From NCBI GenBank assembly GCA_937899725.1, contig CALCCA010000097.1, forward strand, positions 1 to 64,000: a stretch of DNA of 64,000 bases, given 5' to 3'. Below, piece after piece: positions 1-64,000 of the stretch; positions within the stretch are counted from its first letter, which is position 1, and every line of letters begins with the position of its first letter. A model generated the notes under the pieces. The model was not told the origin of the DNA, did not search any database, and saw nothing but the letters and a program-made list of their open reading frames with translations. The stretch is from an uncultured Halomicronema sp. (GTDB lineage Bacteria > Cyanobacteriota > Cyanobacteriia > Phormidesmidales > Phormidesmidaceae). Made by a program: the position numbers and the translations under genes.

Positions 1-29
1 GGCGTTAGATTAGCGGATAACTAATCGTC

Positions 30-54
30 CCGGTTGCTGTATTTCAGCAACCGG
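30..54. terminator. Hairpin 3' of the helicase gene
   Basis: A perfect 10-bp inverted repeat (CCGGTTGCTG / CAGCAACCGG) with a 5-base loop lies about 40 bases beyond the stop of the minus-strand helicase gene. Neither strand carries a clear run of T after it, although a short TTTT follows on the plus strand. It may end the helicase transcript or one entering from the left. Confidence 0.5.
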
Positions 55-92
55 CGCGATTTTGCAAAGCGTCTATCTACAGAGCACCGCAG

Positions 93-1436
93 CTATGCAC
101 GCTCGCGGCTTTCCCGAGCTGATGATGCTTTTTTAAGAACGGGAGGCGTTGTGGCATTTGGCCCCCGCTTCGAGCGCGAAGGACGGCTGCTGTAACCACT
201 ATCAGAGCGTCGTGACCCGCCACCACGAGAATAGCGGCCACCACCACCACTGCGCCCACGAGGCGGACGCTTGGCACCGGGGATCGGTTCTGGCGCGATC
301 GACGGATCGGGCTCATAGCCGGGAATCACTGTAGTCGGAATGTCCCGCTTGAGTAGGCGCTCAATGTTGCGGAGCAGATAATGCTCGTCAACGCAGACGA
401 GGGAGACGGCATCTCCTTCGTTGCCGGCTCGACCGGTACGGCCAATTCGGTGGACATAATCTTCGGCCACATTGGGCAGGTCAAAATTCACGACGTGGGG
501 TAGCTCATCGATGTCTAGGCCGCGAGCCGCAACATCGGTCGCCACCAAAACACGAACTTTGCCGCGCTTGAATGAGTCCAGAGCCCGCGCCCGCGCGCCC
601 TGGCTCTTGTTGCCGTGGATAGTGTCGGAGCTGAGGCCATCACTCTTTAGCTGTTCGGCCAAGCGGTTAGCACCGTGCTTAGTACGCGTGAAGACCAAGA
701 CACGCCGCCAGTTTTGGGCCCCGATCATGTGAGACAACAGCTCGCGTTTGCGATGCCGATCAACGGGGTGTACTACCTGGGTGACGTTCTCGGCGACGGC
801 ATTGGTTCGGGCAACCTCAATGACTTGGGGTGAGTCGAGCAGGTCGTCTGCCAATCGCTTGATTTGCCGCGAGAACGTCGCAGAGAAGAGCAGGGTCTGC
901 CGTTGTGGCGAAGTGTGCTCAATGATCTTACGAATGTCGTGGATAAAGCCCATGTCGAGCATGCGGTCAGCTTCGTCCAAAACCAACATATCGACGGCTG
1001 ATAAATCGACAGTGCCTTGACCCAAGTGGTCTAGCAAACGACCTGGTGTAGCTACCAATACGTCAACCCCTCGACGGAGACGACCGATTTGCGGCCCCAT
1101 TCTGACCCCGCCATAGACGGAGGCGACTCTCAGGGGCATGTATTTGCCGTAGGTTTTGATGCTGTTCTCGACTTGAGCTGCCAACTCACGGGTTGGCGTC
1201 AAAACCAGCGCTCGAATCTGACGATTGCGGGCTTGGGTACCGCTCGCTAAAAGATGAAGAATCGGCAAGGTGAAGCTGGCCGTTTTGCCGGTGCCAGTTT
1301 GCGCGCTGGCCAAGACGTCGTGCTTTGCTAAAACAGCAGGGATTGCTTCTGCTTGAATAGGCGTTGGTGACTCGTAACCTTCATCAGCGATCGCACGTAG
1401 CAGCTTGTCAGACAAGCCAAGAGATTCAAATGACAT
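93..1436 (-). CDS. DEAD-box ATP-dependent RNA helicase (RhlE-like)
   Basis: A 447-residue RNA helicase expected to unwind or remodel RNA in the cytoplasm using ATP. All canonical motifs are visible in order: Q motif (about residues 3-30), motif I AQTGTGKT (45-52), PTRELA, TPGR, motif II DEAD (154-157), SAT (185-187), [12 protein letters not shown] and HRIGRTGR. After the two RecA-like domains there is a basic Gly/Arg/Ser-rich tail (about 385-447), common in RhlE and CrhR-type helicases and probably an RNA-contact region. The ATG start is fixed by the conserved MSFESLGL opening. A 323-base gap lies upstream; cold-induced cyanobacterial helicases of this class often have long leaders, but nothing here proves that regulation. 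The assignment as a DEAD-box helicase is secure; the subfamily is less so. Confidence 0.95.
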
Positions 1437-1759
1437 ACAGTGTGTAATTCCGGTGAGCGCCTACCCCAAGCAATAGATTGAGGCCAGTCTAGGCGATGTA
1501 TGGCTAAGACCCCATACGAATGGGGGTAAGAGGTGCAGACCAGAATGCACCCTATAGGAACCTATATTAACGTAATGTAACAATCTGCCAAGTGCTTACT
1601 CCAACTTTATCCAGACTCAGGAAGCCAAAGAGCTTAGTCTTAGATGGGTGAAACCCAATCCAGAGCAGGCGTCACATCTCTTCAGAACATCCAAGATCCG
1701 ACTTGACAGCTTGACAAGTTTAACACCAAATATTGCTTTCAGGGGCTGGGAGGCGATTT
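1437..1759. other. Intergenic stretch upstream of the helicase
   Basis: No gene is seen. The stretch should hold the helicase promoter and leader (minus strand). A small perfect hairpin CCCCAT-ACGA-ATGGGG lies at 1510-1525. AT-rich sequence around 1560-1580 could be a promoter, but no confident -10/-35 pair can be assigned. Confidence 0.4.
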
Positions 1760-2467
1760 CTAATCGTCATCAGTCACCAGTCCATGCTCCAAGGCATAGC
1801 GAACCAGTTCAGTTCGACTATTAGTGCCAGTTTTGCTAAACAGGCGGCTGACATATTTCTCGACGTTGCGGACGCTGGTTTCGAGTCGGCTGGCAATCTC
1901 TTTGTTCATCAAGCCCTCAGCGACCCGATTGAGTACGTCTTGCTCGCGGGGCGTAAAATCGATGCGAATCGGCGGAGGCGTTTTGGTGATGCCCCCTTTT
2001 TGGGTCAGCAACGCTTTGATCTCCTCAATCTGTTTAGCCATCGCGGCAATATCGGGCAGGTCGCCGCCGGTAGGCGTGCGGGATACCTGTCGGTCGATTA
2101 AGTTAGTGACGATCGCGACTAGCTCTTCAGGATCAAAGGGTTTAGAGAGATAGGCATCAACGCCGGCGCTATAGCCTTGAATGCGATCGCTGGTCATGCC
2201 TCTGGCAGTTAAAAAGACAACTGGTAAAGACTTGTAGCGCGGATCTTCACGAACCTGTTGGAGAAACTGATAGCCATCAACCTGGGGCATCATGATGTCA
2301 GAAATGAGCACGTCGGGCGTTGAAACCTGCAGTTTGTCCCACCCTTCAGAAGCGTTGCTCGCGGCTTCTACCGTAAAGCCACTGTCTTCGAGGTAGGCCT
2401 GCACGGCCTCTCGCAGACCTGCTTCGTCGTCCACTAAGAGGACTTTTCCCGTTGTTTCTTCACTCAT
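1760..2467 (-). CDS. LuxR-family response regulator (Ycf29-like)
   Basis: A 235-residue two-component response regulator. The N-terminal receiver (about 1-125) has the acidic pair DD (13-14), phospho-acceptor D57 in ISDIMMP, T87 in FLTARG and K109 in LSKPF, so it should be phosphorylatable. A linker leads to a C-terminal LuxR/NarL helix-turn-helix (about 170-230, starting TPREQDVLNRVAEG), which would bind DNA. This layout matches the cyanobacterial/plastid Ycf29-type regulators. No histidine kinase is adjacent, so the partner is an orphan elsewhere. The ATG start is followed directly by the receiver fold. Target genes cannot be inferred from the window. Confidence 0.9.
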   Translation of the reverse strand: MSEETTGKVLLVDDEAGLREAVQAYLEDSGFTVEAASNASEGWDKLQVSTPDVLISDIMMPQVDGYQFLQQVREDPRYKSLPVVFLTARGMTSDRIQGYSAGVDAYLSKPFDPEELVAIVTNLIDRQVSRTPTGGDLPDIAAMAKQIEEIKALLTQKGGITKTPPPIRIDFTPREQDVLNRVAEGLMNKEIASRLETSVRNVEKYVSRLFSKTGTNSRTELVRYALEHGLVTDDD

Positions 2468-2708
2468 GACCCAAACCTATACGCCGCTTTTCCTTCAATT
2501 ACTGTAGCGCCAACTGTCCGCCACCCCTCATTCCGTATTGCGCACAGAAATGTGACCCCGGTTGCGACTCAAAAAGTGACTCTTCAGGATGATCCCAGTC
2601 GTACGAAGACTCTCAAAGACCAGATGATGAAGCCAGATGATTTGATAGTCTACTGCCAGATCCTCAGGCAGGCTCTGAGGCGATCGCGGCGTTAATTCAA
2701 AGGGGTGT

Positions 2709-3332
2709 ATGGAGTTAAGCGAACAGTTTAGGCAGCTGAGTCAATGTTTGGCAGGCGTTTTTCAAAACCGTGAGCAGGCCTTGGCCGATCCGGTTTGGTT
2801 CGTGCATTTCAAGCTTTGGAGCTATCCGATTCCTCTGTTTGCTGAAGACAGCGCCACCTTTTTTCTGGAGCAGGTCAGTGCCACCTATGCACAACCGCCC
2901 TATCGTCAGCGCATATTACGGGTGCAGGCAACGGCAGACGCTCTCACCGCCGAATATTACGCTCTAAAGGAACGGCTGGCGTGGCAAGGGGCAACCCAGT
3001 CTCCAGAACGGTTAAAGACCTTGACCCCAGAACATCTACAACCTTTGTCAGGTAGCCGGTTGCCTATTACTGTCTACGCCGAGGGCAGCACCACTCGGTT
3101 TGAAGCGCGGCAGCAAGCCAACGAACTTTGCCAATTTGACGTGAATGGTGAAGTGAAATTAGTCAAACTGGCCTTTGACGCTATTGCCCCAGCCCCGTCG
3201 AGTACTGCCAGCGCCGCATTCTGGATGTATGACAAAGGGATTGATCCCGCAACGGGAAAAGCCACCTGGGGAGCCAAGAACGGCCCCTTTAATCTGGTCA
3301 AGATACAAGATTTCAGCGCTACCCTCTCGTGA
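2709..3332 (+). CDS. cpcT: CpcT/CpeT-family phycobiliprotein lyase
   Basis: A 207-residue protein of the CpcT/CpeT (T-type) lyase family. T-type lyases attach phycocyanobilin to the Cys near position 153 of phycocyanin or phycoerythrocyanin beta subunits during phycobilisome assembly. The family hallmarks seen are FVHFKLWSYPIPLF near residues 29-42, FFLEQV, YRQRILRV, YYALKE, a Cys in NELCQFDV and the closing MYDKGIDP...WGAKNGPF block. The length is normal for the family. The ATG at 2709 follows an AGGGG ribosome-binding site. No phycobiliprotein structural genes are nearby, which is usual for lyase genes. The family is secure; CpcT rather than CpeT is inferred. Confidence 0.85.
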   Translation: MELSEQFRQLSQCLAGVFQNREQALADPVWFVHFKLWSYPIPLFAEDSATFFLEQVSATYAQPPYRQRILRVQATADALTAEYYALKERLAWQGATQSPERLKTLTPEHLQPLSGSRLPITVYAEGSTTRFEARQQANELCQFDVNGEVKLVKLAFDAIAPAPSSTASAAFWMYDKGIDPATGKATWGAKNGPFNLVKIQDFSATLS

Positions 3333-3382
3333 TAAATGTGCTCCGAAAATATAGTAAAGGTTGGCCTTGGCGTTAACGCACT

Positions 3383-3874
3383 CTATTGATCCGGTTCACC
3401 CAGCTGAATTAAGGGTTGGCAAAGGACCGGAAAATTCATCGAGTTGGCAATAAAGCAGAAATGATGCGCTTGCTCGTGCAGTTGTTCGGCTTGTTGGATG
3501 TCACTACTGGGGGGAACTGTCACCACTGGTTTGAGTACAACTTCAGAAAATCTGCCGCTACCATCTTCGGTCTCTCCCATCGTCCCCACTGCCCGATCAA
3601 CATAGTGAGTGACGACAATGGAGGCTGCAGAGCAGAGATGCAGGTACCAGAGCATGTGGCAAGCTGAGAGTGAAGCTACTAATAATTCCTCAGGATTGTA
3701 CTGGGTTTTATCGCCTCGGAAAGCTGGGTCAGATGACCCGAGAATTAAGGGCTTGCCTGCAACTGAAATTTCATGTGATCGCGCATAACTTCGGTAGCTG
3801 GCAGTTCCCTGACCCCGATTGCCAGTCCATAAAATATGAGTTTCGTAATGATGAGTCTGAGGTTTTTTAGTCAC
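3383..3874 (-). CDS. OsmC-family protein (putative peroxide reductase)
   Basis: An OsmC/Ohr-superfamily protein of about 163 residues. Family members are thiol peroxidases acting on organic hydroperoxides through two Cys. Both are visible: one in LSACHMLWYLHL and one in HHFCFIANS, and the conserved NPEELLVASLSACH block is intact. The frame stays open upstream to 3937, but that extension is Ser/Ala/Arg-rich and unlike the family. I prefer the GTG at 3874, which begins TKKPQTHHYETHILWTG. The gene is convergent with cpcT, with about 50 bases between the stops. The substrate is unknown. It may be a general oxidative-stress protein. Confidence 0.85.
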   Translation of the reverse strand: MTKKPQTHHYETHILWTGNRGQGTASYRSYARSHEISVAGKPLILGSSDPAFRGDKTQYNPEELLVASLSACHMLWYLHLCSAASIVVTHYVDRAVGTMGETEDGSGRFSEVVLKPVVTVPPSSDIQQAEQLHEQAHHFCFIANSMNFPVLCQPLIQLGEPDQ

Positions 3875-4315
3875 CGCGTCTTGCCTGCTAGCTGGGGCTT
3901 GCCGAACAACTGAGAAGGGTAGATTCTTGGCGATCAATTCAGCCTGTGGCGAGTGGCGATCTCAGCAAGTTTGCCGGTTATTGAAAGCAAGAGCCTGGTT
4001 GGTGAGATTTTCGGTTAGCCTCAAGTCGAGGTGGCCGTAAGCCACTGAAGATCTGCAAATATTGGCTATTGGCATGCCCCTCATATGAACAAGGGAGCGT
4101 GGTCAGAATTTTGGGTTGATGGCCTTGAGACGTCAAGCAGTCGCTGGCTATGTTAATGCGCTTCGGGGTCGTGAGTCGACCGACTTAATTACCAGAGCCA
4201 TCCATTCGCTGGTCACAGCAATTGGCTGCGCAGTGCAGTTGGCTTTAGGTACGCGAGGATGAGCGTCAAAACACTATGCTTTATCTTTGCAAGGAACCGG
4301 TCCGCGACTCAACGA
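3875..4315. other. Intergenic, no gene seen
   Basis: About 440 bases between the OsmC gene and the STAS gene. Short open frames exist, but none has a convincing start, ribosome site or protein-like composition. It should contain the OsmC promoter on the minus strand. Confidence 0.4.
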
Positions 4316-4675
4316 TTAGCTGGCAACCTGCTTAGGTGAACCCTGCAGCGCTTCTTCTTCTGTATCGTAAATCTCGAAGACTGAGTCCATCATGGTGACT
4401 TCAAAAACCAGCTTGGCTTCGGGATGGACACTGCAAATCCGGAAGCTCCCTTGAACCTTGTCCGCATCGCGCATGCCTGCGACCAGAGACGTCAAACCAG
4501 AGCTATCGATGAAATTGACCTGGCTGAGGTTGATCACCAGATGAGGGCTGAGTCGCGATATACAGTCTTGAAGATTAAGCCGAAACTGCCAAGCCGTCGT
4601 GATATCTAGACGCCCAGTGGGTGTGATCACGATAACTTGTCTACCATCGTCGGCGCTGTATGTTTTCTGATCCAT
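4316..4675 (-). CDS. STAS-domain protein (anti-sigma factor antagonist-like)
   Basis: A single-domain STAS protein of about 119 residues. The fold signature is clear: VITPTGRLDITTAW, then LVINLSQVNFIDSSGLTSLVAGM with the DSSGL loop whose Ser is the usual phosphorylation site in SpoIIAA-type anti-anti-sigma factors. Such proteins relay a phosphatase or kinase signal to a binding partner. No partner anti-sigma kinase or PP2C phosphatase is adjacent. I prefer the ATG at 4675 because GGAGGT lies upstream of it and the STAS fold starts soon after. A GTG at 4708 would add 11 residues. A second STAS domain occurs in the fusion gene at 46051. Confidence 0.87.
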   Translation of the reverse strand: MDQKTYSADDGRQVIVITPTGRLDITTAWQFRLNLQDCISRLSPHLVINLSQVNFIDSSGLTSLVAGMRDADKVQGSFRICSVHPEAKLVFEVTMMDSVFEIYDTEEEALQGSPKQVAS

Positions 4676-5326
4676 GCTTCTAGGGGAGACCTCCGCCTTA
4701 AGATTCACCTTTGCGGATTCAATCTAACAGGCGATGCTGATCCTTAAATATATGTTTGAGTTTGCCTCAGTGCTCAAAGCACCTTGGCGATGCTCTATCT
4801 CGAATTGATTCAGGCATCAATTGTGCATAATCCGACATTTCGAAGAGCACCGATGCGCTACTGCTATCACAGGCCTGAGCGTACTTATGATACCCAGACT
4901 TATCAGCAATATCGTGGCGCAGTCTGATCCCAAACGTCACCGTCCTTTCAGCGATCGCTATTCGTAGCATCACACTAGCGCATTACTAGCTCAATCGACG
5001 TTAAACGCGATACTTTAGAGCCCAACTGCATTGATGAAGAGTCTTAATATTCAAGTCGGACTGTCAGAGACGGCTCGTTTTTTGATTGGGTCACCCTGCC
5101 CATGCAAGTGAAGCGGTTACACAGGGCAAACGCCTCTGCTTCATAATTTTTCAGCGCTTGTCAGCATTGACGATTGAAAAGCTTGGCTATAAACAAATGC
5201 CCAATTTGAGTGTCTGATTGTAAACGACTGTTTCATTAAGGTTACATCCTGGATGTTCTGTCGGAGGGAACCAAAACCCCGTGATACGATGCGTTTCGTA
5301 GATTTGAACGATCTGGAGAAAAGCTC
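4676..5326. other. Intergenic region upstream of chlP
   Basis: About 650 bases. The frames here give poor protein-like translations, including a 68-codon minus-strand frame at 4767-4973. The final 100-150 bases should hold the chlP promoter and leader. A GGAG ribosome site ends about 10 bases before the chlP TTG start. No riboswitch-like structure was recognised. Confidence 0.4.
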
Positions 5327-6562
5327 TTGACACTGCGAGTTGCCGTTGTCGGAGGCGGGCCAGCGGGCTCCTCTGCTGCTGAAACCTTGGCCGAAGCTGG
5401 AATCGAAACGTATTTGCTGGAGCGCAAGCTAGATAATGCTAAGCCTTGCGGTGGGGCAATTCCGCTCTGCATGGTCGAAGAATTTGACCTGCCCCCCGAA
5501 ATTATTGATCGTCGCGTCCGCAAGATGAAGATGATCTCGCCGTCTGATATCGAAGTGAATATCGGCAGCACTCTCAAAGATGATGAATATATCGGCATGT
5601 GTCGCCGAGAAGTCTTAGATGGCTTTTTGCGCGATCGCGCTGAGAAATCTGGTGCCAAGCTCATCAACGGCACGATGCATAAGCTAGAGCTGCCTCAGGC
5701 CAGTGGTGAGCCCTACACCCTCCACTACACTGAGCATCGGCCCGATGGACTAGTTGGCGACGGCAAGAAGCTGCAGGTTGATCTGGTAATTGGGGCTGAT
5801 GGGGCGAACTCTCGTGTCGCCAAAGCAATTGACGCGGGTGACTACAACTATGCGATCGCGTTTCAAGAGCGTATCCGCATCCCCGATGACAAGATGGCCT
5901 ATTACGAAGAACTCGCCGAGATGTATGTTGGCAACGACGTCTCTCCCGACTTCTACGCCTGGGTTTTCCCGAAGTATGACCACGTAGCGGTTGGTACCGG
6001 CACCATGCGAGTCAACCAGGCCAAAATCAAATCACTGCAGGCCGGTATTCGCAAGCGGGCAGCCAAGCGCATTGAGGGTGGCGAAATCATCAAAGTTGAG
6101 GCCCACCCGATTCCTGAGCATCCGCGTCCGCGGCGGGTTGTGGGTCGAGTCGCCCTAGTTGGCGACGCGGCGGGTACGGTGACTAAGTCTTCGGGAGAAG
6201 GCATTTACTTCGCCGCTAAGTCTGGCCGCATGTGTGCCGAAGCCGTGGTGGAATTTTCCCGCGCGGGTCAGCAAGTACCTACCGAAGCCGATCTCAAGGT
6301 TTACATCAAGCGCTGGGATCAGCAATATGGCATCACTTACCTGGTGCTGGATCTATTGCAGCGAGTGTTTTACCGCAGTGATGCTTCGCGTGAAGCGTTT
6401 GTTGAAATGTGCGCCGATATGGATGTCCAGAAGCTCACGTTTGACAGCTATCTGTACAAGACGGTCGTACCGGCTAACCCTGTGACACAGCTCAAGATTA
6501 CGGCAAAAACAGTGGGTAGTTTGCTGCGGGGCAACGCGTTATCGCCCACCCGTTCTTGGTAA
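5327..6562 (+). CDS. chlP: Geranylgeranyl reductase ChlP
   Basis: A 411-residue FAD-dependent geranylgeranyl diphosphate/chlorophyll reductase. It reduces three double bonds of the geranylgeranyl chain to phytyl for chlorophyll a, tocopherol and phylloquinone synthesis. The N-terminal dinucleotide-binding motif VVGGGPAGSSAAE begins at about residue 6. The family blocks KPCGGAIP, CRREVLDGFLRDRA, VIGADGANSRVAKA and GDAAGTVTKSSGEGIYFA are all present. The start is TTG: no in-frame ATG precedes it, GGAG is suitably placed, and homologues begin at this point. A strong terminator follows 34 bases after the stop. It is monocistronic and highly confident. Confidence 0.96.
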   Translation: MTLRVAVVGGGPAGSSAAETLAEAGIETYLLERKLDNAKPCGGAIPLCMVEEFDLPPEIIDRRVRKMKMISPSDIEVNIGSTLKDDEYIGMCRREVLDGFLRDRAEKSGAKLINGTMHKLELPQASGEPYTLHYTEHRPDGLVGDGKKLQVDLVIGADGANSRVAKAIDAGDYNYAIAFQERIRIPDDKMAYYEELAEMYVGNDVSPDFYAWVFPKYDHVAVGTGTMRVNQAKIKSLQAGIRKRAAKRIEGGEIIKVEAHPIPEHPRPRRVVGRVALVGDAAGTVTKSSGEGIYFAAKSGRMCAEAVVEFSRAGQQVPTEADLKVYIKRWDQQYGITYLVLDLLQRVFYRSDASREAFVEMCADMDVQKLTFDSYLYKTVVPANPVTQLKITAKTVGSLLRGNALSPTRSW

Positions 6563-6595
6563 TCTCCTGTTCTAAACCTTGACACACTCCCCAAA

Positions 6596-6628
6596 CCGTG
6601 GCGAAATTACTTTCGCCACGGCTTTTTT
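6596..6628 (+). terminator. Rho-independent terminator of chlP
   Basis: A perfect 11-bp stem (CCGTGGCGAAA / TTTCGCCACGG) with a TTAC loop is followed by C and six T. It lies 34 bases after the chlP stop. Confidence 0.93.
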
Positions 6629-6797
6629 GTGCCTTGTCTAGGGAGGCGTAAGTGATTTGAAAATGCTGTTGGGTATGAAGGCGGCGATATCGATGACTCC
6701 CTGTGCTACCTAGAAGCGTCGGATTGCCCAGAGACTAAAAATGAGGATCGAGAATCACCGCTAAAATAGCTATAGCCGCAGTCATTACCACCTTGTT

Positions 6798-7553
6798 ATG
6801 GTTGTCTATTACGACCCCAAATCCTGCTTGCCCTCTTCTGCTGAGCTACCTGACTCAGATGATAAGCCCGTGGATAACGAGCTCCAAAACCTGATTCCTA
6901 ACTTGCTAGACGGGGTTCTAGCGATGATCTGGCCAGAACGGCTCGACTGGTTTTTTGGCGTTGATATGGGGATTTACTTTGATCCAAAACAGTCTGCGGT
7001 CGTTCCCGATGGGTTTTTGAGCTTGGGGGTTGAGCGGTTTATTGGTGAGCAGGGGCGTTTGAGCTACGTCCTGTGGGAAGAAGACAACATCGTGCCCACC
7101 CTGGCTTTAGAAGTCGTTTCTAAAACCTACGGCGGAGAGTATGAGCGCAAGCGCGAACGCTATGCCGATTTGGGTATTCGCTACTATGCGGTCTATCTGC
7201 CAAATCCGAGCCGTCGACGTAAGCGATTGCCCTTAGAAGTTTATCGTTTGGAAAATGGCGAGTATCAATTGTTGGGCGGTGACACCCCCGTTTGGCTACC
7301 AGAAATTGGTCTGAGTTTGGGCCGCGCCAGGGGCACTTATTTAGGTCGAGAGCGAGAATGGCTGTATTGGTATGACGAAGCGGGCAATCGGTTGCTAACA
7401 CCTGAGGAGAGAGCTACCCAGGCACAGGAGAGAGCTACTCAGGCACAGGAGAGAGCTACTCAGGCACAGGAGAGAGCTACTCAGGTGCAGGAACAGGCTG
7501 AAAAGTTAGCGGCGAAATTGCGATCGCTGGGTATTGATCCAGACACGGTGTAA
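6798..7553 (+). CDS. Uma2-family (DUF820) PD-(D/E)XK protein with a heptapeptide-repeat tail
   Basis: A 251-residue Uma2/DUF820 protein, a family greatly expanded in cyanobacteria with a predicted PD-(D/E)XK nuclease fold and no firmly established role. The motif residues are visible: PD in VVPDGFLSLG, E in LALEVVSKTYGGEYERKR and the downstream Lys/Arg cluster, then the RYYAVYLPN block. After the domain, residues 204-231 are four copies of the heptad ERATQAQ, encoded by a near-perfect 21-bp tandem repeat and likely to form a coiled coil. The ATG at 6798 fits the family start. The nuclease activity is inferred from fold similarity only. Confidence 0.88.
   Translation: MVVYYDPKSCLPSSAELPDSDDKPVDNELQNLIPNLLDGVLAMIWPERLDWFFGVDMGIYFDPKQSAVVPDGFLSLGVERFIGEQGRLSYVLWEEDNIVPTLALEVVSKTYGGEYERKRERYADLGIRYYAVYLPNPSRRRKRLPLEVYRLENGEYQLLGGDTPVWLPEIGLSLGRARGTYLGREREWLYWYDEAGNRLLTPEERATQAQERATQAQERATQAQERATQVQEQAEKLAAKLRSLGIDPDTV
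7407..7490 (+). repeat. 21-bp coding tandem repeat (4 units)
   Basis: Four in-frame 21-bp units encode ERATQAQ (the last unit ERATQVQ). Units 2 and 3 are identical; units 1 and 4 each differ by one base. Variable copy number by slippage is likely. Similar charged heptads at the C-terminus of Uma2 proteins are common in cyanobacteria. Confidence 0.95.
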
Positions 7554-7715
7554 GGTGATCGCGCCGGTCAGCCACGCGACAAGAGCGCGTTACCGCTTCT
7601 CCTCCAAAGACATTCTCAATCAAGCGTGGCAAATTCTTTGCCATCAGAGTGGCAGAAAACTGTCAGGAGCTTGTCGGAAATCTGTAGCGGCAACCGCCCT
7701 CAACAGCCGTACAGT

Positions 7716-8420
7716 ATGGAGAATAAGACTATCCGCACATTGACGGAGCCCAGTGGCTTGGCTATCGAGATCTCAAAACATACCGAACTCTTGCGCTGGT
7801 GGCATCAATACCAAGCCCAACTGCTCAATCAGGAAACGGATTTTGTGCGTAATGGTTTACTACAGGAAATTATCGCGCAACGCCGTCGCTTAGAGGTGGC
7901 CTGTCATACTTACCCGGCCAGTCAGCCGTGCGATTGTCATACGCGATTAGCCGAGATGCAGCGGCTGTATGAGTTAGTCGAAGATTTTTGTGATCGTCTG
8001 GAATCACCCTACCAGCAAGACTCGCTGCCTTTGGCTCTGCAGTGTCTGCTGCAACCGTGGGTGAGGCCCTTAAACCTGGCGACTCACCTAGCCCCCACTT
8101 GGGGGGCTGAACCGATTGAACAAACTCGGCTATTACTGCTATTGACCAAGACTCTGTTGAATACCCTAAACGAGATTGACCGGCGCCCGCTCAAAACGCT
8201 ATGCACTTTGGTCGATAACGATGGCCGCAAGCAGTTTTGGGTGCAGGCCGAGTATGAATCACCTTTAGCACTGACTTTCGCTAACCCCATTGAGCAAGCG
8301 CTGCAGCCCTTTTTAGACACCTTTCGGCTGTTGGCCCAGGCCGACTGTGACCAGATGTTTCAGACCCATCAGTTCTCTTTAAAACTCAGTTGGCGATCGC
8401 CAGCGCTAGCCCCGTCTTGA
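7716..8420 (+). CDS. Unknown protein upstream of a response regulator; possible degenerate kinase-like ATPase fold
   Basis: I do not recognise this family. The frame is open from 7626, but the ATG at 7716 (MENKTIRTLTEPSG) gives a cleaner 234-residue protein. It is mostly helical, with a CDCHTRLAEMQRLYELVEDFCDRLE segment in the middle. The second half (EQTRLLLLLTKTLLNTLNE, then LCTLVDNDGRKQFWV, ending QFSLKLSW) loosely resembles the N-box, a strand pair and the last strand of a histidine-kinase ATPase domain without the Gly-rich boxes; that is an impression only. The response regulator starts 28 bases downstream and a CHASE2 kinase follows, so a signalling role is inferred from the neighbourhood. 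Confidence 0.6.
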   Translation: MENKTIRTLTEPSGLAIEISKHTELLRWWHQYQAQLLNQETDFVRNGLLQEIIAQRRRLEVACHTYPASQPCDCHTRLAEMQRLYELVEDFCDRLESPYQQDSLPLALQCLLQPWVRPLNLATHLAPTWGAEPIEQTRLLLLLTKTLLNTLNEIDRRPLKTLCTLVDNDGRKQFWVQAEYESPLALTFANPIEQALQPFLDTFRLLAQADCDQMFQTHQFSLKLSWRSPALAPS

Positions 8421-8448
8421 CCTCTGTCGTAACCGCTGATCCCCCACT

Positions 8449-9111
8449 ATGACGTCCCCCAGTCCTACCCTAAAGCTTCTCGTTGTGGATGATCACGAAG
8501 CCGTTTTGGGCGGCACTGTGATGACCTTAGAAAAGACCTATCCAACGGCTGCCATCCGGACGGCCACGACCGTGGAGTCAGCGCAAACGGAGTTGTCCTA
8601 TGGCGCGCCTGATTTGCTGATGATGGATCTCTCGATTCCCACCGCGCCGGGAGCAACCTCAGAGATTGAGGCCGGGATTGAGCTGCTGCGATCGCTGCTT
8701 GAGCGCTATCCAGAGCTCAACATCGTGGTGCAGAGCGCTCACGTGCGCTCGCTGGTGCGCCTCAAGCCGGCGATTGACAGCCATCAGGCGGGGTTTACCA
8801 TCGCCGACAAAAACTTGCCCATGCAGGAAATGTTGACCAAGGTTGACTGGGCCTTAAAGGGACTGATCTATACTCCCCGCGACATGCGCGCCGGAATTGA
8901 GGTGAAACCCGAATGGCTAGAGGTGTTGCGACTCGCCTTCAAAGAAGGGCTGCAAGATAAGGCGATTGCCGAAGAAATGAACGTTGCTGAGCGCACCGTG
9001 CGTCACTATTGGACGAAGGTACAAGATGCCCTGGAAGTGTATCCTGAAGCGGGCAAAAACATTCGGATTCAAACCGAAATTCAGGCCCGTGAGGAAGGGC
9101 TGATCGACTGA
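8449..9111 (+). CDS. NarL/LuxR-type response regulator
   Basis: A 220-residue response regulator. The receiver starts LKLLVVDDHEAVLGG, with the phospho-acceptor Asp in LMMDLSIP, Ser in VVQSAH and Lys in IADKNLP. The region after the Asp is long and unusual (TAPGATSEIEAGIELL). The C-terminal part (about 155-205) carries a LuxR-like helix-turn-helix: LEVLRLAFKEGLQDKAIAEEM then VAERTVRHYWTKVQDAL. The sensor kinase starts 39 bases downstream on the same strand, so the two form a probable two-component pair. The ATG at 8449 opens directly into the receiver. Confidence 0.9.
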   Translation: MTSPSPTLKLLVVDDHEAVLGGTVMTLEKTYPTAAIRTATTVESAQTELSYGAPDLLMMDLSIPTAPGATSEIEAGIELLRSLLERYPELNIVVQSAHVRSLVRLKPAIDSHQAGFTIADKNLPMQEMLTKVDWALKGLIYTPRDMRAGIEVKPEWLEVLRLAFKEGLQDKAIAEEMNVAERTVRHYWTKVQDALEVYPEAGKNIRIQTEIQAREEGLID

Positions 9112-9150
9112 TGCCCCTGGCCTTGATCTCTGCAGTTTGGAGAGTCGCTG

Positions 9151-11100
9151 TTGCCCACCGCTAAAGCTCCCTACCCGAATGAGCAACCAGCCGCTCAAGC
9201 GACCTGGCAGCGCCAGCTGGTGCCAGGCATCACGGTCATTGTTTTGGTGGTGATCTTGCGGCTTTTGGGAATTTTGCAAGCAGTGGAATGGGAGGCGCTT
9301 GATAGCTTTTTGCGCTGGCGACCCGCCGAACCTACCGATAAACGCCTTCTCATTGTCGGCATCAATGAAAGCGACATTCAGCAGGTCGGCACGTATCCGA
9401 TTCCCGATGCGACCCTGGCCGCTTTGATCACACAGCTGCAAATGAGCGAACCGCGAGCCATTGGCCTCGATGTTTATCGTGACTTCCCTGTCGAGCCCGG
9501 TCACACCGACTTGGTCGAGGTGTTGACTCAATCGCCCCAGGTGTTTGGGATCGATAAAATTACCCAAGAACCGGTCGCCCCGCCCCCGGCTTTGCCCCCT
9601 GATCAGGTGGGTTTCAACGACTTTCCCTTAGATCGAGATGGGTTTGCGCGGCGCGCCTTTTTGGGGGCTGTGCCCGCAGCGCCTCATCCTGATGCGGAGC
9701 GATTTCGGATTGCCTTCCCGTTGCTCTTGGCCGAAGCTTACCTGGCAGAGGATGATCTCTTTTTAAGCAATGGTCGCCGCAATCCAGAAAATATGCGATT
9801 TGGAGACACTGAACTCATTCGGTTTGGTGCGAATACGGGCGGCTATGTCAGAGCTGATGCGACGGGCGTACAGATGTTAATCAACGTGCGCAGTGGGGCG
9901 TTGCCCTTCGAGGTGGTCTCGATGACTGAGGTTCTCACGGGGCAAGTCGATGAGTCGTTGATTCGCGATCGCGTCGTCCTCATCGGGATCACGACGCCCA
10001 GTATTAAAGATCAGTTCAATACGGCCGCGACGAATGCGCCGACTCATCCCTTGGTCTATGGGGTCGAAATGCATGCCCACGTCACCAGTCAAATCTTGAG
10101 TGCCGTGTTCGATGGCCGCCAGCTGATCACGACCTGGCCCGACGGCTGGGAATATCTGTGGATCGTGCTGTGGGGCGGCGTCGGCATGGGGCTGGTGCGG
10201 CTGATTGCGCGACCGGCTTGGTACGTGCTCGCGGTGGGCCTGTTGGGGCTCGGCCTTGGTGGTCTCAGTCTGACTCTGCTGTGGTGGGTGGGCTGGTGGC
10301 TGCCAGTGATTCCCGCCCTGGTGGCTTTTACCTTCAATGGCCTGATTTTGCCGGGATTTTATTTCTATGATCAAACGCTGCGATCGCGCATTGCCGAGCG
10401 TCAGCGGGTGATTGAAGAAACCTATGACGCGATTCACAATGGGCCGCTGCAGACGCTGGCCCTGCTGCGGCGACAGCAGGACACCTTATCGGCCAAGGCG
10501 AACGAACAGCTGGGCAATCTCAATCAAGAGCTGCGCACTGTATACCATCGCTTGCAGCAAGAGTCGTTGGCGACCACCGCTCAGCTGCAGCTCGGCAATC
10601 AGCAAATGGTGGATTTGCGCAATGCCCTGCACGAAGTGTTGTATGAAGTCTATAACGAGACCCTCCAGCGCGATTTTCCTGGTTTTGACACGCTGAAGTT
10701 TAAGGTTGTCAAGTTTGAACCCCTACAAGAGTCCTGGCTCACCGCCGCTGACCGGCGATCGCTCTGCCGCCTGTTTGAAGAGATGCTGTGCAATGTAGGC
10801 AAACATGCCGTGGGAGCCAAGCGCCTCACCGTGGACTGTCGCACCACCGATACCGAGAACCTGATTCGGGTTGCTGACAACGGCAAAGGGAACAGTACGC
10901 CCTCAGCCAGTGCACCGCCGTCACCTTTCGTGGCCAGCCCTGGGGGGCGGGGCACCCAGCAGGCCCAAGCGCTAGCCGCCCGACTGCAGGGCGAGTTTCA
11001 GCGGACTTTTCAAAAAACGGGGACGATCTGCGAAATCCGTTGGCCCTTAAAGCGGCCTCGCCCCTGGTGGCAGACTTATCCCTGGCGGCCGAACCCCTAA
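9151..11100 (+). CDS. CHASE2-domain sensor histidine kinase
   Basis: A 649-residue membrane sensor kinase. Order: a first membrane segment (about 28-46), a large extracytoplasmic CHASE2 domain (about 50-330, with LLIVGINESDIQ, AIGLDVYRDFP and VVLIGITTPS), three closely spaced membrane segments (about 330-410), and a cytoplasmic kinase part. The dimerization helix contains TYDAIHNGPLQTLALL, where His in IHNGPLQ is the expected phosphorylation site (HisKA_3-like). The ATPase part has FEEMLCNVGKHA and ADNGKG, while later Gly boxes are short. The start is TTG with GGAGAG just upstream. It follows its likely response regulator and precedes a DUF928 gene. The ligand is unknown. Confidence 0.9.
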   Translation: MPTAKAPYPNEQPAAQATWQRQLVPGITVIVLVVILRLLGILQAVEWEALDSFLRWRPAEPTDKRLLIVGINESDIQQVGTYPIPDATLAALITQLQMSEPRAIGLDVYRDFPVEPGHTDLVEVLTQSPQVFGIDKITQEPVAPPPALPPDQVGFNDFPLDRDGFARRAFLGAVPAAPHPDAERFRIAFPLLLAEAYLAEDDLFLSNGRRNPENMRFGDTELIRFGANTGGYVRADATGVQMLINVRSGALPFEVVSMTEVLTGQVDESLIRDRVVLIGITTPSIKDQFNTAATNAPTHPLVYGVEMHAHVTSQILSAVFDGRQLITTWPDGWEYLWIVLWGGVGMGLVRLIARPAWYVLAVGLLGLGLGGLSLTLLWWVGWWLPVIPALVAFTFNGLILPGFYFYDQTLRSRIAERQRVIEETYDAIHNGPLQTLALLRRQQDTLSAKANEQLGNLNQELRTVYHRLQQESLATTAQLQLGNQQMVDLRNALHEVLYEVYNETLQRDFPGFDTLKFKVVKFEPLQESWLTAADRRSLCRLFEEMLCNVGKHAVGAKRLTVDCRTTDTENLIRVADNGKGNSTPSASAPPSPFVASPGGRGTQQAQALAARLQGEFQRTFQKTGTICEIRWPLKRPRPWWQTYPWRPNP

Positions 11101-11297
11101 TTTGCCCAGCCGGATTTGCCTGGCCGAAAACTGTCATGCCGTTGACCCATTGATGCCAGACAACTGGCTGAAATTGGGAAGACGTTGAGGCCAACCTTTG
11201 CCTATCGTGGAAGTAACGACCATCGAGATGCAGCAGCCGATCGCTCTAGTTGGCAGGTTGCGAGCCCCCAGACCAATCATCCATTTGGGATTCAGCC

Positions 11298-12089
11298 ATG
11301 ACTTCTCATCAGCCCCGCTCTCGCTTTCGTCTCAAGCCATCGGCCACTGGTCTCGGGCGCAGCCTGATGTTACTGCTGCTAGCCGGATCAAGTTTGGCCA
11401 CTGCCGGTGGGGCGATCGCCGCCTCACCGCAGCTCGACAGCAATCGTAAGGGACGCGCCTACGAACCGCCGCCCAACTCTCGCATTTCGGGGGGCGGCAA
11501 TACCGGTAGCGGCGGCTCGCGGGACTGGTGTAGTGATGATAGCTTGGCGGCGATCGCGCCTCAATTTAGTGGTGTAGGTCAATCCTTTTCCACTCGTCCC
11601 ACTTTTGTGTGGTATACCGACAGCCCTACAGTAGGCGTCATGCAGTTTGAACTATACCAGGGCGACAGTGATGAGCCCATTTTTAGCGAAACTGTGCTGC
11701 CCCAGTCTAACTTTGTGGCCTACACGCTGCCCGCCACTGCCCCAGCCCTCACGGTAGGAGAAACCTACCTGTGGCAAGCCACGCTGCGCTGCAGCGCGGA
11801 TGCAGAAATGATCAGTAGCTGGATTGCTACCACGGTGGAAATTGTTGACGCAACGTCCGATATGCTCGCCGCAGACGCTACCAACAGTCCAGTTCAAATG
11901 GCGCAAGCCTATGCCAGCTCCGGTTTATGGTACGACGCCCTGGCAGAAGTCTACGATCCAGAAACGTTTGACGAATACCTTTTGCGCCAAAGCCTGCTGT
12001 TGGATTTGGCTGATTTAGAGGCGGCGTCGGGGAACGCGATCGCGATTGACATTAGTAAGCAGCTCCAAGACTTGGCAGAAATGTTCTAG
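11298..12089 (+). CDS. DUF928-domain secreted protein
   Basis: A protein of about 263 residues with a long N-terminal hydrophobic signal (LMLLLLAGSSLATAGGAIAA, about residues 23-42). The mature part has features of the cyanobacterial DUF928 family: APQFSGVGQSFSTRPTFVWY, a strand-rich middle with FELYQGD, GETYLWQATLRC, and a helical C-terminal part (QAYASSGLWYDALAEVYD...). I prefer the ATG at 11298; the frame is open from 11250. It probably lies in the periplasm or envelope, and its position after the CHASE2 kinase suggests it may feed or report to that sensor, which is inference. The family has no established biochemical role. Confidence 0.83.
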   Translation: MTSHQPRSRFRLKPSATGLGRSLMLLLLAGSSLATAGGAIAASPQLDSNRKGRAYEPPPNSRISGGGNTGSGGSRDWCSDDSLAAIAPQFSGVGQSFSTRPTFVWYTDSPTVGVMQFELYQGDSDEPIFSETVLPQSNFVAYTLPATAPALTVGETYLWQATLRCSADAEMISSWIATTVEIVDATSDMLAADATNSPVQMAQAYASSGLWYDALAEVYDPETFDEYLLRQSLLLDLADLEAASGNAIAIDISKQLQDLAEMF

Positions 12090-12179
12090 TCCAGGCTGCG
12101 TTTTCGCCCAAACTTGGCACTCTCGCCCAAAGCGATACCTTGTGCGGGAGTATCATGGGTCAATTTGAAAGTTTGACGT

Positions 12180-13868
12180 CTACTCAAACAGATTGAGGTC
12201 GGTCACTGCCCCTCGGCTGCTTGAGGAAACCAGCTTGGCATACTTGCCTAAAACGCCTCGGGTGTAATTGGGCTGATGTCCTGACCAGTCGGTCCGGCGC
12301 TGGGCCAATGTTGCCTCATCGACGTTGAGCTGCAGCAGGTTCTGATCGGCGTCGATAGTGATGGAATCGCCCTCCTGGACTAAGGCGATGGTGCCCCCCA
12401 CTGCCGCTTCCGGCGCAACGTGACCGACGACCATGCCGTAGGTGCCACCGGAGAACCGACCATCGGTGATCAGACCGACGGAATCGCCGAGTCCTGCACC
12501 GATGATGGCAGAGGTGGGGGCGAGCATTTCGCGCATGCCGGGGCCACCCTTCGGGCCTTCGTAGCGCACAACGACGACATCGCCCGCCACAATTTTTTTG
12601 TCTAAAATCGCGCGCAGGCAGGCCTCTTCTGATTCAAACACGCGAGCCGGGCCAGTGATTCGCCGATTTTTGATGCCGGTGAGCTTGGCCACCGCCCCTT
12701 CTGTTGCTAGGTTGCCCTTAAGAATGCCGAGGTGCCCTTGGGGATAAAGGGGCGCGTCAAAGGGGCGAATCACGTCCTGATCGTCACGGGGCATTGAGGG
12801 AATGTCGGCTAACAATGCTGTCACCGTTTGGCCGCTAATGGTCAGCGCTTCGCCATGCAGTAAGCCTTGGCTGAGCAGCATTTTCATCACCTGCGGCACC
12901 CCGCCTGCCTGGTGGAAGTCAGTTGCCACATAACGACCCGATGGCTTCAAGTCGCAGAGCACCGGCACTCGCTGTCGAATCGTTTCAAAGTCATCAATGG
13001 TGAGATTCACCCCGATCGCATTGGCGATCGCCAGCAGGTGCAGCACTGAGTTGGTCGAGCCACCGATCGCCATGATGACGGCGATCGCGTTCTCAAAGGC
13101 CTGACGCGTGAGCAACTGCCGGGGCAAAATTTGTTGGCGAATGGCGTCTACCAGCACCGCTGCCGATTTCTCCGCGCTGTCCGCTTTTTCGGCATCCTCA
13201 GCTGCCATCGTTGATGAATACATCAGGCTCATGCCCATCGCCTCAAACGCCGAAGACATGGTGTTAGCCGTAAACATGCCGCCACACGAGCCCGCCCCCG
13301 GACAAGCATTTCGCTCAACTGCGAGTAACTCTTCGTCATCAATTTTGCCAGCGCTGTACTGACCAACCGCTTCAAACGCACTGACCACCGTCAGGTCTTC
13401 GCCATTGTGATGCCCCGGCTTGATGGTGCCGCCGTAGACAAAAATCGCGGGAATGTTCAACCGACACATGGCAATCATGGCACCGGGCATATTTTTATCA
13501 CAGCCCCCGATCGCGATCACGCCATCGAGACTCTGCCCGTTGCACACTGTCTCAATCGAGTCGGCAATGACTTCGCGCGAGACCAGAGAATATTTCATCC
13601 CCTCAGTACCCATCGAAATGCCATCGCTAATCGTGATGGTGCCAAAGAGTTGGGGCATGCCCCCAGCTTGCTTGAGGCCCGCCTCGGCTCGCTTGGCTAA
13701 GTCATCGAGCCCCATGTTGCAGGGGGTGATGGTGCTAAACCCGTTAGCGACCCCGACGATCGGTTTAGCAAAGTCACTATCGCCAAACCCCACCGCTCTC
13801 AGCATGGCTCGGTTGGGCGTGCGCTGTACACCCTGGGTGACGACTTGGCTTCTACGATTATCCGACAT
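12180..13868 (-). CDS. ilvD: Dihydroxy-acid dehydratase
   Basis: A 562-residue IlvD. It dehydrates 2,3-dihydroxy-3-methylbutanoate and 2,3-dihydroxy-3-methylpentanoate in valine, leucine and isoleucine synthesis using a Fe-S cluster. Family signatures are present: [28 protein letters not shown] and [18 protein letters not shown], with the Fe-S-related Cys in CDKNMPG and GSCGG. The length is normal. The ATG at 13868 gives the usual start ([12 protein letters not shown]). The gene is convergent with the DUF928 gene and has about 300 bases of its own upstream DNA before a repeat element. Highly confident. Confidence 0.97.
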
Positions 13869-14178
13869 GACTATGGGTCCGCCTGTACTTCAGAATTGCT
13901 CATCCAATCCTACCGAATTGAGTTCCTCACAATGCATAGATTGAATCGTTGACGATCCATAAAAAGTAAGCGTTCTTGACCCATGGGGGAAGGGGGAACC
14001 TGACGAAATTTGGCGTTCGGCCAGAGGCGTCTTCGGCGGGGAGTCCGAGCCCAACAGCATTTAGCGATGAGGAAGTTGCGCAACAATGATGTCTCTGGGC
14101 GCCGAGGTGGGGCACGGACAAATTCTGCCAGCCAGTGTTTCTACAGTGAGGACAGTGATGGCAGCGCCGCCCCCTTAG
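13869..14178. other. ilvD upstream region
   Basis: This should contain the ilvD promoter (minus strand). Open frames here (13927-14121 minus, 14010-14333 plus) do not look like proteins and the plus one runs into the repeat element. No leader peptide rich in branched-chain codons was found on the ilvD strand. Confidence 0.4.
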
Positions 14179-14339
14179 ACCAATTCTCTGAAACTGGACT
14201 ACAGATTTTCCTTTCGACGCCGCTCAAGGAACGTCGGCTGGGCGTCGTCGTCAGCCCGACGGGCAGGCCAGGCCAACACGCAGTGTCTCCTAGTGGGAGA
14301 AAGCTGACTTGTCTGTGTCGCTGTAATTTGTAGAACTGG
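14179..14339. repeat. Dispersed 161-bp repeat, copy 1 (MITE-like)
   Basis: A 161-base element matching 47343-47503 base for base in length, with roughly nine in ten positions identical by eye. Its ends form a short imperfect inverted repeat (ACCAATTCT at the left, AGAACTGGT at the right). Inside, a strong hairpin is formed by CGTCGGCTG and the downstream CAGCCCGACG. It encodes nothing convincing. The layout suits a non-autonomous mobile element. No transposase in the window has matching ends. Confidence 0.85.
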
Positions 14340-14344
14340 TATTA

Positions 14345-14460
14345 CCGGATTCTGGAGAGCGTCGGCAGGCGGTGGATCCGCCCCGGTGGGTGGTGCCTTC
14401 GGGGCACCGCCGCGCGATCGCCGTTGGGGCGGCTGGGCAGCGGGTGACAGTCACAGGGAC
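14345..14460 (+). other. GC-rich structured segment of unknown role
   Basis: Strong potential secondary structure is visible, above all GGTGGTGCC-TTCGG-GGCACCGCC at about 14382-14405, followed by further G/C-rich arms around a HIP1 site. It lies between the repeat copy and a short ORF. It could be a leader or a small RNA, or only a repeat remnant. No known RNA family was recognised. Confidence 0.4.
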
Positions 14461-14492
14461 CACAGCTAATTTAATCGATAGGAGAGAGTCTG

Positions 14493-14591
14493 GTGGAAAT
14501 CGCGTTAGTATTACTCAACTGTGTCTTACTAGCCCCGGTAAAGGCACCTAGTCGCTTGTGTCAGTTTTTCATCCCCAAAAAAGCTGATTAA
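14493..14591 (+). CDS. Possible 32-residue hydrophobic peptide
   Basis: A GTG-initiated frame of 33 codons with an AGGAGAGAG ribosome site about 6 bases upstream. The product starts MEIALVLLNCVLLAPV, giving one hydrophobic stretch of about 15 residues and then a basic tail ending IPKKAD. The good ribosome site and the hydrophobic-plus-basic layout look like the small membrane peptides of cyanobacteria, but I do not recognise it as a known Psa, Psb, Pet or Ndh subunit. Chance occurrence is possible. Confidence 0.4.
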   Translation: MEIALVLLNCVLLAPVKAPSRLCQFFIPKKAD

Positions 14592-14679
14592 AGCTGCCGA
14601 CTGACGACCCGATGAGGTGGGTTTTTGTGACTCAGATGTCAGTTCAATTCCTGAGAATTTCCGTTCAAGGATCAACCGT

Positions 14680-15519
14680 ATGGATGCTAACGAAGTAATT
14701 ACCCGCTATGCCTCAGGAGAACGGGATTTTCGGGGTGCCGATTTGCAGGGCCTCAATTTAGCGAATGAAAACCTGAGAGATATCAACCTGCGGCAAGCCA
14801 ATTTGAAGCAGGCCAACCTGACCGGGGCTGATTTGAAAGGGGCAAATTTGCGGGAAGCCCTACTCGGCAAGTGCGTTTTGCAAGATGCGCAGATGGAACT
14901 GGTCAATCTGATCGGGGCCGACTTGTCCCATGCCAACCTCAATAATGTCAATCTCAACGAAGCGGGCATTCGCGGGGCCAACTTGACCGGTAGTCGGCTA
15001 GAAAAGGCCAAAATGCAGAACGCGAATCTGAACGAGGCGACGCTAGATCACGCCCAACTACGAGAAGCGGATCTGTCGCATTCGGCTCTCAATCGGTGTC
15101 ATCTGATTGAAGCCGATTTGACCTTGGCCAAGTTAGAAAGCACTAGCTTTGCCAACGCGATTTTGACGGGGGCGACATTGACCGGCGCGAATCTCTCGAC
15201 GGCGCTGCTGAGTGGGGCCAACTTAGACAATGCGGATTTAGGGGGAGCTGACTTGAGCCGGGCCAAGCTGCAGGGGTGCACGTTGGTCAATGCTCACCTA
15301 GTGCAGGCTAATCTGCGCGGGGCCAATTTGAGCTGGAGTTCGCTGCGCGGGGCAGAACTGCGCGGGGCGACGTTCTATCGGGCGAAGTTGAGCTGGTCAA
15401 ACTTGAGTGGGGCCACGCTGAACGAGGCCGTGATGATCAACGCCAGCATGGAGTATGTCAACTTGCGGAATGCGGTGCTAACGGGCGCTATTCTGCCGGA
15501 CGGGAAGACTCACGAGTAG
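14680..15519 (+). CDS. Pentapeptide-repeat protein
   Basis: A protein of about 279 residues composed almost wholly of A(D/N)LXX pentapeptide repeats from about residue 20 onward, predicted to fold as a right-handed quadrilateral beta-helix. There is no signal peptide and no extra domain apart from a short N-terminal helix (DANEVITRYASGERDF). Such proteins are abundant in cyanobacteria and mostly of unknown function; some relatives mimic DNA or bind partners. The ATG at 14680 matches the common start of this group, although the frame is open from 14617. Its last 32 bases overlap the end of the convergent hydrolase gene. Confidence 0.93.
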   Translation: MDANEVITRYASGERDFRGADLQGLNLANENLRDINLRQANLKQANLTGADLKGANLREALLGKCVLQDAQMELVNLIGADLSHANLNNVNLNEAGIRGANLTGSRLEKAKMQNANLNEATLDHAQLREADLSHSALNRCHLIEADLTLAKLESTSFANAILTGATLTGANLSTALLSGANLDNADLGGADLSRAKLQGCTLVNAHLVQANLRGANLSWSSLRGAELRGATFYRAKLSWSNLSGATLNEAVMINASMEYVNLRNAVLTGAILPDGKTHE

Positions 15520-17344
15520 AGTTGCCGTCAACAGCCTGATAAATGATGGGCGATCGCGGGCCGAGCCGAGCGGCTAAATCGAGCGGTTGCAGGGGCCACT
15601 GAGCGATGGTGTCTCTTCTCAAATTGGCAATCTGATGGCGGGCTCCGATCAGTTCTAAATGCAGTAGCGAGGCAAGGCTCTTAACGGTGGGGGTTAGGCG
15701 GCGGGTGAGCCGATCGCGGTTGGCCAACCAGCTATCAATGCTGGGGGGCAGGCGATCACCGTAGCGAATGGGGAGCGCCGCCGTCGAAAAGATTGCCGCA
15801 TAGTCAGAGCTGAGAAAAGCCTGATATTTTTCTGCCCGGTCAGTTTGCTGCATGATAAAGCTCAGCACTGTGCCGTTGAGATATTGCCGTAGCTGCAGCG
15901 TTTCATCTGCGGGGCGCTCAGACATAAAGGGCACCTGCGTCAGGGCCGGATTCAGGTTGGCCGGATCACCCACACTCAGATGGGTGCCCCCAATGATGGC
16001 GACGAGCGATCGCGGCCCGGTTAATTGATTAAACGGTCGCAGCTGCTGGTCAGACACGGAGGCAATGCCGTCATGGGTGCTTGTTACCACGAGTGCCGGC
16101 ACGTTCACCGGTCGCAACCCCTGGTCGCCAAAGATATGCCCCGCCAACGGATTCATCAACACGAGCTGATTAATGCGCGGATCTGCCAGTCGCTCGGGCG
16201 GTAGCGTTGCCTCCGTCGCCGCACATTGAAACCAGTCGGCAGGCGAAGAAGCGCCGACCTCAAGGCCGACACAAAACTTGCCGAGCGCAATTGGGTCAAC
16301 CGTGCCACCGGCTAAAACCAAACCGGTATAGCCCCCGAGCGAATGCCCCACCAGGGTGACCGCATCCGTCTGTAGATGACCGCGCAGAAAAAACGAATGC
16401 TGATTGAGGTCGGCTAAGCGATCGAGAATAAAGCTCACATCGCGCGGCCGCTCAATAAATTCCGCCGCAGGCAGCAGCGGCCCTTCCGCTTTAATCAGCG
16501 CATCGACATTGCTACCAGGATGTTCTAACGCCACCACGGTCAGCCCGTGAGATGCCAAATGCTGGGCTAAATAGTCTAGAAAATGGCGGTCGGCCCCGAA
16601 CCCGTGGGACAGCACCACCGTGGGGCCAAGGGAATGTTCAGACCAATAGAGGTCAACGGGGATGACGCGATCGCGAGCGTGATCGCGAAAGGACACTGAC
16701 CAGCGTTCAAAGTCTTTGGAACCCGATACAGAGGGATCAAATCGGGGCGACAGCGCCCCCATTGAGGGGGTATTGAGTTCTCGATCTAACACCTGCCCCA
16801 ACGCGGTTTGCTCTAGGTGAGACAACCCCAGCTGTGAGAGAAGGCGCAGCAGCGCCATGCCATCTAAAGTGAGCGTATCGCCGGGGAGTGATTGCAGCAA
16901 CGTGATGGCAGTGACCCCAGCGTCACTGGTCTCAGCCGTCTGCAGGGCCGTTTGAATGATGTCTGGGGTGAGGCTGGGGGCCACCCGCTCCAGCATGGCG
17001 ACAAAAGGCCGACCGTTTTCGCCATCCATCAAATCTTGAACGAAGCGATCGCGAATACTGGGCTCAACGTTGAGATGGTTGTTGAGGGCTTGTTGCACGG
17101 TCGGGGTCAAGGCTGCTTGATAGCGCTGCAGCCCCGTCGGCACCTGGCCCGTTTGAGCGAAGGCTTCTAAATCGCTGATGTGCAGCGTGGTCTGAGTGGG
17201 ACCAAACTTGACAGCGATTTCGCTGATAGCACTGCTGGGCAGAGCACTGAGGCCGATCACGCCGCCACTCAGAACACTGGCTGTCAAGCCCTTGAGGCCA
17301 TGATGAATCAGTTTTTTAAGCAAAAATCGTGAGCGCTGGCGCAT
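15488..17344 (-). CDS. Alpha/beta hydrolase with DUF1400-type N-terminal domain
   Basis: A secreted or membrane-anchored hydrolase of about 618 residues. An N-terminal basic region and hydrophobic segment (about 15-35, GLTASVLSGGVIGLSALPSS) serve as signal. A DUF1400-type helical domain follows (about 40-200, with AEIAVKFG-like and YQAALTPTVQQALN sequence). Then comes an alpha/beta hydrolase domain with VVLSHGFGADRHF as oxyanion-loop region, the nucleophile elbow GHSLGGYTG and a late His in GGTHLSVGD. This domain pair is typical of cyanobacterial predicted acetylhydrolases. The substrate is unknown. The ATG at 17344 (MRQRSRFLLKK) gives a normal signal; the open frame begins at 17416. Confidence 0.85.
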   Translation of the reverse strand: MRQRSRFLLKKLIHHGLKGLTASVLSGGVIGLSALPSSAISEIAVKFGPTQTTLHISDLEAFAQTGQVPTGLQRYQAALTPTVQQALNNHLNVEPSIRDRFVQDLMDGENGRPFVAMLERVAPSLTPDIIQTALQTAETSDAGVTAITLLQSLPGDTLTLDGMALLRLLSQLGLSHLEQTALGQVLDRELNTPSMGALSPRFDPSVSGSKDFERWSVSFRDHARDRVIPVDLYWSEHSLGPTVVLSHGFGADRHFLDYLAQHLASHGLTVVALEHPGSNVDALIKAEGPLLPAAEFIERPRDVSFILDRLADLNQHSFFLRGHLQTDAVTLVGHSLGGYTGLVLAGGTVDPIALGKFCVGLEVGASSPADWFQCAATEATLPPERLADPRINQLVLMNPLAGHIFGDQGLRPVNVPALVVTSTHDGIASVSDQQLRPFNQLTGPRSLVAIIGGTHLSVGDPANLNPALTQVPFMSERPADETLQLRQYLNGTVLSFIMQQTDRAEKYQAFLSSDYAAIFSTAALPIRYGDRLPPSIDSWLANRDRLTRRLTPTVKSLASLLHLELIGARHQIANLRRDTIAQWPLQPLDLAARLGPRSPIIYQAVDGNSTRESSRPAE

Positions 17345-17567
17345 CGAAAGAATGGCACCCAATGTATAAACAAACGCCAATTTGTAGGCAGAGCGTTGAT
17401 CTAATCTAAGGGACAAGCCCAGGCTTTGAGAGGGGGCAAAGTGTCAAATTTTGTTGCCAAAATTAAACTGCTCCCGGCACACTCAAGCGCTGGCCCGGTG
17501 TTCCCATCGCTCTAGATTGACTTTGGCGAGCAGTCTACAATGCCCTTGGTCATGACAAGCGTAGCCA

Positions 17568-18062
17568 TTGACACGGATCTTAATTGGCATCATTGGCCCC
17601 GGTGAACCGGCCACCGCTACCGAAACCGCCACAGCGTCTGCGTTGGGCGCGGCGATCGCGCAACAGGGCTGGGGCATTGTCACGGGCGGACGCGCGGCGG
17701 GCGTGATGGCAGCGGCCAGTCAGGGGGCGCAGGCGGCCCAGGGCTGGGTCGTCGGCATTTTGCCCGATGCCACCACCGAGCAGATGTCAGCAGCTGTTGA
17801 TATCCCCATTATCACGGGCATGGGCAACGGTCGGAATGTCATCGTGGTGTTATCTAGCCGCGTGGTGATTGCCTGTGGTTTGGGCGCGGGGACCCTGTCG
17901 GAAATTGCCCTGGCGCTCAAGCTCAATCGCCCCCTGATCTTGATGTTGGGGGCCACTGAGTTGCAGGCCACCTTACAGGCGTTGACCGCCGAGACAGTGC
18001 TCACAGCCGACACGGTAGAAACGGCGATCGCCCAGGTGCGATCGCACCTCGCAGCCGGGTAG
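17568..18062 (+). CDS. TIGR00725 / LOG-related Rossmann-fold protein
   Basis: A 164-residue protein of the LOG/DprA-like Rossmann superfamily, closest by eye to the TIGR00725 group. Features: IGIIGPGEPA near the N-terminus, GWGIVTGGRAAGVMAAA, GMGNGRNVIVV and GLGAGTLSEIALALKLNRPLI, where the GxGTxxE-type motif matches the phosphate-binding site of cytokinin-riboside phosphoribohydrolases. The role of TIGR00725 proteins is not settled. The start is TTG; an ATG at 17552 is out of frame. It is divergent from the upstream hydrolase gene, with 223 bases between the starts. Confidence 0.8.
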   Translation: MTRILIGIIGPGEPATATETATASALGAAIAQQGWGIVTGGRAAGVMAAASQGAQAAQGWVVGILPDATTEQMSAAVDIPIITGMGNGRNVIVVLSSRVVIACGLGAGTLSEIALALKLNRPLILMLGATELQATLQALTAETVLTADTVETAIAQVRSHLAAG

Positions 18063-18272
18063 CGGGTCAAATGCAAAGATTTACCGACATTATCAGTTCG
18101 TCGTGATTAAGGAGAAGGCCATCAAACGAAGGGTTGACCAGTATTTTCTACTAATGAACCGCTGTTGAGGCGGACTAACTTCCTCAAGAACAACTCAGCA
18201 GCTTTGTCAGCTTCCCTTTATTCTAAAAAAAGTGTTCGCTAGTGATTGCATGCCCATTTATTAAAACGTGAC

Positions 18273-18551
18273 ATGGCCGAAACTCCTGACCCAAAGGACA
18301 ACTTTCTGACTCCTCGCAGCTCCTATTGGGGAAAGCCAACCCTGCCCAACCTCACGTTCAATGCAAACTTGCAAGAATTTGCTCAGCGCATCTCTTATAT
18401 TTGCAACCTGGAAACGGGCGGCAAAATCAGCTCTGAGGAGGCCTATACAGAAATCAAACAGCTCTGGAAACAGCTCAAACAGTCTAAGAAAAACTTGTTA
18501 GATACGCTCCCGCCAGAGCTAGGGCCAGAAGACCTGCCAGGGGATGATTAA
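18273..18551 (+). CDS. Conserved small cyanobacterial protein (DUF7219-like)
   Basis: A soluble protein of about 92 residues. The core FNANLQEFAQRISYICNLE, then GKISSEEAYTEIKQLWKQLKQSKK, reads like a compact helical protein that I associate with a small cyanobacterial family (DUF7219; this name is from memory). The frame opens at 18246, but the ATG at 18273 (MAETPDPKDNF) is the natural start. No catalytic motif is visible. It is convergent with the next gene, with 18 bases between the stops. Function unknown. Confidence 0.75.
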   Translation: MAETPDPKDNFLTPRSSYWGKPTLPNLTFNANLQEFAQRISYICNLETGGKISSEEAYTEIKQLWKQLKQSKKNLLDTLPPELGPEDLPGDD

Positions 18552-18569
18552 CCGACCGATCAGTGACGC

Positions 18570-19868
18570 TTATGGATTCGACTGAGTCGCTTGACGGCGT
18601 TGCATCTGGTCATAGACGTAGCGGCCAATCTGCGGGAAAATTTCGGTGTCGGCCGAGTAAACGGCATCATTGGCAAATACCACTAAGATGAATCGAGTCT
18701 GGCCATCGGGTGTCGTGATAATCGCGGCCTCTTGGCGACCATCATCAAAGGTAAAGCCCAGTTTGGTGTAGAGCTGGGTGTCTGGGGGCAGATATTCACC
18801 CAAAAAGCCCTCAATGGCGTTGGCACTGTCGGCCTGCCAAACAGCGGGATCGGTGCTGTGTTGTAAATGCGCCTTGATGCGATCGCTGTAGGCCGGTGAA
18901 ATGGCTTGACCCGTCTCAATTTCGTAAAGTAGCCGCGCCGTATTCCTTGTGGTCAGATAGTTGCGCTCAGTGAGCGTTGGGACAGCGGTCGCGGCCGCAC
19001 CGGTAGCCAACTGCAGGTCTCTGCCGGTGCGCTGATCAAGCGCCAGATCAGGAATGGGAAACGTCTTGTGGGCAAGATTGACATCGCCATAGCTAGCCAG
19101 TGTGAAATACTCGTTGACGGTATTTCTGGCGGTGCTCCACTCAGCGAGGCTGGCGTCGTCTAAACTCTCCCCCGAGGTCGTTTGGGTGAGCACGTCTAAC
19201 ACTCGGCTAGAGGCCCCGTTGTTGGAGTAATGGGCCATCAACGCCTCATCGTCGGCAAGCAGATCCACCTCGAGCTGCAGGTCACCCGCATCGTACTGGC
19301 CATACAAGGCGACGAGCCAAAACAACTTGACTACACTAGCCGGATATCGTCGCTGCTGATCTTGATAGTGGCCATAGTCGCAGCAGTGGCCAGTCAAATC
19401 GACCAAACTGATTGAAACTGCTGCCGTTGGCTGATTGTGCTGGGCTAATAGGTCGAGAATGCCCGCCATAATCTCGTCCAGACTCGGCGACTGGCTCGGC
19501 AGCGAGCTGGTTCTAAACGGTGGCTGCGCTGTCGCAGTGTAGCGAAGTTGATCGTAATCACGGGCAATTTCAAAAAAGTCGAGACTCTGCTCTGCTGCTG
19601 CCGACGACTGCAGGGGCGGGGACGCTAGCAGCTCCGCTGAGGGTGATGCTTCACAAGTGCTCTGCTCGCCCGCGATCGCGGCTAATGCCGTCGAGCGGGG
19701 GCGCTGTTGACCAGGGCAGGTCGGTTGGCTAACGCGGCGGGCGGGGGCGGCTATCACCAGATAAGCGCCCATGCCCACCATAAAGGCAGCTCCGGCCATG
19801 CCCCCCCCCATCAGCCACAATGGGGGCCGCAACTTTTTCGCCTGTTTAGGATATACCCGCTGTCTCAT
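18570..19868 (-). CDS. Serine hydrolase of the beta-lactamase/PBP fold, membrane anchored
   Basis: A 432-residue protein with one N-terminal membrane segment (about 17-40) and a Pro/Ser-rich linker, then a class A beta-lactamase-like domain (about 130-425). The SxxK motif is S178-V-V-K181 in YPASVVKLFW. A SxN-like element is S215-N-N217 in HYSNNGASS. The KTG triad appears to be KLG in YTKLGFTFDDGR, a deviation from K(T/S)G. A periplasmic-facing peptidoglycan or beta-lactam hydrolase is possible, but many cyanobacterial relatives have no known substrate. The ATG at 19868 begins a typical basic signal-anchor. Confidence 0.85.
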   Translation of the reverse strand: MRQRVYPKQAKKLRPPLWLMGGGMAGAAFMVGMGAYLVIAAPARRVSQPTCPGQQRPRSTALAAIAGEQSTCEASPSAELLASPPLQSSAAAEQSLDFFEIARDYDQLRYTATAQPPFRTSSLPSQSPSLDEIMAGILDLLAQHNQPTAAVSISLVDLTGHCCDYGHYQDQQRRYPASVVKLFWLVALYGQYDAGDLQLEVDLLADDEALMAHYSNNGASSRVLDVLTQTTSGESLDDASLAEWSTARNTVNEYFTLASYGDVNLAHKTFPIPDLALDQRTGRDLQLATGAAATAVPTLTERNYLTTRNTARLLYEIETGQAISPAYSDRIKAHLQHSTDPAVWQADSANAIEGFLGEYLPPDTQLYTKLGFTFDDGRQEAAIITTPDGQTRFILVVFANDAVYSADTEIFPQIGRYVYDQMQRRQATQSNP

Positions 19869-20127
19869 CCTGCTGTTATCACGTCTGATCCCAGTTCTCG
19901 ATCAATCACGCCTGAGTTCGGTTCTCAATTTCGGACGATGAATGCCCACGAGAAACGGTCATAGGTTAAGAGCCTCGGGGCATCGCTCTATTTTGGTGAC
20001 TTCAATCTGACTCATGGTCGCCGCGATCGCCCCCGGGCCCACTAGCCGCCGCCCAACCGCATAAACTGCCGCGATTATAGGGTGAACTTTGGCAATGTGA
20101 ACGAAATTAAGAGTTTTTCTGGAGGAT

Positions 20128-20250
20128 TTGGCCACTGCTTTTAAAGGCTTGTACCCTGAGAGCATTCTCACCCTGGGATTAACCTTGGGAGTGACTGCCA
20201 CCTTTTGGCCCTCTAAGTCAGACCGAAAGATTGCTTTACGAGTGCCTTGA
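20128..20250 (+). CDS. Possible 40-residue membrane peptide
   Basis: A short frame starting at TTG gives a protein-like product: ATAFKGLYPESILTLGL, a hydrophobic helix (about 11-25), then a basic tail SKSDRKIALRVP. GGAGG is directly upstream but only 2 bases from the TTG, which is too close for ideal initiation. It ends 11 bases before the antiporter start, so translational coupling is conceivable. The family is not recognised and the gene may be fortuitous. Confidence 0.3.
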   Translation: MATAFKGLYPESILTLGLTLGVTATFWPSKSDRKIALRVP

Positions 20251-20260
20251 GGATCATCCT

Positions 20261-21976
20261 GTGGCCAGCGAACATCAATTTGTGCTCGATCTAACCGTTG
20301 CCCTCGGGGCCTCTGCGATCAGTGGGTTTGTGGCCCATCGGTTGCGACAGCCAGCCCTGCTGGGCTATTTGGCCGCGGGCTTGCTGATTGGTCCATCGGG
20401 ATTTGGCCTGCTCAGCGACGTGCAGCAAATTGAAGAGTTAGCCGAAATTGGCGTCGCCTTTTTGCTGTTTGCTCTGGGCGTCGAGTTTTCGTTAGCCAAG
20501 CTCAAGCGGGTGCAAAAGATTGCGGTGCAGGGCAGCCTTCTACAAATGGGGATCACTGCCGCTTTGGCGCTAGTGATTGCGGTAGTGGCTGGCTGGGCCA
20601 TCTCGGTGCTGCAGGGGATCTTTTTGGGCTTTGTGCTGGCGCTGTCTTCCACCGCAGTGGTGCTTAAGCTGCTGACCGATCGCGGCGAAACAGCGGCGGT
20701 GCATGGTCAGCTCATGTTAGCGATCCTGATTGCTCAGGATCTCGCCCTTGGCCTGATGCTGGCGTTTTTACCCGCGCTCGATCAGCCGGAAGCTTTTTGG
20801 GTGGTGTTGGCGGCTGCAGTGCTGAAATTTGGGCTCTTTTTAGTGGGGGCGATCGCCGTCGGGCGCTGGGGAGTGCCCCCACTCATGCGCACTATCGCCG
20901 CTACCGAGAGCCAAGAGCTGTTTTTGCTCACGATTATTGCGCTCTGTTTAGGCATTGCCTGGGTCACTTCGCGGCTCGGCTTGTCGATTGAGATGGGGGC
21001 CTTTGTCGCGGGCCTGATGGTGTCAGAAGTCGATTATTCAGAGCAGGCGCTGGGGCGGGTGCTGCCGCTGCGCGATACCTTTGCCTGTCTATTTTTCGCG
21101 TCAGTGGGGATGCTGATTGATCCCCAAGTGCTGATTAGCAATGGGGCCATTATTTTAGGGTTGGTGACCTTGGTCATGATTGGCAAAGCGTTGATTATTT
21201 TGCCCATCATTCTGCGCTTTGGTTATTCTTTTAAGACGGCGCTATTGGTCAGCGTCGGCTTGAATCAAATTGGTGAATTTTCCTTTGTGCTCTCGCTACA
21301 AGGGTTCGATCTGGGTTTGATTAGCGAACAGCAATATCTCTTGCTACTGGGCACGACGGCAATCACGCTGGTGTTGACCCCGGCCTGGCTCAACAGTGCC
21401 CCGATGCTGACCCGCTGGCTACGACGGGTGCCTTACCTGCGCAAATGGCAGGAGCGATTATCAGAACCACAGTTGTTGTCAGTTCCAGACAATCTGTCTG
21501 ACCATGTGATTGTGGCGGGGTATGGTCGGGTGGGCCGGGTTTTGGTCAACATTCTGCTCAATCAGGGCTATCGGGTGCTGGTGATCGAAAACAGCGAGGC
21601 GGCGATTCAAGGCCTGCGACACCGACAAATTCCCTTTATCTATGGCGATGCCGATGCTGAGCAAGTGTTAGAAAAAACTCATCTCACCACTGCCAAGGCC
21701 CTGGCGATCGCCCTGCCCGACCCCATCAGCACTCGATTGCTGCTGCAGCGCGCCCTCATCCACTCTCCTCGGCTCGATATTATTGCTCGCTCGCACACCG
21801 ATCAAGAAATCGACCTGCTAACTCAACTGGGGGCCCGTGAGGTAGTGCAGCCAGAGTTTGAAGCAGCGATGGAACTGGGTGCCCACCTGCTGCATACCCT
21901 GGGGGAAGATACGGGAGAGATTCAGGCGGTGCTAGAAACGATTCGCCGCGATCGCTACCAGAGTGTTCGCGGTTAG
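20261..21976 (+). CDS. Kef-type cation:proton antiporter with TrkA-N domain
   Basis: A CPA2-family antiporter of about 571 residues. Twelve or so membrane segments fill residues 10-385, with the family sequence LLGYLAAGLLIGPSGFGLL, ELAEIGVAFLLFALGVEFSL, AILIAQDLALGLML and EMGAFVAGLMVSE. A C-terminal TrkA-N (RCK) nucleotide-binding domain follows (VIVAGYGRVGRVLVNILL, about 415-540). It would exchange K+ or Na+ for H+ in the plasma or thylakoid membrane. I prefer the GTG at 20261, preceded by GAGG at 8 bases; the frame is open from a TTG at 20231. No KefF/KefG partner is next to it. The ion specificity cannot be read. Confidence 0.9.
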   Translation: MASEHQFVLDLTVALGASAISGFVAHRLRQPALLGYLAAGLLIGPSGFGLLSDVQQIEELAEIGVAFLLFALGVEFSLAKLKRVQKIAVQGSLLQMGITAALALVIAVVAGWAISVLQGIFLGFVLALSSTAVVLKLLTDRGETAAVHGQLMLAILIAQDLALGLMLAFLPALDQPEAFWVVLAAAVLKFGLFLVGAIAVGRWGVPPLMRTIAATESQELFLLTIIALCLGIAWVTSRLGLSIEMGAFVAGLMVSEVDYSEQALGRVLPLRDTFACLFFASVGMLIDPQVLISNGAIILGLVTLVMIGKALIILPIILRFGYSFKTALLVSVGLNQIGEFSFVLSLQGFDLGLISEQQYLLLLGTTAITLVLTPAWLNSAPMLTRWLRRVPYLRKWQERLSEPQLLSVPDNLSDHVIVAGYGRVGRVLVNILLNQGYRVLVIENSEAAIQGLRHRQIPFIYGDADAEQVLEKTHLTTAKALAIALPDPISTRLLLQRALIHSPRLDIIARSHTDQEIDLLTQLGAREVVQPEFEAAMELGAHLLHTLGEDTGEIQAVLETIRRDRYQSVRG

Positions 21977-22076
21977 CCAGGATTCCAGATGACGCTGAGG
22001 TGCCGCATGGCGAGGCAATTCATGCAATGGGTATAAACGGCAGCCTAATCAATGAGAGGTTTATCCTCAATAGAGT

Positions 22077-23102
22077 TGTTGTGAAACAGTGAGGAATCGA
22101 GCAGTGGTTTCGGGGATCTGGCGATTTCATGCTCTCACCCTATGCGGCCTCCAGGTAGAAGTTCCAGAGTCCCGCAGCGGTCACCATTGAGCGGTCATCA
22201 AAGCCCGCTTTGCGGTGGCGATAGACCTGATAGGCAAGGCCGTAGCGCTTGAGACCGCCAAACGCATGCTCACAGACGACGCGCTCGCTGGCGAGGGCCC
22301 GATTGTCCGCCTTCTGCTCGTCTGTGAGCTGCCCGCCTCGCCGCTTTTTGTGAGGCAACTCCACATTGACCACCTCGTTCTGTAGCCCGAAAAAGCCAAG
22401 GTCACCCTGTATCAGCACTTCGTCTGGAATCCACTCGGCCCAACCTTCCTGGTTCAAGATGCCTTTGTCGTTGTGCCGCCCCGCATAAGCCTGGCTGAAG
22501 ACCAGAATCCTTCGCTCGGGGTCAGTCAGGGCCAGATGTGAGCGGGTATGACGCTTCTTCTTGCCGGAGTAGTGCGCTTTCTGCTGGTCCTTGTCCTGGG
22601 CACGTTGGACGGGGCGCTCAGTCGCGTCGAGGATCACCCGTTTGACCTCTGGGAAGGCTTCGACAAACTCGGCCATGCTCGTTAACTTTCGTTTCGGTAG
22701 CGCTAACTGTTTGCCCAAAGCCGCTTCCAGGACTGGTTGTAGACGATGCATCCAGCGGTTGGCCTGTGAACGGTCGAGGTCGAACAGGAGACCGGCCAAG
22801 TCAAAGGTGGGATAGCACTTGAAGTAGAAGAGGATATAGATCAGCTTGTCCTCGACCGTCGCTAGTCGGGGCTGACGCCCACCGCCCACCGCCCGCTCTC
22901 TGGGTGCTTTGCTCCGGCGGGGGACGGGCGCTTCCGCCAAAGCTTGAGCAAACGTGGGTTGGAGGGCTTCGAGGGCCTTAAGATTCAGCCCCGTCAAGGC
23001 CCGCAGCAATCGTTCATCCCGTTTGACGCGCTCTAAATCCAGCATCTCAATACACCTTCACCACTACTGTGGGTATAGCCAATTTTTCTCTAATTCACAA
23101 CA
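22077..23102. mobile_element. IS5-type insertion sequence, apparently complete
   Basis: An element of about 1.03 kb with one transposase gene. The terminal inverted repeats are imperfect: left TGTTGTGAAACAGTGAGGAA at 22077, and at 23102 the reverse complement reads TGTTGTGAATTAGAGAAAAA. The first nine bases match exactly. No clear target-site duplication was found, so the exact ends could shift by a few bases. It sits between the antiporter and the TPR gene and interrupts neither. Confidence 0.85.
22140..23045 (-). CDS. IS5-family transposase (DDE_Tnp_4 type)
   Basis: A 301-residue transposase, full length with no frameshift. An N-terminal helix-turn-helix-like region (about 65-110, LIYILFYFKCYPTFDLAGLLFDLDRSQANRW) precedes the DDE catalytic core: D in VILDATERPVQ, D in LIQGDLGFFGLQ and E in RVVCEHAFGGLKRYG. 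The KKKRHTRSHLAL and HKKRRGGQLTDEQK blocks are typical of this group. It is the only intact transposase in the window. A different, decayed relative lies at 32331-32732. It is probably still active, as judged from the intact frame and inverted repeats. Confidence 0.95.
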   Translation of the reverse strand: MLDLERVKRDERLLRALTGLNLKALEALQPTFAQALAEAPVPRRSKAPRERAVGGGRQPRLATVEDKLIYILFYFKCYPTFDLAGLLFDLDRSQANRWMHRLQPVLEAALGKQLALPKRKLTSMAEFVEAFPEVKRVILDATERPVQRAQDKDQQKAHYSGKKKRHTRSHLALTDPERRILVFSQAYAGRHNDKGILNQEGWAEWIPDEVLIQGDLGFFGLQNEVVNVELPHKKRRGGQLTDEQKADNRALASERVVCEHAFGGLKRYGLAYQVYRHRKAGFDDRSMVTAAGLWNFYLEAA

Positions 23103-23197
23103 GGTCTAATATTCAGTGAGGTCGCCAGTGTCTCTCCTGGCTTTTGGTGAAAAGCTGGCTCAGAGTGCTTCGGAGAGACTAAGGGAACGCGGATAAT

Positions 23198-23665
23198 TCA
23201 GCTCAGCTTTGCCGTACATTCCAAAATCAGGCGCTCGTTAATGGTGGCGTAGGGTTGCACCTTGAGCGCTCGACGAAAGGCCTGAATGGCTGCCATGTGA
23301 TTGCCCAAACTTGCATGGCACAGACCGATACCATGCAAAGCTCCAAAATGATAGGGCACCAAGTTCAAAGCTTTTTCACAGTCAGCGATCGCCGGCCAGA
23401 AACGCTTTTGCATGTAGTACAAGACGGCTCGACGATTCCAAGCTTCGGCAAAATCAGGCATGCCCTCCACCGTTTCAGTCAGCAAGGCTTCGGCCTCAGC
23501 CGCTTCACCCTTATCAAACAGGGTTTGACTGCGCACTAAAATTTGGGCTCCGTAGGCTCCTTTCTGGGTATACCAGCGACGCCACAGCGCCTCAGTAGCG
23601 ACCTGTCGGATATTAGAGTCTGGATCTTGCAGATCTTGCAACAAAGATTCGACATCGGATGACAT
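23198..23665 (-). CDS. TPR-repeat protein
   Basis: A protein of about 155 residues. The N-terminal part (about 1-30, VESLLQDLQDPDSNIRQVATEALW) looks like a HEAT-type helical pair. Three tetratricopeptide repeats follow (about 45-140: AEAEALLTETVEGMPDFAEAWNRRAVLYY, FWPAIADCEKALNLVPYHFGALHG and HMAAIQAFRRALKVQP). TPR proteins act as interaction scaffolds, and similar short HEAT/TPR proteins are common in cyanobacteria. The ATG at 23665 (MSSDVESLL) is preferred over the frame opening at 23701. The partner is unknown. Confidence 0.88.
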   Translation of the reverse strand: MSSDVESLLQDLQDPDSNIRQVATEALWRRWYTQKGAYGAQILVRSQTLFDKGEAAEAEALLTETVEGMPDFAEAWNRRAVLYYMQKRFWPAIADCEKALNLVPYHFGALHGIGLCHASLGNHMAAIQAFRRALKVQPYATINERLILECTAKLS

Positions 23666-23701
23666 AGATTCAGTGGCGCTCACAGGGGGAATCGCCAACA
23701 C

Positions 23702-23999
23702 TGCTTGAGGCGGCGGGTGTTGACTGACAGAATACTACAGTAAATGGAATAGCCAATTTATGCAGCAACCATTAGCGGCAACGCCAGTCTAGAGCAATCG
23801 TCTCGGTTTTTCTGTTTGAGATAAACGCTTAAAAACCTCTTTATCGCCCTCAGCGATCGCGAAAAACAGGTGAGAATGACGCCCTTTAAGACTGTCTCGA
23901 TCGCGCTCACCTTTCGCTACGTTAGCCATTAAAGAGCACTAATTGCCGGTCTGGCTACCGCATTTGGCTAGGTCAAAATTGCAAAGTCATCGCTCACGA
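23702..23999. other. Intergenic, no gene seen
   Basis: About 300 bases upstream of the TPR gene. It contains HIP1-like sites and an AT-rich stretch near 23740-23760 that may be the TPR promoter. Confidence 0.35.
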
Positions 24000-24239
24000 T
24001 TACGACACGCGATCGCTCAGGACACGAGTGTTAGCAGGCAACGTCATCTTTCTGGAAACAGTATGCGCCAAGTCTCTTGAGCTGCGAATGCTAGCCCACA
24101 GACTACAGTTCTGCTCACCAACCGTTAGTACAACATCGGCTCCTTTCTGGGTGAGCTTACAGGCCAATTGGTAGAGTCGAGTGCGATATTCGGGATTAGC
24201 CTGCTTCAGCCTGTAATAAAGCTCGTTTTGCAAATGCAT
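24000..24239 (-). CDS. Possible small protein of unknown function
   Basis: A frame of about 79 residues from an ATG at 24239 (open to 24314). The middle looks protein-like: MHLQNELYYRLKQANPEYR, LYQLACKLTQKGADVVLTVG, then CSLWASIRS. The end (TLPANTRVLSDRVS) is less so. I do not recognise a family. It could be a small conserved cyanobacterial protein or a gene remnant in a gene-poor region. Confidence 0.4.
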   Translation of the reverse strand: MHLQNELYYRLKQANPEYRTRLYQLACKLTQKGADVVLTVGEQNCSLWASIRSSRDLAHTVSRKMTLPANTRVLSDRVS

Positions 24240-24314
24240 GCCATCTTGCAAGGTTTCACAAAACCAAAATTTAAATACCCGCACAGTACTTTCTTCAACA
24301 ACTTTTGGTAGCAA

Positions 24315-24956
24315 ACCCCATGACCTCGCGTTAATAGTGGCTCAAGTCCCCGATCGATGCATCAATGCACACCAGCCGTGCCGTATTCCTAACTTGTATA
24401 AACATAACTGCAGTTTCAATTTCGTGCCGTAACTCATAGACAACTGACAAATCATCGCTCAATTGCTCGTGATGCTGGAACCAAAATATGGCCAGGGAAA
24501 AATGTTCATACGCCGCTTCACTTCAGCCAGGGCTCTGACAAAAGCAATCAGGAATGACGTCTCAGATGCCAGTCCGACAGTCGAAACGATGACGACAGTG
24601 AGCCATCTGCCCTGCAGCAAGGGGGAGCGCCGGCGCGATTGCCTCACCATCAAACGACAGACACCGTAATGCTTGCCAATAGTGTGGGCGGTCTGGATTA
24701 ACTTGTAACACCCGCTATTTGCCTCGCAGAATGCGGCGATCGAAATACGAAATACGGAATGCGGAATTAGGAGACTGATCAAATTACGACTTCGGTGATC
24801 TGGAGCGTCTTGCCCTAACTGCGGTTTGCAATCAGTCGTAAGGCGTCATTATTTGGCCGATGTGTTGTTGATGGCGTCATGGCTCAAAGCCTTGCTAAGT
24901 CGTGTGTTATGGCCATGCCAAACAGCCCCTCTACAGCATCGTTTATTGACATTTAT
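24315..24956. other. Gene-poor stretch with a repeat-like block
   Basis: No gene is supported. At 24725-24769 the sequence GCAGAATGCGG ... CGGAATGCGGAATT resembles the start of the repeats at 60112 and 60373. A minus-strand frame at 24459-24782 translates partly through this block and is probably spurious. Confidence 0.4.
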
Positions 24957-24993
24957 CGACTGACTACGCTGAGAATTGAGGCGTAGTCAGTCG
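24957..24993 (-). terminator. Perfect hairpin downstream of the pseudo-receiver gene
   Basis: A 13-bp perfect inverted repeat (CGACTGACTACGC / GCGTAGTCAGTCG) with an 11-base loop, 30 bases past the stop at 25024. A second smaller hairpin (GCTTGAG / CTCAAGC) fills the gap to the gene. There is no T-run, so intrinsic termination is uncertain. Confidence 0.55.
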
Positions 24994-25023
24994 CTTGAGC
25001 TCCTAACGTTGACCTCAAGCGTT

Positions 25024-25410
25024 TTAGCGATAGGACCGCTTGATAACGGCCGACTGCACCAGCGAAACCAAAATATCGTCAGTCAAAGGCTTCACTAAAA
25101 AGCCATCCAACTCTAAGAGTTCTTTAGAACCTTGCCATCGAGGAGAGGCCGACTCAGTCAAGGCAACAATCGTCATTGCCAGCGCCTTGGCCGAACAGCG
25201 AAGAGCCTTGACCTGATGTTCAAACCACGTTTGGTTTTCTCCCACCAAGATCACCAGACAGGGATTGACCTGCTGGGCTTGTTCAACGGCATGTTCTGCA
25301 GACGAAGCCACCACCAAAGAATAGTGCTCTGACATCGTAGGAAGCTCTGATGCCTGAGCTGGGATCTGCTGTTCGTCTAATACGAGAACATAATCTTGAG
25401 AGAGTTTCAT
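25024..25410 (-). CDS. Pseudo-receiver domain protein
   Basis: A 128-residue single-domain protein with the receiver fold but a degenerate acidic site. The third-strand position that normally carries the phospho-acceptor Asp reads CLVILVGENQ, with no Asp, and the N-terminal acidic pocket is LVLDEQQ. The switch Thr (IVALTES) and the Lys (FLVKPL) are kept. Such pseudo-receivers usually signal through protein contacts rather than phosphorylation. It has no output domain and no adjacent kinase. The ATG at 25410 gives MKLSQDYVLVLDE, a normal receiver start. Confidence 0.78.
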   Translation of the reverse strand: MKLSQDYVLVLDEQQIPAQASELPTMSEHYSLVVASSAEHAVEQAQQVNPCLVILVGENQTWFEHQVKALRCSAKALAMTIVALTESASPRWQGSKELLELDGFLVKPLTDDILVSLVQSAVIKRSYR

Positions 25411-26193
25411 TTCTTAACCATCAGGTTGTGAGCTTCTAACCGGAAGAATTCATCCCCAGTGCACTTTGTTCATGGCACTGATGCAAAGTATCGCTGACCC
25501 TTATTCTGCTCGACCGGTGGGATGATCTGCGAGAAAATTCGTTTTTTTTCAGCTTTGCTGCTCTTTAAAATTTCATAAAAATAATTTTCTTCATGAGCGT
25601 ATTTTCTGGTTGGCAAAAATTGGTAGCTGTGCAGTTTTCATTAATGATTAAGGCTGTTGATTGAGCTGACCTTGCCCGAACCAAACCATCTTTGCTAGAG
25701 CCAGACATTACCATTAGTGAAGGGTTCGGGCGACAGCTACAATTCTTGATCAGAGCTTTGGTGAGCCATCCTGAGTCACAACTGATATCTTTTGACTTTG
25801 ATTTTAGAAACTGTAGACGGCCTCTCAATCAAGTTTATTTTTGTTACGCCAAAAGGCCGATATTGCGATCTCGACATCTTCGTTCACAGAACTTTAGGAT
25901 TTTTATTCGCCTATGGAAAATCTGTGTCTGTTCATCCTATGGCAGCTGCCGTCAAGGGAATATTGTTCTTATGACTATTGTTAGATTTGATCGATTTACG
26001 GAATCGCTCATGCGCGTTTAGCTGGCTGCTGAGCAACCCGTCTTGCCAGGCCGCAAGGGGGATGGGCACTTTGCTGGCCAAACTGATTTAGCTGAGCACC
26101 CGGCGTCCTGCGTCTCTCGGTCGGACTCTTGCCAAGGCACCAAGACATTGACAAGACAGATTTGAGGCAGCTTGGTCGGCTGAAGAAGTTCGC
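25411..26193. other. Intergenic, no convincing gene
   Basis: About 780 bases. Two plus-strand frames (25692-26021 and 25792-25974) and one minus-strand frame (25565-25828) overlap one another and lack ribosome sites and family-like sequence. The base composition is more AT-rich than that of the neighbours, which may mean decayed or foreign DNA. Confidence 0.35.
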
Positions 26194-26745
26194 TTATCCT
26201 CCCGCCGCCGCAGTTTCTAGAATGTCAATGAAATAGTTGAGGGGAGGCGTGGTGTGGTCAATGCTTTTGGCGCGATCGTCCCAGCGGCGGAGCTTGACCG
26301 CGTCGGTCGCATAAGGTTGCTGAATAAAGTGGGCGGCAGCGGCAGTCGAGAAAACACCTCCCTGCAGTTCTAAACTGCGCTGTGAGGCTGGGGAAAGTGC
26401 TGCCCAATAAGTTTGATCGACTGCGCAGAGATAGCGCTTGGCCGCCACATGCAGGCAAATCGGTGTGGTCACTGCCGTGGGCCACAGCTGCTCTAGAACT
26501 GGCCCGGCCCGATATTCATGACGATCATCGAAGCCGCGCTGAGCAGCATCTTCGCCCAAATGATGAATGAGGTGACCGATGTCATGCAGCAGGCAAGCGG
26601 TGATCAACGCCGCCGACTCACCGGCCTGGTCAGCCAAGGTGGCGCACTGCAGGGCGTGGGCTAACTGACTCACCGCTTCGCCGCCGTATTGAGTCTGGCC
26701 GCGATCGCGATAGAGCTGCAGTAAGGAGGCCATTAGAGGAGACAT
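26194..26745 (-). CDS. PhnZ-like HD-domain oxygenase (phosphonate-type)
   Basis: A 183-residue HD-domain protein. The sequence closely follows the phosphonate-degradation HD oxygenase family (TIGR03276 type): YGGEAVSQLAHALQCA, LLHDIGHLIHHLG, DDRHEYRAGPVLEQLWP, LHVAAKRYLCAVD, SLELQGG and VKLRRWDDRAK. Metal ligands H and HD are visible in LLHDIGH, with further His in DDRHE and LHVA. PhnZ is a mixed-valent di-iron enzyme that cleaves 2-amino-1-hydroxyethylphosphonate to glycine and phosphate. No PhnY hydroxylase or phosphonate transporter is in the window, so the substrate is uncertain. Confidence 0.82.
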   Translation of the reverse strand: MSPLMASLLQLYRDRGQTQYGGEAVSQLAHALQCATLADQAGESAALITACLLHDIGHLIHHLGEDAAQRGFDDRHEYRAGPVLEQLWPTAVTTPICLHVAAKRYLCAVDQTYWAALSPASQRSLELQGGVFSTAAAAHFIQQPYATDAVKLRRWDDRAKSIDHTTPPLNYFIDILETAAAGG

Positions 26746-27017
26746 GGACAGGGCGGGATAAACAACAGGGGAGCACGGAACAAGTGGTTTGGCAGTTTTC
26801 TGTCGATTGGCGACAGTGTCAGGCCGTCTTCCGGTTCGACGTTGATCTGATCCTGATTCAGTCTACAGGGGCTGAGCCCCATCCCTTTTGATCAATTGAT
26901 TGCGGCTCATCGCGCCCGGTTCGCCCCTGCCAGCCCCAAGGGCAGGACGGTGCGATGGCGATCGCGCAGCGACAGGTCATCGGCTCTCGGAACTGGAGGA
27001 ATTAGGCACGGATTGCG

Positions 27018-27617
27018 ATGGTTGCCCCACTGCTGACACAAACGCCAGAAGCCGGTACCGAACAGCGGGTACTGCTGCATGGTGTTGATTGGGAACGGTA
27101 CACCGCGCTGCTAGAAGTGCTGGGGGATGACTTTCTCACGCTGCGCCTGAGCTATCTGGAGGGCACGCTAGAGATCATGACCAACTCTCCAGAACACGAA
27201 GATCTGAAAAAAATGATCGGAATGTTGGTCGAAGCCTATTTGCAAGAAACTCGCACTCGCTTCCATGCTGGGGGTTCCACGACGTTTCGCCAGGCGGCCA
27301 AACAGCGGGGGCTAGAGCCAGATGAATGCTATTGCTTAGGGGCAAAAAAAGAATTTCCTGATCTGGCGATTGAGGGAGTCATCACCAGCGGCTTGGTAGA
27401 CAAGCTGGAGATTTACCGAGGCTTGGGCGTGACCGAAGTTTGGCAATGGCAACCGGGAACCTTCTCGATTTACCATCTCCAACCCAGCGGCTATGCGCGG
27501 GTGAACACCAGTGAACTATTGCCCGAGCTGGATTTCCAACTGCTGGCAGCGCATGTTCGGCCAGAGAATCAGTTCGATGCGGTCATGGATTTTCGTGACG
27601 CCGTTCGGCGGTCGTAG
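27018..27617 (+). CDS. Uma2-family (DUF820) protein
   Basis: A 199-residue Uma2 protein, a second member with little similarity to the one at 6798. Family blocks: YLEGTLEIMTNSPEHEDLK, GLEPDECYCLG and the core FPDLAIEGVITSGLVDKLEIYRGLGVTEVW, in which PD, E and K are the predicted nuclease residues. Most members read IEVV where this one has IEGV. The start is the ATG at 27018. The stop codon TAG lies inside a hairpin repeat element starting at 27613, which suggests the C-terminus was set by insertion. Confidence 0.88.
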   Translation: MVAPLLTQTPEAGTEQRVLLHGVDWERYTALLEVLGDDFLTLRLSYLEGTLEIMTNSPEHEDLKKMIGMLVEAYLQETRTRFHAGGSTTFRQAAKQRGLEPDECYCLGAKKEFPDLAIEGVITSGLVDKLEIYRGLGVTEVWQWQPGTFSIYHLQPSGYARVNTSELLPELDFQLLAAHVRPENQFDAVMDFRDAVRRS

Positions 27618-27688
27618 GGGCGAGGCATTCTCGAAATAGCCCTTCGGATGACCCACAACGTCGCTCCGAGAATGCCTCGCCCCTAACG
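27613..27688. repeat. Hairpin repeat element (MITE-like), copy 1
   Basis: A 76-base inverted repeat with arms of about 21 bases (CGTAGGGGCGAGGCATTCTCG and its near-complement ending GCCTCGCCCCTAACG) and a 33-base loop. A related element is at 54213-54290. GTAGGGGCG-type hairpin repeats are scattered in many cyanobacterial genomes. The left end supplies the TAG stop of the Uma2 gene. Confidence 0.88.
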
Positions 27689-27712
27689 GGTTTGGGGAAA
27701 AGGCGATCGCCC

Positions 27713-28420
27713 CTATTCCAAATCATTCAACCGGATGTCATTGCCAGTCATATCGGTGTGATAAATCATATCGTCCACGATCGCTTGCGGGCCAGCCACG
27801 AACGCTCGCCAGCCAAAAATTGCCTGTTGCGTGCAGACGGTATCGGGTTCGGCAATCCCCAGGCAGCCATCCCAGACTTGTGGTTTGGCGTCGAGGATTG
27901 TCAGCTGCTCGACGGATAGGCCCGACTCTGCCGCTGCAACAGCCAGCACGCGATCGCTGATAGAGGGCGGCAAATTGTTCGTGAGCGTGGAGCGACGAAT
28001 CGCCGCCCCCGTTGCATCCGTGTGATAGAAATAGCTCTGATCTTGATGTACGACCTCCAGCTGCCAGCCTTCCACCAAAGCCTGCAGACAGGATTCGTTG
28101 GCTTGGCCCAGACCTAAACAGCCATCACTCCACACTTCTGGGGTAAATCGCAAGATAGAGAGTTCGGCTAGGGGCACCTGTAACTCTGCCGCGGCTTGAG
28201 CGAGCACGCGATCGCTGACGAAATCTGGCACCATTTCGGGGGGCGTCTGGGGGGGCATCGGCTGTGCCGTATCAGGTGTGTCTGTGGGGTCTGGTTCTGA
28301 TGCGGCGGGCACTACACAGGCGGTCTGCAAACTGACCAACAGCGCCACGCCAACCAGCGAAACGGAACGGGCCTGCTTGACCCAAGGGCTAAGGCGCAGC
28401 AGCATGGCAGGAGGCATCAT
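27713..28420 (-). CDS. Lipoprotein with a duplicated Cys-containing domain
   Basis: A 235-residue protein with a signal peptide (about 15-35) ending in a lipobox-like LQTAC35, then a Pro/Asp-rich linker. Two homologous units of about 75 residues follow (about 69-150 and 155-235). Each has SDRVLA.AA.E, PEVW or PQVW, DGCLG, a second Cys, GW and YHTD.TG..IR. The two Cys per unit may form a disulfide. I recall similar repeats in cyanobacterial secreted proteins, but no function is known. The ATG at 28420 has AAGGA about 7 bases upstream. It probably sits in the outer envelope. Confidence 0.75.
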   Translation of the reverse strand: MMPPAMLLRLSPWVKQARSVSLVGVALLVSLQTACVVPAASEPDPTDTPDTAQPMPPQTPPEMVPDFVSDRVLAQAAAELQVPLAELSILRFTPEVWSDGCLGLGQANESCLQALVEGWQLEVVHQDQSYFYHTDATGAAIRRSTLTNNLPPSISDRVLAVAAAESGLSVEQLTILDAKPQVWDGCLGIAEPDTVCTQQAIFGWRAFVAGPQAIVDDMIYHTDMTGNDIRLNDLE

Positions 28421-28494
28421 ATCGACATCCTTTATGAGGGGCTAGTCTGTTCAGACAGCGTTCTTAAACTGTTGTTCCTAATACAAAGTGATCG

Positions 28495-28938
28495 ATGACT
28501 TTTCAATATCACTACACCATTCGCTTTCAGGATACCGACGCCGCTGGTGTGGTTTACTTTGCGCAACTGCTGAGCATTTGCCATACCGCCTACGAAGCCT
28601 CTCTACAGGCGTCGGGGGTTGATTTAAAGACCTTTTTTAGTCGCGGCCCGGTGGCGGTGCCGATTACCTACACCGCTGCCGAATTTCGGCGTTCTCTGCA
28701 CTGTGGCGACGCGATCGCGATCATCCTCAGACCGGAGCAGACCGCTGCTGACGGCTTTGAGATTGAGTACAAAGTGCTGCAAGCAACGGGCAAAACAGCC
28801 GCGATCGCCACTACCCACCATGTCTGCATCGATCCGGCGACCCACGAGCGGCGCGCCCTCACGTCGGAGCTGACGGCGTGGTTGGCCCGGTGGACTGCAG
28901 TACCTCAATCGCCCACTGGTGTAGCGCGGCCCGATTGA
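28495..28938 (+). CDS. menI: 1,4-dihydroxy-2-naphthoyl-CoA hydrolase
   Basis: A 147-residue hot-dog-fold thioesterase. It releases 1,4-dihydroxy-2-naphthoate from its CoA ester in phylloquinone synthesis. The active-site region FQDTDAAGVVYFAQLLSICHTAYE with the catalytic Asp in DAAGVVYF matches the cyanobacterial DHNA-CoA thioesterase. It is transcribed toward menE and overlaps the menE coding end by 80 bases on the opposite strand. The ATG at 28495 is the natural start. Co-location with menA, menC and menE strongly supports this role over other hot-dog thioesterases. Confidence 0.93.
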   Translation: MTFQYHYTIRFQDTDAAGVVYFAQLLSICHTAYEASLQASGVDLKTFFSRGPVAVPITYTAAEFRRSLHCGDAIAIILRPEQTAADGFEIEYKVLQATGKTAAIATTHHVCIDPATHERRALTSELTAWLARWTAVPQSPTGVARPD

Positions 28939-30265
28939 GCTTGCCCTGAGAATTGTAGGCAAGGGTCGGGCGCGATAACCACTGTTTCGGCAGTTTGTAG
29001 GCACTGAGCTGTGGTTTTAACGCGGCGATGAGGCGATCGCGCTCCCAGCCCTCATGCCGGGGAACAATCACCGCCACCACCTGCTCTCCCCAGGTTTCGT
29101 CGGGGAGGCCGAGCACCACCACGTCTTGCACCAGGCCCGTTCTGAGAATGGCCGATTCTACCTCTGCAGGCAGTACCTTCTCGCCGCCCGTCAGAATGAG
29201 GGTACCGGCCCGACCGACCACATGCAGGTATCCGGCCTCGTCGAGATACCCCAAATCTCCACTTTGGAAGGGCTGGGCAAACGCCGTGTCTCCATACCCC
29301 CCAGCCAAAGACTTCGCTTCTAAAGAAATTCGCCCCGTTTGCCCAGGCGGCAAAAGATGCTCGCCCTCGTCACGAATGGTGATGTGGGCGTGGGGCAGCG
29401 CTCGGCCGCTATTGGCATGACCACTTAGAAACTCTTGGGGCAATAGAGTCGCCACCTGAGCCGCAGTTTCAGTCATGCCATAGGTGGGGGCTAAGGGCAG
29501 CCGGAGTTCTCGGGCCGTTTGCAGCAGGACTGTACTCGCCGGAGCCCCCCCCAGCAAAATCGCGATGAACGATCGCAGCCAGGGCACAAAATCCTGCTCG
29601 GCGTCCAAGAGCTGCTGCAGTTGGGTCGGTACTAGAGAAAGGAATCGGTGGTTAGACGGATTCGCGATCGCCCCGTCCTGAAGTAATGCCCGGAATGGCT
29701 GAATCACCAATTTTCCACCCAACAGTAAACACCGCATCGCCTGCATCAGGCCACTGACGTGGTAGAGCGGTAACACGCAGTAGGCGTTCACGCGATCGCA
29801 GTGAAAGTGCTGCTGAAACCCCTGCACTGAGGCAACTAACGTCTCCCAGGTGTGAACGGCAAAGCGGATATTGCCCGACGACCCGCCCGTGGGGATGAGA
29901 ATTTGGGCGGTACCATTTTTGGCAAAATCACTCCCTGGCCGCTGGCCGCGATCGCCCGAGGCGTCCCACAGACCTTCCGGCACAGAGCCGATTACTCGGT
30001 CGGGCTGGCACTGGGTGGCCACCTGTTGCCATTCCCCCAGACCCCAGTGCGGATTGGCCAGCCAGACCCGACCAGATGCCTGACAAGCGGCTAAAAACGC
30101 GGCCAAAAATCGTACCGGTTCCGCTTCGGCGAGCAAGATGTCTTGCGGTTTAGCCTGCTGAAACTGGACTTGAAACTGCTCTAGCTGTGGCCAAAAGGTT
30201 TCTGCACCCGCACCCACTAGCCAAGACTCGCCCCATCGTTGTGGCAAAACCGTTGCTGCCTTCAT
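28859..30265 (-). CDS. menE: 2-succinylbenzoate-CoA ligase
   Basis: A 468-residue AMP-forming ligase that activates o-succinylbenzoate with CoA and ATP. The adenylation signature is ILIPTGGSSGNIRFAVHTW. YGMTETAAQVA, SGDLGYLDEAGYLHVVGR and the terminal PKQWLSRPTLAYNSQGKLNR with its late Lys follow the family order. The start is the ATG at 30265, which overlaps the menC stop (ATGA), implying translational coupling with menC. The open frame extends to 30277 only by run-through. Its 3' end overlaps menI by 80 bases (convergent). Confidence 0.95.
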   Translation of the reverse strand: MKAATVLPQRWGESWLVGAGAETFWPQLEQFQVQFQQAKPQDILLAEAEPVRFLAAFLAACQASGRVWLANPHWGLGEWQQVATQCQPDRVIGSVPEGLWDASGDRGQRPGSDFAKNGTAQILIPTGGSSGNIRFAVHTWETLVASVQGFQQHFHCDRVNAYCVLPLYHVSGLMQAMRCLLLGGKLVIQPFRALLQDGAIANPSNHRFLSLVPTQLQQLLDAEQDFVPWLRSFIAILLGGAPASTVLLQTARELRLPLAPTYGMTETAAQVATLLPQEFLSGHANSGRALPHAHITIRDEGEHLLPPGQTGRISLEAKSLAGGYGDTAFAQPFQSGDLGYLDEAGYLHVVGRAGTLILTGGEKVLPAEVESAILRTGLVQDVVVLGLPDETWGEQVVAVIVPRHEGWERDRLIAALKPQLSAYKLPKQWLSRPTLAYNSQGKLNRAALHQWAIEVLQSTGPTTPSAPT

Positions 30266-31365
30266 AGGCTTTCCCACAGGGCGGCCTCACTGAGGGTGTC
30301 CCAATCATCCGCAAACCACTGGCTGACACCAAGGCCCAGCGCTCGTTGCGGCATGCCCAGTGCCCAAAGTTGCTGGGCTAACTGCAACGCGGCATGCCGC
30401 CCAATCGGGGTTTCTAACGCAGAGGAGATGACGACATCGAGTGGGTGCCGTCGGCAAAAGTCCAGCAGTTGCTGGGGGAAGCCGGCAATCGCCGGCTTCA
30501 CGATATACACCACTGCACTGCCTAAGCGCTGGTAAACCTGCTCCAGCTGGTGCACAGTCGCGACGGATTCATCCAGAGCGATCGCGGTTTTGAAGTTGTG
30601 CACTGCTGTGCTGAGCCAGGCCAAACTGCGATCGGGCGGCAACGGCTGCTCCAAAAATTCCACCTTGCCAGCGGCAGCATCACAGGCCGTGAGCCACGTC
30701 GCCGCTGCTGCACTCGTTAACCCGCCATTAGCATCCAACCGTAGCCGGCTCGGCTCGGGTAATGCCGTGACCAACTGTTGGAACAGGGCCAATTCTGTTT
30801 CAACAGCAGCGACGCCAATTTTCCATTTAAAGGTGCGATGTCCTCGCTCCCACAATGTCGACCAAGCGTTCAGCGCCGCCTGGCCCGTCGGTAGCAATCC
30901 GCAGACGTCAACAGGGGCTAAGGGTTCTGCGCTTAAATCCTGTCTCTGGTATGGCAACGCTTGCGGTGAGGGTTGGGCATTGCCAATCCCCGGCGATCGA
31001 GACGCTATTTTTAGGCGACTCTCTAAAGCCTCAACTCTTTTGTTGCCACGGGGCGAACTGACCGGTTCGTGACTTGCCACTCGGAGCCCCGCCGCAAAAC
31101 CAAATTGGCAGGCCGGTAAGGTATTGGGAATCGTCAAAATCTGTTCGGCTTTGAATTGAGCCGGCCACTGGTGACAAAAGTCGCTGGCCTGCGCCAAGGT
31201 TTCTGTGCCAAACCAGGGAATGGGGGCAATTTCTCCAAAGCGCACCTGTCCTGACTCATCCACTAATCGCAAGATCAGCCCTTCCCGCTGTGGCCACCGG
31301 CCGTGTGCAGTCTGCAACGGTGGTTGAAAAGGGCGGCAGTAGGGACGAAATTCTAGCTGCATCAT
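30262..31365 (-). CDS. menC: o-Succinylbenzoate synthase
   Basis: An enolase-superfamily enzyme of about 367 residues that dehydrates SHCHC to o-succinylbenzoate. Catalytic elements are seen: KWK in TFKWKIG, D in LRLDANGG, E in VEFLEQPLP, D in IALDESVA and K in YIVKPAIAG. It is longer than the usual 320 or so because of an insert of about 60 residues (about residues 92-150), rich in Ser/Pro/Arg, between the N-terminal cap and the barrel. The start is the ATG at 31365 (or 31362), which overlaps the menA stop, so menA-menC-menE are coupled. Confidence 0.93.
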   Translation of the reverse strand: MMQLEFRPYCRPFQPPLQTAHGRWPQREGLILRLVDESGQVRFGEIAPIPWFGTETLAQASDFCHQWPAQFKAEQILTIPNTLPACQFGFAAGLRVASHEPVSSPRGNKRVEALESRLKIASRSPGIGNAQPSPQALPYQRQDLSAEPLAPVDVCGLLPTGQAALNAWSTLWERGHRTFKWKIGVAAVETELALFQQLVTALPEPSRLRLDANGGLTSAAAATWLTACDAAAGKVEFLEQPLPPDRSLAWLSTAVHNFKTAIALDESVATVHQLEQVYQRLGSAVVYIVKPAIAGFPQQLLDFCRRHPLDVVISSALETPIGRHAALQLAQQLWALGMPQRALGLGVSQWFADDWDTLSEAALWESL

Positions 31366-32270
31366 CCCCCCAGCGGCAGTACCAGCCCCACACTCAGCAG
31401 CGCGCCACTCCAAAAATGGAAGCCGATCGCGTAAAACTTGGCGTCAAAAATCTTCTCAGGCTGGTCATGATGGCGCAAGACATGGCGTGAGAGACGCATG
31501 GCCGACAAGCCACTGGCCAACGCAATCAGCGTCCACACTGGCCAATAGCCCCCGCCAACTCCCAACAAAATCAGTCCCAAAACGCCCCCACAACAGACCG
31601 GAATCAGCTGCGCCCCCCGTTGCGTCCCGAGACGCACAATCGGCGATCGCTTGCCTGCCGCCAGGTCATCCTCCACTTGATGAAAGTGTGAGCAAAACAG
31701 CACCAGCGAAGTCGTAATGCCCAGCAGCACCCCCGCGATTTGGCTGCCAATCGACCACCCCTGCACCTGGCTGTAGTAGGTGGCACCGACCCCTAACGGC
31801 CCAAAACTCAAAAAGCACAGAATCTCGCCTAGCCCTTGGTAGCCCAACCGAAACGGTGGCCCCTGGTAGGCATAGCCGAGGAGGCAACACAGCAAAATCA
31901 GCCAGAGGACGGTGAAATCGTTTTGCCAGAGGGCGATCGCAATGATGCCCGCCATCCCTAAGCCCAGACAAAGATTGCCGATCGCAAATACCAGCCACTT
32001 GTTGCGCGTCAGGTTGACCAGCGAATGGGCTTTGTTCACATCAATGCCCGTTGCCGAATCGAAGACATCGTTGCTCAGATTCTCCCACACCAAAATCAGC
32101 ACCGCCGCCATCAGAAAGGTGAGAAAAATGCTGAAATTAAACGCGCCCGTTTCCGCAAAGGCGATCGCGCTCCCCAACAAAATGGGCATCACGGCCACGC
32201 TGTACATCGGGGGTTTGAGGGCAGCCAGCCAGAGCTTACGCTTGGCCACCTCAACGGATTGAATGGTCAT
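31362..32270 (-). CDS. menA: 1,4-dihydroxy-2-naphthoate phytyltransferase
   Basis: A 302-residue membrane prenyltransferase of the UbiA superfamily that attaches the phytyl tail to DHNA in phylloquinone (vitamin K1) synthesis. About eight hydrophobic segments are visible. The first Asp motif is NLSNDVFDSATGID and the second lies around EDDLAAGKRSPIVRLG. It is first in the menA-menC-menE set on the minus strand and overlaps menC by a few bases. The ATG at 32270 (MTIQSVEVAKRKLWLAAL) matches homologues. Highly confident from family and context. Confidence 0.95.
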   Translation of the reverse strand: MTIQSVEVAKRKLWLAALKPPMYSVAVMPILLGSAIAFAETGAFNFSIFLTFLMAAVLILVWENLSNDVFDSATGIDVNKAHSLVNLTRNKWLVFAIGNLCLGLGMAGIIAIALWQNDFTVLWLILLCCLLGYAYQGPPFRLGYQGLGEILCFLSFGPLGVGATYYSQVQGWSIGSQIAGVLLGITTSLVLFCSHFHQVEDDLAAGKRSPIVRLGTQRGAQLIPVCCGGVLGLILLGVGGGYWPVWTLIALASGLSAMRLSRHVLRHHDQPEKIFDAKFYAIGFHFWSGALLSVGLVLPLGG

Positions 32271-32330
32271 GGCTCGCGACAGGGAATTTCCTAGGGCTAA
32301 CCCAGCATAGATCGCTCTAGCCGTTCTCCA

Positions 32331-32732
32331 TCAACAATCAGGGCGCGGCATGATGAAGCCATAAAAATAGGGTTTCGAGCCTGTAGTGTCCAGAGTGCGG
32401 AACATCCCGCCAAGATGCTGAAGGTTTTGAAGCCGATACATATGCTCCATGCCGATGCGCTCACGGGCCAAGGCCTGATCGCCAGCCTTAGCCTCACCTG
32501 TCAACTGGTCGTCTCGGGGTTTCTTCAGAGGCCATTGACTGTTGCCATGGTCCTTCTGAATGCCCTGATAGCCTTTCATCTTGCAGCGGGATGAAAGTGC
32601 CTACCCGAGGCTTGAAACAGCTTAAACTTCATGCTGCTGCTCTTGGCCAAAGTAGGTGCACAGGGTGCGCTGCGAGGCCGCTTCAATCACCAATTGATAT
32701 TTGAGAGGATGTCGCTCATCAGGAACCGTTTT
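32331..32732 (-). pseudogene. Decayed IS5-type transposase
   Basis: Two pieces in different frames read like the middle and C-terminal part of a DDE_Tnp_4 transposase. 32622-32732 gives HPLKYQLVIEAASQRTLC. 32331-32579 gives KGYQGIQKDHGNSQWPLKK, then GEAKAGDQALARERIGMEH. The N-terminal half and the first catalytic Asp are missing. It is a different lineage from the intact copy at 22140. It is a remnant, so the region between menA and lysC is old mobile DNA. Confidence 0.8.
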
Positions 32733-33106
32733 TGTTTGAATACCCGGATGTTTCCTCATTTGGCTGAAACTTGCTGACGCTAATGGGCAAGAGGTCGATT
32801 GTGTGGCTCGATCATGATGCTTCATCAACCGTTGCCTACACGCTGCGTTCTTCAGAAAGTGGCTATGAAACAGCTTTCCCTGCAGAGGATTTTGCAGGGA
32901 CTGTCAGCATTGGTAGCTTGAGCCCCATACTGTTGGCTCACTGGCCTTAATACAGTCTAAACAAACCGATTCTTTCGCCAACATCATGCGGTACCCTTGG
33001 TAAGCATTGATATTGGCCCGATGTCTGTGGCCCCTGTCTGCGGGGCTGATGGGGGTGGCAAAATACGGGTCGATGCGGGCATTGGCGATCGAGATTGGGC
33101 TATCCT
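32733..33106. other. lysC upstream region
   Basis: About 370 bases between the transposase remnant and lysC. A small hairpin (CCTGCAGAGGATTTTGCAGG) lies near 32879. No gene is seen. It should contain the lysC promoter. Confidence 0.4.
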
Positions 33107-34918
33107 ATGGCGCTCGTTGTTCAAAAGTTTGGGGGCACTTCGGTCGGCTCAGTTGAGCGGATTCAGGCCGTGGCCCAGCGAGTGCAGCAAACCGTCGCCG
33201 CTGGGCATCAGGTGGCAGTGGTCGTGTCGGCCATGGGTAAAACCACCGATGGTCTGGTGAAGCTGGCCAATGAAATTTCTGAGAGTCCCAGCCGCCGCGA
33301 GATGGACATGCTGCTGTCAACCGGTGAACAGGTCTCGATCGCCCTGCTGACCATGGCGCTGCACAGCCTGGGGCAAGCGGCGATCTCGCTCACGGGGGCG
33401 CAGGTGGGCATCGTGACAGAAGCCGATCACAGTCGTGCGCGCATTCTCGACATTCGTACTGAGCGGCTGCAGCGGCATTTAGACGAAGGTAAGGTCGTCG
33501 TCGTCGCGGGCTTTCAGGGCGTCAGCCCCAGCAGCGATTTTGAGATTACGACACTCGGTCGGGGTGGGTCAGACACCTCTGCCGTGGCGCTAGCAGCGGC
33601 TTTGGGGGCCAGCAAGTGTGAAATCTATACTGACGTACCAGGGATTTTGACGACCGATCCGCGACTGGTGCCCGAGGCACAGCTCATGGCCGCCATCACC
33701 TGCGACGAAATGCTCGAACTCGCCAGCTTGGGGGCCAAGGTGCTGCATCCTCGCGCGGTGGAGATCGCCCGCAATTATGGCGTGCCGCTCGTGGTGCGCT
33801 CCAGCTGGACGGATGAGCCCGGTACCTATGTCGAGGCCCCGGCGCGGCACCCGAAGTCCCTAGACGGGTTGGAACTCGTTCACCCCGTTGATGCCATCGA
33901 ATTTGATACGGATCAGGCGAAAGTGGCGCTGCTGCGGATTCCCGATCGCCCTGGCGTTGCCGCCCGGCTGTTTGGCGAAATGGCGGCCCAACGTCTCAAC
34001 GTGGATTTGATCATCCAATCGATTCACGAGGGCAATACCAACGACATCGCCTTTACGGTGGTGCGGGCGAACCTGCCCCAGGCTGAAGCCGTTGCGGCGG
34101 CGATCGCCCCGGTGCTGCGAGGCAATATCGCCGATTCATCCCAGGCGGAGATTTTTGTCGATCAGCGGGTCGCCAAAGTTAGCATCGTGGGCGCGGGCAT
34201 GATTGGTCGTCCTGGTGTGGCTGCTCGCATGTTTTCCACCCTGGCCGCAGCCGGGGTTAATATTCAAATGATTTCGACCTCTGAGGTTAAGGTCAGCTGC
34301 ACGGTGCAGATTGATCAGTGCGATCGGGCCATCAATGCCCTCTGCCAAGCCTTTCAGGTGACCTGTTCACCGCTCAAGTCAGAGCCCCCCTCACCCGTCG
34401 CTACCTCAATGCCCGACGTCAGAGGCGCGGTGCTCGATCTTAAACAGGTGCAAGTGGCCATGCGTCAGGTGCCCGATTTGCCCGGCATGGCCGCCCAAAT
34501 TTTTGAGCGATTGGCTACGGCTGGGGTGAGCGTTGACATGATTATTCAGTCGCAGCGGTGTCGGCTGGTCGGTGGCCAACCGACCCGTGACATTGCCTTT
34601 ACCGTGGCCCAAGCGGAGGCGGCGCAGGCCCAATCTGTGGTGGCCAGCGCTGCTGCTGAGCTGGGCTGTGGGGCTGTGGCTGTCAACAGGGCGATCGCCA
34701 AAGTGAGCGTCGTCGGGTTAGGCATGATTAATCGCCCTGGGGTCGCCGCCCGCATGTTTGCCGCGCTGGCCCAGCAGCAAATTAACATTCAGATGATTGC
34801 CACTTCGGAGATCAAGATTAGCTGCCTGGTCAGCGAGGCCGATGGCCTCAAGGCTCTTAAGGCGGTGCATGGCGCTTTTCAGCTCAATGGGGCCACTGAG
34901 ATGGCCGCCTCAGCTTAA
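33107..34918 (+). CDS. lysC: Aspartate kinase with four ACT domains
   Basis: An aspartokinase of about 603 residues that phosphorylates aspartate, the first step toward lysine, threonine and methionine. The kinase domain (about 1-245) has [36 protein letters not shown] and [12 protein letters not shown]. Two pairs of ACT domains follow (about 265-425 and 440-600). The internal duplication is visible in the repeated [19 protein letters not shown] and [19 protein letters not shown]. Four ACT domains are the cyanobacterial form and provide feedback control by lysine and/or threonine. The ATG at 33107 ([10 protein letters not shown]) is preferred; the frame is open from 33095. Confidence 0.96.
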
Positions 34919-35065
34919 GGGCACCGAGCTGGGACTGGGTGTTCTACTTCCTGCCCCTGTGGAGTGAACGACCGAGAAAATTGGGTTTTTCTGATGGCCT
35001 GTAGTTGAACACTGAAAGAGTGTGATATCGTTATTAACCGTGTCTGGAGAATCTTCCAACACTGT

Positions 35066-35137
35066 GGGTCGCTAGCTCAGCGGTAGAGCACTCGGCTTTT
35101 AACCGATTGGTCCTGGGTTCGAATCCCAGGCGACCCA
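35066..35137 (+). tRNA. trnK: tRNA-Lys (anticodon UUU)
   Basis: A 72-base cloverleaf. Acceptor arm GGGTCGC pairs with GCGACCC. The D arm is GCTC...GAGC, the anticodon loop is CTTTTAA with TTT at 35098-35100, and the T arm is CTGGG-TTCGAAT-CCCAG. Discriminator A is present and the CCA end is not encoded. The outermost anticodon-stem pair is a C-T mismatch. It lies alone between lysC and fba. Confidence 0.97.
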
Positions 35138-35488
35138 TTTTTACGGTGGATCCAAAGTATCGAATATTGCTGGCCAACGGACTCATTGGGTGATAACTGG
35201 CCGAGCCGCTTTAGCCAAATCTGAGCGAAATATCAAAAAACCGAGACTTTTGCGCAATCTTTAAGTAAATCTGAAATCTGCTCTAAATGACCTGTGCAAA
35301 AGTCTCAGCGGCTTTCTACCAGGTGGTTTAGTCGATAGGTCAGCATGTTTTGCTCTTAACAGAGATTAAAGGTTTACCTCACAAAACGTCATAAAGGCTG
35401 AGATTCTGCCTTAAGATTGATAGGTAAGGATACCGATTGGTTCTGAACTTACGATTGCCGAAGGCAAGAAAAAGACTAGGAGGATTTT
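35138..35488. other. Region between tRNA-Lys and the aldolase gene
   Basis: About 350 bases. It holds the inverted repeat at 35243-35306 and should hold the aldolase promoter. A strong AGGAGG ribosome site is at about 35478, just before the gene. Confidence 0.45.
35243..35306. repeat. Inverted repeat between tRNA-Lys and fba
   Basis: GAGACTTTTGCGCA pairs with TGTGCAAAAGTCTC (13 of 14 positions) across a 36-base AT-rich loop. It could end the tRNA transcript, act as a fba leader structure, or be a small mobile remnant. Confidence 0.6.
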
Positions 35489-36568
35489 ATGGCGCTCGTC
35501 CCTATGCGGTTAATGCTGGATCACGCAGCCGAGAACGGTTACGGAATTCCGGCATACAACGTCAACAACTTAGAGCAGATCCTGGCGATTATGCACGCTG
35601 CTGACGAAACCGATAGTCCAGTAATTTTGCAGGCTTCTCGCGGTGCTCGTAGCTATGCAGGGGAAAACTTCCTGCGTCACTTGGTGCAAGCAGCTGTTGA
35701 AACCTATCCCAACATTCCGGTCGTGATGCACCAGGACCACGGCAACAGCCCTGCGACCTGCTATTCTGCCATTCGCAATGGCTTTACCAGCGTCATGATG
35801 GATGGTTCTCTTGAGGCCGATGCCAAGACGCCTGCAAGTTTTGAGTACAACGTCAATGTTACGGCTGAAGTGGTGAAGGTAGCCCATGCTATCGGTGCCA
35901 GTGTCGAGGGTGAACTCGGTTGCTTGGGCTCTTTGGAGACCGGTGCCGGTGAAGCTGAAGACGGTCACGGTTTTGAAGGGACGTTGAGTCACGATCAGTT
36001 GCTCACCGACCCGGATGAAGCAGTGCAGTTTGTTGAGGCGACTCAAGTGGATGCTCTGGCTGTTGCCATCGGCACCAGCCACGGCGCTTACAAGTTTACG
36101 CGTAAGCCCACCGGTGAGATTCTCGCCATCAGCCGCATCGAAGAAATTCACCGTCGTCTGCCCAATACTCACCTGGTGATGCACGGATCTTCTTCTGTGC
36201 CTCAAGAGTGGTTAGACATGATCAACGAGTATGGTGGTCAGATTCCTGAGACCTATGGTGTCCCTGTTGAAGAAATTCAAAAGGGCATCAAGAGCGGCGT
36301 TCGTAAGGTCAACATTGACACCGACAACCGCTTGGCCATCACGGCAGCCATTCGCGAAGCGGCGGCTAAGGATCCCACTAACTTTGATCCGCGCCACTTT
36401 ATGAAACCGGCGATCAAGTACATGAAGCAGGTTTGTCGCGATCGCTATGAAGCGTTTGGGTCAGCTGGCAACGCTAGCAAGATCAACCAAGTTGGGGTTG
36501 AAGTCTTTGCCGCTAAGTACGCTGCGGGCGAACTCGATGCCAAAGTTAAAACTGTGACTGCTGTCTAA
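35489..36568 (+). CDS. fbaA: Class II fructose-bisphosphate aldolase
   Basis: A 359-residue zinc-dependent aldolase of the Calvin-cycle (CbbA) type. It condenses dihydroxyacetone phosphate with glyceraldehyde-3-phosphate or erythrose-4-phosphate. Metal-site elements are present: [42 protein letters not shown] and [22 protein letters not shown] provides the phosphate site. Length and order match cyanobacterial class II enzymes. A near-perfect AGGAGG is placed before the ATG, suggesting strong translation. A strong terminator follows the stop by 32 bases, so it is monocistronic. Very confident. Confidence 0.97.
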
Positions 36569-36600
36569 GCATCGCGGTTGATGCCTTGAGGATTGTTGAA

Positions 36601-36635
36601 GCCGGTGCCGCTTGCAAGTGGCACCGGCTTTTTTT
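36601..36635 (+). terminator. Rho-independent terminator of the aldolase gene
   Basis: A perfect 9-bp stem (GCCGGTGCC / GGCACCGGC) around GCTTGCAAGT, which can itself fold, followed by seven T. It is close to the end of the convergent DUF427 gene (36640). Confidence 0.95.
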
Positions 36636-36639
36636 GATC

Positions 36640-37131
36640 TCACCAGCCCCAAGTGCCCATGCCCCCTTTGAAAGGGCCGACAATATCGCGGGTAATCCAA
36701 CCGCCGTAAAAGTCGCCGGGTTGCGCCTGCACCCGTTCATCATCCACGTAGCAAGCCTCCATCTGGCTAGGATAAAGCGCCACACAATCGCGAATGGCCG
36801 CGAACCGCTCGGTTGGCTCAGGATATCGCCACACCGCATTACTCACCTGGCGATCGCCCACCGTGAGATCAAAATATTGAGCCACCCCCTTCCACTCACA
36901 AAAAGTCGAGCGCGGGGTCAGCGCTAGATAGTTTTGCTGGACATCCTCAAGGGGAATGTAATAGACCGGCGGATGACTCGTTTCTAAGACCCGCCAGGTT
37001 TGCTGAGAATCCGCGATCGTCACGCCATTAAAAACGACTCGAATCCGCCGTGGCGACTGTTCAACCCGAGGGGGACGAGGATAATCCCAAACGGATTCTT
37101 GACCGGGCTGGGGCTCAATACGCTGCACCAT
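36640..37131 (-). CDS. DUF427-domain protein
   Basis: A 163-residue protein of the DUF427 family, a compact beta-rich fold of unknown function found in many bacteria. Family blocks: RRIRVVFNGVTIADS, YYIPLEDV, STFCEWKGVAQYFDL and AVWRYPEPTE..AAIRDCVALYPSQMEA. The C-terminal extension GDFYGGWITRDIVGPFKGG is typical of cyanobacterial members. No catalytic motif is established. The ATG at 37131 gives a plausible N-terminus. It stands alone and converges on the aldolase terminator. Confidence 0.9.
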   Translation of the reverse strand: MVQRIEPQPGQESVWDYPRPPRVEQSPRRIRVVFNGVTIADSQQTWRVLETSHPPVYYIPLEDVQQNYLALTPRSTFCEWKGVAQYFDLTVGDRQVSNAVWRYPEPTERFAAIRDCVALYPSQMEACYVDDERVQAQPGDFYGGWITRDIVGPFKGGMGTWGW

Positions 37132-37432
37132 AGCTGCTCTCTCGCATTCTGTGGATGTGCACTGGGTAAAAGCACCCTCAGTCTCACGCTTGTGCGCCGC
37201 CAGGTAAGGACTCTCTGACGTGATAACGGCCTATCGGCTTCTGGCAGAGAACCCAAGACGTCATGTCAGGCGTGAATTGAAAGATGCGTCTACCTCACTG
37301 AGGGCATTGTGCCATGCTGCTTCAGAGCCTGCAGGTGAGCTTAGCCAGGTGGCATTGTCCTAGTCAGCAGGACAATTGCAATAAAGTCTGAGGAATTCTA
37401 CTTATTGCGCAAGAAATTTTGTAAGGTTGTTT
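37132..37432. other. Divergent promoter region
   Basis: About 300 bases between divergent genes (DUF427 minus, CPBP plus). It must contain both promoters, but no confident elements were picked. Nothing else was seen. Confidence 0.4.
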
Positions 37433-38041
37433 GTGCAGTCCACCCAAGATGCTGGCGTGACCAACTTCAACTCTAACGAACCCCAAATGGAACCTTTGGG
37501 TCGTGTCCAGATTTTGGTCGCGATGGGCGTTACAGCTTTAGTGCTACTGCTAATTGCCCGCTTTTGGCTGCTGCTCGATTCCGTTGTGCTGTTGTCAGTG
37601 GCGTTTAACACTGAAATTTTACTGGTGGGTTTAGGCGTCGGCGTCGGGATCACGGGTGCCAGCGCGATCGCCTACCGGCTCTGGCCAGGCTATCGCCAAA
37701 GTGCTGATGTCTATCTCAAGTTAGTGCTGGAACCTTTAGCCTGGGGAGATCTGGTGTGGATGGGGCTGCTGCCCGGCCTGAGCGAAGAGTTACTCTTTCG
37801 CGGCGTGATGTTGCCCGCGATCGGGCTGAACATCTATGGCGTGATCTTTTCCAGTCTTTGCTTTGGCGTGTTGCATCTCAGCGGTCTGCAGCAGTGGCCC
37901 TACGTGGCGTGGGCCACCCTGATTGGCCTCATCCTAGCGATGAGTGCTCTACTATCAGGCAATCTACTGATTCCCATTGTGGCGCATACGACGACCAATC
38001 TCCTCGCTAGCCTGGTGTGGAAGTTCAAATATCGAGACTGA
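37433..38041 (+). CDS. CPBP-family intramembrane protease
   Basis: A membrane protein of about 202 residues of the CPBP (Abi/CaaX protease, DUF2227-like) family. The glutamate motif SEELLFRGVMLPA, the FGVLHLSG His motif and PIVAHTTTNLLA supply the expected catalytic Glu and His residues. Six or so membrane segments are visible. Cyanobacterial and plastid members are often photosynthesis-related, but the substrate is unknown here. I chose the GTG at 37433 because AAGG lies 6 bases upstream. The frame also offers TTG 37427 and GTG 37457. Confidence 0.88.
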   Translation: MQSTQDAGVTNFNSNEPQMEPLGRVQILVAMGVTALVLLLIARFWLLLDSVVLLSVAFNTEILLVGLGVGVGITGASAIAYRLWPGYRQSADVYLKLVLEPLAWGDLVWMGLLPGLSEELLFRGVMLPAIGLNIYGVIFSSLCFGVLHLSGLQQWPYVAWATLIGLILAMSALLSGNLLIPIVAHTTTNLLASLVWKFKYRD

Positions 38042-38431
38042 TCATTTTTATACCGTGCCCCACCGCGAGAAGCTGACCAGCGTATCGGTTAGCGGCAATC
38101 CGTCAGCTCGTCCCAGGTCTTCCTATTGTGGTATCCCCGATTTCTGGGCGGCCCGTCGCGATCGCCGCGTCAGAATTGCGAATGATTTTAAGAGTCCGCC
38201 CAATTAGACCATCTCAGAGGTTGAGCAGATCTGTCTCCGGGAGTCTGAACAGGGATTATACCGAGGGACTTCTCGATCGCCGGACTCCAGAAAAACTCTG
38301 ACAGCTATAAAATCACTACATAATCGTCGAAGGTATTTAAAGATACCGTTAATCCATGCGTGCATCCATGCATGTTCTTATCGCTACGGGACATACTGAG
38401 AGCGTCGGTTTATTCAGTGGAAATACGATAC
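38042..38431. other. Intergenic region with a PEP-CTERM gene promoter
   Basis: About 390 bases. A TATAAAAT box lies at about 38316 and a 16-base palindrome (GGTATTTAAAGATACC) at 38332-38347, about 85 bases before the gene. These are promoter-like but not proven. Confidence 0.4.
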
Positions 38432-39193
38432 ATGTTTTCTTCAATCTCTAAAACAGCCATGACTTTGGGTACGGTCGCAGGTTGCTTGATGGCAACTGCA
38501 GGGCAAGCCAGCGCTTTTACCTTTGAAACGAACTGGACAGGGACACCGCCTAAGGGTGACATCTATCTCGACTCCGTAGAAATCGGCAACGCCATCGTGT
38601 CTGATTTTGCTCTGGTCAACGGTGTCAATATCACGAATAACACGGCCCATACCGGCGGCAACTCTGGCGCTGCCAGCTCTGATCTCGGTGATGACGCAAC
38701 CGTAGGCGTCAAGCTGGAAGATGCTACCAACAGCAGTGTTGAAGAATCGCTAGGCAATCGCTATCTCAGCAGCATTATCGATACTGAAGACGGTAATGTT
38801 GGCTTCTCAATGGATTTAACCTTTGACAAGAGCTTCAACACACTCCTGTTTTGGGAGCGCGGTATCAACAGCACGCTTGGTGTCACCATCAATGGCGTGA
38901 CGAAAACCTTGACCAAAACTGACTTTGCGCAAGGTGAGACGGATTTCACCTTAGATACGACTGAAATTGGTGGCGCTCAAAAGGTGGGCAGCTACGGCTT
39001 AGACTTGTCTGAGTTTGGCATCAGCGGCCAATACAACGGCCCGGTGACCATCTTCAGTCAAGGTGGTTTTAAGGGCCCTGACTTTAAGGTTGCGGGCGCA
39101 ACTGTGCCTGAGCCGGCCACGGTTTTGGGCTTGACTGCGGTTGCGGGCGCTTTAGTTGCTAGCCGTCGTCGTAAGTCTGGTAAGTCGGCCTAG
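38432..39193 (+). CDS. PEP-CTERM sorting-signal secreted protein
   Basis: A protein of about 253 residues. A signal peptide (about 8-25, MTLGTVAGCLMATAGQASA) precedes a mature part starting FTFETNWTG that is rich in Thr, Asp, Asn and Gly. The C-terminus has the PEP-CTERM pattern: VPEP, then a hydrophobic helix TVLGLTAVAGALVA and a basic SRRRKSGKSA tail. Such tails are cleaved by an exosortase, which is not in the window. The protein is probably exported and processed for surface or extracellular matrix. Asp-rich repeats might bind calcium, which is inferred. The ATG at 38432 is preferred over 38360. Confidence 0.87.
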   Translation: MFSSISKTAMTLGTVAGCLMATAGQASAFTFETNWTGTPPKGDIYLDSVEIGNAIVSDFALVNGVNITNNTAHTGGNSGAASSDLGDDATVGVKLEDATNSSVEESLGNRYLSSIIDTEDGNVGFSMDLTFDKSFNTLLFWERGINSTLGVTINGVTKTLTKTDFAQGETDFTLDTTEIGGAQKVGSYGLDLSEFGISGQYNGPVTIFSQGGFKGPDFKVAGATVPEPATVLGLTAVAGALVASRRRKSGKSA

Positions 39194-39229
39194 TTGTCCG
39201 TCAAGATTTAAGGGACTGTCACAAGACCC

Positions 39230-39258
39230 GCGCTATTTTTCTCATCGTTAAATAGCGC
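39230..39258. terminator. Hairpin after the PEP-CTERM gene
   Basis: GCGCTATTT pairs with AAATAGCGC across an 11-base loop, 36 bases past the stop. There is no T-run, so intrinsic termination is weakly supported. Confidence 0.55.
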
Positions 39259-39334
39259 CCACCTAGCAGAGTTGAGAGAGTGTTGGACGCACTGCTTAGC
39301 TCTGCTTTTCCCTTTTGTCGGTATTGTCTTGGGG

Positions 39335-39937
39335 CTAAAAGCCTGACCCAGGCTGGGCTAAAAAATCCAGCTCGGCCGGGGTGCTGGTTCGGCTCAAAAT
39401 CGAGTTGCGATGGGGAAATCGACCGAATTCGGCGATTACGCTCCGATGGCGGTAGGCGTAATCGAGGCTCGATCGCAGCTCCGGAGCCACCTGCACTAAC
39501 GCTTCAAAATAGGCCACCGCTTGGTCTTGGTGAGTCAGATTTTCGCTGTGCTCAAAGGGTAGATAAAAAAACATGCGCTCGACCGGCAACAGGGCTTGGT
39601 CGTGCTGGCGGGCGAGCGCGCTCTGAGCCACGTGCAGCGCCTGAGTATCGGCCTCAAAGCTTTGCGGGGTGCCGCGAAACATATTGCGCGGCAATTGATC
39701 GAGTAACACTGTCAAGGCCAGGGCTGTCTTTGGGTTGGCCAACCAGGAGGCACAGTTTTCTTGCCGCGCCTGCTGATAAATCTCGGCAAATTTGTCTCGG
39801 ATCTGATGGTCAAATTTGGGGTCTTTGTGAAACCAGAGCCGTCGTTGCTGTCCATATTCGCTATCAGTTGCAGCGGGGACATCAAACCAAAAATTCAAAA
39901 TCTGAGTCGCAGCGGCTGTAGCCATAGTCTCCATCAA
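39335..39937 (-). CDS. DUF924-family protein
   Basis: A 200-residue protein of the DUF924 family, an all-helical TPR-like fold. Family blocks: QILNFWFDV, RRLWFHKDPKFDHQIRDKF, LDQLPRNMFRGTPQSFEADTQAL and RMFFYLPFEHSENL..Q. The length is normal for the family. No enzymatic activity is established for it. The ATG at 39937 precedes the conserved block; MATAAATQ a few codons in is another option. It converges on the PEP-CTERM gene. Confidence 0.9.
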   Translation of the reverse strand: MMETMATAAATQILNFWFDVPAATDSEYGQQRRLWFHKDPKFDHQIRDKFAEIYQQARQENCASWLANPKTALALTVLLDQLPRNMFRGTPQSFEADTQALHVAQSALARQHDQALLPVERMFFYLPFEHSENLTHQDQAVAYFEALVQVAPELRSSLDYAYRHRSVIAEFGRFPHRNSILSRTSTPAELDFLAQPGSGF

Positions 39938-40145
39938 GGTGCAGTGAACCGAAGGCTTGAAAAACCCACTTTAATCGGCGCCAGGTTCAGAGAACTGGTG
40001 TGAAAGTAAAGGTGAAATATCATAGTGAGCTTTCTACGTCTACAAAGGCCATGGCGATCCTGTTTAAAGAGATGATCGGTAGCCTTGTCGTCAAGTACGC
40101 ATGAACTATAATGGGATGGAATGCAGTTCATATATAAAAAATATT

Positions 40146-40526
40146 ATGGCCAGTCTTGTCACCGCTTCTGCTGATGTTTCCTTCGCCTCTCCCCTCTGGG
40201 AAACGGTGCGATTCCGGCGTGCTAAAGAAAAGAAAGGCTGGGTTTTGCTGGGGGTACCCCAGCAGGTTTACCCATTGGTGGCGTTACGATTATTTGAACT
40301 GCAGGCCAAGCTGATCAACCGCCACGAGGCCGAAGGGTTCACCAATATTTTGTTTGAAGCGCCCCCCAGTGTCTCCGCCAAGCTGGCCTGCGCGTTTCCG
40401 GCCCCACCGGGATGTGATGTCTTAAAGGTTTCTGAGTCGGGCGATCGCGTGCTGTCGGGCAAAGCGGCCAAGTCACCCAAGGCAGTCGCTCAGCGCCCTG
40501 ACCCTTCAGAGCTGGCGATCGCTTAA
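40146..40526 (+). CDS. Hypothetical protein
   Basis: A soluble protein of about 126 residues with no family I recognise. It reads as real coding sequence: ASLVTASADVSFASPLWETVRFRRAKEKKGWVLLG, then VALRLFELQAKLINRHEAEGF and a Lys/Pro-rich C-terminal tail (KAAKSPKAVAQRPDP). There are no membrane segments and no motif. The frame opens at 40101, but the ATG at 40146 is a better start. It lies between divergent and convergent neighbours and has no clear operon partner. Confidence 0.6.
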   Translation: MASLVTASADVSFASPLWETVRFRRAKEKKGWVLLGVPQQVYPLVALRLFELQAKLINRHEAEGFTNILFEAPPSVSAKLACAFPAPPGCDVLKVSESGDRVLSGKAAKSPKAVAQRPDPSELAIA

Positions 40527-40597
40527 CCGAATCGGTTGAATCTGACCGCAGGTCGTCAGGCATTGGCGGACTTCACCGCTGCTGCCTCTGAGCGGTT

Positions 40598-42088
40598 CTA
40601 GGGCTTCAGTAACGGAGTGAGGTCAAGGTAAGACTCGACCGAGTCTGCTAGTACGTCTAACATCATCTCTCGCTGTTCGCGGTAGTTGGCTACTCCCGTG
40701 GGCAGTGAGCCTAAACCACGCTGCTGCCTGAGACAGTTGAGCCAAGCTCGCCGCCAGGGGCCATTGTCAAACAGACCGTGCAGATAGGTGCCCCACAGCG
40801 CTTGGCGGTGATCGACGATGCCCAGAGATTTGTCTTCAAACAGAAAATCAAACTGAGCCGCTTTATTGTCGCCCTCGCCGGCTGGTACTAGCTGAGTGCG
40901 GCCTTGGTGCAGCTCATAACCCGAAATCGGTAAGCCGACCTGCGGATATTGGGAGCTGGTTTCTCGCTGGCGCGCAATCTTGCGATTGGTGATCACGGTC
41001 CGAATTGGGACTAACTCTAGTCCTTTGTAGCGTCCGTCTTGACCCTCGATGCCTTCGGGGTCAGCGAGATACTCGCCCATCATTTGAAAGCCACCGCAAA
41101 TTCCCAACACCGTGCCACCGGCATGAACGTAGTTTTTAATGGCTTCAGCCATGCCTGATCGCTGCAGAGCCATCATGTCAGTGATGGTAGTTTTAGTGCC
41201 GGGCAAGATTACGGCATCGGGATAGCCCAGATCGTCTTTAGGGCTGACGTACCGAACTTTGACCGATTCTTCCGATTCCAACGGGTCGAAGTCGGTGAAG
41301 TTAGAAATGTGCGGTAGCCGAATGACGGCAATGGTGAGGGCCGCCGCCGAGTTAGTCGGCGAGCGATCCAGCAGCGATAGGGAATCTTCGGCAGGAAAGG
41401 CCTGATCCAACATGGGCAGCACCCCAATCACGGGAATGCCCGTGCGTTCTTCTAGCCAGTCAATGCCTGACTGCAGCAGCTCTTGCCGACCCCGAAACTT
41501 ATTGATAATGATGCCTTTAATCAGCGATCGCTCATCAGGGTCCAGCAATTCCAACGTGCCGATAATATGGGCAAAGACGCCGCCCCGCTCAATATCGGCA
41601 ACTAAGATGGTGGGCGCATTGAGATGTTTGGCGACCCGCATGTTGGTCAAATCGCGGTGCTTCAAATTGATTTCGGCGGGGCTCCCGGCTCCTTCACACA
41701 CCAGCAGATCAAACTCTTGCTCCAGGCGCGCCAGGCTCTCTTGAATGGCCTGCCAACCCGTGTCAAAAAACTTTTCGTAATACTCTTTGGCTTCGATGCG
41801 ACCAATGGCCCGGCCGCGCAAAATCACCTGCGAGGTCATGTCGCCCTGGGGCTTCAGCAAAATTGGGTTCATCTCTGCAATGGGGGCAACTTTTGCCGCC
41901 CAGGCCTGCACCGCTTGCGCGTAGCCGATTTCTGCCCCCGCGTTGGTGACGTAGGCATTTAGCGCCATATTCTGGCCTTTAAAGGGGGCTACTCGCCAGC
42001 CTCGACGACTCAAAATGCGGCAGAGGGCAGTCGTAACCAGGGATTTGCCTGCATGGGACGTGGTGCCCACTACCATAATCGCCTTCAT
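40598..42088 (-). CDS. cobQ: Cobyric acid synthase
   Basis: A 496-residue CobQ/CbiP. It amidates four carboxyl groups of adenosylcobyrinic acid a,c-diamide using glutamine and ATP. The N-terminal P-loop-type NTPase domain starts MVVGTTSHAGKSLVTTALCR. The C-terminal class I glutamine amidotransferase-like domain has the nucleophile Cys in VLGICGGFQMMG and the His in TYLHGLFDN. The order and length match the family. Its neighbour cobM (44571) belongs to the same pathway and lies across an amino-acid transporter. The ATG at 42088 is well placed. Highly confident. Confidence 0.96.
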   Translation of the reverse strand: MKAIMVVGTTSHAGKSLVTTALCRILSRRGWRVAPFKGQNMALNAYVTNAGAEIGYAQAVQAWAAKVAPIAEMNPILLKPQGDMTSQVILRGRAIGRIEAKEYYEKFFDTGWQAIQESLARLEQEFDLLVCEGAGSPAEINLKHRDLTNMRVAKHLNAPTILVADIERGGVFAHIIGTLELLDPDERSLIKGIIINKFRGRQELLQSGIDWLEERTGIPVIGVLPMLDQAFPAEDSLSLLDRSPTNSAAALTIAVIRLPHISNFTDFDPLESEESVKVRYVSPKDDLGYPDAVILPGTKTTITDMMALQRSGMAEAIKNYVHAGGTVLGICGGFQMMGEYLADPEGIEGQDGRYKGLELVPIRTVITNRKIARQRETSSQYPQVGLPISGYELHQGRTQLVPAGEGDNKAAQFDFLFEDKSLGIVDHRQALWGTYLHGLFDNGPWRRAWLNCLRQQRGLGSLPTGVANYREQREMMLDVLADSVESYLDLTPLLKP

Positions 42089-42790
42089 GGCTTACTCCGA
42101 AAGAACGGGGTCAAAAGGGTTGTCAAGTCAAAGCGCTGACTTCAAGCAGGCTTTGAGCCTGTGCTGAACCGGAGAGCAACGTTCTCACCTACCAGTCGCT
42201 TTGTAAGCGTACCCAACGGCGCTTAGGAATTATATCGGCGATCGCATAAAACCACCGGAAAACATAGTGTTGAATTACGGGCAAATGGCTTCTCCCGGGT
42301 GAAGATTATCGACGCATTGACTGCCAGCTCTCGGTAGTTTCAGCAGTTCAAACCCAATGCTCAGATGAAATCATCCGATGGGGACGCTGCCGCATCTGTC
42401 ACCGCCGTCGTCTGATCTGCCGTTGACCCGCTCATCTCTTGGACTTGCTCAAGCGGGGGCGGGTTCCTGGTGTGATCCGGAAATTCTCCTGCTGAAGTGA
42501 ATGTCCCCAGACGAACGGCTCATGACGCGGGTGTGAGGCTCCCAACGATGAAACCGGAGTGAGATCGTATACATCGCGGCGGGTGGTGGGTCGTAGAGGC
42601 CTCTGGTTGCGATTGGGGAGCGATCAATCGAGAACTGGGCCACCTTGCCAGCGCTTATTCTCAGAGGAATGCTAACGCGTTCTATCGCCCATAGAACTCA
42701 GCCCCAATCTCCATTTGCTCAGTGGCGAGTGGAAATTGAGGCTGAGTCGAGGTGGCTGATGTCTCCACAGCCCATAGAGCGCTGATTTCA
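42089..42790. other. Intergenic between cobQ and the binding-protein gene
   Basis: About 700 bases with no supported gene and no recognisable cobalamin riboswitch upstream of cobQ. A minus-strand frame at 42449-42643 looks spurious. The hairpin at 42698-42745 lies next to the binding-protein stop. Confidence 0.4.
42698..42745 (-). terminator. Hairpin 3' of the ABC substrate-binding gene
   Basis: A long imperfect stem: TCAGCCCCAATCTCCA against TGGAAATTGAGGCTGA (14 of 16 pairs), 16-base loop, about 45 bases after the stop on the minus strand. No T-run is seen. Confidence 0.5.
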
Positions 42791-43633
42791 CTAGAACGCG
42801 GATTCTGGCAGTTCGGGGGGTTCTTCACCAAACCACTTTTGATAGATTTCGGCATAAGTGCCGTCTTCCATCATGGTCATGATAGCATCGTTGACGACCT
42901 CGACATTTTCTGAATCTTTGGGCATTGCGATGCCATAAAACTCAGTCGTGAGCAATTCTCCCACGACTTTCAGGCCGTCGATATTGCCAGAGGCGATCGC
43001 ATCTAAGGTGACCGGCGCATCATTGATCACGGCATCAACGTTGCCATTCGCCAGTTCCTGCAGCGCCAACGGTGCCGAATCGAAGGTGCTGATTTCTGCA
43101 CCAGGGATTTCTGCTGCTTGGTCAGCCCCAGTGGTGCCGATTTGTACCGCGATTTTCTTATCTTCAAGATCATCGAGTCCGGCCACCTCAGCGTTATCGG
43201 TCTGGACCGCGATCGCCAGACCGGCTTTGATGTAAGGCCGAGAGAAGTCCACCGTTTGCAGGCGTTCTTCGGTAATCGTCATGCCGCTAATCGCCGCATC
43301 CACGGTACCCGCCTGCAAGGCTGGAATGATGCCGTCAAAAGGCAGCGACTCAAACTGCACTTCTAACCCAGCGGTTTCGCCAATGGCGGTCATCAAATCA
43401 ATGTCAAACCCATCTAGTTCGCCATCGTCATTCTGAAACTCGAACGGCGGGAAAGCGGGCTCGGTCGCGACTTTCAAAACCCCAACGGTTTCTTCTGTCG
43501 TGGCGGCCTCGTCCGTCGTGGCTTCCCCTTCAGCGGTATCTGCCGTATCGGCCCCACCACAGGCGGCCAAAACGAGAGACGCACTCATGCCGAGGGCAAT
43601 GTTTCGTAAAAATACTGATCGTTTAATTATCAT
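42791..43633 (-). CDS. Amino-acid ABC transporter substrate-binding lipoprotein
   Basis: A periplasmic binding lipoprotein of about 280 residues. A signal (about 1-23) ends in the lipobox LAACGG. An acidic Glu/Thr/Ala-rich linker follows, then a family 3 binding fold: LKVATEPAFPPFEFQNDDGELDGFDIDLM, FDGIIPALQAGTVDAAISGMTITEER and ALQELANGNVDAVINDAPV. It resembles polar amino-acid or glutamine binding proteins. The ATG at 43633 has GGAAG upstream. It is divergent from an ATP-binding subunit gene at 43753. No permease gene is present in the window. Confidence 0.92.
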   Translation of the reverse strand: MIIKRSVFLRNIALGMSASLVLAACGGADTADTAEGEATTDEAATTEETVGVLKVATEPAFPPFEFQNDDGELDGFDIDLMTAIGETAGLEVQFESLPFDGIIPALQAGTVDAAISGMTITEERLQTVDFSRPYIKAGLAIAVQTDNAEVAGLDDLEDKKIAVQIGTTGADQAAEIPGAEISTFDSAPLALQELANGNVDAVINDAPVTLDAIASGNIDGLKVVGELLTTEFYGIAMPKDSENVEVVNDAIMTMMEDGTYAEIYQKWFGEEPPELPESAF

Positions 43634-43752
43634 CCTTAAACTTCCTTTCACCACAATCTAGACATTCACGATACGATACTGCAGGCCTAACGATGATAGG
43701 CTTTCAAATATTTTTCATATGACGCAACCATTACAGAACCGCCCCCGCTACC

Positions 43753-44517
43753 ATGTCTGATTCCCCGTCTGCAATTGCCTTTCACAAACTTCGTAAAAGC
43801 TATGGCCCTCTAGAGGTGCTTAAAGGTCTCAGTGGAGAAATCTTTGCTGGTGAAGTGGTGGCGATTATCGGGGCGTCAGGCTGTGGTAAGAGCACGCTGC
43901 TGAGATGCTTTAACCGGCTAGAAACCATTAATGACGGCGAGCTCATCGTTAATGGGATGGATCTCTCAAAACCTGACCTGTCTCGCAAGCAGCTGCAGCG
44001 GCTGCGGGCGCAGGTGGGCATGGTGTTTCAACAGTTCAATTTGTTTCCCCACATTACGGTGCTCGAAAATCTCACCTTGGCGCCGCAAAAGGTCTTGGGC
44101 AAAGGTAAAGCTGAGAGCCGTGAACTAGCCAGCCATTTTTTAGCCAAAGTTGGCCTAGTAGAAAAGGGCCACGCCTATCCCGACCAGCTCTCTGGTGGGC
44201 AAAAGCAGCGTGTCGCGATCGCTCGGGCCCTGTGTATGGAACCCGACATTATTCTGTTTGATGAGCCCACCAGCGCCCTGGATCCTGAACTGGTCGGGGA
44301 AGTGCTGGAGGTGATGAAGCAACTGGCCGAAGAGGGCATGACGATGGCGATTGTGACCCACGAAATGCAGTTCGCTCGCGACGTTGCTAATCGCGTGATT
44401 TTTCTCAATCAGGGCTTGGTCGAAGAAGACGGTAAGGCCTACGACGTGATTACAGCCCCCCAAAGCGATCGCCTGAAGGCATTTTTGAGCCGCCTGAAGC
44501 TAGCCGGTGTGGCCTAG
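43753..44517 (+). CDS. Amino-acid ABC transporter ATP-binding subunit (GlnQ-like)
   Basis: A 254-residue ATPase with all ABC motifs: Walker [11 protein letters not shown]-loop [11 protein letters not shown], signature [15 protein letters not shown], Walker [15 protein letters not shown] and the switch His in [10 protein letters not shown]. The closest group by eye is the polar amino-acid (GlnQ/HisP) class. It would pair with the divergent binding protein at 42791, 119 bases apart start to start. The missing permease may be encoded elsewhere. It ends 53 bases before the convergent cobM end. Confidence 0.93.
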
Positions 44518-44570
44518 AGGCTGTCATCTGCGGAGCGATGCCCCGCATCCCGGTTGTTGCCAGGGTCACG

Positions 44571-45377
44571 TCAGGTATTTTGGGGTCGAAAGAGGTGGGT
44601 GTGGTCAGGGTTGTAAAGTCGCGATCGCACCTCGGCTCCCTGCAGGGCTGGACTCACGATGTAGAGCGTGGTGCGAATCAGGTTTTCTCGCTGGGTGATG
44701 GCGGTCATTTCCGTCAGTGGCGCAACCCAAATTTGCTCATCAGGCCAGCCGACTCGAAAGCAAATAGCGACGGGTGTTTCTGCTGCATAATGTTGCAGCA
44801 GCTGCGCCTGAGACTCAGCCACATGGCGAGCGCTGAGATAGAGGCACAAACTGGTTTTGTGGGCTGCTAAAGAAGAGAGTTCTTCGGTGTCAGGCACCTG
44901 GGTGCGACCGCTAATGCGGGTCAAAATGATCGACTGCACCAGGCCCGGAATCGTCAGTTCCGCATTGAGTTTTGCCGCTGCCGCTTGAAACGCACTAATG
45001 CCAGGAATCACCTTAAAGGGAATGGCGGCGCTCGTCAGCGCCTGCATCTGTTCGTGAATGGCACTATACAAACTCGGGTCACCCGAATGTAGCCTGACCA
45101 CGGACTTACCCGCCGTGACGCGATCGATCATCAGCGGCAGGATGGTCTCTAGCGTTAAGTTAGCCGTCCCCACCTTTTCGGCATCGGGTCGAGTCCAATC
45201 GAGCACCTGTTGGGGGACAAGGGAGTTGGCGTAAACCACGACATCGGCTTGCTCTAACAGCCTTTGCCCCCGTACAGTAATTAAGTCAGGATCGCCCGGC
45301 CCCGCTCCCAAGATGTACACTCCGGGGGCAAGAGGAGCGGTTTCAGCAGACGCACGGCGAGTCGTAGAAAGGGTCAT
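44571..45377 (-). CDS. cobM: Precorrin-4 C11-methyltransferase
   Basis: A SAM-dependent methyltransferase of about 268 residues in the CobM/CbiF class. It methylates C11 of precorrin-4 or cobalt-precorrin-4 in corrin-ring synthesis. Conserved elements: VYILGAGPGDPDLITVRG, VYANSLVPQQVLDW, VVRLHSGDPSLYSAIHEQM, VIPGISAFQAAAA and ELTIPGLVQSIILTRISGRT. The ATG at 45377 (MTLSTTRRASAET) is the preferred start; the frame is open to 45431 through an unlikely extension. It and cobQ are the only cobalamin genes in the window. Confidence 0.94.
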   Translation of the reverse strand: MTLSTTRRASAETAPLAPGVYILGAGPGDPDLITVRGQRLLEQADVVVYANSLVPQQVLDWTRPDAEKVGTANLTLETILPLMIDRVTAGKSVVRLHSGDPSLYSAIHEQMQALTSAAIPFKVIPGISAFQAAAAKLNAELTIPGLVQSIILTRISGRTQVPDTEELSSLAAHKTSLCLYLSARHVAESQAQLLQHYAAETPVAICFRVGWPDEQIWVAPLTEMTAITQRENLIRTTLYIVSPALQGAEVRSRLYNPDHTHLFRPQNT

Positions 45378-46050
45378 AAACACTTCAAGGAGACCAACAA
45401 AAAACGGTAGGCAATTAGGGCGCGTCATCAATTAAACTCGAAAGCCTGACGGTATGGGTATTACCGCGCCCGCTCCGTAAACCTATCCAGAGGCTGAACT
45501 GCTTTCAGCATCAGGGCTCAGCCACTCAATTGATGACAGCCTCAGCTTAGGCGATTTCTGAGCAAGAATATATCGGCACGATGAGGGCGCGTTGAGCCAA
45601 AGCCCCCAAAGCTCACCGCTATCCGGTATCGATCAACCCTGCCGCTGCGGGTCTTGGCTGGGCGAGCGATTTCCTTAGCCTGAACTTGTATCGCCCCCTG
45701 AGTATTGTTCTGGCTCTGTGCTAAGTATGGTCATGTCGAGAGACTGCTGCGGCAGCGAGCAAGTCGACGTGAACTTCGAAAAAAGGGGCCAAGAACGGCA
45801 AGACTTCTCGCCTTTTCTGGGCATTCTGTAAACGCAAGTCCTGAGCTTGAAGAAATTTGATATACAAGTAAATGGGGGTGGATCCTTAATTCGGGATCAG
45901 TTTTCTCTGAATACTAAAATTTTCTGAGCGGACATCGCTTCCCATTAATCTGAAATCTCTAAACACGTTCTAAATCACTGCTTTGGCTAGTTGTCCCGTT
46001 TTATCACCGCAAGTTTTCATCGGTAATTTTGTATCGCAACGATTACTGGT
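45378..46050. other. Intergenic upstream of the STAS fusion gene
   Basis: About 670 bases between divergent cobM and the STAS-transferase gene. No gene, riboswitch or clear repeat was seen. The part just upstream of the fusion gene (about 45900-46050) is AT-rich and likely contains its promoter. Confidence 0.4.
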
Positions 46051-47055
46051 ATGCAATTAAATTCAACCCCGCCCCCGATTAGAACGAGCTTTGCCAATGG
46101 TGCCTGTACGATCTACATGCCGCCGACGCTAACCGTTGATGAAGCTGTTGATTTTCAGGGCCTTTGCCATCAAATTTTTACGCAACATCCGACTGGTTTA
46201 GAGCGCCTGACGTTAGATTTCAGCGACACGACCTTTTTAGACAGCAGCGGCTTAGGCTCGCTCGTGATCTGTCGTCGATTCTGCCATGACCATCAAACCG
46301 AACTGCTGCTGCGGCAGGTGGGATCACAGGTCATGTTGGTGCTGAGCATGACCGATCTCGACAAAGTGTTTACCATTGCGCAACAAGCGCCTCAAGAGAC
46401 ACATTTGCCCAACCGGCCAATGATCGAACGCCGGATGATCGCGACTCACCCATCAGTGACCTCTAAAGCCAAGCGAGCGATGGATATTGTTGGAGGGTTA
46501 ACCGGGCTAACGATCACGGCGACTCTCTTACTCCCGATCGCGATCGCCATTTGGGTGGATGATCCGGGGCCGATTTTGTTTAGTCAGGTGCGATGTTCTT
46601 GGATGGGCCGTCGGTTTCGCATCTGGAAGTTTCGCTCGATGGTCGTGAATGCTGAAGCCCTCAAAAACCGAGTTAAAAATGAAGTCGAAGGCCCTCTCTT
46701 TAAAAACGAACGTGACCCCCGAGTCACCCGTGTCGGGCGGTTTTTACGCAAGACGAGCCTGGATGAGTTTCCGCAGTTTTGGAACGTGCTGAAGGGCGAA
46801 ATGAGCCTGGTGGGAACGCGTCCCCCTACGCCAGCGGAAATTGCAGAATACGAGGTACCGGCTTGGCAACGACTCAACGTGAAGCCTGGCCTGACCGGAG
46901 AATGGCAGGTCAGCGGGCGATCGAGCATCAAAAAGTTTGAGGACGTGATTCGCCTCGATATGCGCTACCAGGAAAACTGGAGCCTACTCTACGACATCAA
47001 ACTGATGGTCAAAACGGTTTTGGTCTTATTCACCAAGGATTCGGGCGCGGCTTGA
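46051..47055 (+). CDS. STAS domain fused to a phosphoglycosyltransferase (sugar transferase)
   Basis: A 334-residue two-domain protein. Residues 1-115 are a STAS domain ([24 protein letters not shown], with the DSSGLG loop of anti-anti-sigma factors). Residues about 145-334 are a monotopic polyprenyl-phosphate sugar-1-phosphate transferase: [22 protein letters not shown] as the membrane hairpin, [21 protein letters not shown], the catalytic Asp-Glu dyad in [26 protein letters not shown], and [17 protein letters not shown]. It would start an exopolysaccharide repeat unit, with the STAS part presumably controlling it. The fusion is one continuous frame with an ATG start. No glycosyltransferase cluster follows. 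Confidence 0.92.
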
Positions 47056-47342
47056 TGACGGTGGCGGTACGTCCTGGCTGCAATGTGACATGGAGATGAG
47101 TGCGATCGTGATCGCATTTTTGGGCCTATACGAGTCAGTCTTCAAAATCAGCCCTAGAGGCACCAAGCCGCGATCTGTTCAACTGCTGATTTGACTTAAG
47201 TCACGCGAACGATGTCACTTCCTAGGTTCGTGTGTAAACCAACCTGAGTTCGGGATCAGGGCATGAGGTATGCTGACCCGGCTGTTGAGGCGACAATCTC
47301 CTCTGGGGAGGCGGGGTTTGGCTTAACCCGAACTGGCGTTAT
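47056..47342. other. Intergenic, no gene seen
   Basis: About 290 bases between the STAS-transferase gene and the repeat copy at 47343. No gene or distinctive signal was found. Confidence 0.4.
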
Positions 47343-47503
47343 ACCAATTCTCTGAAACTGGGCTATAGATCTTCCTTTCGACTTCGCTCAAGGAACGTCG
47401 GCTGAGCGGCGGCGTCAGCCCGACGGGCAGGCCAGGCCAACCCGCAGTGTCTTCGACTGGGAGAAAGCCGACTTGTCTGTGTCGCTGTAATTCGTAGAAC
47501 TGG
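47343..47503. repeat. Dispersed 161-bp repeat, copy 2 (MITE-like)
   Basis: Same element as at 14179, in the same orientation, with the same ends (ACCAATTCT and AGAACTGG) and the internal hairpin CGTCGGCTGA / TCAGCCCGACG. The flanking DNA differs, so the repeat edges are well defined at both sites. Confidence 0.85.
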
Positions 47504-48417
47504 CGTCAAACCAGTCTGGGTTAATAATCGCAGCCTTTCTGAGCCCAGGCTTGGCTCAGTTTTTCGGAACTTGGCCGCCCGTTTTCAGAAATCGCCCCCT
47601 GATTTTCATGTCCAGTCAAGGGGAGTCCAGACTATCCCAATCGCCTCACGTTCTTGCTTGGAGCAATGGCTCAAAATGAGTCTCAGGTTTTGGAAATACT
47701 CGGCCCAGCTATCTTTCCTGAAAGCCGTTGGTGAACAAAAAGCTCACTACTTTTTGTCTGCATTCTTGTTTTCGGAAAAGAGAATATTTTTTGAAACTAT
47801 GAGGAATAGCAATTCTCGATATTCTTTATCAAAAGTGAGAAGAGAGCAAAATTAAGCCGGAAAACAAATTTTTAAGTGCGACTGAAATACTCCAATTTTA
47901 TCAATCTAACAGTCTATATCGTGAATGAGATCGGCAGACAACAGAGTTTATAGCGCAGTCTATTTCAGTGCCTCATCAAGCATGAGGTAGCGGGCATTCA
48001 GGTGATCTCACTATTTTGTTAAACGTTCTTTCTGCGTATTTATACATGAACTGTCGCTGCTAGGTAATACAGGTCAGTGCTGGTAGAAATCCTAAGATTG
48101 CCTAATACTATGGCAATTGCCGTTTGTAGCTCGGGCTTCTTTTTTTGCTCGTTAGTGTTAGCTAACTTGAGGGAAGGCTGAAAGCACAATCACTAGACTT
48201 ACTGGTGTAGAACAAATAGAAACTTTCAGGCCATGCCACATCGGCATTTCAGCAATCTCACTGTGGTCTCACGACAGGCCTAATATCTCCCGTGAAAAAT
48301 TAATTTTCTAGAGTTGTGTGGGCCACGGACTGTGTGTTGTTCGCATTCGGTTATCTGTCGGGTCACCTGCTTTTCTTTGACTTGGTTCGGCTTTCTCGCT
48401 CTTCACTGCTTAGCACT
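47504..48417. other. Intergenic, no convincing gene
   Basis: About 910 bases, relatively AT-rich. A 94-codon plus-strand frame at 47571-47855 (Lys/Ser/Phe-rich) lacks a family-like pattern and looks spurious. The stretch near 48300 should contain the hybrid kinase promoter. Confidence 0.4.
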
Positions 48418-50940
48418 ATGACCAGTAATTCTTCTTTTGAGAATCCAAGTGGCAATTTTTGGCAGCAATTATTTAAACAATCGCCGCCAGAGGATAAAAC
48501 TGCTGCTGCTCAGGCAAGAAACAGTCAATTCAAGCTCGGTAACTTTTGGGCGCGAGCGCTGTTGGGGGGGACGGCCCTATTCGTTTGTGCAGCCAGCTAT
48601 GGGAGCTATCAAACGATGCGCAATTTGCTGCTAGAGAATTTGCAAAACCAGGCATTTTTAGAAGTCCAGCTGGGAGTCGACGAAATTGACAGCTGGTTGA
48701 GCAACCACAAAGCCTCCATGGCAGCCAGTGCTAACAATCCCGTCTTTAGAACGATGGACTGGGCTCAGATCGAGCCTTACCTGAGTGGTGAAGAGCAGCG
48801 GCTGTCAGAATTTATGTATTTCGGCATGATCGACACTGAGGGGTTGCTGTACACCACCTTGCCCGATCAGCCCAAAGGCGAAATTGATCTGAGCGATCGC
48901 ACCCATGTCAAAGGAGCCCTCAGCGGTCAAAATAGCCTCTCTGATCCGCTGATTGCCCGCATTCCTGCCGGGAAGCGGGTCGTCGCCTATGCCATTCCGG
49001 TGTGGTCAGGCCAATCGCAAGGCGATCAGCCCTTAGGTGAGGTGATTGGCATGATGAACGGGGTGATTGGCATCGATATGATCATCGATGTGATCAACGG
49101 ACTGGAGTATGGCAACAACAGCTATGCATTTGCCCTCAATTCTAAGGGCGAGGCCATTGTTCACCCCAACTCGGCATTGATGTCGACCATTGAGACCCCC
49201 GCACCGAGCCTGATCAAATCGGACGATCCGGGTTTAGCCACCGTTGCTCTGCAGATGACCAATGGACAGCAAGGGTTAGAGCTGGTCGAAATTGACGGCG
49301 TTCAAAAATATGTCTCCTACGCTCCCCTCATGGAAGCAGACTGGTCTATTGCCTTAGTGATTCCTCGGCGCAACATTGAGGCCCAACTTCGCCCCCTCGA
49401 TCTAATGGCTTTAATCGTCGTCGGCTTAACCGGTACCATGATCGCGGTCTTGTGGCAGGTCCAGTCGTTTGAGCAACAACAGCTCAAACGCTCTAAAGCC
49501 GCAGCCGACAAGGCCAACCAGGCCAAGAGTGAATTTTTGGCCAACATGAGTCATGAGCTGCGCACCCCCCTTAACGGCATCTTGGGCTATGCCCAAATTT
49601 TGGGGCGCTCCCGCAGTTGGGGCGAAAAAGAAAGCCAAGGCGTCAATGTCATTCACCAATGTGCGACCCATTTGCTGACCTTGATCAACGACGTCCTCGA
49701 TTTGTCCAAAATTGAAGCGCGGCAGCTAGAAATCCTTCCTCAGCCTATTCACCTGCCTGCCTTTTTGCAGGGGGTAGTAGAAATGAGCCGGATTCGCGCG
49801 GAGCAGAAAGGATTAGCCTTCCATTACCAGCCCGATGCCACCCTGCCAGAGGGCGTAGACATCGATGAAAAACGCCTACGTCAGGTGCTCATCAATCTCT
49901 TGGGGAACGCGACGAAGTTCACTGACCAGGGGGCTGTCACTTTAAAGGTGAGCGTTATCGGGCAAGATCACCTCGCCGAAACGGTGCGATTGCGGTTCCA
50001 GGTGGAAGACACTGGGGTCGGCATTGCCCCGGAGGCATTGGCGGCCATCTTTAAGCCCTTTGAACAGGTGGGCGATCGCCAGCGTCAGGCCGAGGGCACC
50101 GGGTTAGGGCTTGCCATTAGTTACCGCATTGTGAAAGCGATGGACTCGACGCTGCAGGTGGAAAGTCAACTGGGAGTGGGCAGCCAGTTTTTCTTTGAGG
50201 CGGATTTATCCCTGGCAGCAGGCTGGCAGCAGGCGGCCCGCCAGTCGCCGCAGGGAGAGATTATGGGCTATCGCGGCGATCGCAAAACTATCCTGATCGT
50301 TGACGACAAGTGGGAAAACCGCTCGGTCATTGTCAATTTACTCGAGCCCTTTGGCTTTACCGTGATCGAAGCAGAAAACGGTCAAGTTGCTTTAACCCAG
50401 GCCCACACCCATCGCCCCGATTTGATCATTACGGATCTGCTGATGCCAGTGATGGATGGCTATGAGTTTATGGCCCAGCTACAGCAGTCGGAAGATGAGG
50501 CGTTGCGCCAGACTCAGATCATTGTGTCTTCGGCATCGGTGGCGCCAGAGGATCGTCAACACAGCTTAGATGCCGGGGGGGCTGAGTTCCTGCCGAAGCC
50601 GGTGCATGCGGACGAACTAATGCCCTTACTCCAACAGTATTTAGAACTGGTTTGGCAATATCAGCCTGGAACAGAGGTGCCGGCAGCGACTGTTGATGCC
50701 GCTGTCACTGCAGGCTCTACTGCTGATGCTCCGGCAGATATGCGGGTACCACCCCCAGAGACGTTGCAGCAGTTTCTCACTATGGCCCAGCAGGGGCGGT
50801 TCAAAGCCTTACAAACAGAGCTCCAAACCCTGGCGCAAGAGCATCGGGACTATGGTCCCTTTGCCCATCATCTGGACACTTGGGTGCAGCAATTCCAGGC
50901 CGAAAAAATTGAACAGTTCATTCTTCAACACCTAGCCTGA
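48418..50940 (+). CDS. Hybrid sensor histidine kinase with periplasmic Cache-type domain
   Basis: A protein of about 840 residues. The first membrane segment (about 45-65) and second (about 320-340) flank a periplasmic dCache-like sensor ([23 protein letters not shown], then [26 protein letters not shown]). The kinase part has [23 protein letters not shown] with the phospho-His, [19 protein letters not shown] and [10 protein letters not shown] receiver follows ([11 protein letters not shown], phospho-Asp in [11 protein letters not shown], Lys in LPKPV). The tail is a helical domain ([16 protein letters not shown]...) seen in other cyanobacterial hybrid kinases. The ATG at 48418 is preferred. 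Another kinase gene follows 13 bases later. Confidence 0.92.
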
Positions 50941-50953
50941 GGGATATCAATCC

Positions 50954-52273
50954 ATGGTAAAACCCACCGTAACGGGCTTAATTCTGGTCGTTGATGACAC
51001 GCCCGCGAATTTATCTGTCATGTCTGAAGCGTTGACCGATGCGGGGTATGACGTGGCGGCAGCGCTCAGCGGCGATCGCGCCCTCAAACAAATCCAACAT
51101 CAGCTGCCTGATTTGATTCTGCTCGACATTCAAATGCCAGGGATTGACGGCTTTGAAACCTGCTGCCAGCTCAAGGCAAATCCTGACACCGCCGACATTC
51201 CGGTCATTTTTATGACGGCGCTCTCCGACGCCGTCAACAAAGTAAAAGCCTTTGACCTGGGGGCGGTGGACTATGTCACCAAGCCGTTTCAAGAGGCCGA
51301 GGTGCTGGCTCGGGTCAGTACGCACCTGAAGCTGCGACAGTTGACCCAATCTTTGGAGCACCAGGTGGCCGCGCGCACCGAAGAACTGACCATCACTCTG
51401 GAAACCCTGAAACAATCCCAGTTACAGCTGATCCAGCAGGAAAAATTTTCGGCGCTAGGGGGCTTAGTCGCTGGGGTGGCCCACGAAATCAACAATCCTC
51501 TAGGGTTCATTTCCGGTAATTTGAACCCAGCCCAAAATTATGTGCAAGATATTTTGGAGCTGTTAGCCCTCTATCAGCAGCAATTTCCAGATCCTGGGGA
51601 AGACATTTGCGATCGCATGGAGACCATCGATCTAGAGTACATTTGCGCCGATCTGCCCAAAATTCTATTGTCGATGCGCGAGGGCACCAACCGGATTCGC
51701 CAGATCAGCCGCAGCCTCCGCAATTTTTCTCACGCGGATAGCGATCGCAAGATGCCCTACGATCTGCGCGACGGTATGGAGAGCACCTTGATGCTCCTGA
51801 AGCATCGTCTCAAAGCCACTGAAGACCGCCCGGAAATTGAGGTGGTCAAAGCCTACGACTGCGACCATGAGGTGGAATGTTTTCCCAGTCAGATCAACCA
51901 GGTTTTTATGAACCTGTTGGCTAACGCCATTGATGCGTTGGAAGAGGACAATCAAGGCCGTAGTCTGGAGGAGATTAAAGCTCAGCCAAACCAGATTTTT
52001 GTTAGTACTGAACTCAGTGCCGACCAGCAGGCCGCCGTCATTCGCATTGGCGACAATGGCATTGGGATGCCCGCAGAGATTCAATCGCAAATTTTCGATC
52101 ACTTTACGACGAAACCGGTAAACAAAGGGACGGGGCTAGGACTTTCTATTAGCCATCAAATTGTGGTGAAAAATCATCAGGGTACAATCGAGGTTCACTC
52201 TACGCCTCGCCAGGGCACCAAGTTTGAAATTCGCTTGCCGCTGGTCGTCGAGGTTGAGAATCCATTGAACTGA
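50954..52273 (+). CDS. Response-regulator-first hybrid histidine kinase
   Basis: A soluble protein of about 439 residues. An N-terminal receiver (about 5-125: LILVVDDTPANLSVMSEAL, phospho-Asp in ILLDIQMPGIDG, FMTALSD, DYVTKPFQE) is joined by a coiled-coil-like helix (VAARTEELTITLETLKQSQ) to a kinase core: SALGGLVAGVAHEINNPLGFI with the phospho-His, NLLANAIDALEE, GDNGIGMP and GTGLGLSISHQIV. It is probably the immediate partner of the upstream hybrid kinase in one transcript, with 13 bases between. This layout is common in cyanobacterial phosphorelays. No DNA-binding output is attached. Confidence 0.92.
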   Translation: MVKPTVTGLILVVDDTPANLSVMSEALTDAGYDVAAALSGDRALKQIQHQLPDLILLDIQMPGIDGFETCCQLKANPDTADIPVIFMTALSDAVNKVKAFDLGAVDYVTKPFQEAEVLARVSTHLKLRQLTQSLEHQVAARTEELTITLETLKQSQLQLIQQEKFSALGGLVAGVAHEINNPLGFISGNLNPAQNYVQDILELLALYQQQFPDPGEDICDRMETIDLEYICADLPKILLSMREGTNRIRQISRSLRNFSHADSDRKMPYDLRDGMESTLMLLKHRLKATEDRPEIEVVKAYDCDHEVECFPSQINQVFMNLLANAIDALEEDNQGRSLEEIKAQPNQIFVSTELSADQQAAVIRIGDNGIGMPAEIQSQIFDHFTTKPVNKGTGLGLSISHQIVVKNHQGTIEVHSTPRQGTKFEIRLPLVVEVENPLN

Positions 52274-52282
52274 GCTAAAAAA

Positions 52283-52354
52283 ATGCTGTTTCCCAATTCT
52301 CAGCTATGGGATTCTCGATCGCAGACATCTGCCGCACCTGGTAAGAAACAGCAT
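52283..52354. terminator. Convergent-gene inverted repeat
   Basis: ATGCTGTTTC at 52283 pairs with GAAACAGCAT at 52345 (10 perfect pairs, long 52-base loop). It lies between the convergent kinase and nadE genes and may work as a two-way terminator. Confidence 0.55.
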
Positions 52355-52389
52355 GTTTGAGGGAACCAATTAGCCGCCGCAGACAAGGA

Positions 52390-54177
52390 TTACTTTGATG
52401 GGATCGCTCCGGCTAGAGAGACTGCCGCAGGGGTAGATTCAGCGATGTTGTCTGACCACCGGCTGGCGATCGGCATACGCCATTCGGTACCAAAGGCGCG
52501 ATCGGTCACTTTGAGTACCGGGGGCGCTTGACGGCGTTTGAATTCAGCCCGCGACATCAGTCGGATGACCTTGTGAACTACTGAGCGCTCGTGCCCGGCA
52601 GCGACAATCTCTTCCAATGCTTCGTGACGCTGCACCAGCCGCTCTAAAATATCGTCGAGCACCTCGTAGCTGGGCAGCGAGTCTTGATCGACCTGGCCGG
52701 GCTTGAGTTCGGCACTGGGGGCTTTGATGATGATATTGCTGGGAATGATCGGGTCAGGTTTTGGGGGGTGAGGCTGCTGTCGTAACCCCTCAGGAAAAGC
52801 CTTGCCAGGATTTTGATTTAGCCAGTGGCAAATTTGGTAAACGCGGGTTTTGGGCACATCGGCAATCACAGCCAGTCCCCCATTCATGTCGCCATAGAGG
52901 GTGCAGTAGCCTACTGCCATCTCTGACTTATTGCCGGTAGAAAGCAACAGGTGCCCAAACTTGTTGGCGATCGCCATCAGCAAACTGCCCCGAATCCGCG
53001 ACTGAATGTTTTCTTCGGCGACGCCCACCTCGGTGTCGGCAAACAGGGCCGCCAAGGTCTCGTCATAGCCGGACATCAGCGTGCCGATCGCCAGCCGTTC
53101 GCTCCGCATTCCCAGGTTCTGCACCAGGATCTCGGCATCACTGATGGAATGGTCGGAACTGTAGGGCGAAGGCATCAGCACGCCCAAAACATTATCCGGC
53201 CCTAAAGCCGCTGCCGCGATCGCCGCCACTAAAGCCGAATCGACACCGCCACTCAGCCCAATCACCGCTTGGCGAAAGCCACATTTGCGCGCATAGTCTT
53301 TGACTCCCAGCACCAGCGCTGACCAAATGTCTTCATTAACGTCGGCGATCGCGGGGCGCACGTCACCTTCGTGCAGGTCGCGGGTCGGCAAATCGTAGTC
53401 CACTGACAGCAAATCAGCCTCAAAGACGCTGGCCCGCCCCACCAGGTTGCCTTGGCGGCTCACCGCGACGCTGCTGCCATCAAAAATCAAATCATCGTTG
53501 GCCCCAATCTGATTGGCGTAGAGAATCGGCACGTCAAACCGCTGGGCACTATGGGTCAGCATTGCTTCTCGCACCGGCTGCTTTTGGGCGTGAAAGGGAG
53601 AGGCCGACAGATTAACCACCAAATCGACACCGGTTTCTTTGAGGCGAGCAATGGGATTGTTGGGATATTTCCGCTGGCCCCAAAACTGTTCGTCGTTCCA
53701 CAGGTCTTCGCAGATGGTGACGCCAATGTGAACGGTATCGCCGTCGCTCTCTAGATGAAAGTGATTGACCGCCTGCCCCGGCTCAAAATAGCGGTCTTCG
53801 TCAAATACGTCGTAGGTCGGCAGCAGTTGTTTATGGAAAACCCGCTTCACCTCGCCATCCTCTAGCCAGGCAATGCTGTTAAAGAGGGGCTTTTCGCCGC
53901 GATCGCTGGCGCCCTGATTCGGCTCAGCAAACCCCACCAGCACGGCCACCTGGGGCGGCATCTGAGCGGCGAGCGCTGCCAGCGTCTGTCGCATAGTGGT
54001 AATAAAGCGCGGTCGCAGCAGCAGGTCACGGGGCGGATAGCCGCAGAGCGACAGTTCTGGCGTCAGCACCAGCCGGGCACCTGTCGCCGCCGCCGTTTGC
54101 ACCGCCTGCAGAATTTGCTCGGCGTTATGGGCAAGGTCACCAATGGTCGGGTTGAGCTGGGCGATCGTAATTTTCAT
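52390..54177 (-). CDS. nadE: Glutamine-dependent NAD+ synthetase
   Basis: An enzyme of about 595 residues that converts nicotinic acid adenine dinucleotide to NAD+ using glutamine as amine donor. The N-terminal nitrilase-like glutaminase domain (about 1-275) has E in TPELSLCGYPPRD, K in FHKQLLPTYDV and C in VTICEDLWND. The C-terminal synthetase domain has the P-loop GLSGGVDSALVAAIA and LLSTGNKSEMAVGYCTLYGDM. The ATG at 54177 (MKITIAQLNPTIGD) is the typical start; the frame opens at 54195. It ends a set pncB-nadD-nrtR-nadE on the minus strand, 175 bases after nrtR with a repeat element between. Confidence 0.97.
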   Translation of the reverse strand: MKITIAQLNPTIGDLAHNAEQILQAVQTAAATGARLVLTPELSLCGYPPRDLLLRPRFITTMRQTLAALAAQMPPQVAVLVGFAEPNQGASDRGEKPLFNSIAWLEDGEVKRVFHKQLLPTYDVFDEDRYFEPGQAVNHFHLESDGDTVHIGVTICEDLWNDEQFWGQRKYPNNPIARLKETGVDLVVNLSASPFHAQKQPVREAMLTHSAQRFDVPILYANQIGANDDLIFDGSSVAVSRQGNLVGRASVFEADLLSVDYDLPTRDLHEGDVRPAIADVNEDIWSALVLGVKDYARKCGFRQAVIGLSGGVDSALVAAIAAAALGPDNVLGVLMPSPYSSDHSISDAEILVQNLGMRSERLAIGTLMSGYDETLAALFADTEVGVAEENIQSRIRGSLLMAIANKFGHLLLSTGNKSEMAVGYCTLYGDMNGGLAVIADVPKTRVYQICHWLNQNPGKAFPEGLRQQPHPPKPDPIIPSNIIIKAPSAELKPGQVDQDSLPSYEVLDDILERLVQRHEALEEIVAAGHERSVVHKVIRLMSRAEFKRRQAPPVLKVTDRAFGTEWRMPIASRWSDNIAESTPAAVSLAGAIPSK

Positions 54178-54212
54178 AGGATGATTGAATATCAATTTGA
54201 GGGTTGTGAGAA

Positions 54213-54290
54213 CCGCAGGGGCGAGGCATTCGGGAAGTCATGTTGATGGCTTGACCGATCAATTGATCCCCAAATGCCTCGCCCGTACGG
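54213..54290. repeat. Hairpin repeat element (MITE-like), copy 2
   Basis: A 78-base inverted repeat with arms CCGCAGGGGCGAGGCATT and its complement-like AATGCCTCGCCCGTACGG around a 33-40 base loop. It belongs to the same family as 27613-27688. It sits between nrtR and nadE in the NAD gene set. Confidence 0.87.
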
Positions 54291-54352
54291 GTGATCGGGG
54301 ATGGCGTTGAGCATTGGTCACCGGTCATTTGTCGTGGAGACGAACATTGTCA

Positions 54353-55099
54353 TCAGATAAACACCATCGGCCTGTCTTTCAATCGTTCAAAGGCTTTGGC
54401 ATCAAAGCGATAGAGGCTGGCGGGGCGACCGGCACCGCGAGACGTTTTGGTCTTGGTATCTTGCAAAAAACCCAGCTTCAGCAGCCGCGCCCGGAAGTTG
54501 GAATAATCAGAAAACGCTTCGCCGAGGACGGTCAGATACAGCTGATAGAGGTCGCCCAGGGTAAAGCGATCGGGCAAGACATCAAAGGCGATTGGGCTAT
54601 ATTCCAGCTTGTTTTTCAGACGCTGATAGCCATAGGCCAAAATCTCATTATGGTCAAACGCCAGGGTCGGCACCTGCGTCAGGGGATACCAGGCAATGCC
54701 GCTAACGCCATCAGCGATCAGTTCCGCTTCGGCAAACCGCACTAGGGCAAAATAGCTGACCGATAGATAGCGCACGCCAAACACCTCGGCAGATTCGCGG
54801 GGATCGCGATCAGGGCCGCCAAAGGTATACAGCTGTTCTAAATAGAGGTTGTTGACGCGAATTTTTTCTGACAGCACCCGGTAGGCGGCATCTTCGAGCG
54901 ATTCGCCCTGACGTACTAGGGTGCCGGGCAGGCTCCAGGTACCTACGTAGGGATCTTCAGACCGCATGACCAGCAGCACCAGCAGGCGGTTTTGCTCTGC
55001 ATCCACGGAAAAGATGACGTTGTCAACGCCCACCTTAAAGTCGGCCAGAGCGTCCGCTTCTAGAAGATCGGTTGTTTTTCTTTGGAGCTTTCCGGGCAT
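54353..55099 (-). CDS. nrtR: NrtR-type Nudix transcriptional regulator
   Basis: A 248-residue protein with a Nudix domain (about 20-155, GTWSLPGTLVRQGESLEDAAYRVLSEKIRV) and a C-terminal winged helix (about 165-248, FTLGDLYQLYLTVLGEAFSDYSNFRARLLKLGFL, then GRPASLYRF). The Nudix box deviates from the hydrolytic GX5EX7REUXEEXGU pattern (LSEKIRV in place of the REXXEE stretch), as in NrtR repressors that sense an NAD-derived ligand rather than hydrolyse it. NrtR proteins control NAD synthesis genes, and this one sits among pncB, nadD and nadE. It overlaps nadD by 40 bases. Confidence 0.9.
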   Translation of the reverse strand: MPGKLQRKTTDLLEADALADFKVGVDNVIFSVDAEQNRLLVLLVMRSEDPYVGTWSLPGTLVRQGESLEDAAYRVLSEKIRVNNLYLEQLYTFGGPDRDPRESAEVFGVRYLSVSYFALVRFAEAELIADGVSGIAWYPLTQVPTLAFDHNEILAYGYQRLKNKLEYSPIAFDVLPDRFTLGDLYQLYLTVLGEAFSDYSNFRARLLKLGFLQDTKTKTSRGAGRPASLYRFDAKAFERLKDRPMVFI

Positions 55100-55683
55100 G
55101 GATATAGGTGGTGTTGATCAATATAGGCTTTGACCGCCGCTGGCAACGCGTCAGGATCATCCGTGCGGCGATAGTGAGAAGAAGAGATATCGAAGGTTTG
55201 GGGAATGTTGGCGATCGCGGCTTGCCCGCCATGGTGACGAATGGCTTGCAAATCGTCGTCTGACAGGTCATAGCGAGGACGCGGAATGATTAAAATCTGC
55301 ACGAGTTGAAACAGCTCTGCCGCCTGATACCAACGGGGCAACTGGGGCACCAGATCAGACCCCACCACCAGCGTTAGCGCCGCCGTGGGCCAATGGGCGC
55401 GGGCCCGCTGCGCACTGACCAAGCTGCGAGAATGGCTCAGTTCAGTGTGCAGCGCGAGGGTGCCCGCTGCCACCGGAATCGCCTGAATCATCAGCTGCAG
55501 CATGGCCGCGCGATCGTGCAGTGTGCTTTGGTGCGCCTTGTAGGGATTGTCAGAGGCCCACACGGCCACGTGGTCGTAGTGGTGAGATAGCCACTGCAAA
55601 ATCTCGTAGTGGCCCCAATGGGGCGGATCAGCACTGGTACCAAATAGGGCGATGCGCGTCGGTGTTGAAGCAGTCTCTGACAT
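55060..55683 (-). CDS. nadD: Nicotinate-nucleotide adenylyltransferase
   Basis: An enzyme of about 207 residues that transfers AMP to nicotinic acid mononucleotide, giving deamido-NAD. The nucleotidyltransferase motif is IALFGTSADPPHWGHYEILQW, with HWGH as the catalytic HxGH-type signature. The second motif is the C-terminal ISSSHYRR (ISSTxIR-like). The GSDLVPQLPRW block is conserved. I chose the ATG at 55683; the open frame begins at 55734. It overlaps nrtR by 40 bases, so the two are probably cotranscribed with pncB upstream. Confidence 0.93.
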   Translation of the reverse strand: MSETASTPTRIALFGTSADPPHWGHYEILQWLSHHYDHVAVWASDNPYKAHQSTLHDRAAMLQLMIQAIPVAAGTLALHTELSHSRSLVSAQRARAHWPTAALTLVVGSDLVPQLPRWYQAAELFQLVQILIIPRPRYDLSDDDLQAIRHHGGQAAIANIPQTFDISSSHYRRTDDPDALPAAVKAYIDQHHLYPCPESSKEKQPIF

Positions 55684-55752
55684 ACAGATAATGGGGTAAA
55701 AGGAGGACGGCAAGGACGGTATGACCGCTTTCAATCGATTTTCAGGGAAGCT

Positions 55753-57129
55753 TCAGGAATAGACCTGAGCCGAGGGAGCCTTTGCTCCCTGGCGGGTGGT
55801 CGCCGTCAACTCTGCCAGGGCGGCAGTTATTTCGACGGGCAAGGGGCTGGGATTATGCACCGACCGCACCGATGCCGGCAAAGACTGCACAGAGCGGGCA
55901 GTGTGCTGGGCAATCTCGGACAGCGGCGCGAGAGGGGCTAGTAGCTCACCATTCTGCATTATCGGCTGCAGTAAAGGCTGTGCACCGGCCGGGGACGGTT
56001 CAGACGCCAGGCCCAAGCGATCGCTGACGCTGCGATCGCCCGCATACTGCCGAAAAATTTGCTTGCGTCCCGGATAAGTGATTTTACCCTCCGACTCTTT
56101 CATCACGGGTAGGCCATCAATTTCCACCAGCTTATACACGCCATTGACCGGTGTGCCAGTCACTAAACGCGTCCCGAAACCATAGCCGTCGATGCAGGCC
56201 CCGGCCTGGTTCAGCCGCTCGATTTCGTACTCATCCAGATCGCCACTGGCAAAAATGGGCACGTCGGGGAGGTGTGATCGCACCTGCTGTGAGAGTGCCA
56301 CCAAATCGCCCGAATCTAACCGCACCCCGGCCAGTGCTCGCTCTCCCTGCGCTCGCTGCGCGGCCAGGTGCCGGGCGGCGGCCAGGGTGTCATAGGTGTC
56401 AATCAGTAGCGGCGCCCCCGGAAAGTAGCGATGAAACGCCTCAAAAGCTTCTGCCTCACTGCCTTCCACCGCCGCGATCGCCATCACCAAGGCATGGGCC
56501 ATCGTGCCCGTCGGCTTTTGCCCCAGCTTCAGCGCTGCCAACACATTTGAGGTAGCCGTCAAGCCCCCCGCCAGGGCCGCCCGCGCCGCCCAGACCGCCC
56601 CTTGCGGACTGAAGGCCCGCCGGGTGCCAAATTCCAGCAGTTTTGCCGCAGGCCCCGCGACATCCCTGAGCCGCGCCGCCCGCGTCGCGATCAGCGTCTG
56701 ATAGTTCAGCGTGTTGAGCAAATAGGTTTCGACCACTTGGGCCTGCCACAGCGGCGCTTCGATGCGCAGCAGCGGCTCATTAGCAAACACCGCCGTCCCC
56801 TCGGGCACCGCCCACACGTCGCCCGTAAAGCGAGCGGCCCGCAGCGTCTCCCAAAAAGCGGCGGGAGCCTGGTCAAAAATGCCGGTGGCCTGCAGTTCGG
56901 CCAGGTGGCGATCGCTAAAATGCAGCGCCTGCAGATATTCCACGGCCTGGGTCAAGCCCATCGCAATGAGATAGCCAAAATTCGGCGGCAGTCGCCGGGC
57001 AAAAAGTTCGAAACTCGCGCGTCGCTGGTCGAGGCCTTCGCCGACATAGCAAGCGCTCATGGTGAGCTGATACAGATCGGTCAGTAGGCTGTAGTCTTCG
57101 GGTGCAACGAGCAAAGGCGAAAGCGTCAT
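55753..57129 (-). CDS. pncB: Nicotinate phosphoribosyltransferase
   Basis: A 458-residue enzyme that joins nicotinate with PRPP, the salvage entry to NAD. Conserved elements: LLTDLYQLTMSACY at the N-terminus, KLLEFGTRRAFSPQGA, VRLDSGDLVALSQQV, IFASGDLDEYEIERL and YGFGTRLVTG. A family His is not obvious at the EFGTRR position, but other members of this type show the same. It is first in the pncB-nadD-nrtR-nadE set, with 69 bases to nadD. The ATG at 57129 is the natural start. A palindromic operator candidate lies 148 bases upstream. Confidence 0.94.
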   Translation of the reverse strand: MTLSPLLVAPEDYSLLTDLYQLTMSACYVGEGLDQRRASFELFARRLPPNFGYLIAMGLTQAVEYLQALHFSDRHLAELQATGIFDQAPAAFWETLRAARFTGDVWAVPEGTAVFANEPLLRIEAPLWQAQVVETYLLNTLNYQTLIATRAARLRDVAGPAAKLLEFGTRRAFSPQGAVWAARAALAGGLTATSNVLAALKLGQKPTGTMAHALVMAIAAVEGSEAEAFEAFHRYFPGAPLLIDTYDTLAAARHLAAQRAQGERALAGVRLDSGDLVALSQQVRSHLPDVPIFASGDLDEYEIERLNQAGACIDGYGFGTRLVTGTPVNGVYKLVEIDGLPVMKESEGKITYPGRKQIFRQYAGDRSVSDRLGLASEPSPAGAQPLLQPIMQNGELLAPLAPLSEIAQHTARSVQSLPASVRSVHNPSPLPVEITAALAELTATTRQGAKAPSAQVYS

Positions 57130-57276
57130 AACCGGGTCTCAATGGGAAAAGATATCAAACATTCGGACAGGTCGGAACCGCAAGGCTAGGGAAGGTAGGG
57201 GCGTTAGCGGGGCAGAAGCGTGAAAGACGATGCCATCAGGCTTGAGCGAGAATGTCACCGTTAGGCTTTTGATGAC

Positions 57277-57297
57277 TTATGGTCATTTTAACCATAA
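57277..57297. promoter_or_regulatory. Perfect 21-bp palindrome, putative NrtR operator
   Basis: TTATGGT-7 bases-ACCATAA, with 7-bp arms that match perfectly. NrtR sites described in bacteria are palindromes of about 21 bases. This one lies in the only divergent gap before pncB (148-168 bases upstream of its start; 283 bases before ubiA). The pairing of regulator gene and palindrome in one cluster supports autoregulation, but binding is not shown. Confidence 0.65.
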
Positions 57298-57579
57298 ATA
57301 TTTGAATTGTCTCGTTTCATGATTGGGCGTTGGCGATTTCTATCGGATGAGAACAAGCGGCCAGCAGATTGTGAGAAAGACCAATATGGACGGTAAATTA
57401 CGATACAGTCTGGTTTTTGACGGTGAACAAGCTTGTCACGATGTCAGGCGGCGATCGCGCAAATATTGATCTTTCAACAAATATCTGCCGGTTCCTTTAT
57501 GGTGGAAATCATATTTTTGGTCGGCGCATCGCCTACCCTAACAGGTCTATGCTGAAGGTGAGAGCTACCCACCCCCATC

Positions 57580-58464
57580 ATGGAAACATCGCCCCTGACC
57601 CGACCCGAGCCCACGTGGAAAGCCATTCTGCGACTCATGCGTTGGGACAAACCCACCGGGCGCTTGATTTTGATGGTGCCGGCGCTGTGGTCCTTATTTT
57701 TAGCGGCGCGGGGCACCCCCCCCTGGGGGCTGCTGGTCGTTATTATTGTCGGCAGCCTGATCACGAGTGCAGCGGGCTGCATCGTCAATGACCTGTGGGA
57801 TCGCGACATTGATCCGCAGGTGCAGCGCACCCGCACCCGGCCATTAGCCTCTAAGGCCCTCTCGGTGCGGATCGCGATCGGGCTGGCGATTATCGCGTTT
57901 CTCTGCGCCTATGGCCTCACTTTCTATCTCAATCGCCTCACCTTTTGGCTTTGTGTGGCCGCCGTGCCCGTGATTGTGCTTTATCCCTTAGCTAAGCGCG
58001 TGTTTCCGGTGCCGCAGCTAGTGCTGGCGATCGCCTGGGGGTTTGCCGTACTGATTCCCTGGGCGGCAGTAACCGGAGCGTTAGAACCAGCGGCTTGGCT
58101 GCTATGGGGGGCGGTTGTTTCTTGGACGTTGGGGTTTGATACGGTTTATGCCATTCCCGATCGTGAGTTTGATGCCCGCCTCGGCGTCAATTCCAGCGCG
58201 CGATTTTTTGGGCGGCGCACACCGCAGGCAGTGACGCTGTTTTTTGCCGTAGCGGTCGTCCTGCTGGGCCTGACCGGCTGGGTCATGGCGTTAAGCTGGC
58301 CCTACTGGGTGACGCTGGTGTTGGCCATTGTCGTCTGGGGTCGCGAAGGCTATTTGCTCAGCTTGTACAATCCCCCGCCGTCGCTCTATGGGCGCATCTT
58401 TCGGCAAAATGTGCTGCTGGGCTTTGCCCTGCTGGGCGGCATGGTGCTGGGCTTACTGCTCTAA
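57580..58464 (+). CDS. ubiA: 4-hydroxybenzoate polyprenyltransferase
   Basis: A 294-residue membrane prenyltransferase of the UbiA superfamily. Eight to nine hydrophobic segments; the first Asp motif is NDLWDRDIDPQVQRTRTRPLA and the second is TVYAIPDREFDARLGVNSSA. In cyanobacteria this enzyme transfers solanesyl to 4-hydroxybenzoate, the committed step in plastoquinone synthesis. The ATG at 57580 gives ETSPLTRPEPTWKAILRLMRWDKPTGRL, the usual N-terminus. It is divergent from pncB. The plastoquinone role is inferred from family and organism. Confidence 0.95.
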   Translation: METSPLTRPEPTWKAILRLMRWDKPTGRLILMVPALWSLFLAARGTPPWGLLVVIIVGSLITSAAGCIVNDLWDRDIDPQVQRTRTRPLASKALSVRIAIGLAIIAFLCAYGLTFYLNRLTFWLCVAAVPVIVLYPLAKRVFPVPQLVLAIAWGFAVLIPWAAVTGALEPAAWLLWGAVVSWTLGFDTVYAIPDREFDARLGVNSSARFFGRRTPQAVTLFFAVAVVLLGLTGWVMALSWPYWVTLVLAIVVWGREGYLLSLYNPPPSLYGRIFRQNVLLGFALLGGMVLGLLL

Positions 58465-58552
58465 GCCATCGGTTGCTGCAGGCGGGTTTGAGCCCGCCCA
58501 TCGAGGGCCTGGAAATGGGGTGTCAGGGGAGCCGATCGCGGAGGCTAGAAAC

Positions 58553-59995
58553 ATGGGGATGAATTGGTGCAACCGAGCACTGGGTATCGGTGGGGGACTT
58601 CTCGGGGCGATCGCCGCCACCGGCCCGGCCGTCGCGCTATGCCCCGCCGATTTGCCAGGGGCAATGGAAGCGATCGCCCAGCACTCAGAGTTGGCCCGTG
58701 CTCGCGTCGGCATGCAGATAGAAACGCTGGACGGCGAGGCCGTTTATAGCCAGTCGGGCGATCGCTTTTTTGTACCCGCTTCCGCCCTAAAACTGGTGAC
58801 CACCGCTGCCGTGCTGACCGAACTCGGCCCCGATTACCGCATTCGCACCGCTGTCTTGGGCACGGTTGATGGGGCAGGCCGGGCCACGCTGCAGGTTGTC
58901 GGTCGCGGTGACCCGAGTTTTGATCAGGCTGATCTCGCCGACTTGGCACGTCAAATTGGTGAACTAAACGTGCGTCAGGTCGATATTTTGTATGGGGACG
59001 ACAGCGCGTTTGTCGGCGAGGCCGTTAACCCCAATTGGGAATGGGAAGATGTGCAGGCGGGCTACGGTGCGCCGATCAACGCCCTGATTTTAGAGGAAAA
59101 CGAAATCGGCCTAAGTCTGCACCCCCAAGCCGTGGGGCAACCGCTGCAGGTAGTGTGGGATGTCCCCAGACAGGGAACGGGGTGGACGATTGAGAACGCA
59201 ACGCGCACCGTCGCGCCGGGGGAGTCTGAGTTTGTCAGCGTCGGGCGCGATTTGAGCCGTCCAATACTGCAGGTCGCGGGACAGCTCGTTGCCGGATCGC
59301 CTCCTGAGCCTGTTGCCATTGCCGAGCCAAATCCGGGGGCAGCCTTTCTTAATGCGTTGCAAACAGCATTGGCAGAGCAAGGCATTGAGGTACAGCAAGT
59401 GCGCCTAGGACCGTCGCCCGCTACCCAAGACTGGAGTGAGCTGGCCGTCGTGCAGTCACCGCCGCTGGCCGAGTTGCTTATCCCCACCAATCAAAGCAGC
59501 AACAATCTCTATGCGGAGGCGCTGCTCAAAACGCTGGGCAGTCGCAATTCGTCAGCCGAGGACGCGACAGCCGCAGGCATCGAGCTTGCTCTGAACCGTC
59601 TGCAAACGCTGGGGCTTGATCCGGCGGATGTGGTGATGGTGGATGGGGCAGGCTTGGCGCGAAAGAACCTGATCACCCCGGCGGCGCTGGTCGATGTGCT
59701 GCAAATCATGGCGCGATCGCCCCAAGCCGAGGTCTTTCGCGAGTCGTTGGCAGTGGCCGGGCAGAGCGGCACGCTGCGTAATCGCTGGCTCGACACACCC
59801 GTTGAGGGGCAGTTAAGCGGCAAATCTGGGGCCATCAGCCGCAATTTTGCCCTGGCGGGCTACCTACAGCCTGAGCGCTATGCGCCGGTTGCTTTCACCA
59901 TTTTTCTCAACAATATTGACGCCCCCGGTCGCGTCGCGCGATCGCTGATTGATGACATGGTGCTCGCGATCGCCACCCTTGAACCCTGTGAATAA
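58553..59995 (+). CDS. dacB: D-Ala-D-Ala carboxypeptidase/endopeptidase (PBP4 type)
   Basis: A periplasmic serine peptidase of about 480 residues that trims peptidoglycan stem peptides (class C low-molecular-weight PBP, DacB). A signal peptide (about 8-28) precedes the catalytic domain. SxxK is SALK in FVPASALKLVTTA. SxN is SSN in NQSSNNLYAEALLK, and KTG is KSG in LSGKSGAISRNFA. The large insert between SxxK and SxN is normal for PBP4. The frame opens at 58328 inside ubiA, but the ATG at 58553 has GGAGG about 8 bases upstream and starts the signal peptide. It is 88 bases after ubiA and may share its transcript. Confidence 0.93.
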   Translation: MGMNWCNRALGIGGGLLGAIAATGPAVALCPADLPGAMEAIAQHSELARARVGMQIETLDGEAVYSQSGDRFFVPASALKLVTTAAVLTELGPDYRIRTAVLGTVDGAGRATLQVVGRGDPSFDQADLADLARQIGELNVRQVDILYGDDSAFVGEAVNPNWEWEDVQAGYGAPINALILEENEIGLSLHPQAVGQPLQVVWDVPRQGTGWTIENATRTVAPGESEFVSVGRDLSRPILQVAGQLVAGSPPEPVAIAEPNPGAAFLNALQTALAEQGIEVQQVRLGPSPATQDWSELAVVQSPPLAELLIPTNQSSNNLYAEALLKTLGSRNSSAEDATAAGIELALNRLQTLGLDPADVVMVDGAGLARKNLITPAALVDVLQIMARSPQAEVFRESLAVAGQSGTLRNRWLDTPVEGQLSGKSGAISRNFALAGYLQPERYAPVAFTIFLNNIDAPGRVARSLIDDMVLAIATLEPCE

Positions 59996-60111
59996 GACTG
60001 CCTGGTAAGCGTCATCCCCAACATCCCAACTCCTGATTCCGAAACCCTCCACGCCTTTCACCAAGGCTTCGGCTTCAGCCCCACAGATGTATTTGGGCAA
60101 GTTGGTAACGA

Positions 60112-60215
60112 TATAGCAGAATTCGGAATGCAGAATTCGGAAGTCGGAGTTGAAAAGCCCACCAGATATTGATTGCAGCCATCTGGAATGATCTCATCAA
60201 ACTGCAGCTTGCTAT
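60112..60215 (+). repeat. 104-bp direct repeat, copy A
   Basis: Begins TATAGCAGAATTCGG and ends CAGCTTGCTAT. It aligns without gaps to copy B at 60373, about 80 of 104 bases identical by hand count. The first part is a short-period GGAATGCAG-type sequence. Confidence 0.8.
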
Positions 60216-60270
60216 GGATGATGGGTTGGCTAATCTTGAGGACCTGCTTCATTGGGTTGAAGCAACCTAG
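60154..60270 (+). pseudogene. Coding-like fragment A (unknown protein)
   Basis: The frame from 60154 to the TAG at 60268-60270 gives AHQILIAAIWNDLIKLQLAM then DDGLANLEDLLHWVEAT, a strikingly regular amphipathic helix. There is no good start. The matching frame in copy B (60415-60522) gives QISDSAIQVDLIKLRLAIA and then diverges. This looks like two remnants of a duplicated small gene. The family is not recognised. Confidence 0.35.
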
Positions 60271-60372
60271 ACGCCCGGCTTGCCCAAGAGATTGCTTTCC
60301 CGCCGAATCATGTTCTGGGAACCGAAACTGTGAATGTCCAATAGCGGCACGATCTGATCTCAGGCGACCAAA

Positions 60373-60476
60373 TATAGCAGAATGCGGAATGCAGAGTTCG
60401 TAATGCGGAATTAAAATGCTTGCCAGATATCGGACTCAGCCATCCAGGTTGACCTGATCAAACTGCGGCTTGCTAT
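60373..60476 (+). repeat. 104-bp direct repeat, copy B
   Basis: Same length as copy A, offset 261 bases (a multiple of three), with flanks that do not match. On the opposite strand a 22-codon frame (60473-60541, MTSEIEVNGDILPVQDAKIV) ends inside it and also reads like real protein. Confidence 0.8.
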
Positions 60477-61041
60477 AGCGCGACGATTTTGGCGTCTTGA
60501 ACAGGCAAGATATCCCCGTTGACCTCAATTTCCGATGTCATTTCAACAGTGTGGAACGAGATGACTGAGATCTAAAAACAGCTCGGGCGATGCACATTCC
60601 TCGTGAAAGTTGGGCTGGGAAATTTGATAGCAGAGATGGCTGATAAGGGTTCCACTGTGCTTCCCAAAGGCTACTGCCATGAGGCCAAACCGCTCTCAAC
60701 GAGCCATGATGTCATCCATTCGCTAGCCGAAAATCACATGACGATTGTTCCCACAAGTCAGGTAATAAGGTTCTTTTGGCAGGCGTAAATCTACGGATTG
60801 AGGTGGGCAATCTGGGGAAAGATCTAGACGGATTTTGCGTGGATTTTGTGACGTCATCCCCGTTAGGAAAGCGCAGAATAGATTTAACTCTGAAGAATGC
60901 AAGCAGCGACAATTAAATCACTCTGTTGGGGGCAATTTGAGTGGTTTAACTAGCTGCATTAAGCGCTCTTACGAGTAAAATGCCTGATCCTTGGGGGCTT
61001 TAGGGTCAGGCTATTTTCTTATTTAGGGGCTGAGACAACCA

Positions 61042-61866
61042 CTACAGAATCTTGTCTAAGCCATAAATTAAAGACTTCAACGGCATGACGCGACGAATGG
61101 CCAGCAGCACGCCAGGCATATAGCAAGCGCGATCGCTCGTATCGTGGCGCAGGGTGTAGAGCTGTCCCGGTGCGCCAAAGATCACTTCCTGATGGGCAAT
61201 CAGACCGGGTAACCGCACGCTGTGCAGGCGAATGCCATCGGCAGTGCTGCTGCCCCGCGCCCCGGCCATTTTTTCGGTCTCTTCAACTTGCGCAGGATTG
61301 TAGGCTTTATTCAGCTCAGACAGCATTTGCGCGGTCTGAATGGCCGTGCCGCTGGGAGCATCAGCCTTTTGGTTGTGGTGCAGCTCAATGATTTCGACAT
61401 GCTCAAAGTATTGGGCGGCTTGCTGCGCTGCTTGCTGCATCAAGACGATACCAATCGAGAAGTTCGGGATGATCAGACAGCCGATGCTGGCTTTGTCGGC
61501 AAATTCCGCTAGATCTTTGATCTGCTCGACGCTGAGGCCCGTTGTGCCCACCACTGGGCGCACCCCATAGGCGATCGCCGCCCGCACAGAGCTGTAGACA
61601 CTTTTGGGGTGGGTGAAATCCACCATGACCGCTAACCCTTCACTCTGAGCCATCACCAGCGCCGCCTCTAAATCAGCGGTGATGGGCACTTCGACCGGGC
61701 CGCAGCCGACAATTTCGCCGATATCTTCGCCTTGCACAGCGGGATTTTTATCAATCGCCCCGACTAGAGTCATGTCCTCCGCAGTGGCGATCTCCTTGAT
61801 GACTTCGCGGCCCATTTTGCCGCAGGCGCCATTGACCACCACTGGAATTGTTGATTGTGTTGCCAT
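61042..61866 (-). CDS. dapB: 4-hydroxy-tetrahydrodipicolinate reductase
   Basis: A 274-residue NAD(P)H-dependent reductase of the diaminopimelate/lysine pathway. The N-terminal nucleotide-binding motif is [15 protein letters not shown]. Catalytic and substrate residues lie in [15 protein letters not shown] (His-His and Lys). The length is normal. The ATG at 61866 is correct by homology. It functionally continues from lysC (33107), although the two are far apart. Highly confident. Confidence 0.97.
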
Positions 61867-62103
61867 GACCCTACTTTTGTACGGCTACCAGGATGAGTTT
61901 AGTGCAAATTGTGGTGGCTGTGAGGGCGATCTCTAAGTCGCCCACAGGGGCGATCGCGACGCTGTTCGTCCTTAATCCGTTCGGCCAAAACACCGCCACG
62001 AATTCGCCCCTCAAGCCCCCGGCCCCTCAGGCTCAAAGCATTCATGCTGTGGAGAAGTCCGCCAAAATAATGTGATCGCCCAGTTTTCAGCGATCGCCCT
62101 CCG

Positions 62104-63333
62104 CTAAGACGTGCAGAGTGACGGCCCCAATTTGGCTTCACAAAAGGCCTGTTCGTCAGCGCTCAGCTCCGTCGCCTCCACATCTCGCCGCAGCACGATG
62201 CCGTTGTGTCCGGCCAAAAAACGCGGTAGCTGGCCATACTCAATCAGCGCCATCGTCTGAATGTCGTAGGTGGTGTAGCGGGTCAGCTCGGGCGTGTCGA
62301 AATCAATATCCAGCACGGTGAGGGCCTTCCACGGCGGCAGGTCACTATCAATCAGCGGGCGCGGCCCCGACCCGATGATGCCCATGTGCAGCAGCTGCAG
62401 GTCACCCCGATGGCCCGGATAGTAAGCGTGGTGATGGCCGCTGATGTAGGTATGAACATCGTATTTTTCTAACAGGGCGCGCAGCTGATCGGCGTTGTCC
62501 ATCACCTCACCGGGCTGGTCGCGACCCACCGCGACGGCATAGAGCGGCAAATGACCAATCAAAATCCGGGCTTTGGCCGTCTGCGCCGCTTCACTGGCCA
62601 GGCTTTCTTCTACCCAAGCCAATTTATCGGCGGGGATGCGGCTCGACGACCCATCCCACGACAGAAAGAAGACATCGTCGCGGCGAAAGCTGTAATAGAA
62701 GGGAAACTCAAAGCGATCGACAAATTCGACCCCGGGGTCATGCTCAGGCGCTTGCCAATAGGCGGCGGCCAAATCTCGCTCTTGCTGAAATAGCGGCGAG
62801 TCGTTCAGGCCCAATGCCCCCGAGGCATCGTGGTTGCCAATGGTAAAACCGTAGGGCAAGCCTGCCGCTCGCAACGGAGCTGCTACGTGCTCGTCAAAGG
62901 CTGACCACATAGCATTGATTTGATCAGGCGTCAGCGTCAGGTCTTGACCGGCGACCATGTCACCGCTGCAGAGCACTAAGTCAGGATGCCAAAACGGAAT
63001 CAGGGCCATCGTTTTATCGATCTCGGGGTCGTAATCAGTGGAGCCATAGACGCCATTGAGGTCACTCATCACTACCAGGCGCAGGTCGCCTCGGGGCGGA
63101 TCGGTCAGGGACGGATCAAGGCTGGCGAGGAGTTGTTCGGTCGCCGCGGGCAGTTCGGCAGGAGCCTCTGGAGGCGCATCGGCGCTGGCTGGGGCCGCCG
63201 TGTCCGTCTGCTCGATCGCCGCCTCATCGGGAGTGGGGGACGACGGGGGTTGAATCGCGGCCTCGGTGCAGGCCAGCAGCACACTGCAAATTGCCCCCAA
63301 GATTACCCCGGTCAAAAAACGCTGCCAGCCCAT
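62104..63333 (-). CDS. Metallophosphoesterase lipoprotein
   Basis: A 409-residue calcineurin-like phosphoesterase with a signal peptide (about 5-22) ending LLAC, a lipobox. An Ala/Pro/Asp-rich linker (about 23-80) leads to the catalytic domain: LVVMSDLNG (usually D-x-H, here Asn replaces the His), LVLCSGDMVAG, FTIGNHDASG, ILIGHLPLYA and ISGHHHAYYPG. Metal ligands are otherwise complete. The mature domain lies outside the cytoplasm. The substrate is unknown; cyanobacterial relatives are described as phosphoesterases only. The ATG at 63333 begins the signal. The H-to-N change could weaken one metal site. Confidence 0.88.
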   Translation of the reverse strand: MGWQRFLTGVILGAICSVLLACTEAAIQPPSSPTPDEAAIEQTDTAAPASADAPPEAPAELPAATEQLLASLDPSLTDPPRGDLRLVVMSDLNGVYGSTDYDPEIDKTMALIPFWHPDLVLCSGDMVAGQDLTLTPDQINAMWSAFDEHVAAPLRAAGLPYGFTIGNHDASGALGLNDSPLFQQERDLAAAYWQAPEHDPGVEFVDRFEFPFYYSFRRDDVFFLSWDGSSSRIPADKLAWVEESLASEAAQTAKARILIGHLPLYAVAVGRDQPGEVMDNADQLRALLEKYDVHTYISGHHHAYYPGHRGDLQLLHMGIIGSGPRPLIDSDLPPWKALTVLDIDFDTPELTRYTTYDIQTMALIEYGQLPRFLAGHNGIVLRRDVEATELSADEQAFCEAKLGPSLCTS

Positions 63334-64000
63334 ACTCCCTCACGGATTGCAAACAGAACTACGGCATACTTTACCCCAACATTCCCGTCAGCGAGTATCG
63401 GCAGTAGTCAGCGATACAAGTCCGCTGTCGATCCGCGTGAACTCAACCGCGGCGATGGGGTAAAACGACGGCTCAGAAAGCCTTACATTGCTGGAAGGTG
63501 AGCGCTTTGAGTGATTATTGGCATTTGGAGATTTTTGGCGCTGGAAACCGCAAAAATGCAGTCGACGATACAAAACAATTCCCAGGATTTATCAATCCTT
63601 GAACTGAGCTGAGTTTGAGGATTGATCAGCCAATAGCAAAGGCCGTTGATGAATAGGGCGATCGTGGATGAATCCATCCGTAGCCGCTTTGTCTTAACTA
63701 GCCGACAAAATTTATTGGCATGTCCCTTTTGCCACCTGTGTCAGTGCTTCGACTCAATGGCGGTGATCGTTGCTCAATTAGTAGCGAGCCTCTAATTTAG
63801 ATGATGCGGTAGGGTGTGTGGTGGCCCGCCTGCTGGAGTGAGCCTTGATGCATCATGCTTGGCGATGATCACCCGGCCATCATTCAGGGCTACTGACTTG
63901 AACCTCTACGCAGAGTAGCCAATATTTCCTGGTTCTGATTCCCGACAATCTTCCTAGCCGTTCCCTCGCAACTCATTTTCAGTTGTTTCCCGTTTTCATT
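63334..64000. other. Right-end intergenic DNA
   Basis: About 670 bases with no supported gene. Short minus-strand frames (63388-63677) look random. The stretch should include the phosphoesterase promoter. It may extend toward a gene outside the window. Confidence 0.4.

What the first reader, a model, noticed from the sequence alone, without database searches (positions are those of the whole stretch)
46051..47055. STAS domain fused to a monotopic phosphoglycosyltransferase
One unbroken frame joins an anti-anti-sigma (STAS) domain with an intact DSSGLG loop to a complete sugar transferase carrying the Asp-Glu dyad. A regulatory switch domain on the first enzyme of exopolysaccharide assembly suggests that matrix synthesis could be gated by Ser phosphorylation. 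No other polysaccharide gene is adjacent, so the gene is a stand-alone control point. A free STAS protein occurs at 4316. Related fusions may exist in other cyanobacteria, but I know of no described mechanism.
Basis: partly seen in the sequence, partly recalled or inferred. Interest (0 to 1): 0.75.

Follow-up and report, generated by a model that had tools for sequence, protein, structure and literature searches.

The report
Polysaccharide-starting enzyme with a switch domain
A cyanobacterial enzyme that likely starts the building of surface polysaccharide carries a protein-switch domain on its front end, and in many relatives the gene for a matching kinase, and in some a phosphatase too, sits beside it, so slime production may be turned on and off directly at its first step.

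Summary
In detail: window 46051-47055 (+) is one intact gene, STAS domain plus monotopic phosphoglycosyltransferase (PGT), with the STAS phosphoacceptor serine (S65) and the PGT Asp-Glu dyad. It is no misassembly: an independent MAG and a same-genus genome carry it, as do at least 67 of 292 sampled genomes of the phylum. S65 is kept in 72 of 72 aligned fusions. New here: 29 of 75 listed fusion genes have an RsbW-type (HATPase_c_2) kinase gene within 1 kb downstream, against 2 of 74 PGT relatives without STAS coverage (both of these are a frame-broken or a contig-cut fusion). Eight of 47 inspected loci hold kinase, SpoIIE phosphatase and a free STAS protein; five of the eight also carry Alg13, Alg14 and GT2 genes. 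Best reading: a partner switch that ends on the initiating enzyme instead of a sigma factor. Limits: no such gene is found beside the window's own clade, its genome's kinases group with unlinked ones, and there is no biochemistry. The architecture is in print (Anabaena all4160, N-terminal STAS glycosyltransferase, heterocyst envelope polysaccharide). A new variant of a known kind, useful because the targets of the STAS outputs SypA and HmpV are called unknown in the passages seen.

The parts
46051..47055 (+). STAS-PGT fusion gene, 334 aa, stop codon included
46051..46386 (+). STAS domain, residues 1-112 (Pfam stretch 47-111; the AlphaFold2 model gives a STAS fold over about residues 5-112)
46243..46245 (+). 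S65 codon (AGC), predicted phosphoacceptor, aligned to the first Ser of DSSGLG in SpoIIAA; 72 of 72
46387..46446 (+). variable linker, residues 113-132, low model confidence (pLDDT under 50 at 113-130)
46447..47052 (+). PGT part, residues 133-334 (HPSV motif, then monotopic PGT catalytic domain)
46465..46560 (+). long hydrophobic helix 139-170, presumed re-entrant membrane helix of a monotopic PGT
   Evidence: helix; membrane re-entrance is inferred from the family
46762..46767 (+). catalytic Asp-Glu dyad D238-E239, 72 of 72

Best explanation
The gene encodes an initiating phosphoglycosyltransferase (sugar-1-phosphate onto undecaprenyl phosphate) whose activity is set by a built-in STAS switch. 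An RsbW-type serine kinase binds and phosphorylates the STAS domain at S65 and so holds the enzyme off; a SpoIIE-type phosphatase, often joined to a response regulator, removes the phosphate and switches it on; where a free STAS protein is encoded too, it competes for the kinase. It is thus a partner switch that ends at an enzyme of polysaccharide assembly rather than at a sigma factor. Shown: the fusion, conservation of S65 and of the catalytic dyad, and the linkage of kinase, phosphatase and free STAS genes in relatives. Inferred: phosphorylation, the effect on activity and its direction (by analogy with SypA, active when unphosphorylated), membrane insertion, sugar substrate. For the window protein itself the kinase and phosphatase would have to act from elsewhere in the genome and are not identified.
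For: S65 and D64 are 72 of 72 and PGT D238/E239 72 of 72 in the alignment. The model's STAS superposes on TM1442 (Z 17.2, 1.9 A, 106 residues) and on SpoIIAA from its SpoIIAB complex (Z 16.4, 1.6 A, 106 residues); the PGT part on WbaP (Z 11.9, 4.0 A, 156 residues, 35% identity). A kinase gene lies within 1 kb downstream of 29 of 75 listed fusions, in 29 of 67 genomes, 28 on the same strand. Fisher p 2.4e-8 with 2 of 74, 1.5e-10 with 0 of 72. The 12 aligned kinases keep the E52...N56 box, and their profile matches B. subtilis RsbW in the PDB, E 6.2e-8. Kinase, SpoIIE and free STAS together in 8 of 47 loci: six Nostocales loci, G229 and G213 (Pfam on L049, L050, G229 and G213 proteins). Alg14, Alg13 and GT2 genes confirmed by Pfam in L049. 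The window genome has 3 strong SpoIIE and 4 strong stand-alone HATPase_c_2 genes.
Against: In the 15-protein clade of the window protein no linked-type kinase or SpoIIE gene was found in the flanks held (window, L150 and 13 loci; L047 cannot be judged, 83 bases downstream; four others have only 1.3-1.7 kb downstream). 46 of 75 listed fusions have no listed kinase beside them. The genome's best kinase candidates (C173, C9) group with unlinked kinases, though that split has only moderate support, 82-84; kinases of that group also occur in G060 and G011, whose best PGT matches lack STAS. S65 codons are all AGC or AGT, so its invariance is not strengthened by codon switching. In the co-variation test PGT distance also correlated with kinase distance (partial r 0.41 against 0.58 for STAS), so it is weak. 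Model pTM is 0.50 and residues 266-288 are below pLDDT 50, so the domain arrangement is unknown. No activity or phosphorylation data.
Confidence: 0.55

Rival explanations
1. The STAS domain is a constitutive assembly or dimerisation module that stands in for the N-terminal transmembrane bundle and cytoplasmic DUF of large PGTs, or docks the next transferases; phosphorylation plays no part, at least in the window's clade.
For: TIGR03025 (large-type PGT) aligns over residues 64-330 but stays below its cut-off, 281.5 against 295.55. In L076 the same chain also carries Alg13-like and Alg14-like parts (Pfam), and six further loci have frames of like length with the match at the far end, which fits scaffolding. 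No linked-type kinase is found beside the window's clade.
Against: S65 is invariant even in the unlinked clade; 29 of 75 fusions have a kinase next door.
Confidence: 0.25
2. The enzyme is the sensor, not the target: the STAS domain of the PGT titrates the kinase, acting as an anti-sigma factor, and so reports pathway state to transcription.
For: RsbW-type kinases are classically anti-sigma factors (established knowledge of RsbW and SpoIIAB); the fusion could compete for one.
Against: No sigma factor was among the 20 proteins from relatives' loci scanned with Pfam, but that is a small part of the neighbours, so this is weak. For SypA and HmpV the STAS protein is reported as the output (PMC10120452, PMC6495340, passages).
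Confidence: 0.12
3. Artefact or degenerate fusion without function.
For: Broken copies exist: G215 and one G080 copy have stops inside; L070 has STAS and PGT in different frames.
Against: Listed in at least 67 genomes; both domains constrained.
Confidence: 0.02

Closest known systems
Anabaena PCC 7120 all4160
   Same: Described as a glycosyltransferase with an N-terminal STAS domain (PMC8256260, passage); named among genes outside the HEP island on which heterocyst envelope polysaccharide synthesis depends (PMC4390870, passage). Probably this family.
   Different: The passages seen mention no kinase, phosphatase or switching for it.
SypE-SypA of Vibrio fischeri
   Same: STAS protein controlled by Ser56 phosphorylation, active when unphosphorylated, acting on polysaccharide below transcription (PMC4517449, PMC10120452, passages). 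The orthologous V. diabolicus eps locus encodes both the STAS protein A and a priming transferase R (PMC5801674, passages).
   Different: SypA is a free STAS protein; its target was called unknown in 2023 and the level of its action unknown in 2024 (PMC10120452, PMC11112999, passages). SypE is one protein with both kinase and phosphatase activity.
HmpU-HmpV-HmpW of Nostoc punctiforme
   Same: Cyanobacterial partner switch in hormogonium motility and polysaccharide; the STAS protein HmpV is the output (PMC6495340, PMC8256260, passages).
   Different: HmpV is a free STAS protein with an undefined effector.
EpsW-EpsZ of Myxococcus xanthus
   Same: Phosphorylated switch protein that activates an initiating PGT, by suggested direct contact (PMC12802240, abstract and passages).
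   Different: A receiver-domain protein acting in trans on a large PGT; here a STAS domain in cis on a small PGT core.
CapB1-CapM of Staphylococcus aureus
   Same: A small monotopic PGT controlled by protein phosphorylation (as told in PMC12802240, passage).
   Different: A tyrosine kinase phosphorylates the enzyme itself and raises its activity; no STAS domain or SpoIIE phosphatase.

Membership tests
Monotopic phosphoglycosyltransferase (PF02397) | Bac_transf domain over its cut-off | tested here: met
   218.3 bits against 27
Monotopic phosphoglycosyltransferase (PF02397) | Asp-Glu catalytic dyad | tested here: met
   D238-E239, 72 of 72 aligned fusions; that the dyad is catalytic is family knowledge
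Monotopic phosphoglycosyltransferase (PF02397) | Re-entrant membrane helix and transferase activity | not testable with these tools
   A helix at 139-170 is predicted; re-entrance and activity need experiment
Large PGT (TIGR03025, WbaP type) | Family cut-off and N-terminal transmembrane bundle plus DUF | tested here: not met
   281.5 bits against 295.55; a STAS domain, not four helices, precedes the PGT
STAS domain (PF01740) | Family cut-off and STAS fold | tested here: met
   35.8 bits against 22.6; Z 17.2 to TM1442
Anti-sigma factor antagonist (TIGR00377) | Family cut-off | tested here: not met
   34.1 bits against 53.45; not filed as an anti-anti-sigma factor
Partner-switching module | Phosphoacceptor Ser at the SpoIIAA position | tested here: met
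   S65, 72 of 72, aligned to DSSGLG of SpoIIAA
Partner-switching module | Cognate HATPase_c_2 kinase and SpoIIE phosphatase encoded with it | tested here: inconclusive
   Met in part of the relatives; not found beside the window gene; genome has unlinked candidates only
Partner-switching module | Phosphorylation and switching of binding partners | not testable with these tools
   needs biochemistry
all4160 orthologue | Sequence orthology to all4160 | not tested
   PCC 7120 sequence not among the named loci; known only from passages of PMC8256260 and PMC4390870

The most novel reading that the evidence does not exclude
Cyanobacteria run a partner switch whose end target is a biosynthetic enzyme: kinase and SpoIIE phosphatase set the phosphorylation of a STAS domain built into the initiating PGT, with free STAS as competitor. 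The same logic in trans would explain the unknown targets of SypA and HmpV: their free STAS proteins act on the initiating PGT.
Probability: 0.35. Interest if true: 0.82.

Novelty: new variant of a known kind. Interest (0 to 1): 0.6.

Why it matters
PGTs draw on undecaprenyl phosphate, which is limited and shared with other glycoconjugate pathways, so control at this step matters (abstract of PMC12802240). Activation of a PGT by a phosphorylated partner protein was presented there as a new model in 2025. STAS proteins that govern polysaccharide in Vibrio and Nostoc had no known target in the passages seen. A natural covalent link between STAS and PGT, with kinase and phosphatase genes beside it in relatives, names a concrete target and makes the question testable in tractable cyanobacteria and, in trans, with SypA and the Vibrio priming transferase.

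Tried and rejected
Frameshift or misassembly: rejected by L037 and G170. Anti-anti-sigma factor in the strict sense: TIGR00377 cut-off not met. Large WbaP-type PGT: not met. The hope that the C173 kinase (L117) is the lost operon kinase: not supported by the tree. Codon-switch test for selection at S65: uninformative, all 72 codons are AGC or AGT. Mirror-tree test on 24 pairs: suggestive only; permutations ignore relatedness. Literature: no paper in the open library held 'STAS domain', 'sugar transferase' and 'cyanobacteria' together, or 'STAS domain' and 'phosphoglycosyl transferase'; further searches led to the SypA, hormogonium, all4160 and EpsW papers, of which I saw passages, and of PMC12802240 also the abstract, 20 of 35 papers were listed and most were not opened. 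Subscription papers are mostly missing, so novelty in print is not established; O'Toole 2021, which PMC12802240 reports as finding regulatory domains on small PGTs, could not be read.

Counting limits: the listings are truncated, so 75 fusions and 67 genomes are lower bounds, and 29 adjacencies is a lower bound for kinases. Of the 75, two start at query residue 47 or 48 (G093, G076) and one has a stop inside (G080 C23). Of the 74 matches taken as without STAS coverage, three begin at query residues 63, 84 and 95 and may hold STAS remnants, and two have a stop inside. The G215 copy with three stops (query 12-253) was left out of both sets. One search used a short list of the higher-scoring kinase places; one search repeated the count with all 150 places used in the control and gave the same 29. 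Profile A1 was built from 12 kinases, 10 of them chosen because adjacent and two from the window genome, so similarity scores favour these; position does not depend on that. Seven rows of 708-718 aa and L026 were trimmed to their STAS-PGT part for the tree. The script misses some known genes (the kinase of G099, the PGT of L064) and loci differ in flank length, so 8 of 47 is a lower bound.

Full report
What is there. The frame 46051-47055 (+) encodes 334 aa. Pfam places STAS at residues 47-111 and Bac_transf at 141-327, both over their cut-offs. The window is the start of contig C97 of genome G000, which has six Bac_transf genes; only this one overlaps one of its eight STAS matches. The model (mean pLDDT 71, pTM 0.50) has a confident STAS fold over about residues 5-112, a low-confidence linker, a long helix 139-170 and a PGT domain of mixed confidence. 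STAS aligns best with RsbV/SpoIIAA-type proteins, including SpoIIAA from its complex with the kinase SpoIIAB, and the PGT part with PglC and WbaP. S65 starts helix 65-80 and falls opposite the first Ser of DSSGLG in SpoIIAA; that this is SpoIIAA Ser58, the phosphorylated one, is recalled knowledge.

Is it real and kept? Yes. MAG L037 is 99% identical over the full length and G170, same genus, 75%. In G170 a gene whose first residues closely resemble the window's tetrapyrrole methylase lies upstream and divergent, as in the window, so the locus is stable. Among 292 genomes sampled across the phylum, at least 67 carry the 75 listed matches that span STAS and PGT. In 72 aligned fusions T60, D64, S65 and G67 are invariant, as are H133, D238 and E239; S66 is 69 of 72. 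The linker varies freely.

What surrounds it elsewhere. In Nostocales loci such as L049 and L050 the order is a glycosyltransferase-like gene, a flippase-like gene, two GT2 genes, Alg14, Alg13, STAS-PGT, kinase, free STAS; in L050, L051, L052, L054, L056 and L061 a response regulator-SpoIIE gene follows on the other strand, and in L050, L054, L056 and L061 a long receiver-bearing protein (a hybrid histidine kinase by Pfam in L050) (the labels of the first two genes rest on sequence by eye and clustering, not on Pfam). G229 has STAS-PGT, kinase, PAS-SpoIIE and STAS; G213 has kinase, receiver-SpoIIE, STAS, Alg13-like and STAS-PGT. Seven proteins of 708-718 aa from Pseudanabaena and Phormidium records have the STAS-PGT at their far end; in the one run through Pfam (L076) Alg13-like and Alg14-like parts precede it. 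A kinase lies within 1 kb downstream of 29 of 75 listed fusions; among PGT matches without STAS coverage it is 2 of 74, and both exceptions are damaged or cut fusions. The linkage therefore goes with the STAS domain, not with PGTs in general.

What surrounds it here. None of this. Tested neighbours are amidotransferase, transport, corrin-type methylase and two-component proteins. A profile scan of the window, L150 (G170) and the 13 other loci of its clade found no linked-type kinase and no SpoIIE gene; L047 has too little flank to judge. On the tree the linkage occurs in two groups on either side of this clade, six changes in all, which fits old linkage with losses or repeated gain; the root is not known. 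The genome's four strong stand-alone kinases lie at C173, C88, C9 and C115. C173 and C9 resemble the linked kinases most but group with unlinked ones. Its Alg13-Alg14 pair lies on contig C157, also apart. So for this protein the switch reading rests on homology and on the kept S65.

Mechanism. Most likely the PGT takes the place of the usual sigma-factor output: kinase-bound or phosphorylated STAS keeps the PGT off, SpoIIE dephosphorylation releases it, free STAS competes for kinase. Shown steps are anatomy, conservation and linkage; phosphorylation, inhibition, its direction and the sugar are inferred. SypA, active when unphosphorylated (PMC4517449, passages), guides the direction. A purely structural STAS is the main rival.

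Compared with what is known. The architecture was noted for all4160, named among genes on which heterocyst envelope polysaccharide depends (PMC8256260 and PMC4390870, passages). Control of a PGT by a phosphorylated partner protein is proposed for EpsW-EpsZ (PMC12802240, abstract and passages); that paper also cites tyrosine phosphorylation of the small PGT CapM and regulatory domains, including receivers, on small PGTs. What I did not find in the searches named under Tried and rejected is the kinase/phosphatase/STAS module around STAS-PGT or the idea that a partner switch ends on the PGT. Hence a new variant of a known kind.

Noticed in passing
L076 1290-3440; frames of like length in L083, L085, L089, L096, L098, L110: Chain of 717 aa joining Alg13-like, Alg14-like, STAS and PGT parts: possibly the first two steps of repeat-unit assembly in one polypeptide. 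Pfam run on L076 only; L026 has an Alg13-like part before STAS-PGT.
   Followed up: partly
G215 contig C11 58379-59098: A genome of the same family has a partial copy of the fusion with one TGA and two TAG stops inside: probably a decaying pseudogene.
   Followed up: no
L191 8434-9099, L193 5693-6340; cluster c15 in L048, L057, L058, L062: A DUF3318 protein (Pfam on L191 only; L193 by eye; the others a separate BLAST cluster of like size, whose identity with DUF3318 was not tested) is encoded upstream of STAS-PGT in several loci; its role is unknown.
   Followed up: partly
L070 5920-6950: STAS and PGT lie in different, overlapping frames in a MAG record (Kiruna bin), next to an intact kinase frame: sequencing error or a real break.
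   Followed up: no
L052 4802-5638 (-): A transposase-like frame (judged by eye, no family search) lies between two pieces of the Alg13-like gene of this cluster in Calothrix sp. PCC 7103.
   Followed up: no
window 4316-4708 (-): Free STAS protein with an IDSSGL motif, 63.8 bits to STAS on 114 of its 130 aa; no HATPase_c_2 or SpoIIE match over cut-off lies in the window.
   Followed up: partly
G203 contig C177 83303-83734: The kinase match downstream of the fusion lies in an open frame of 650 aa, so it may be joined to another domain.
   Followed up: no
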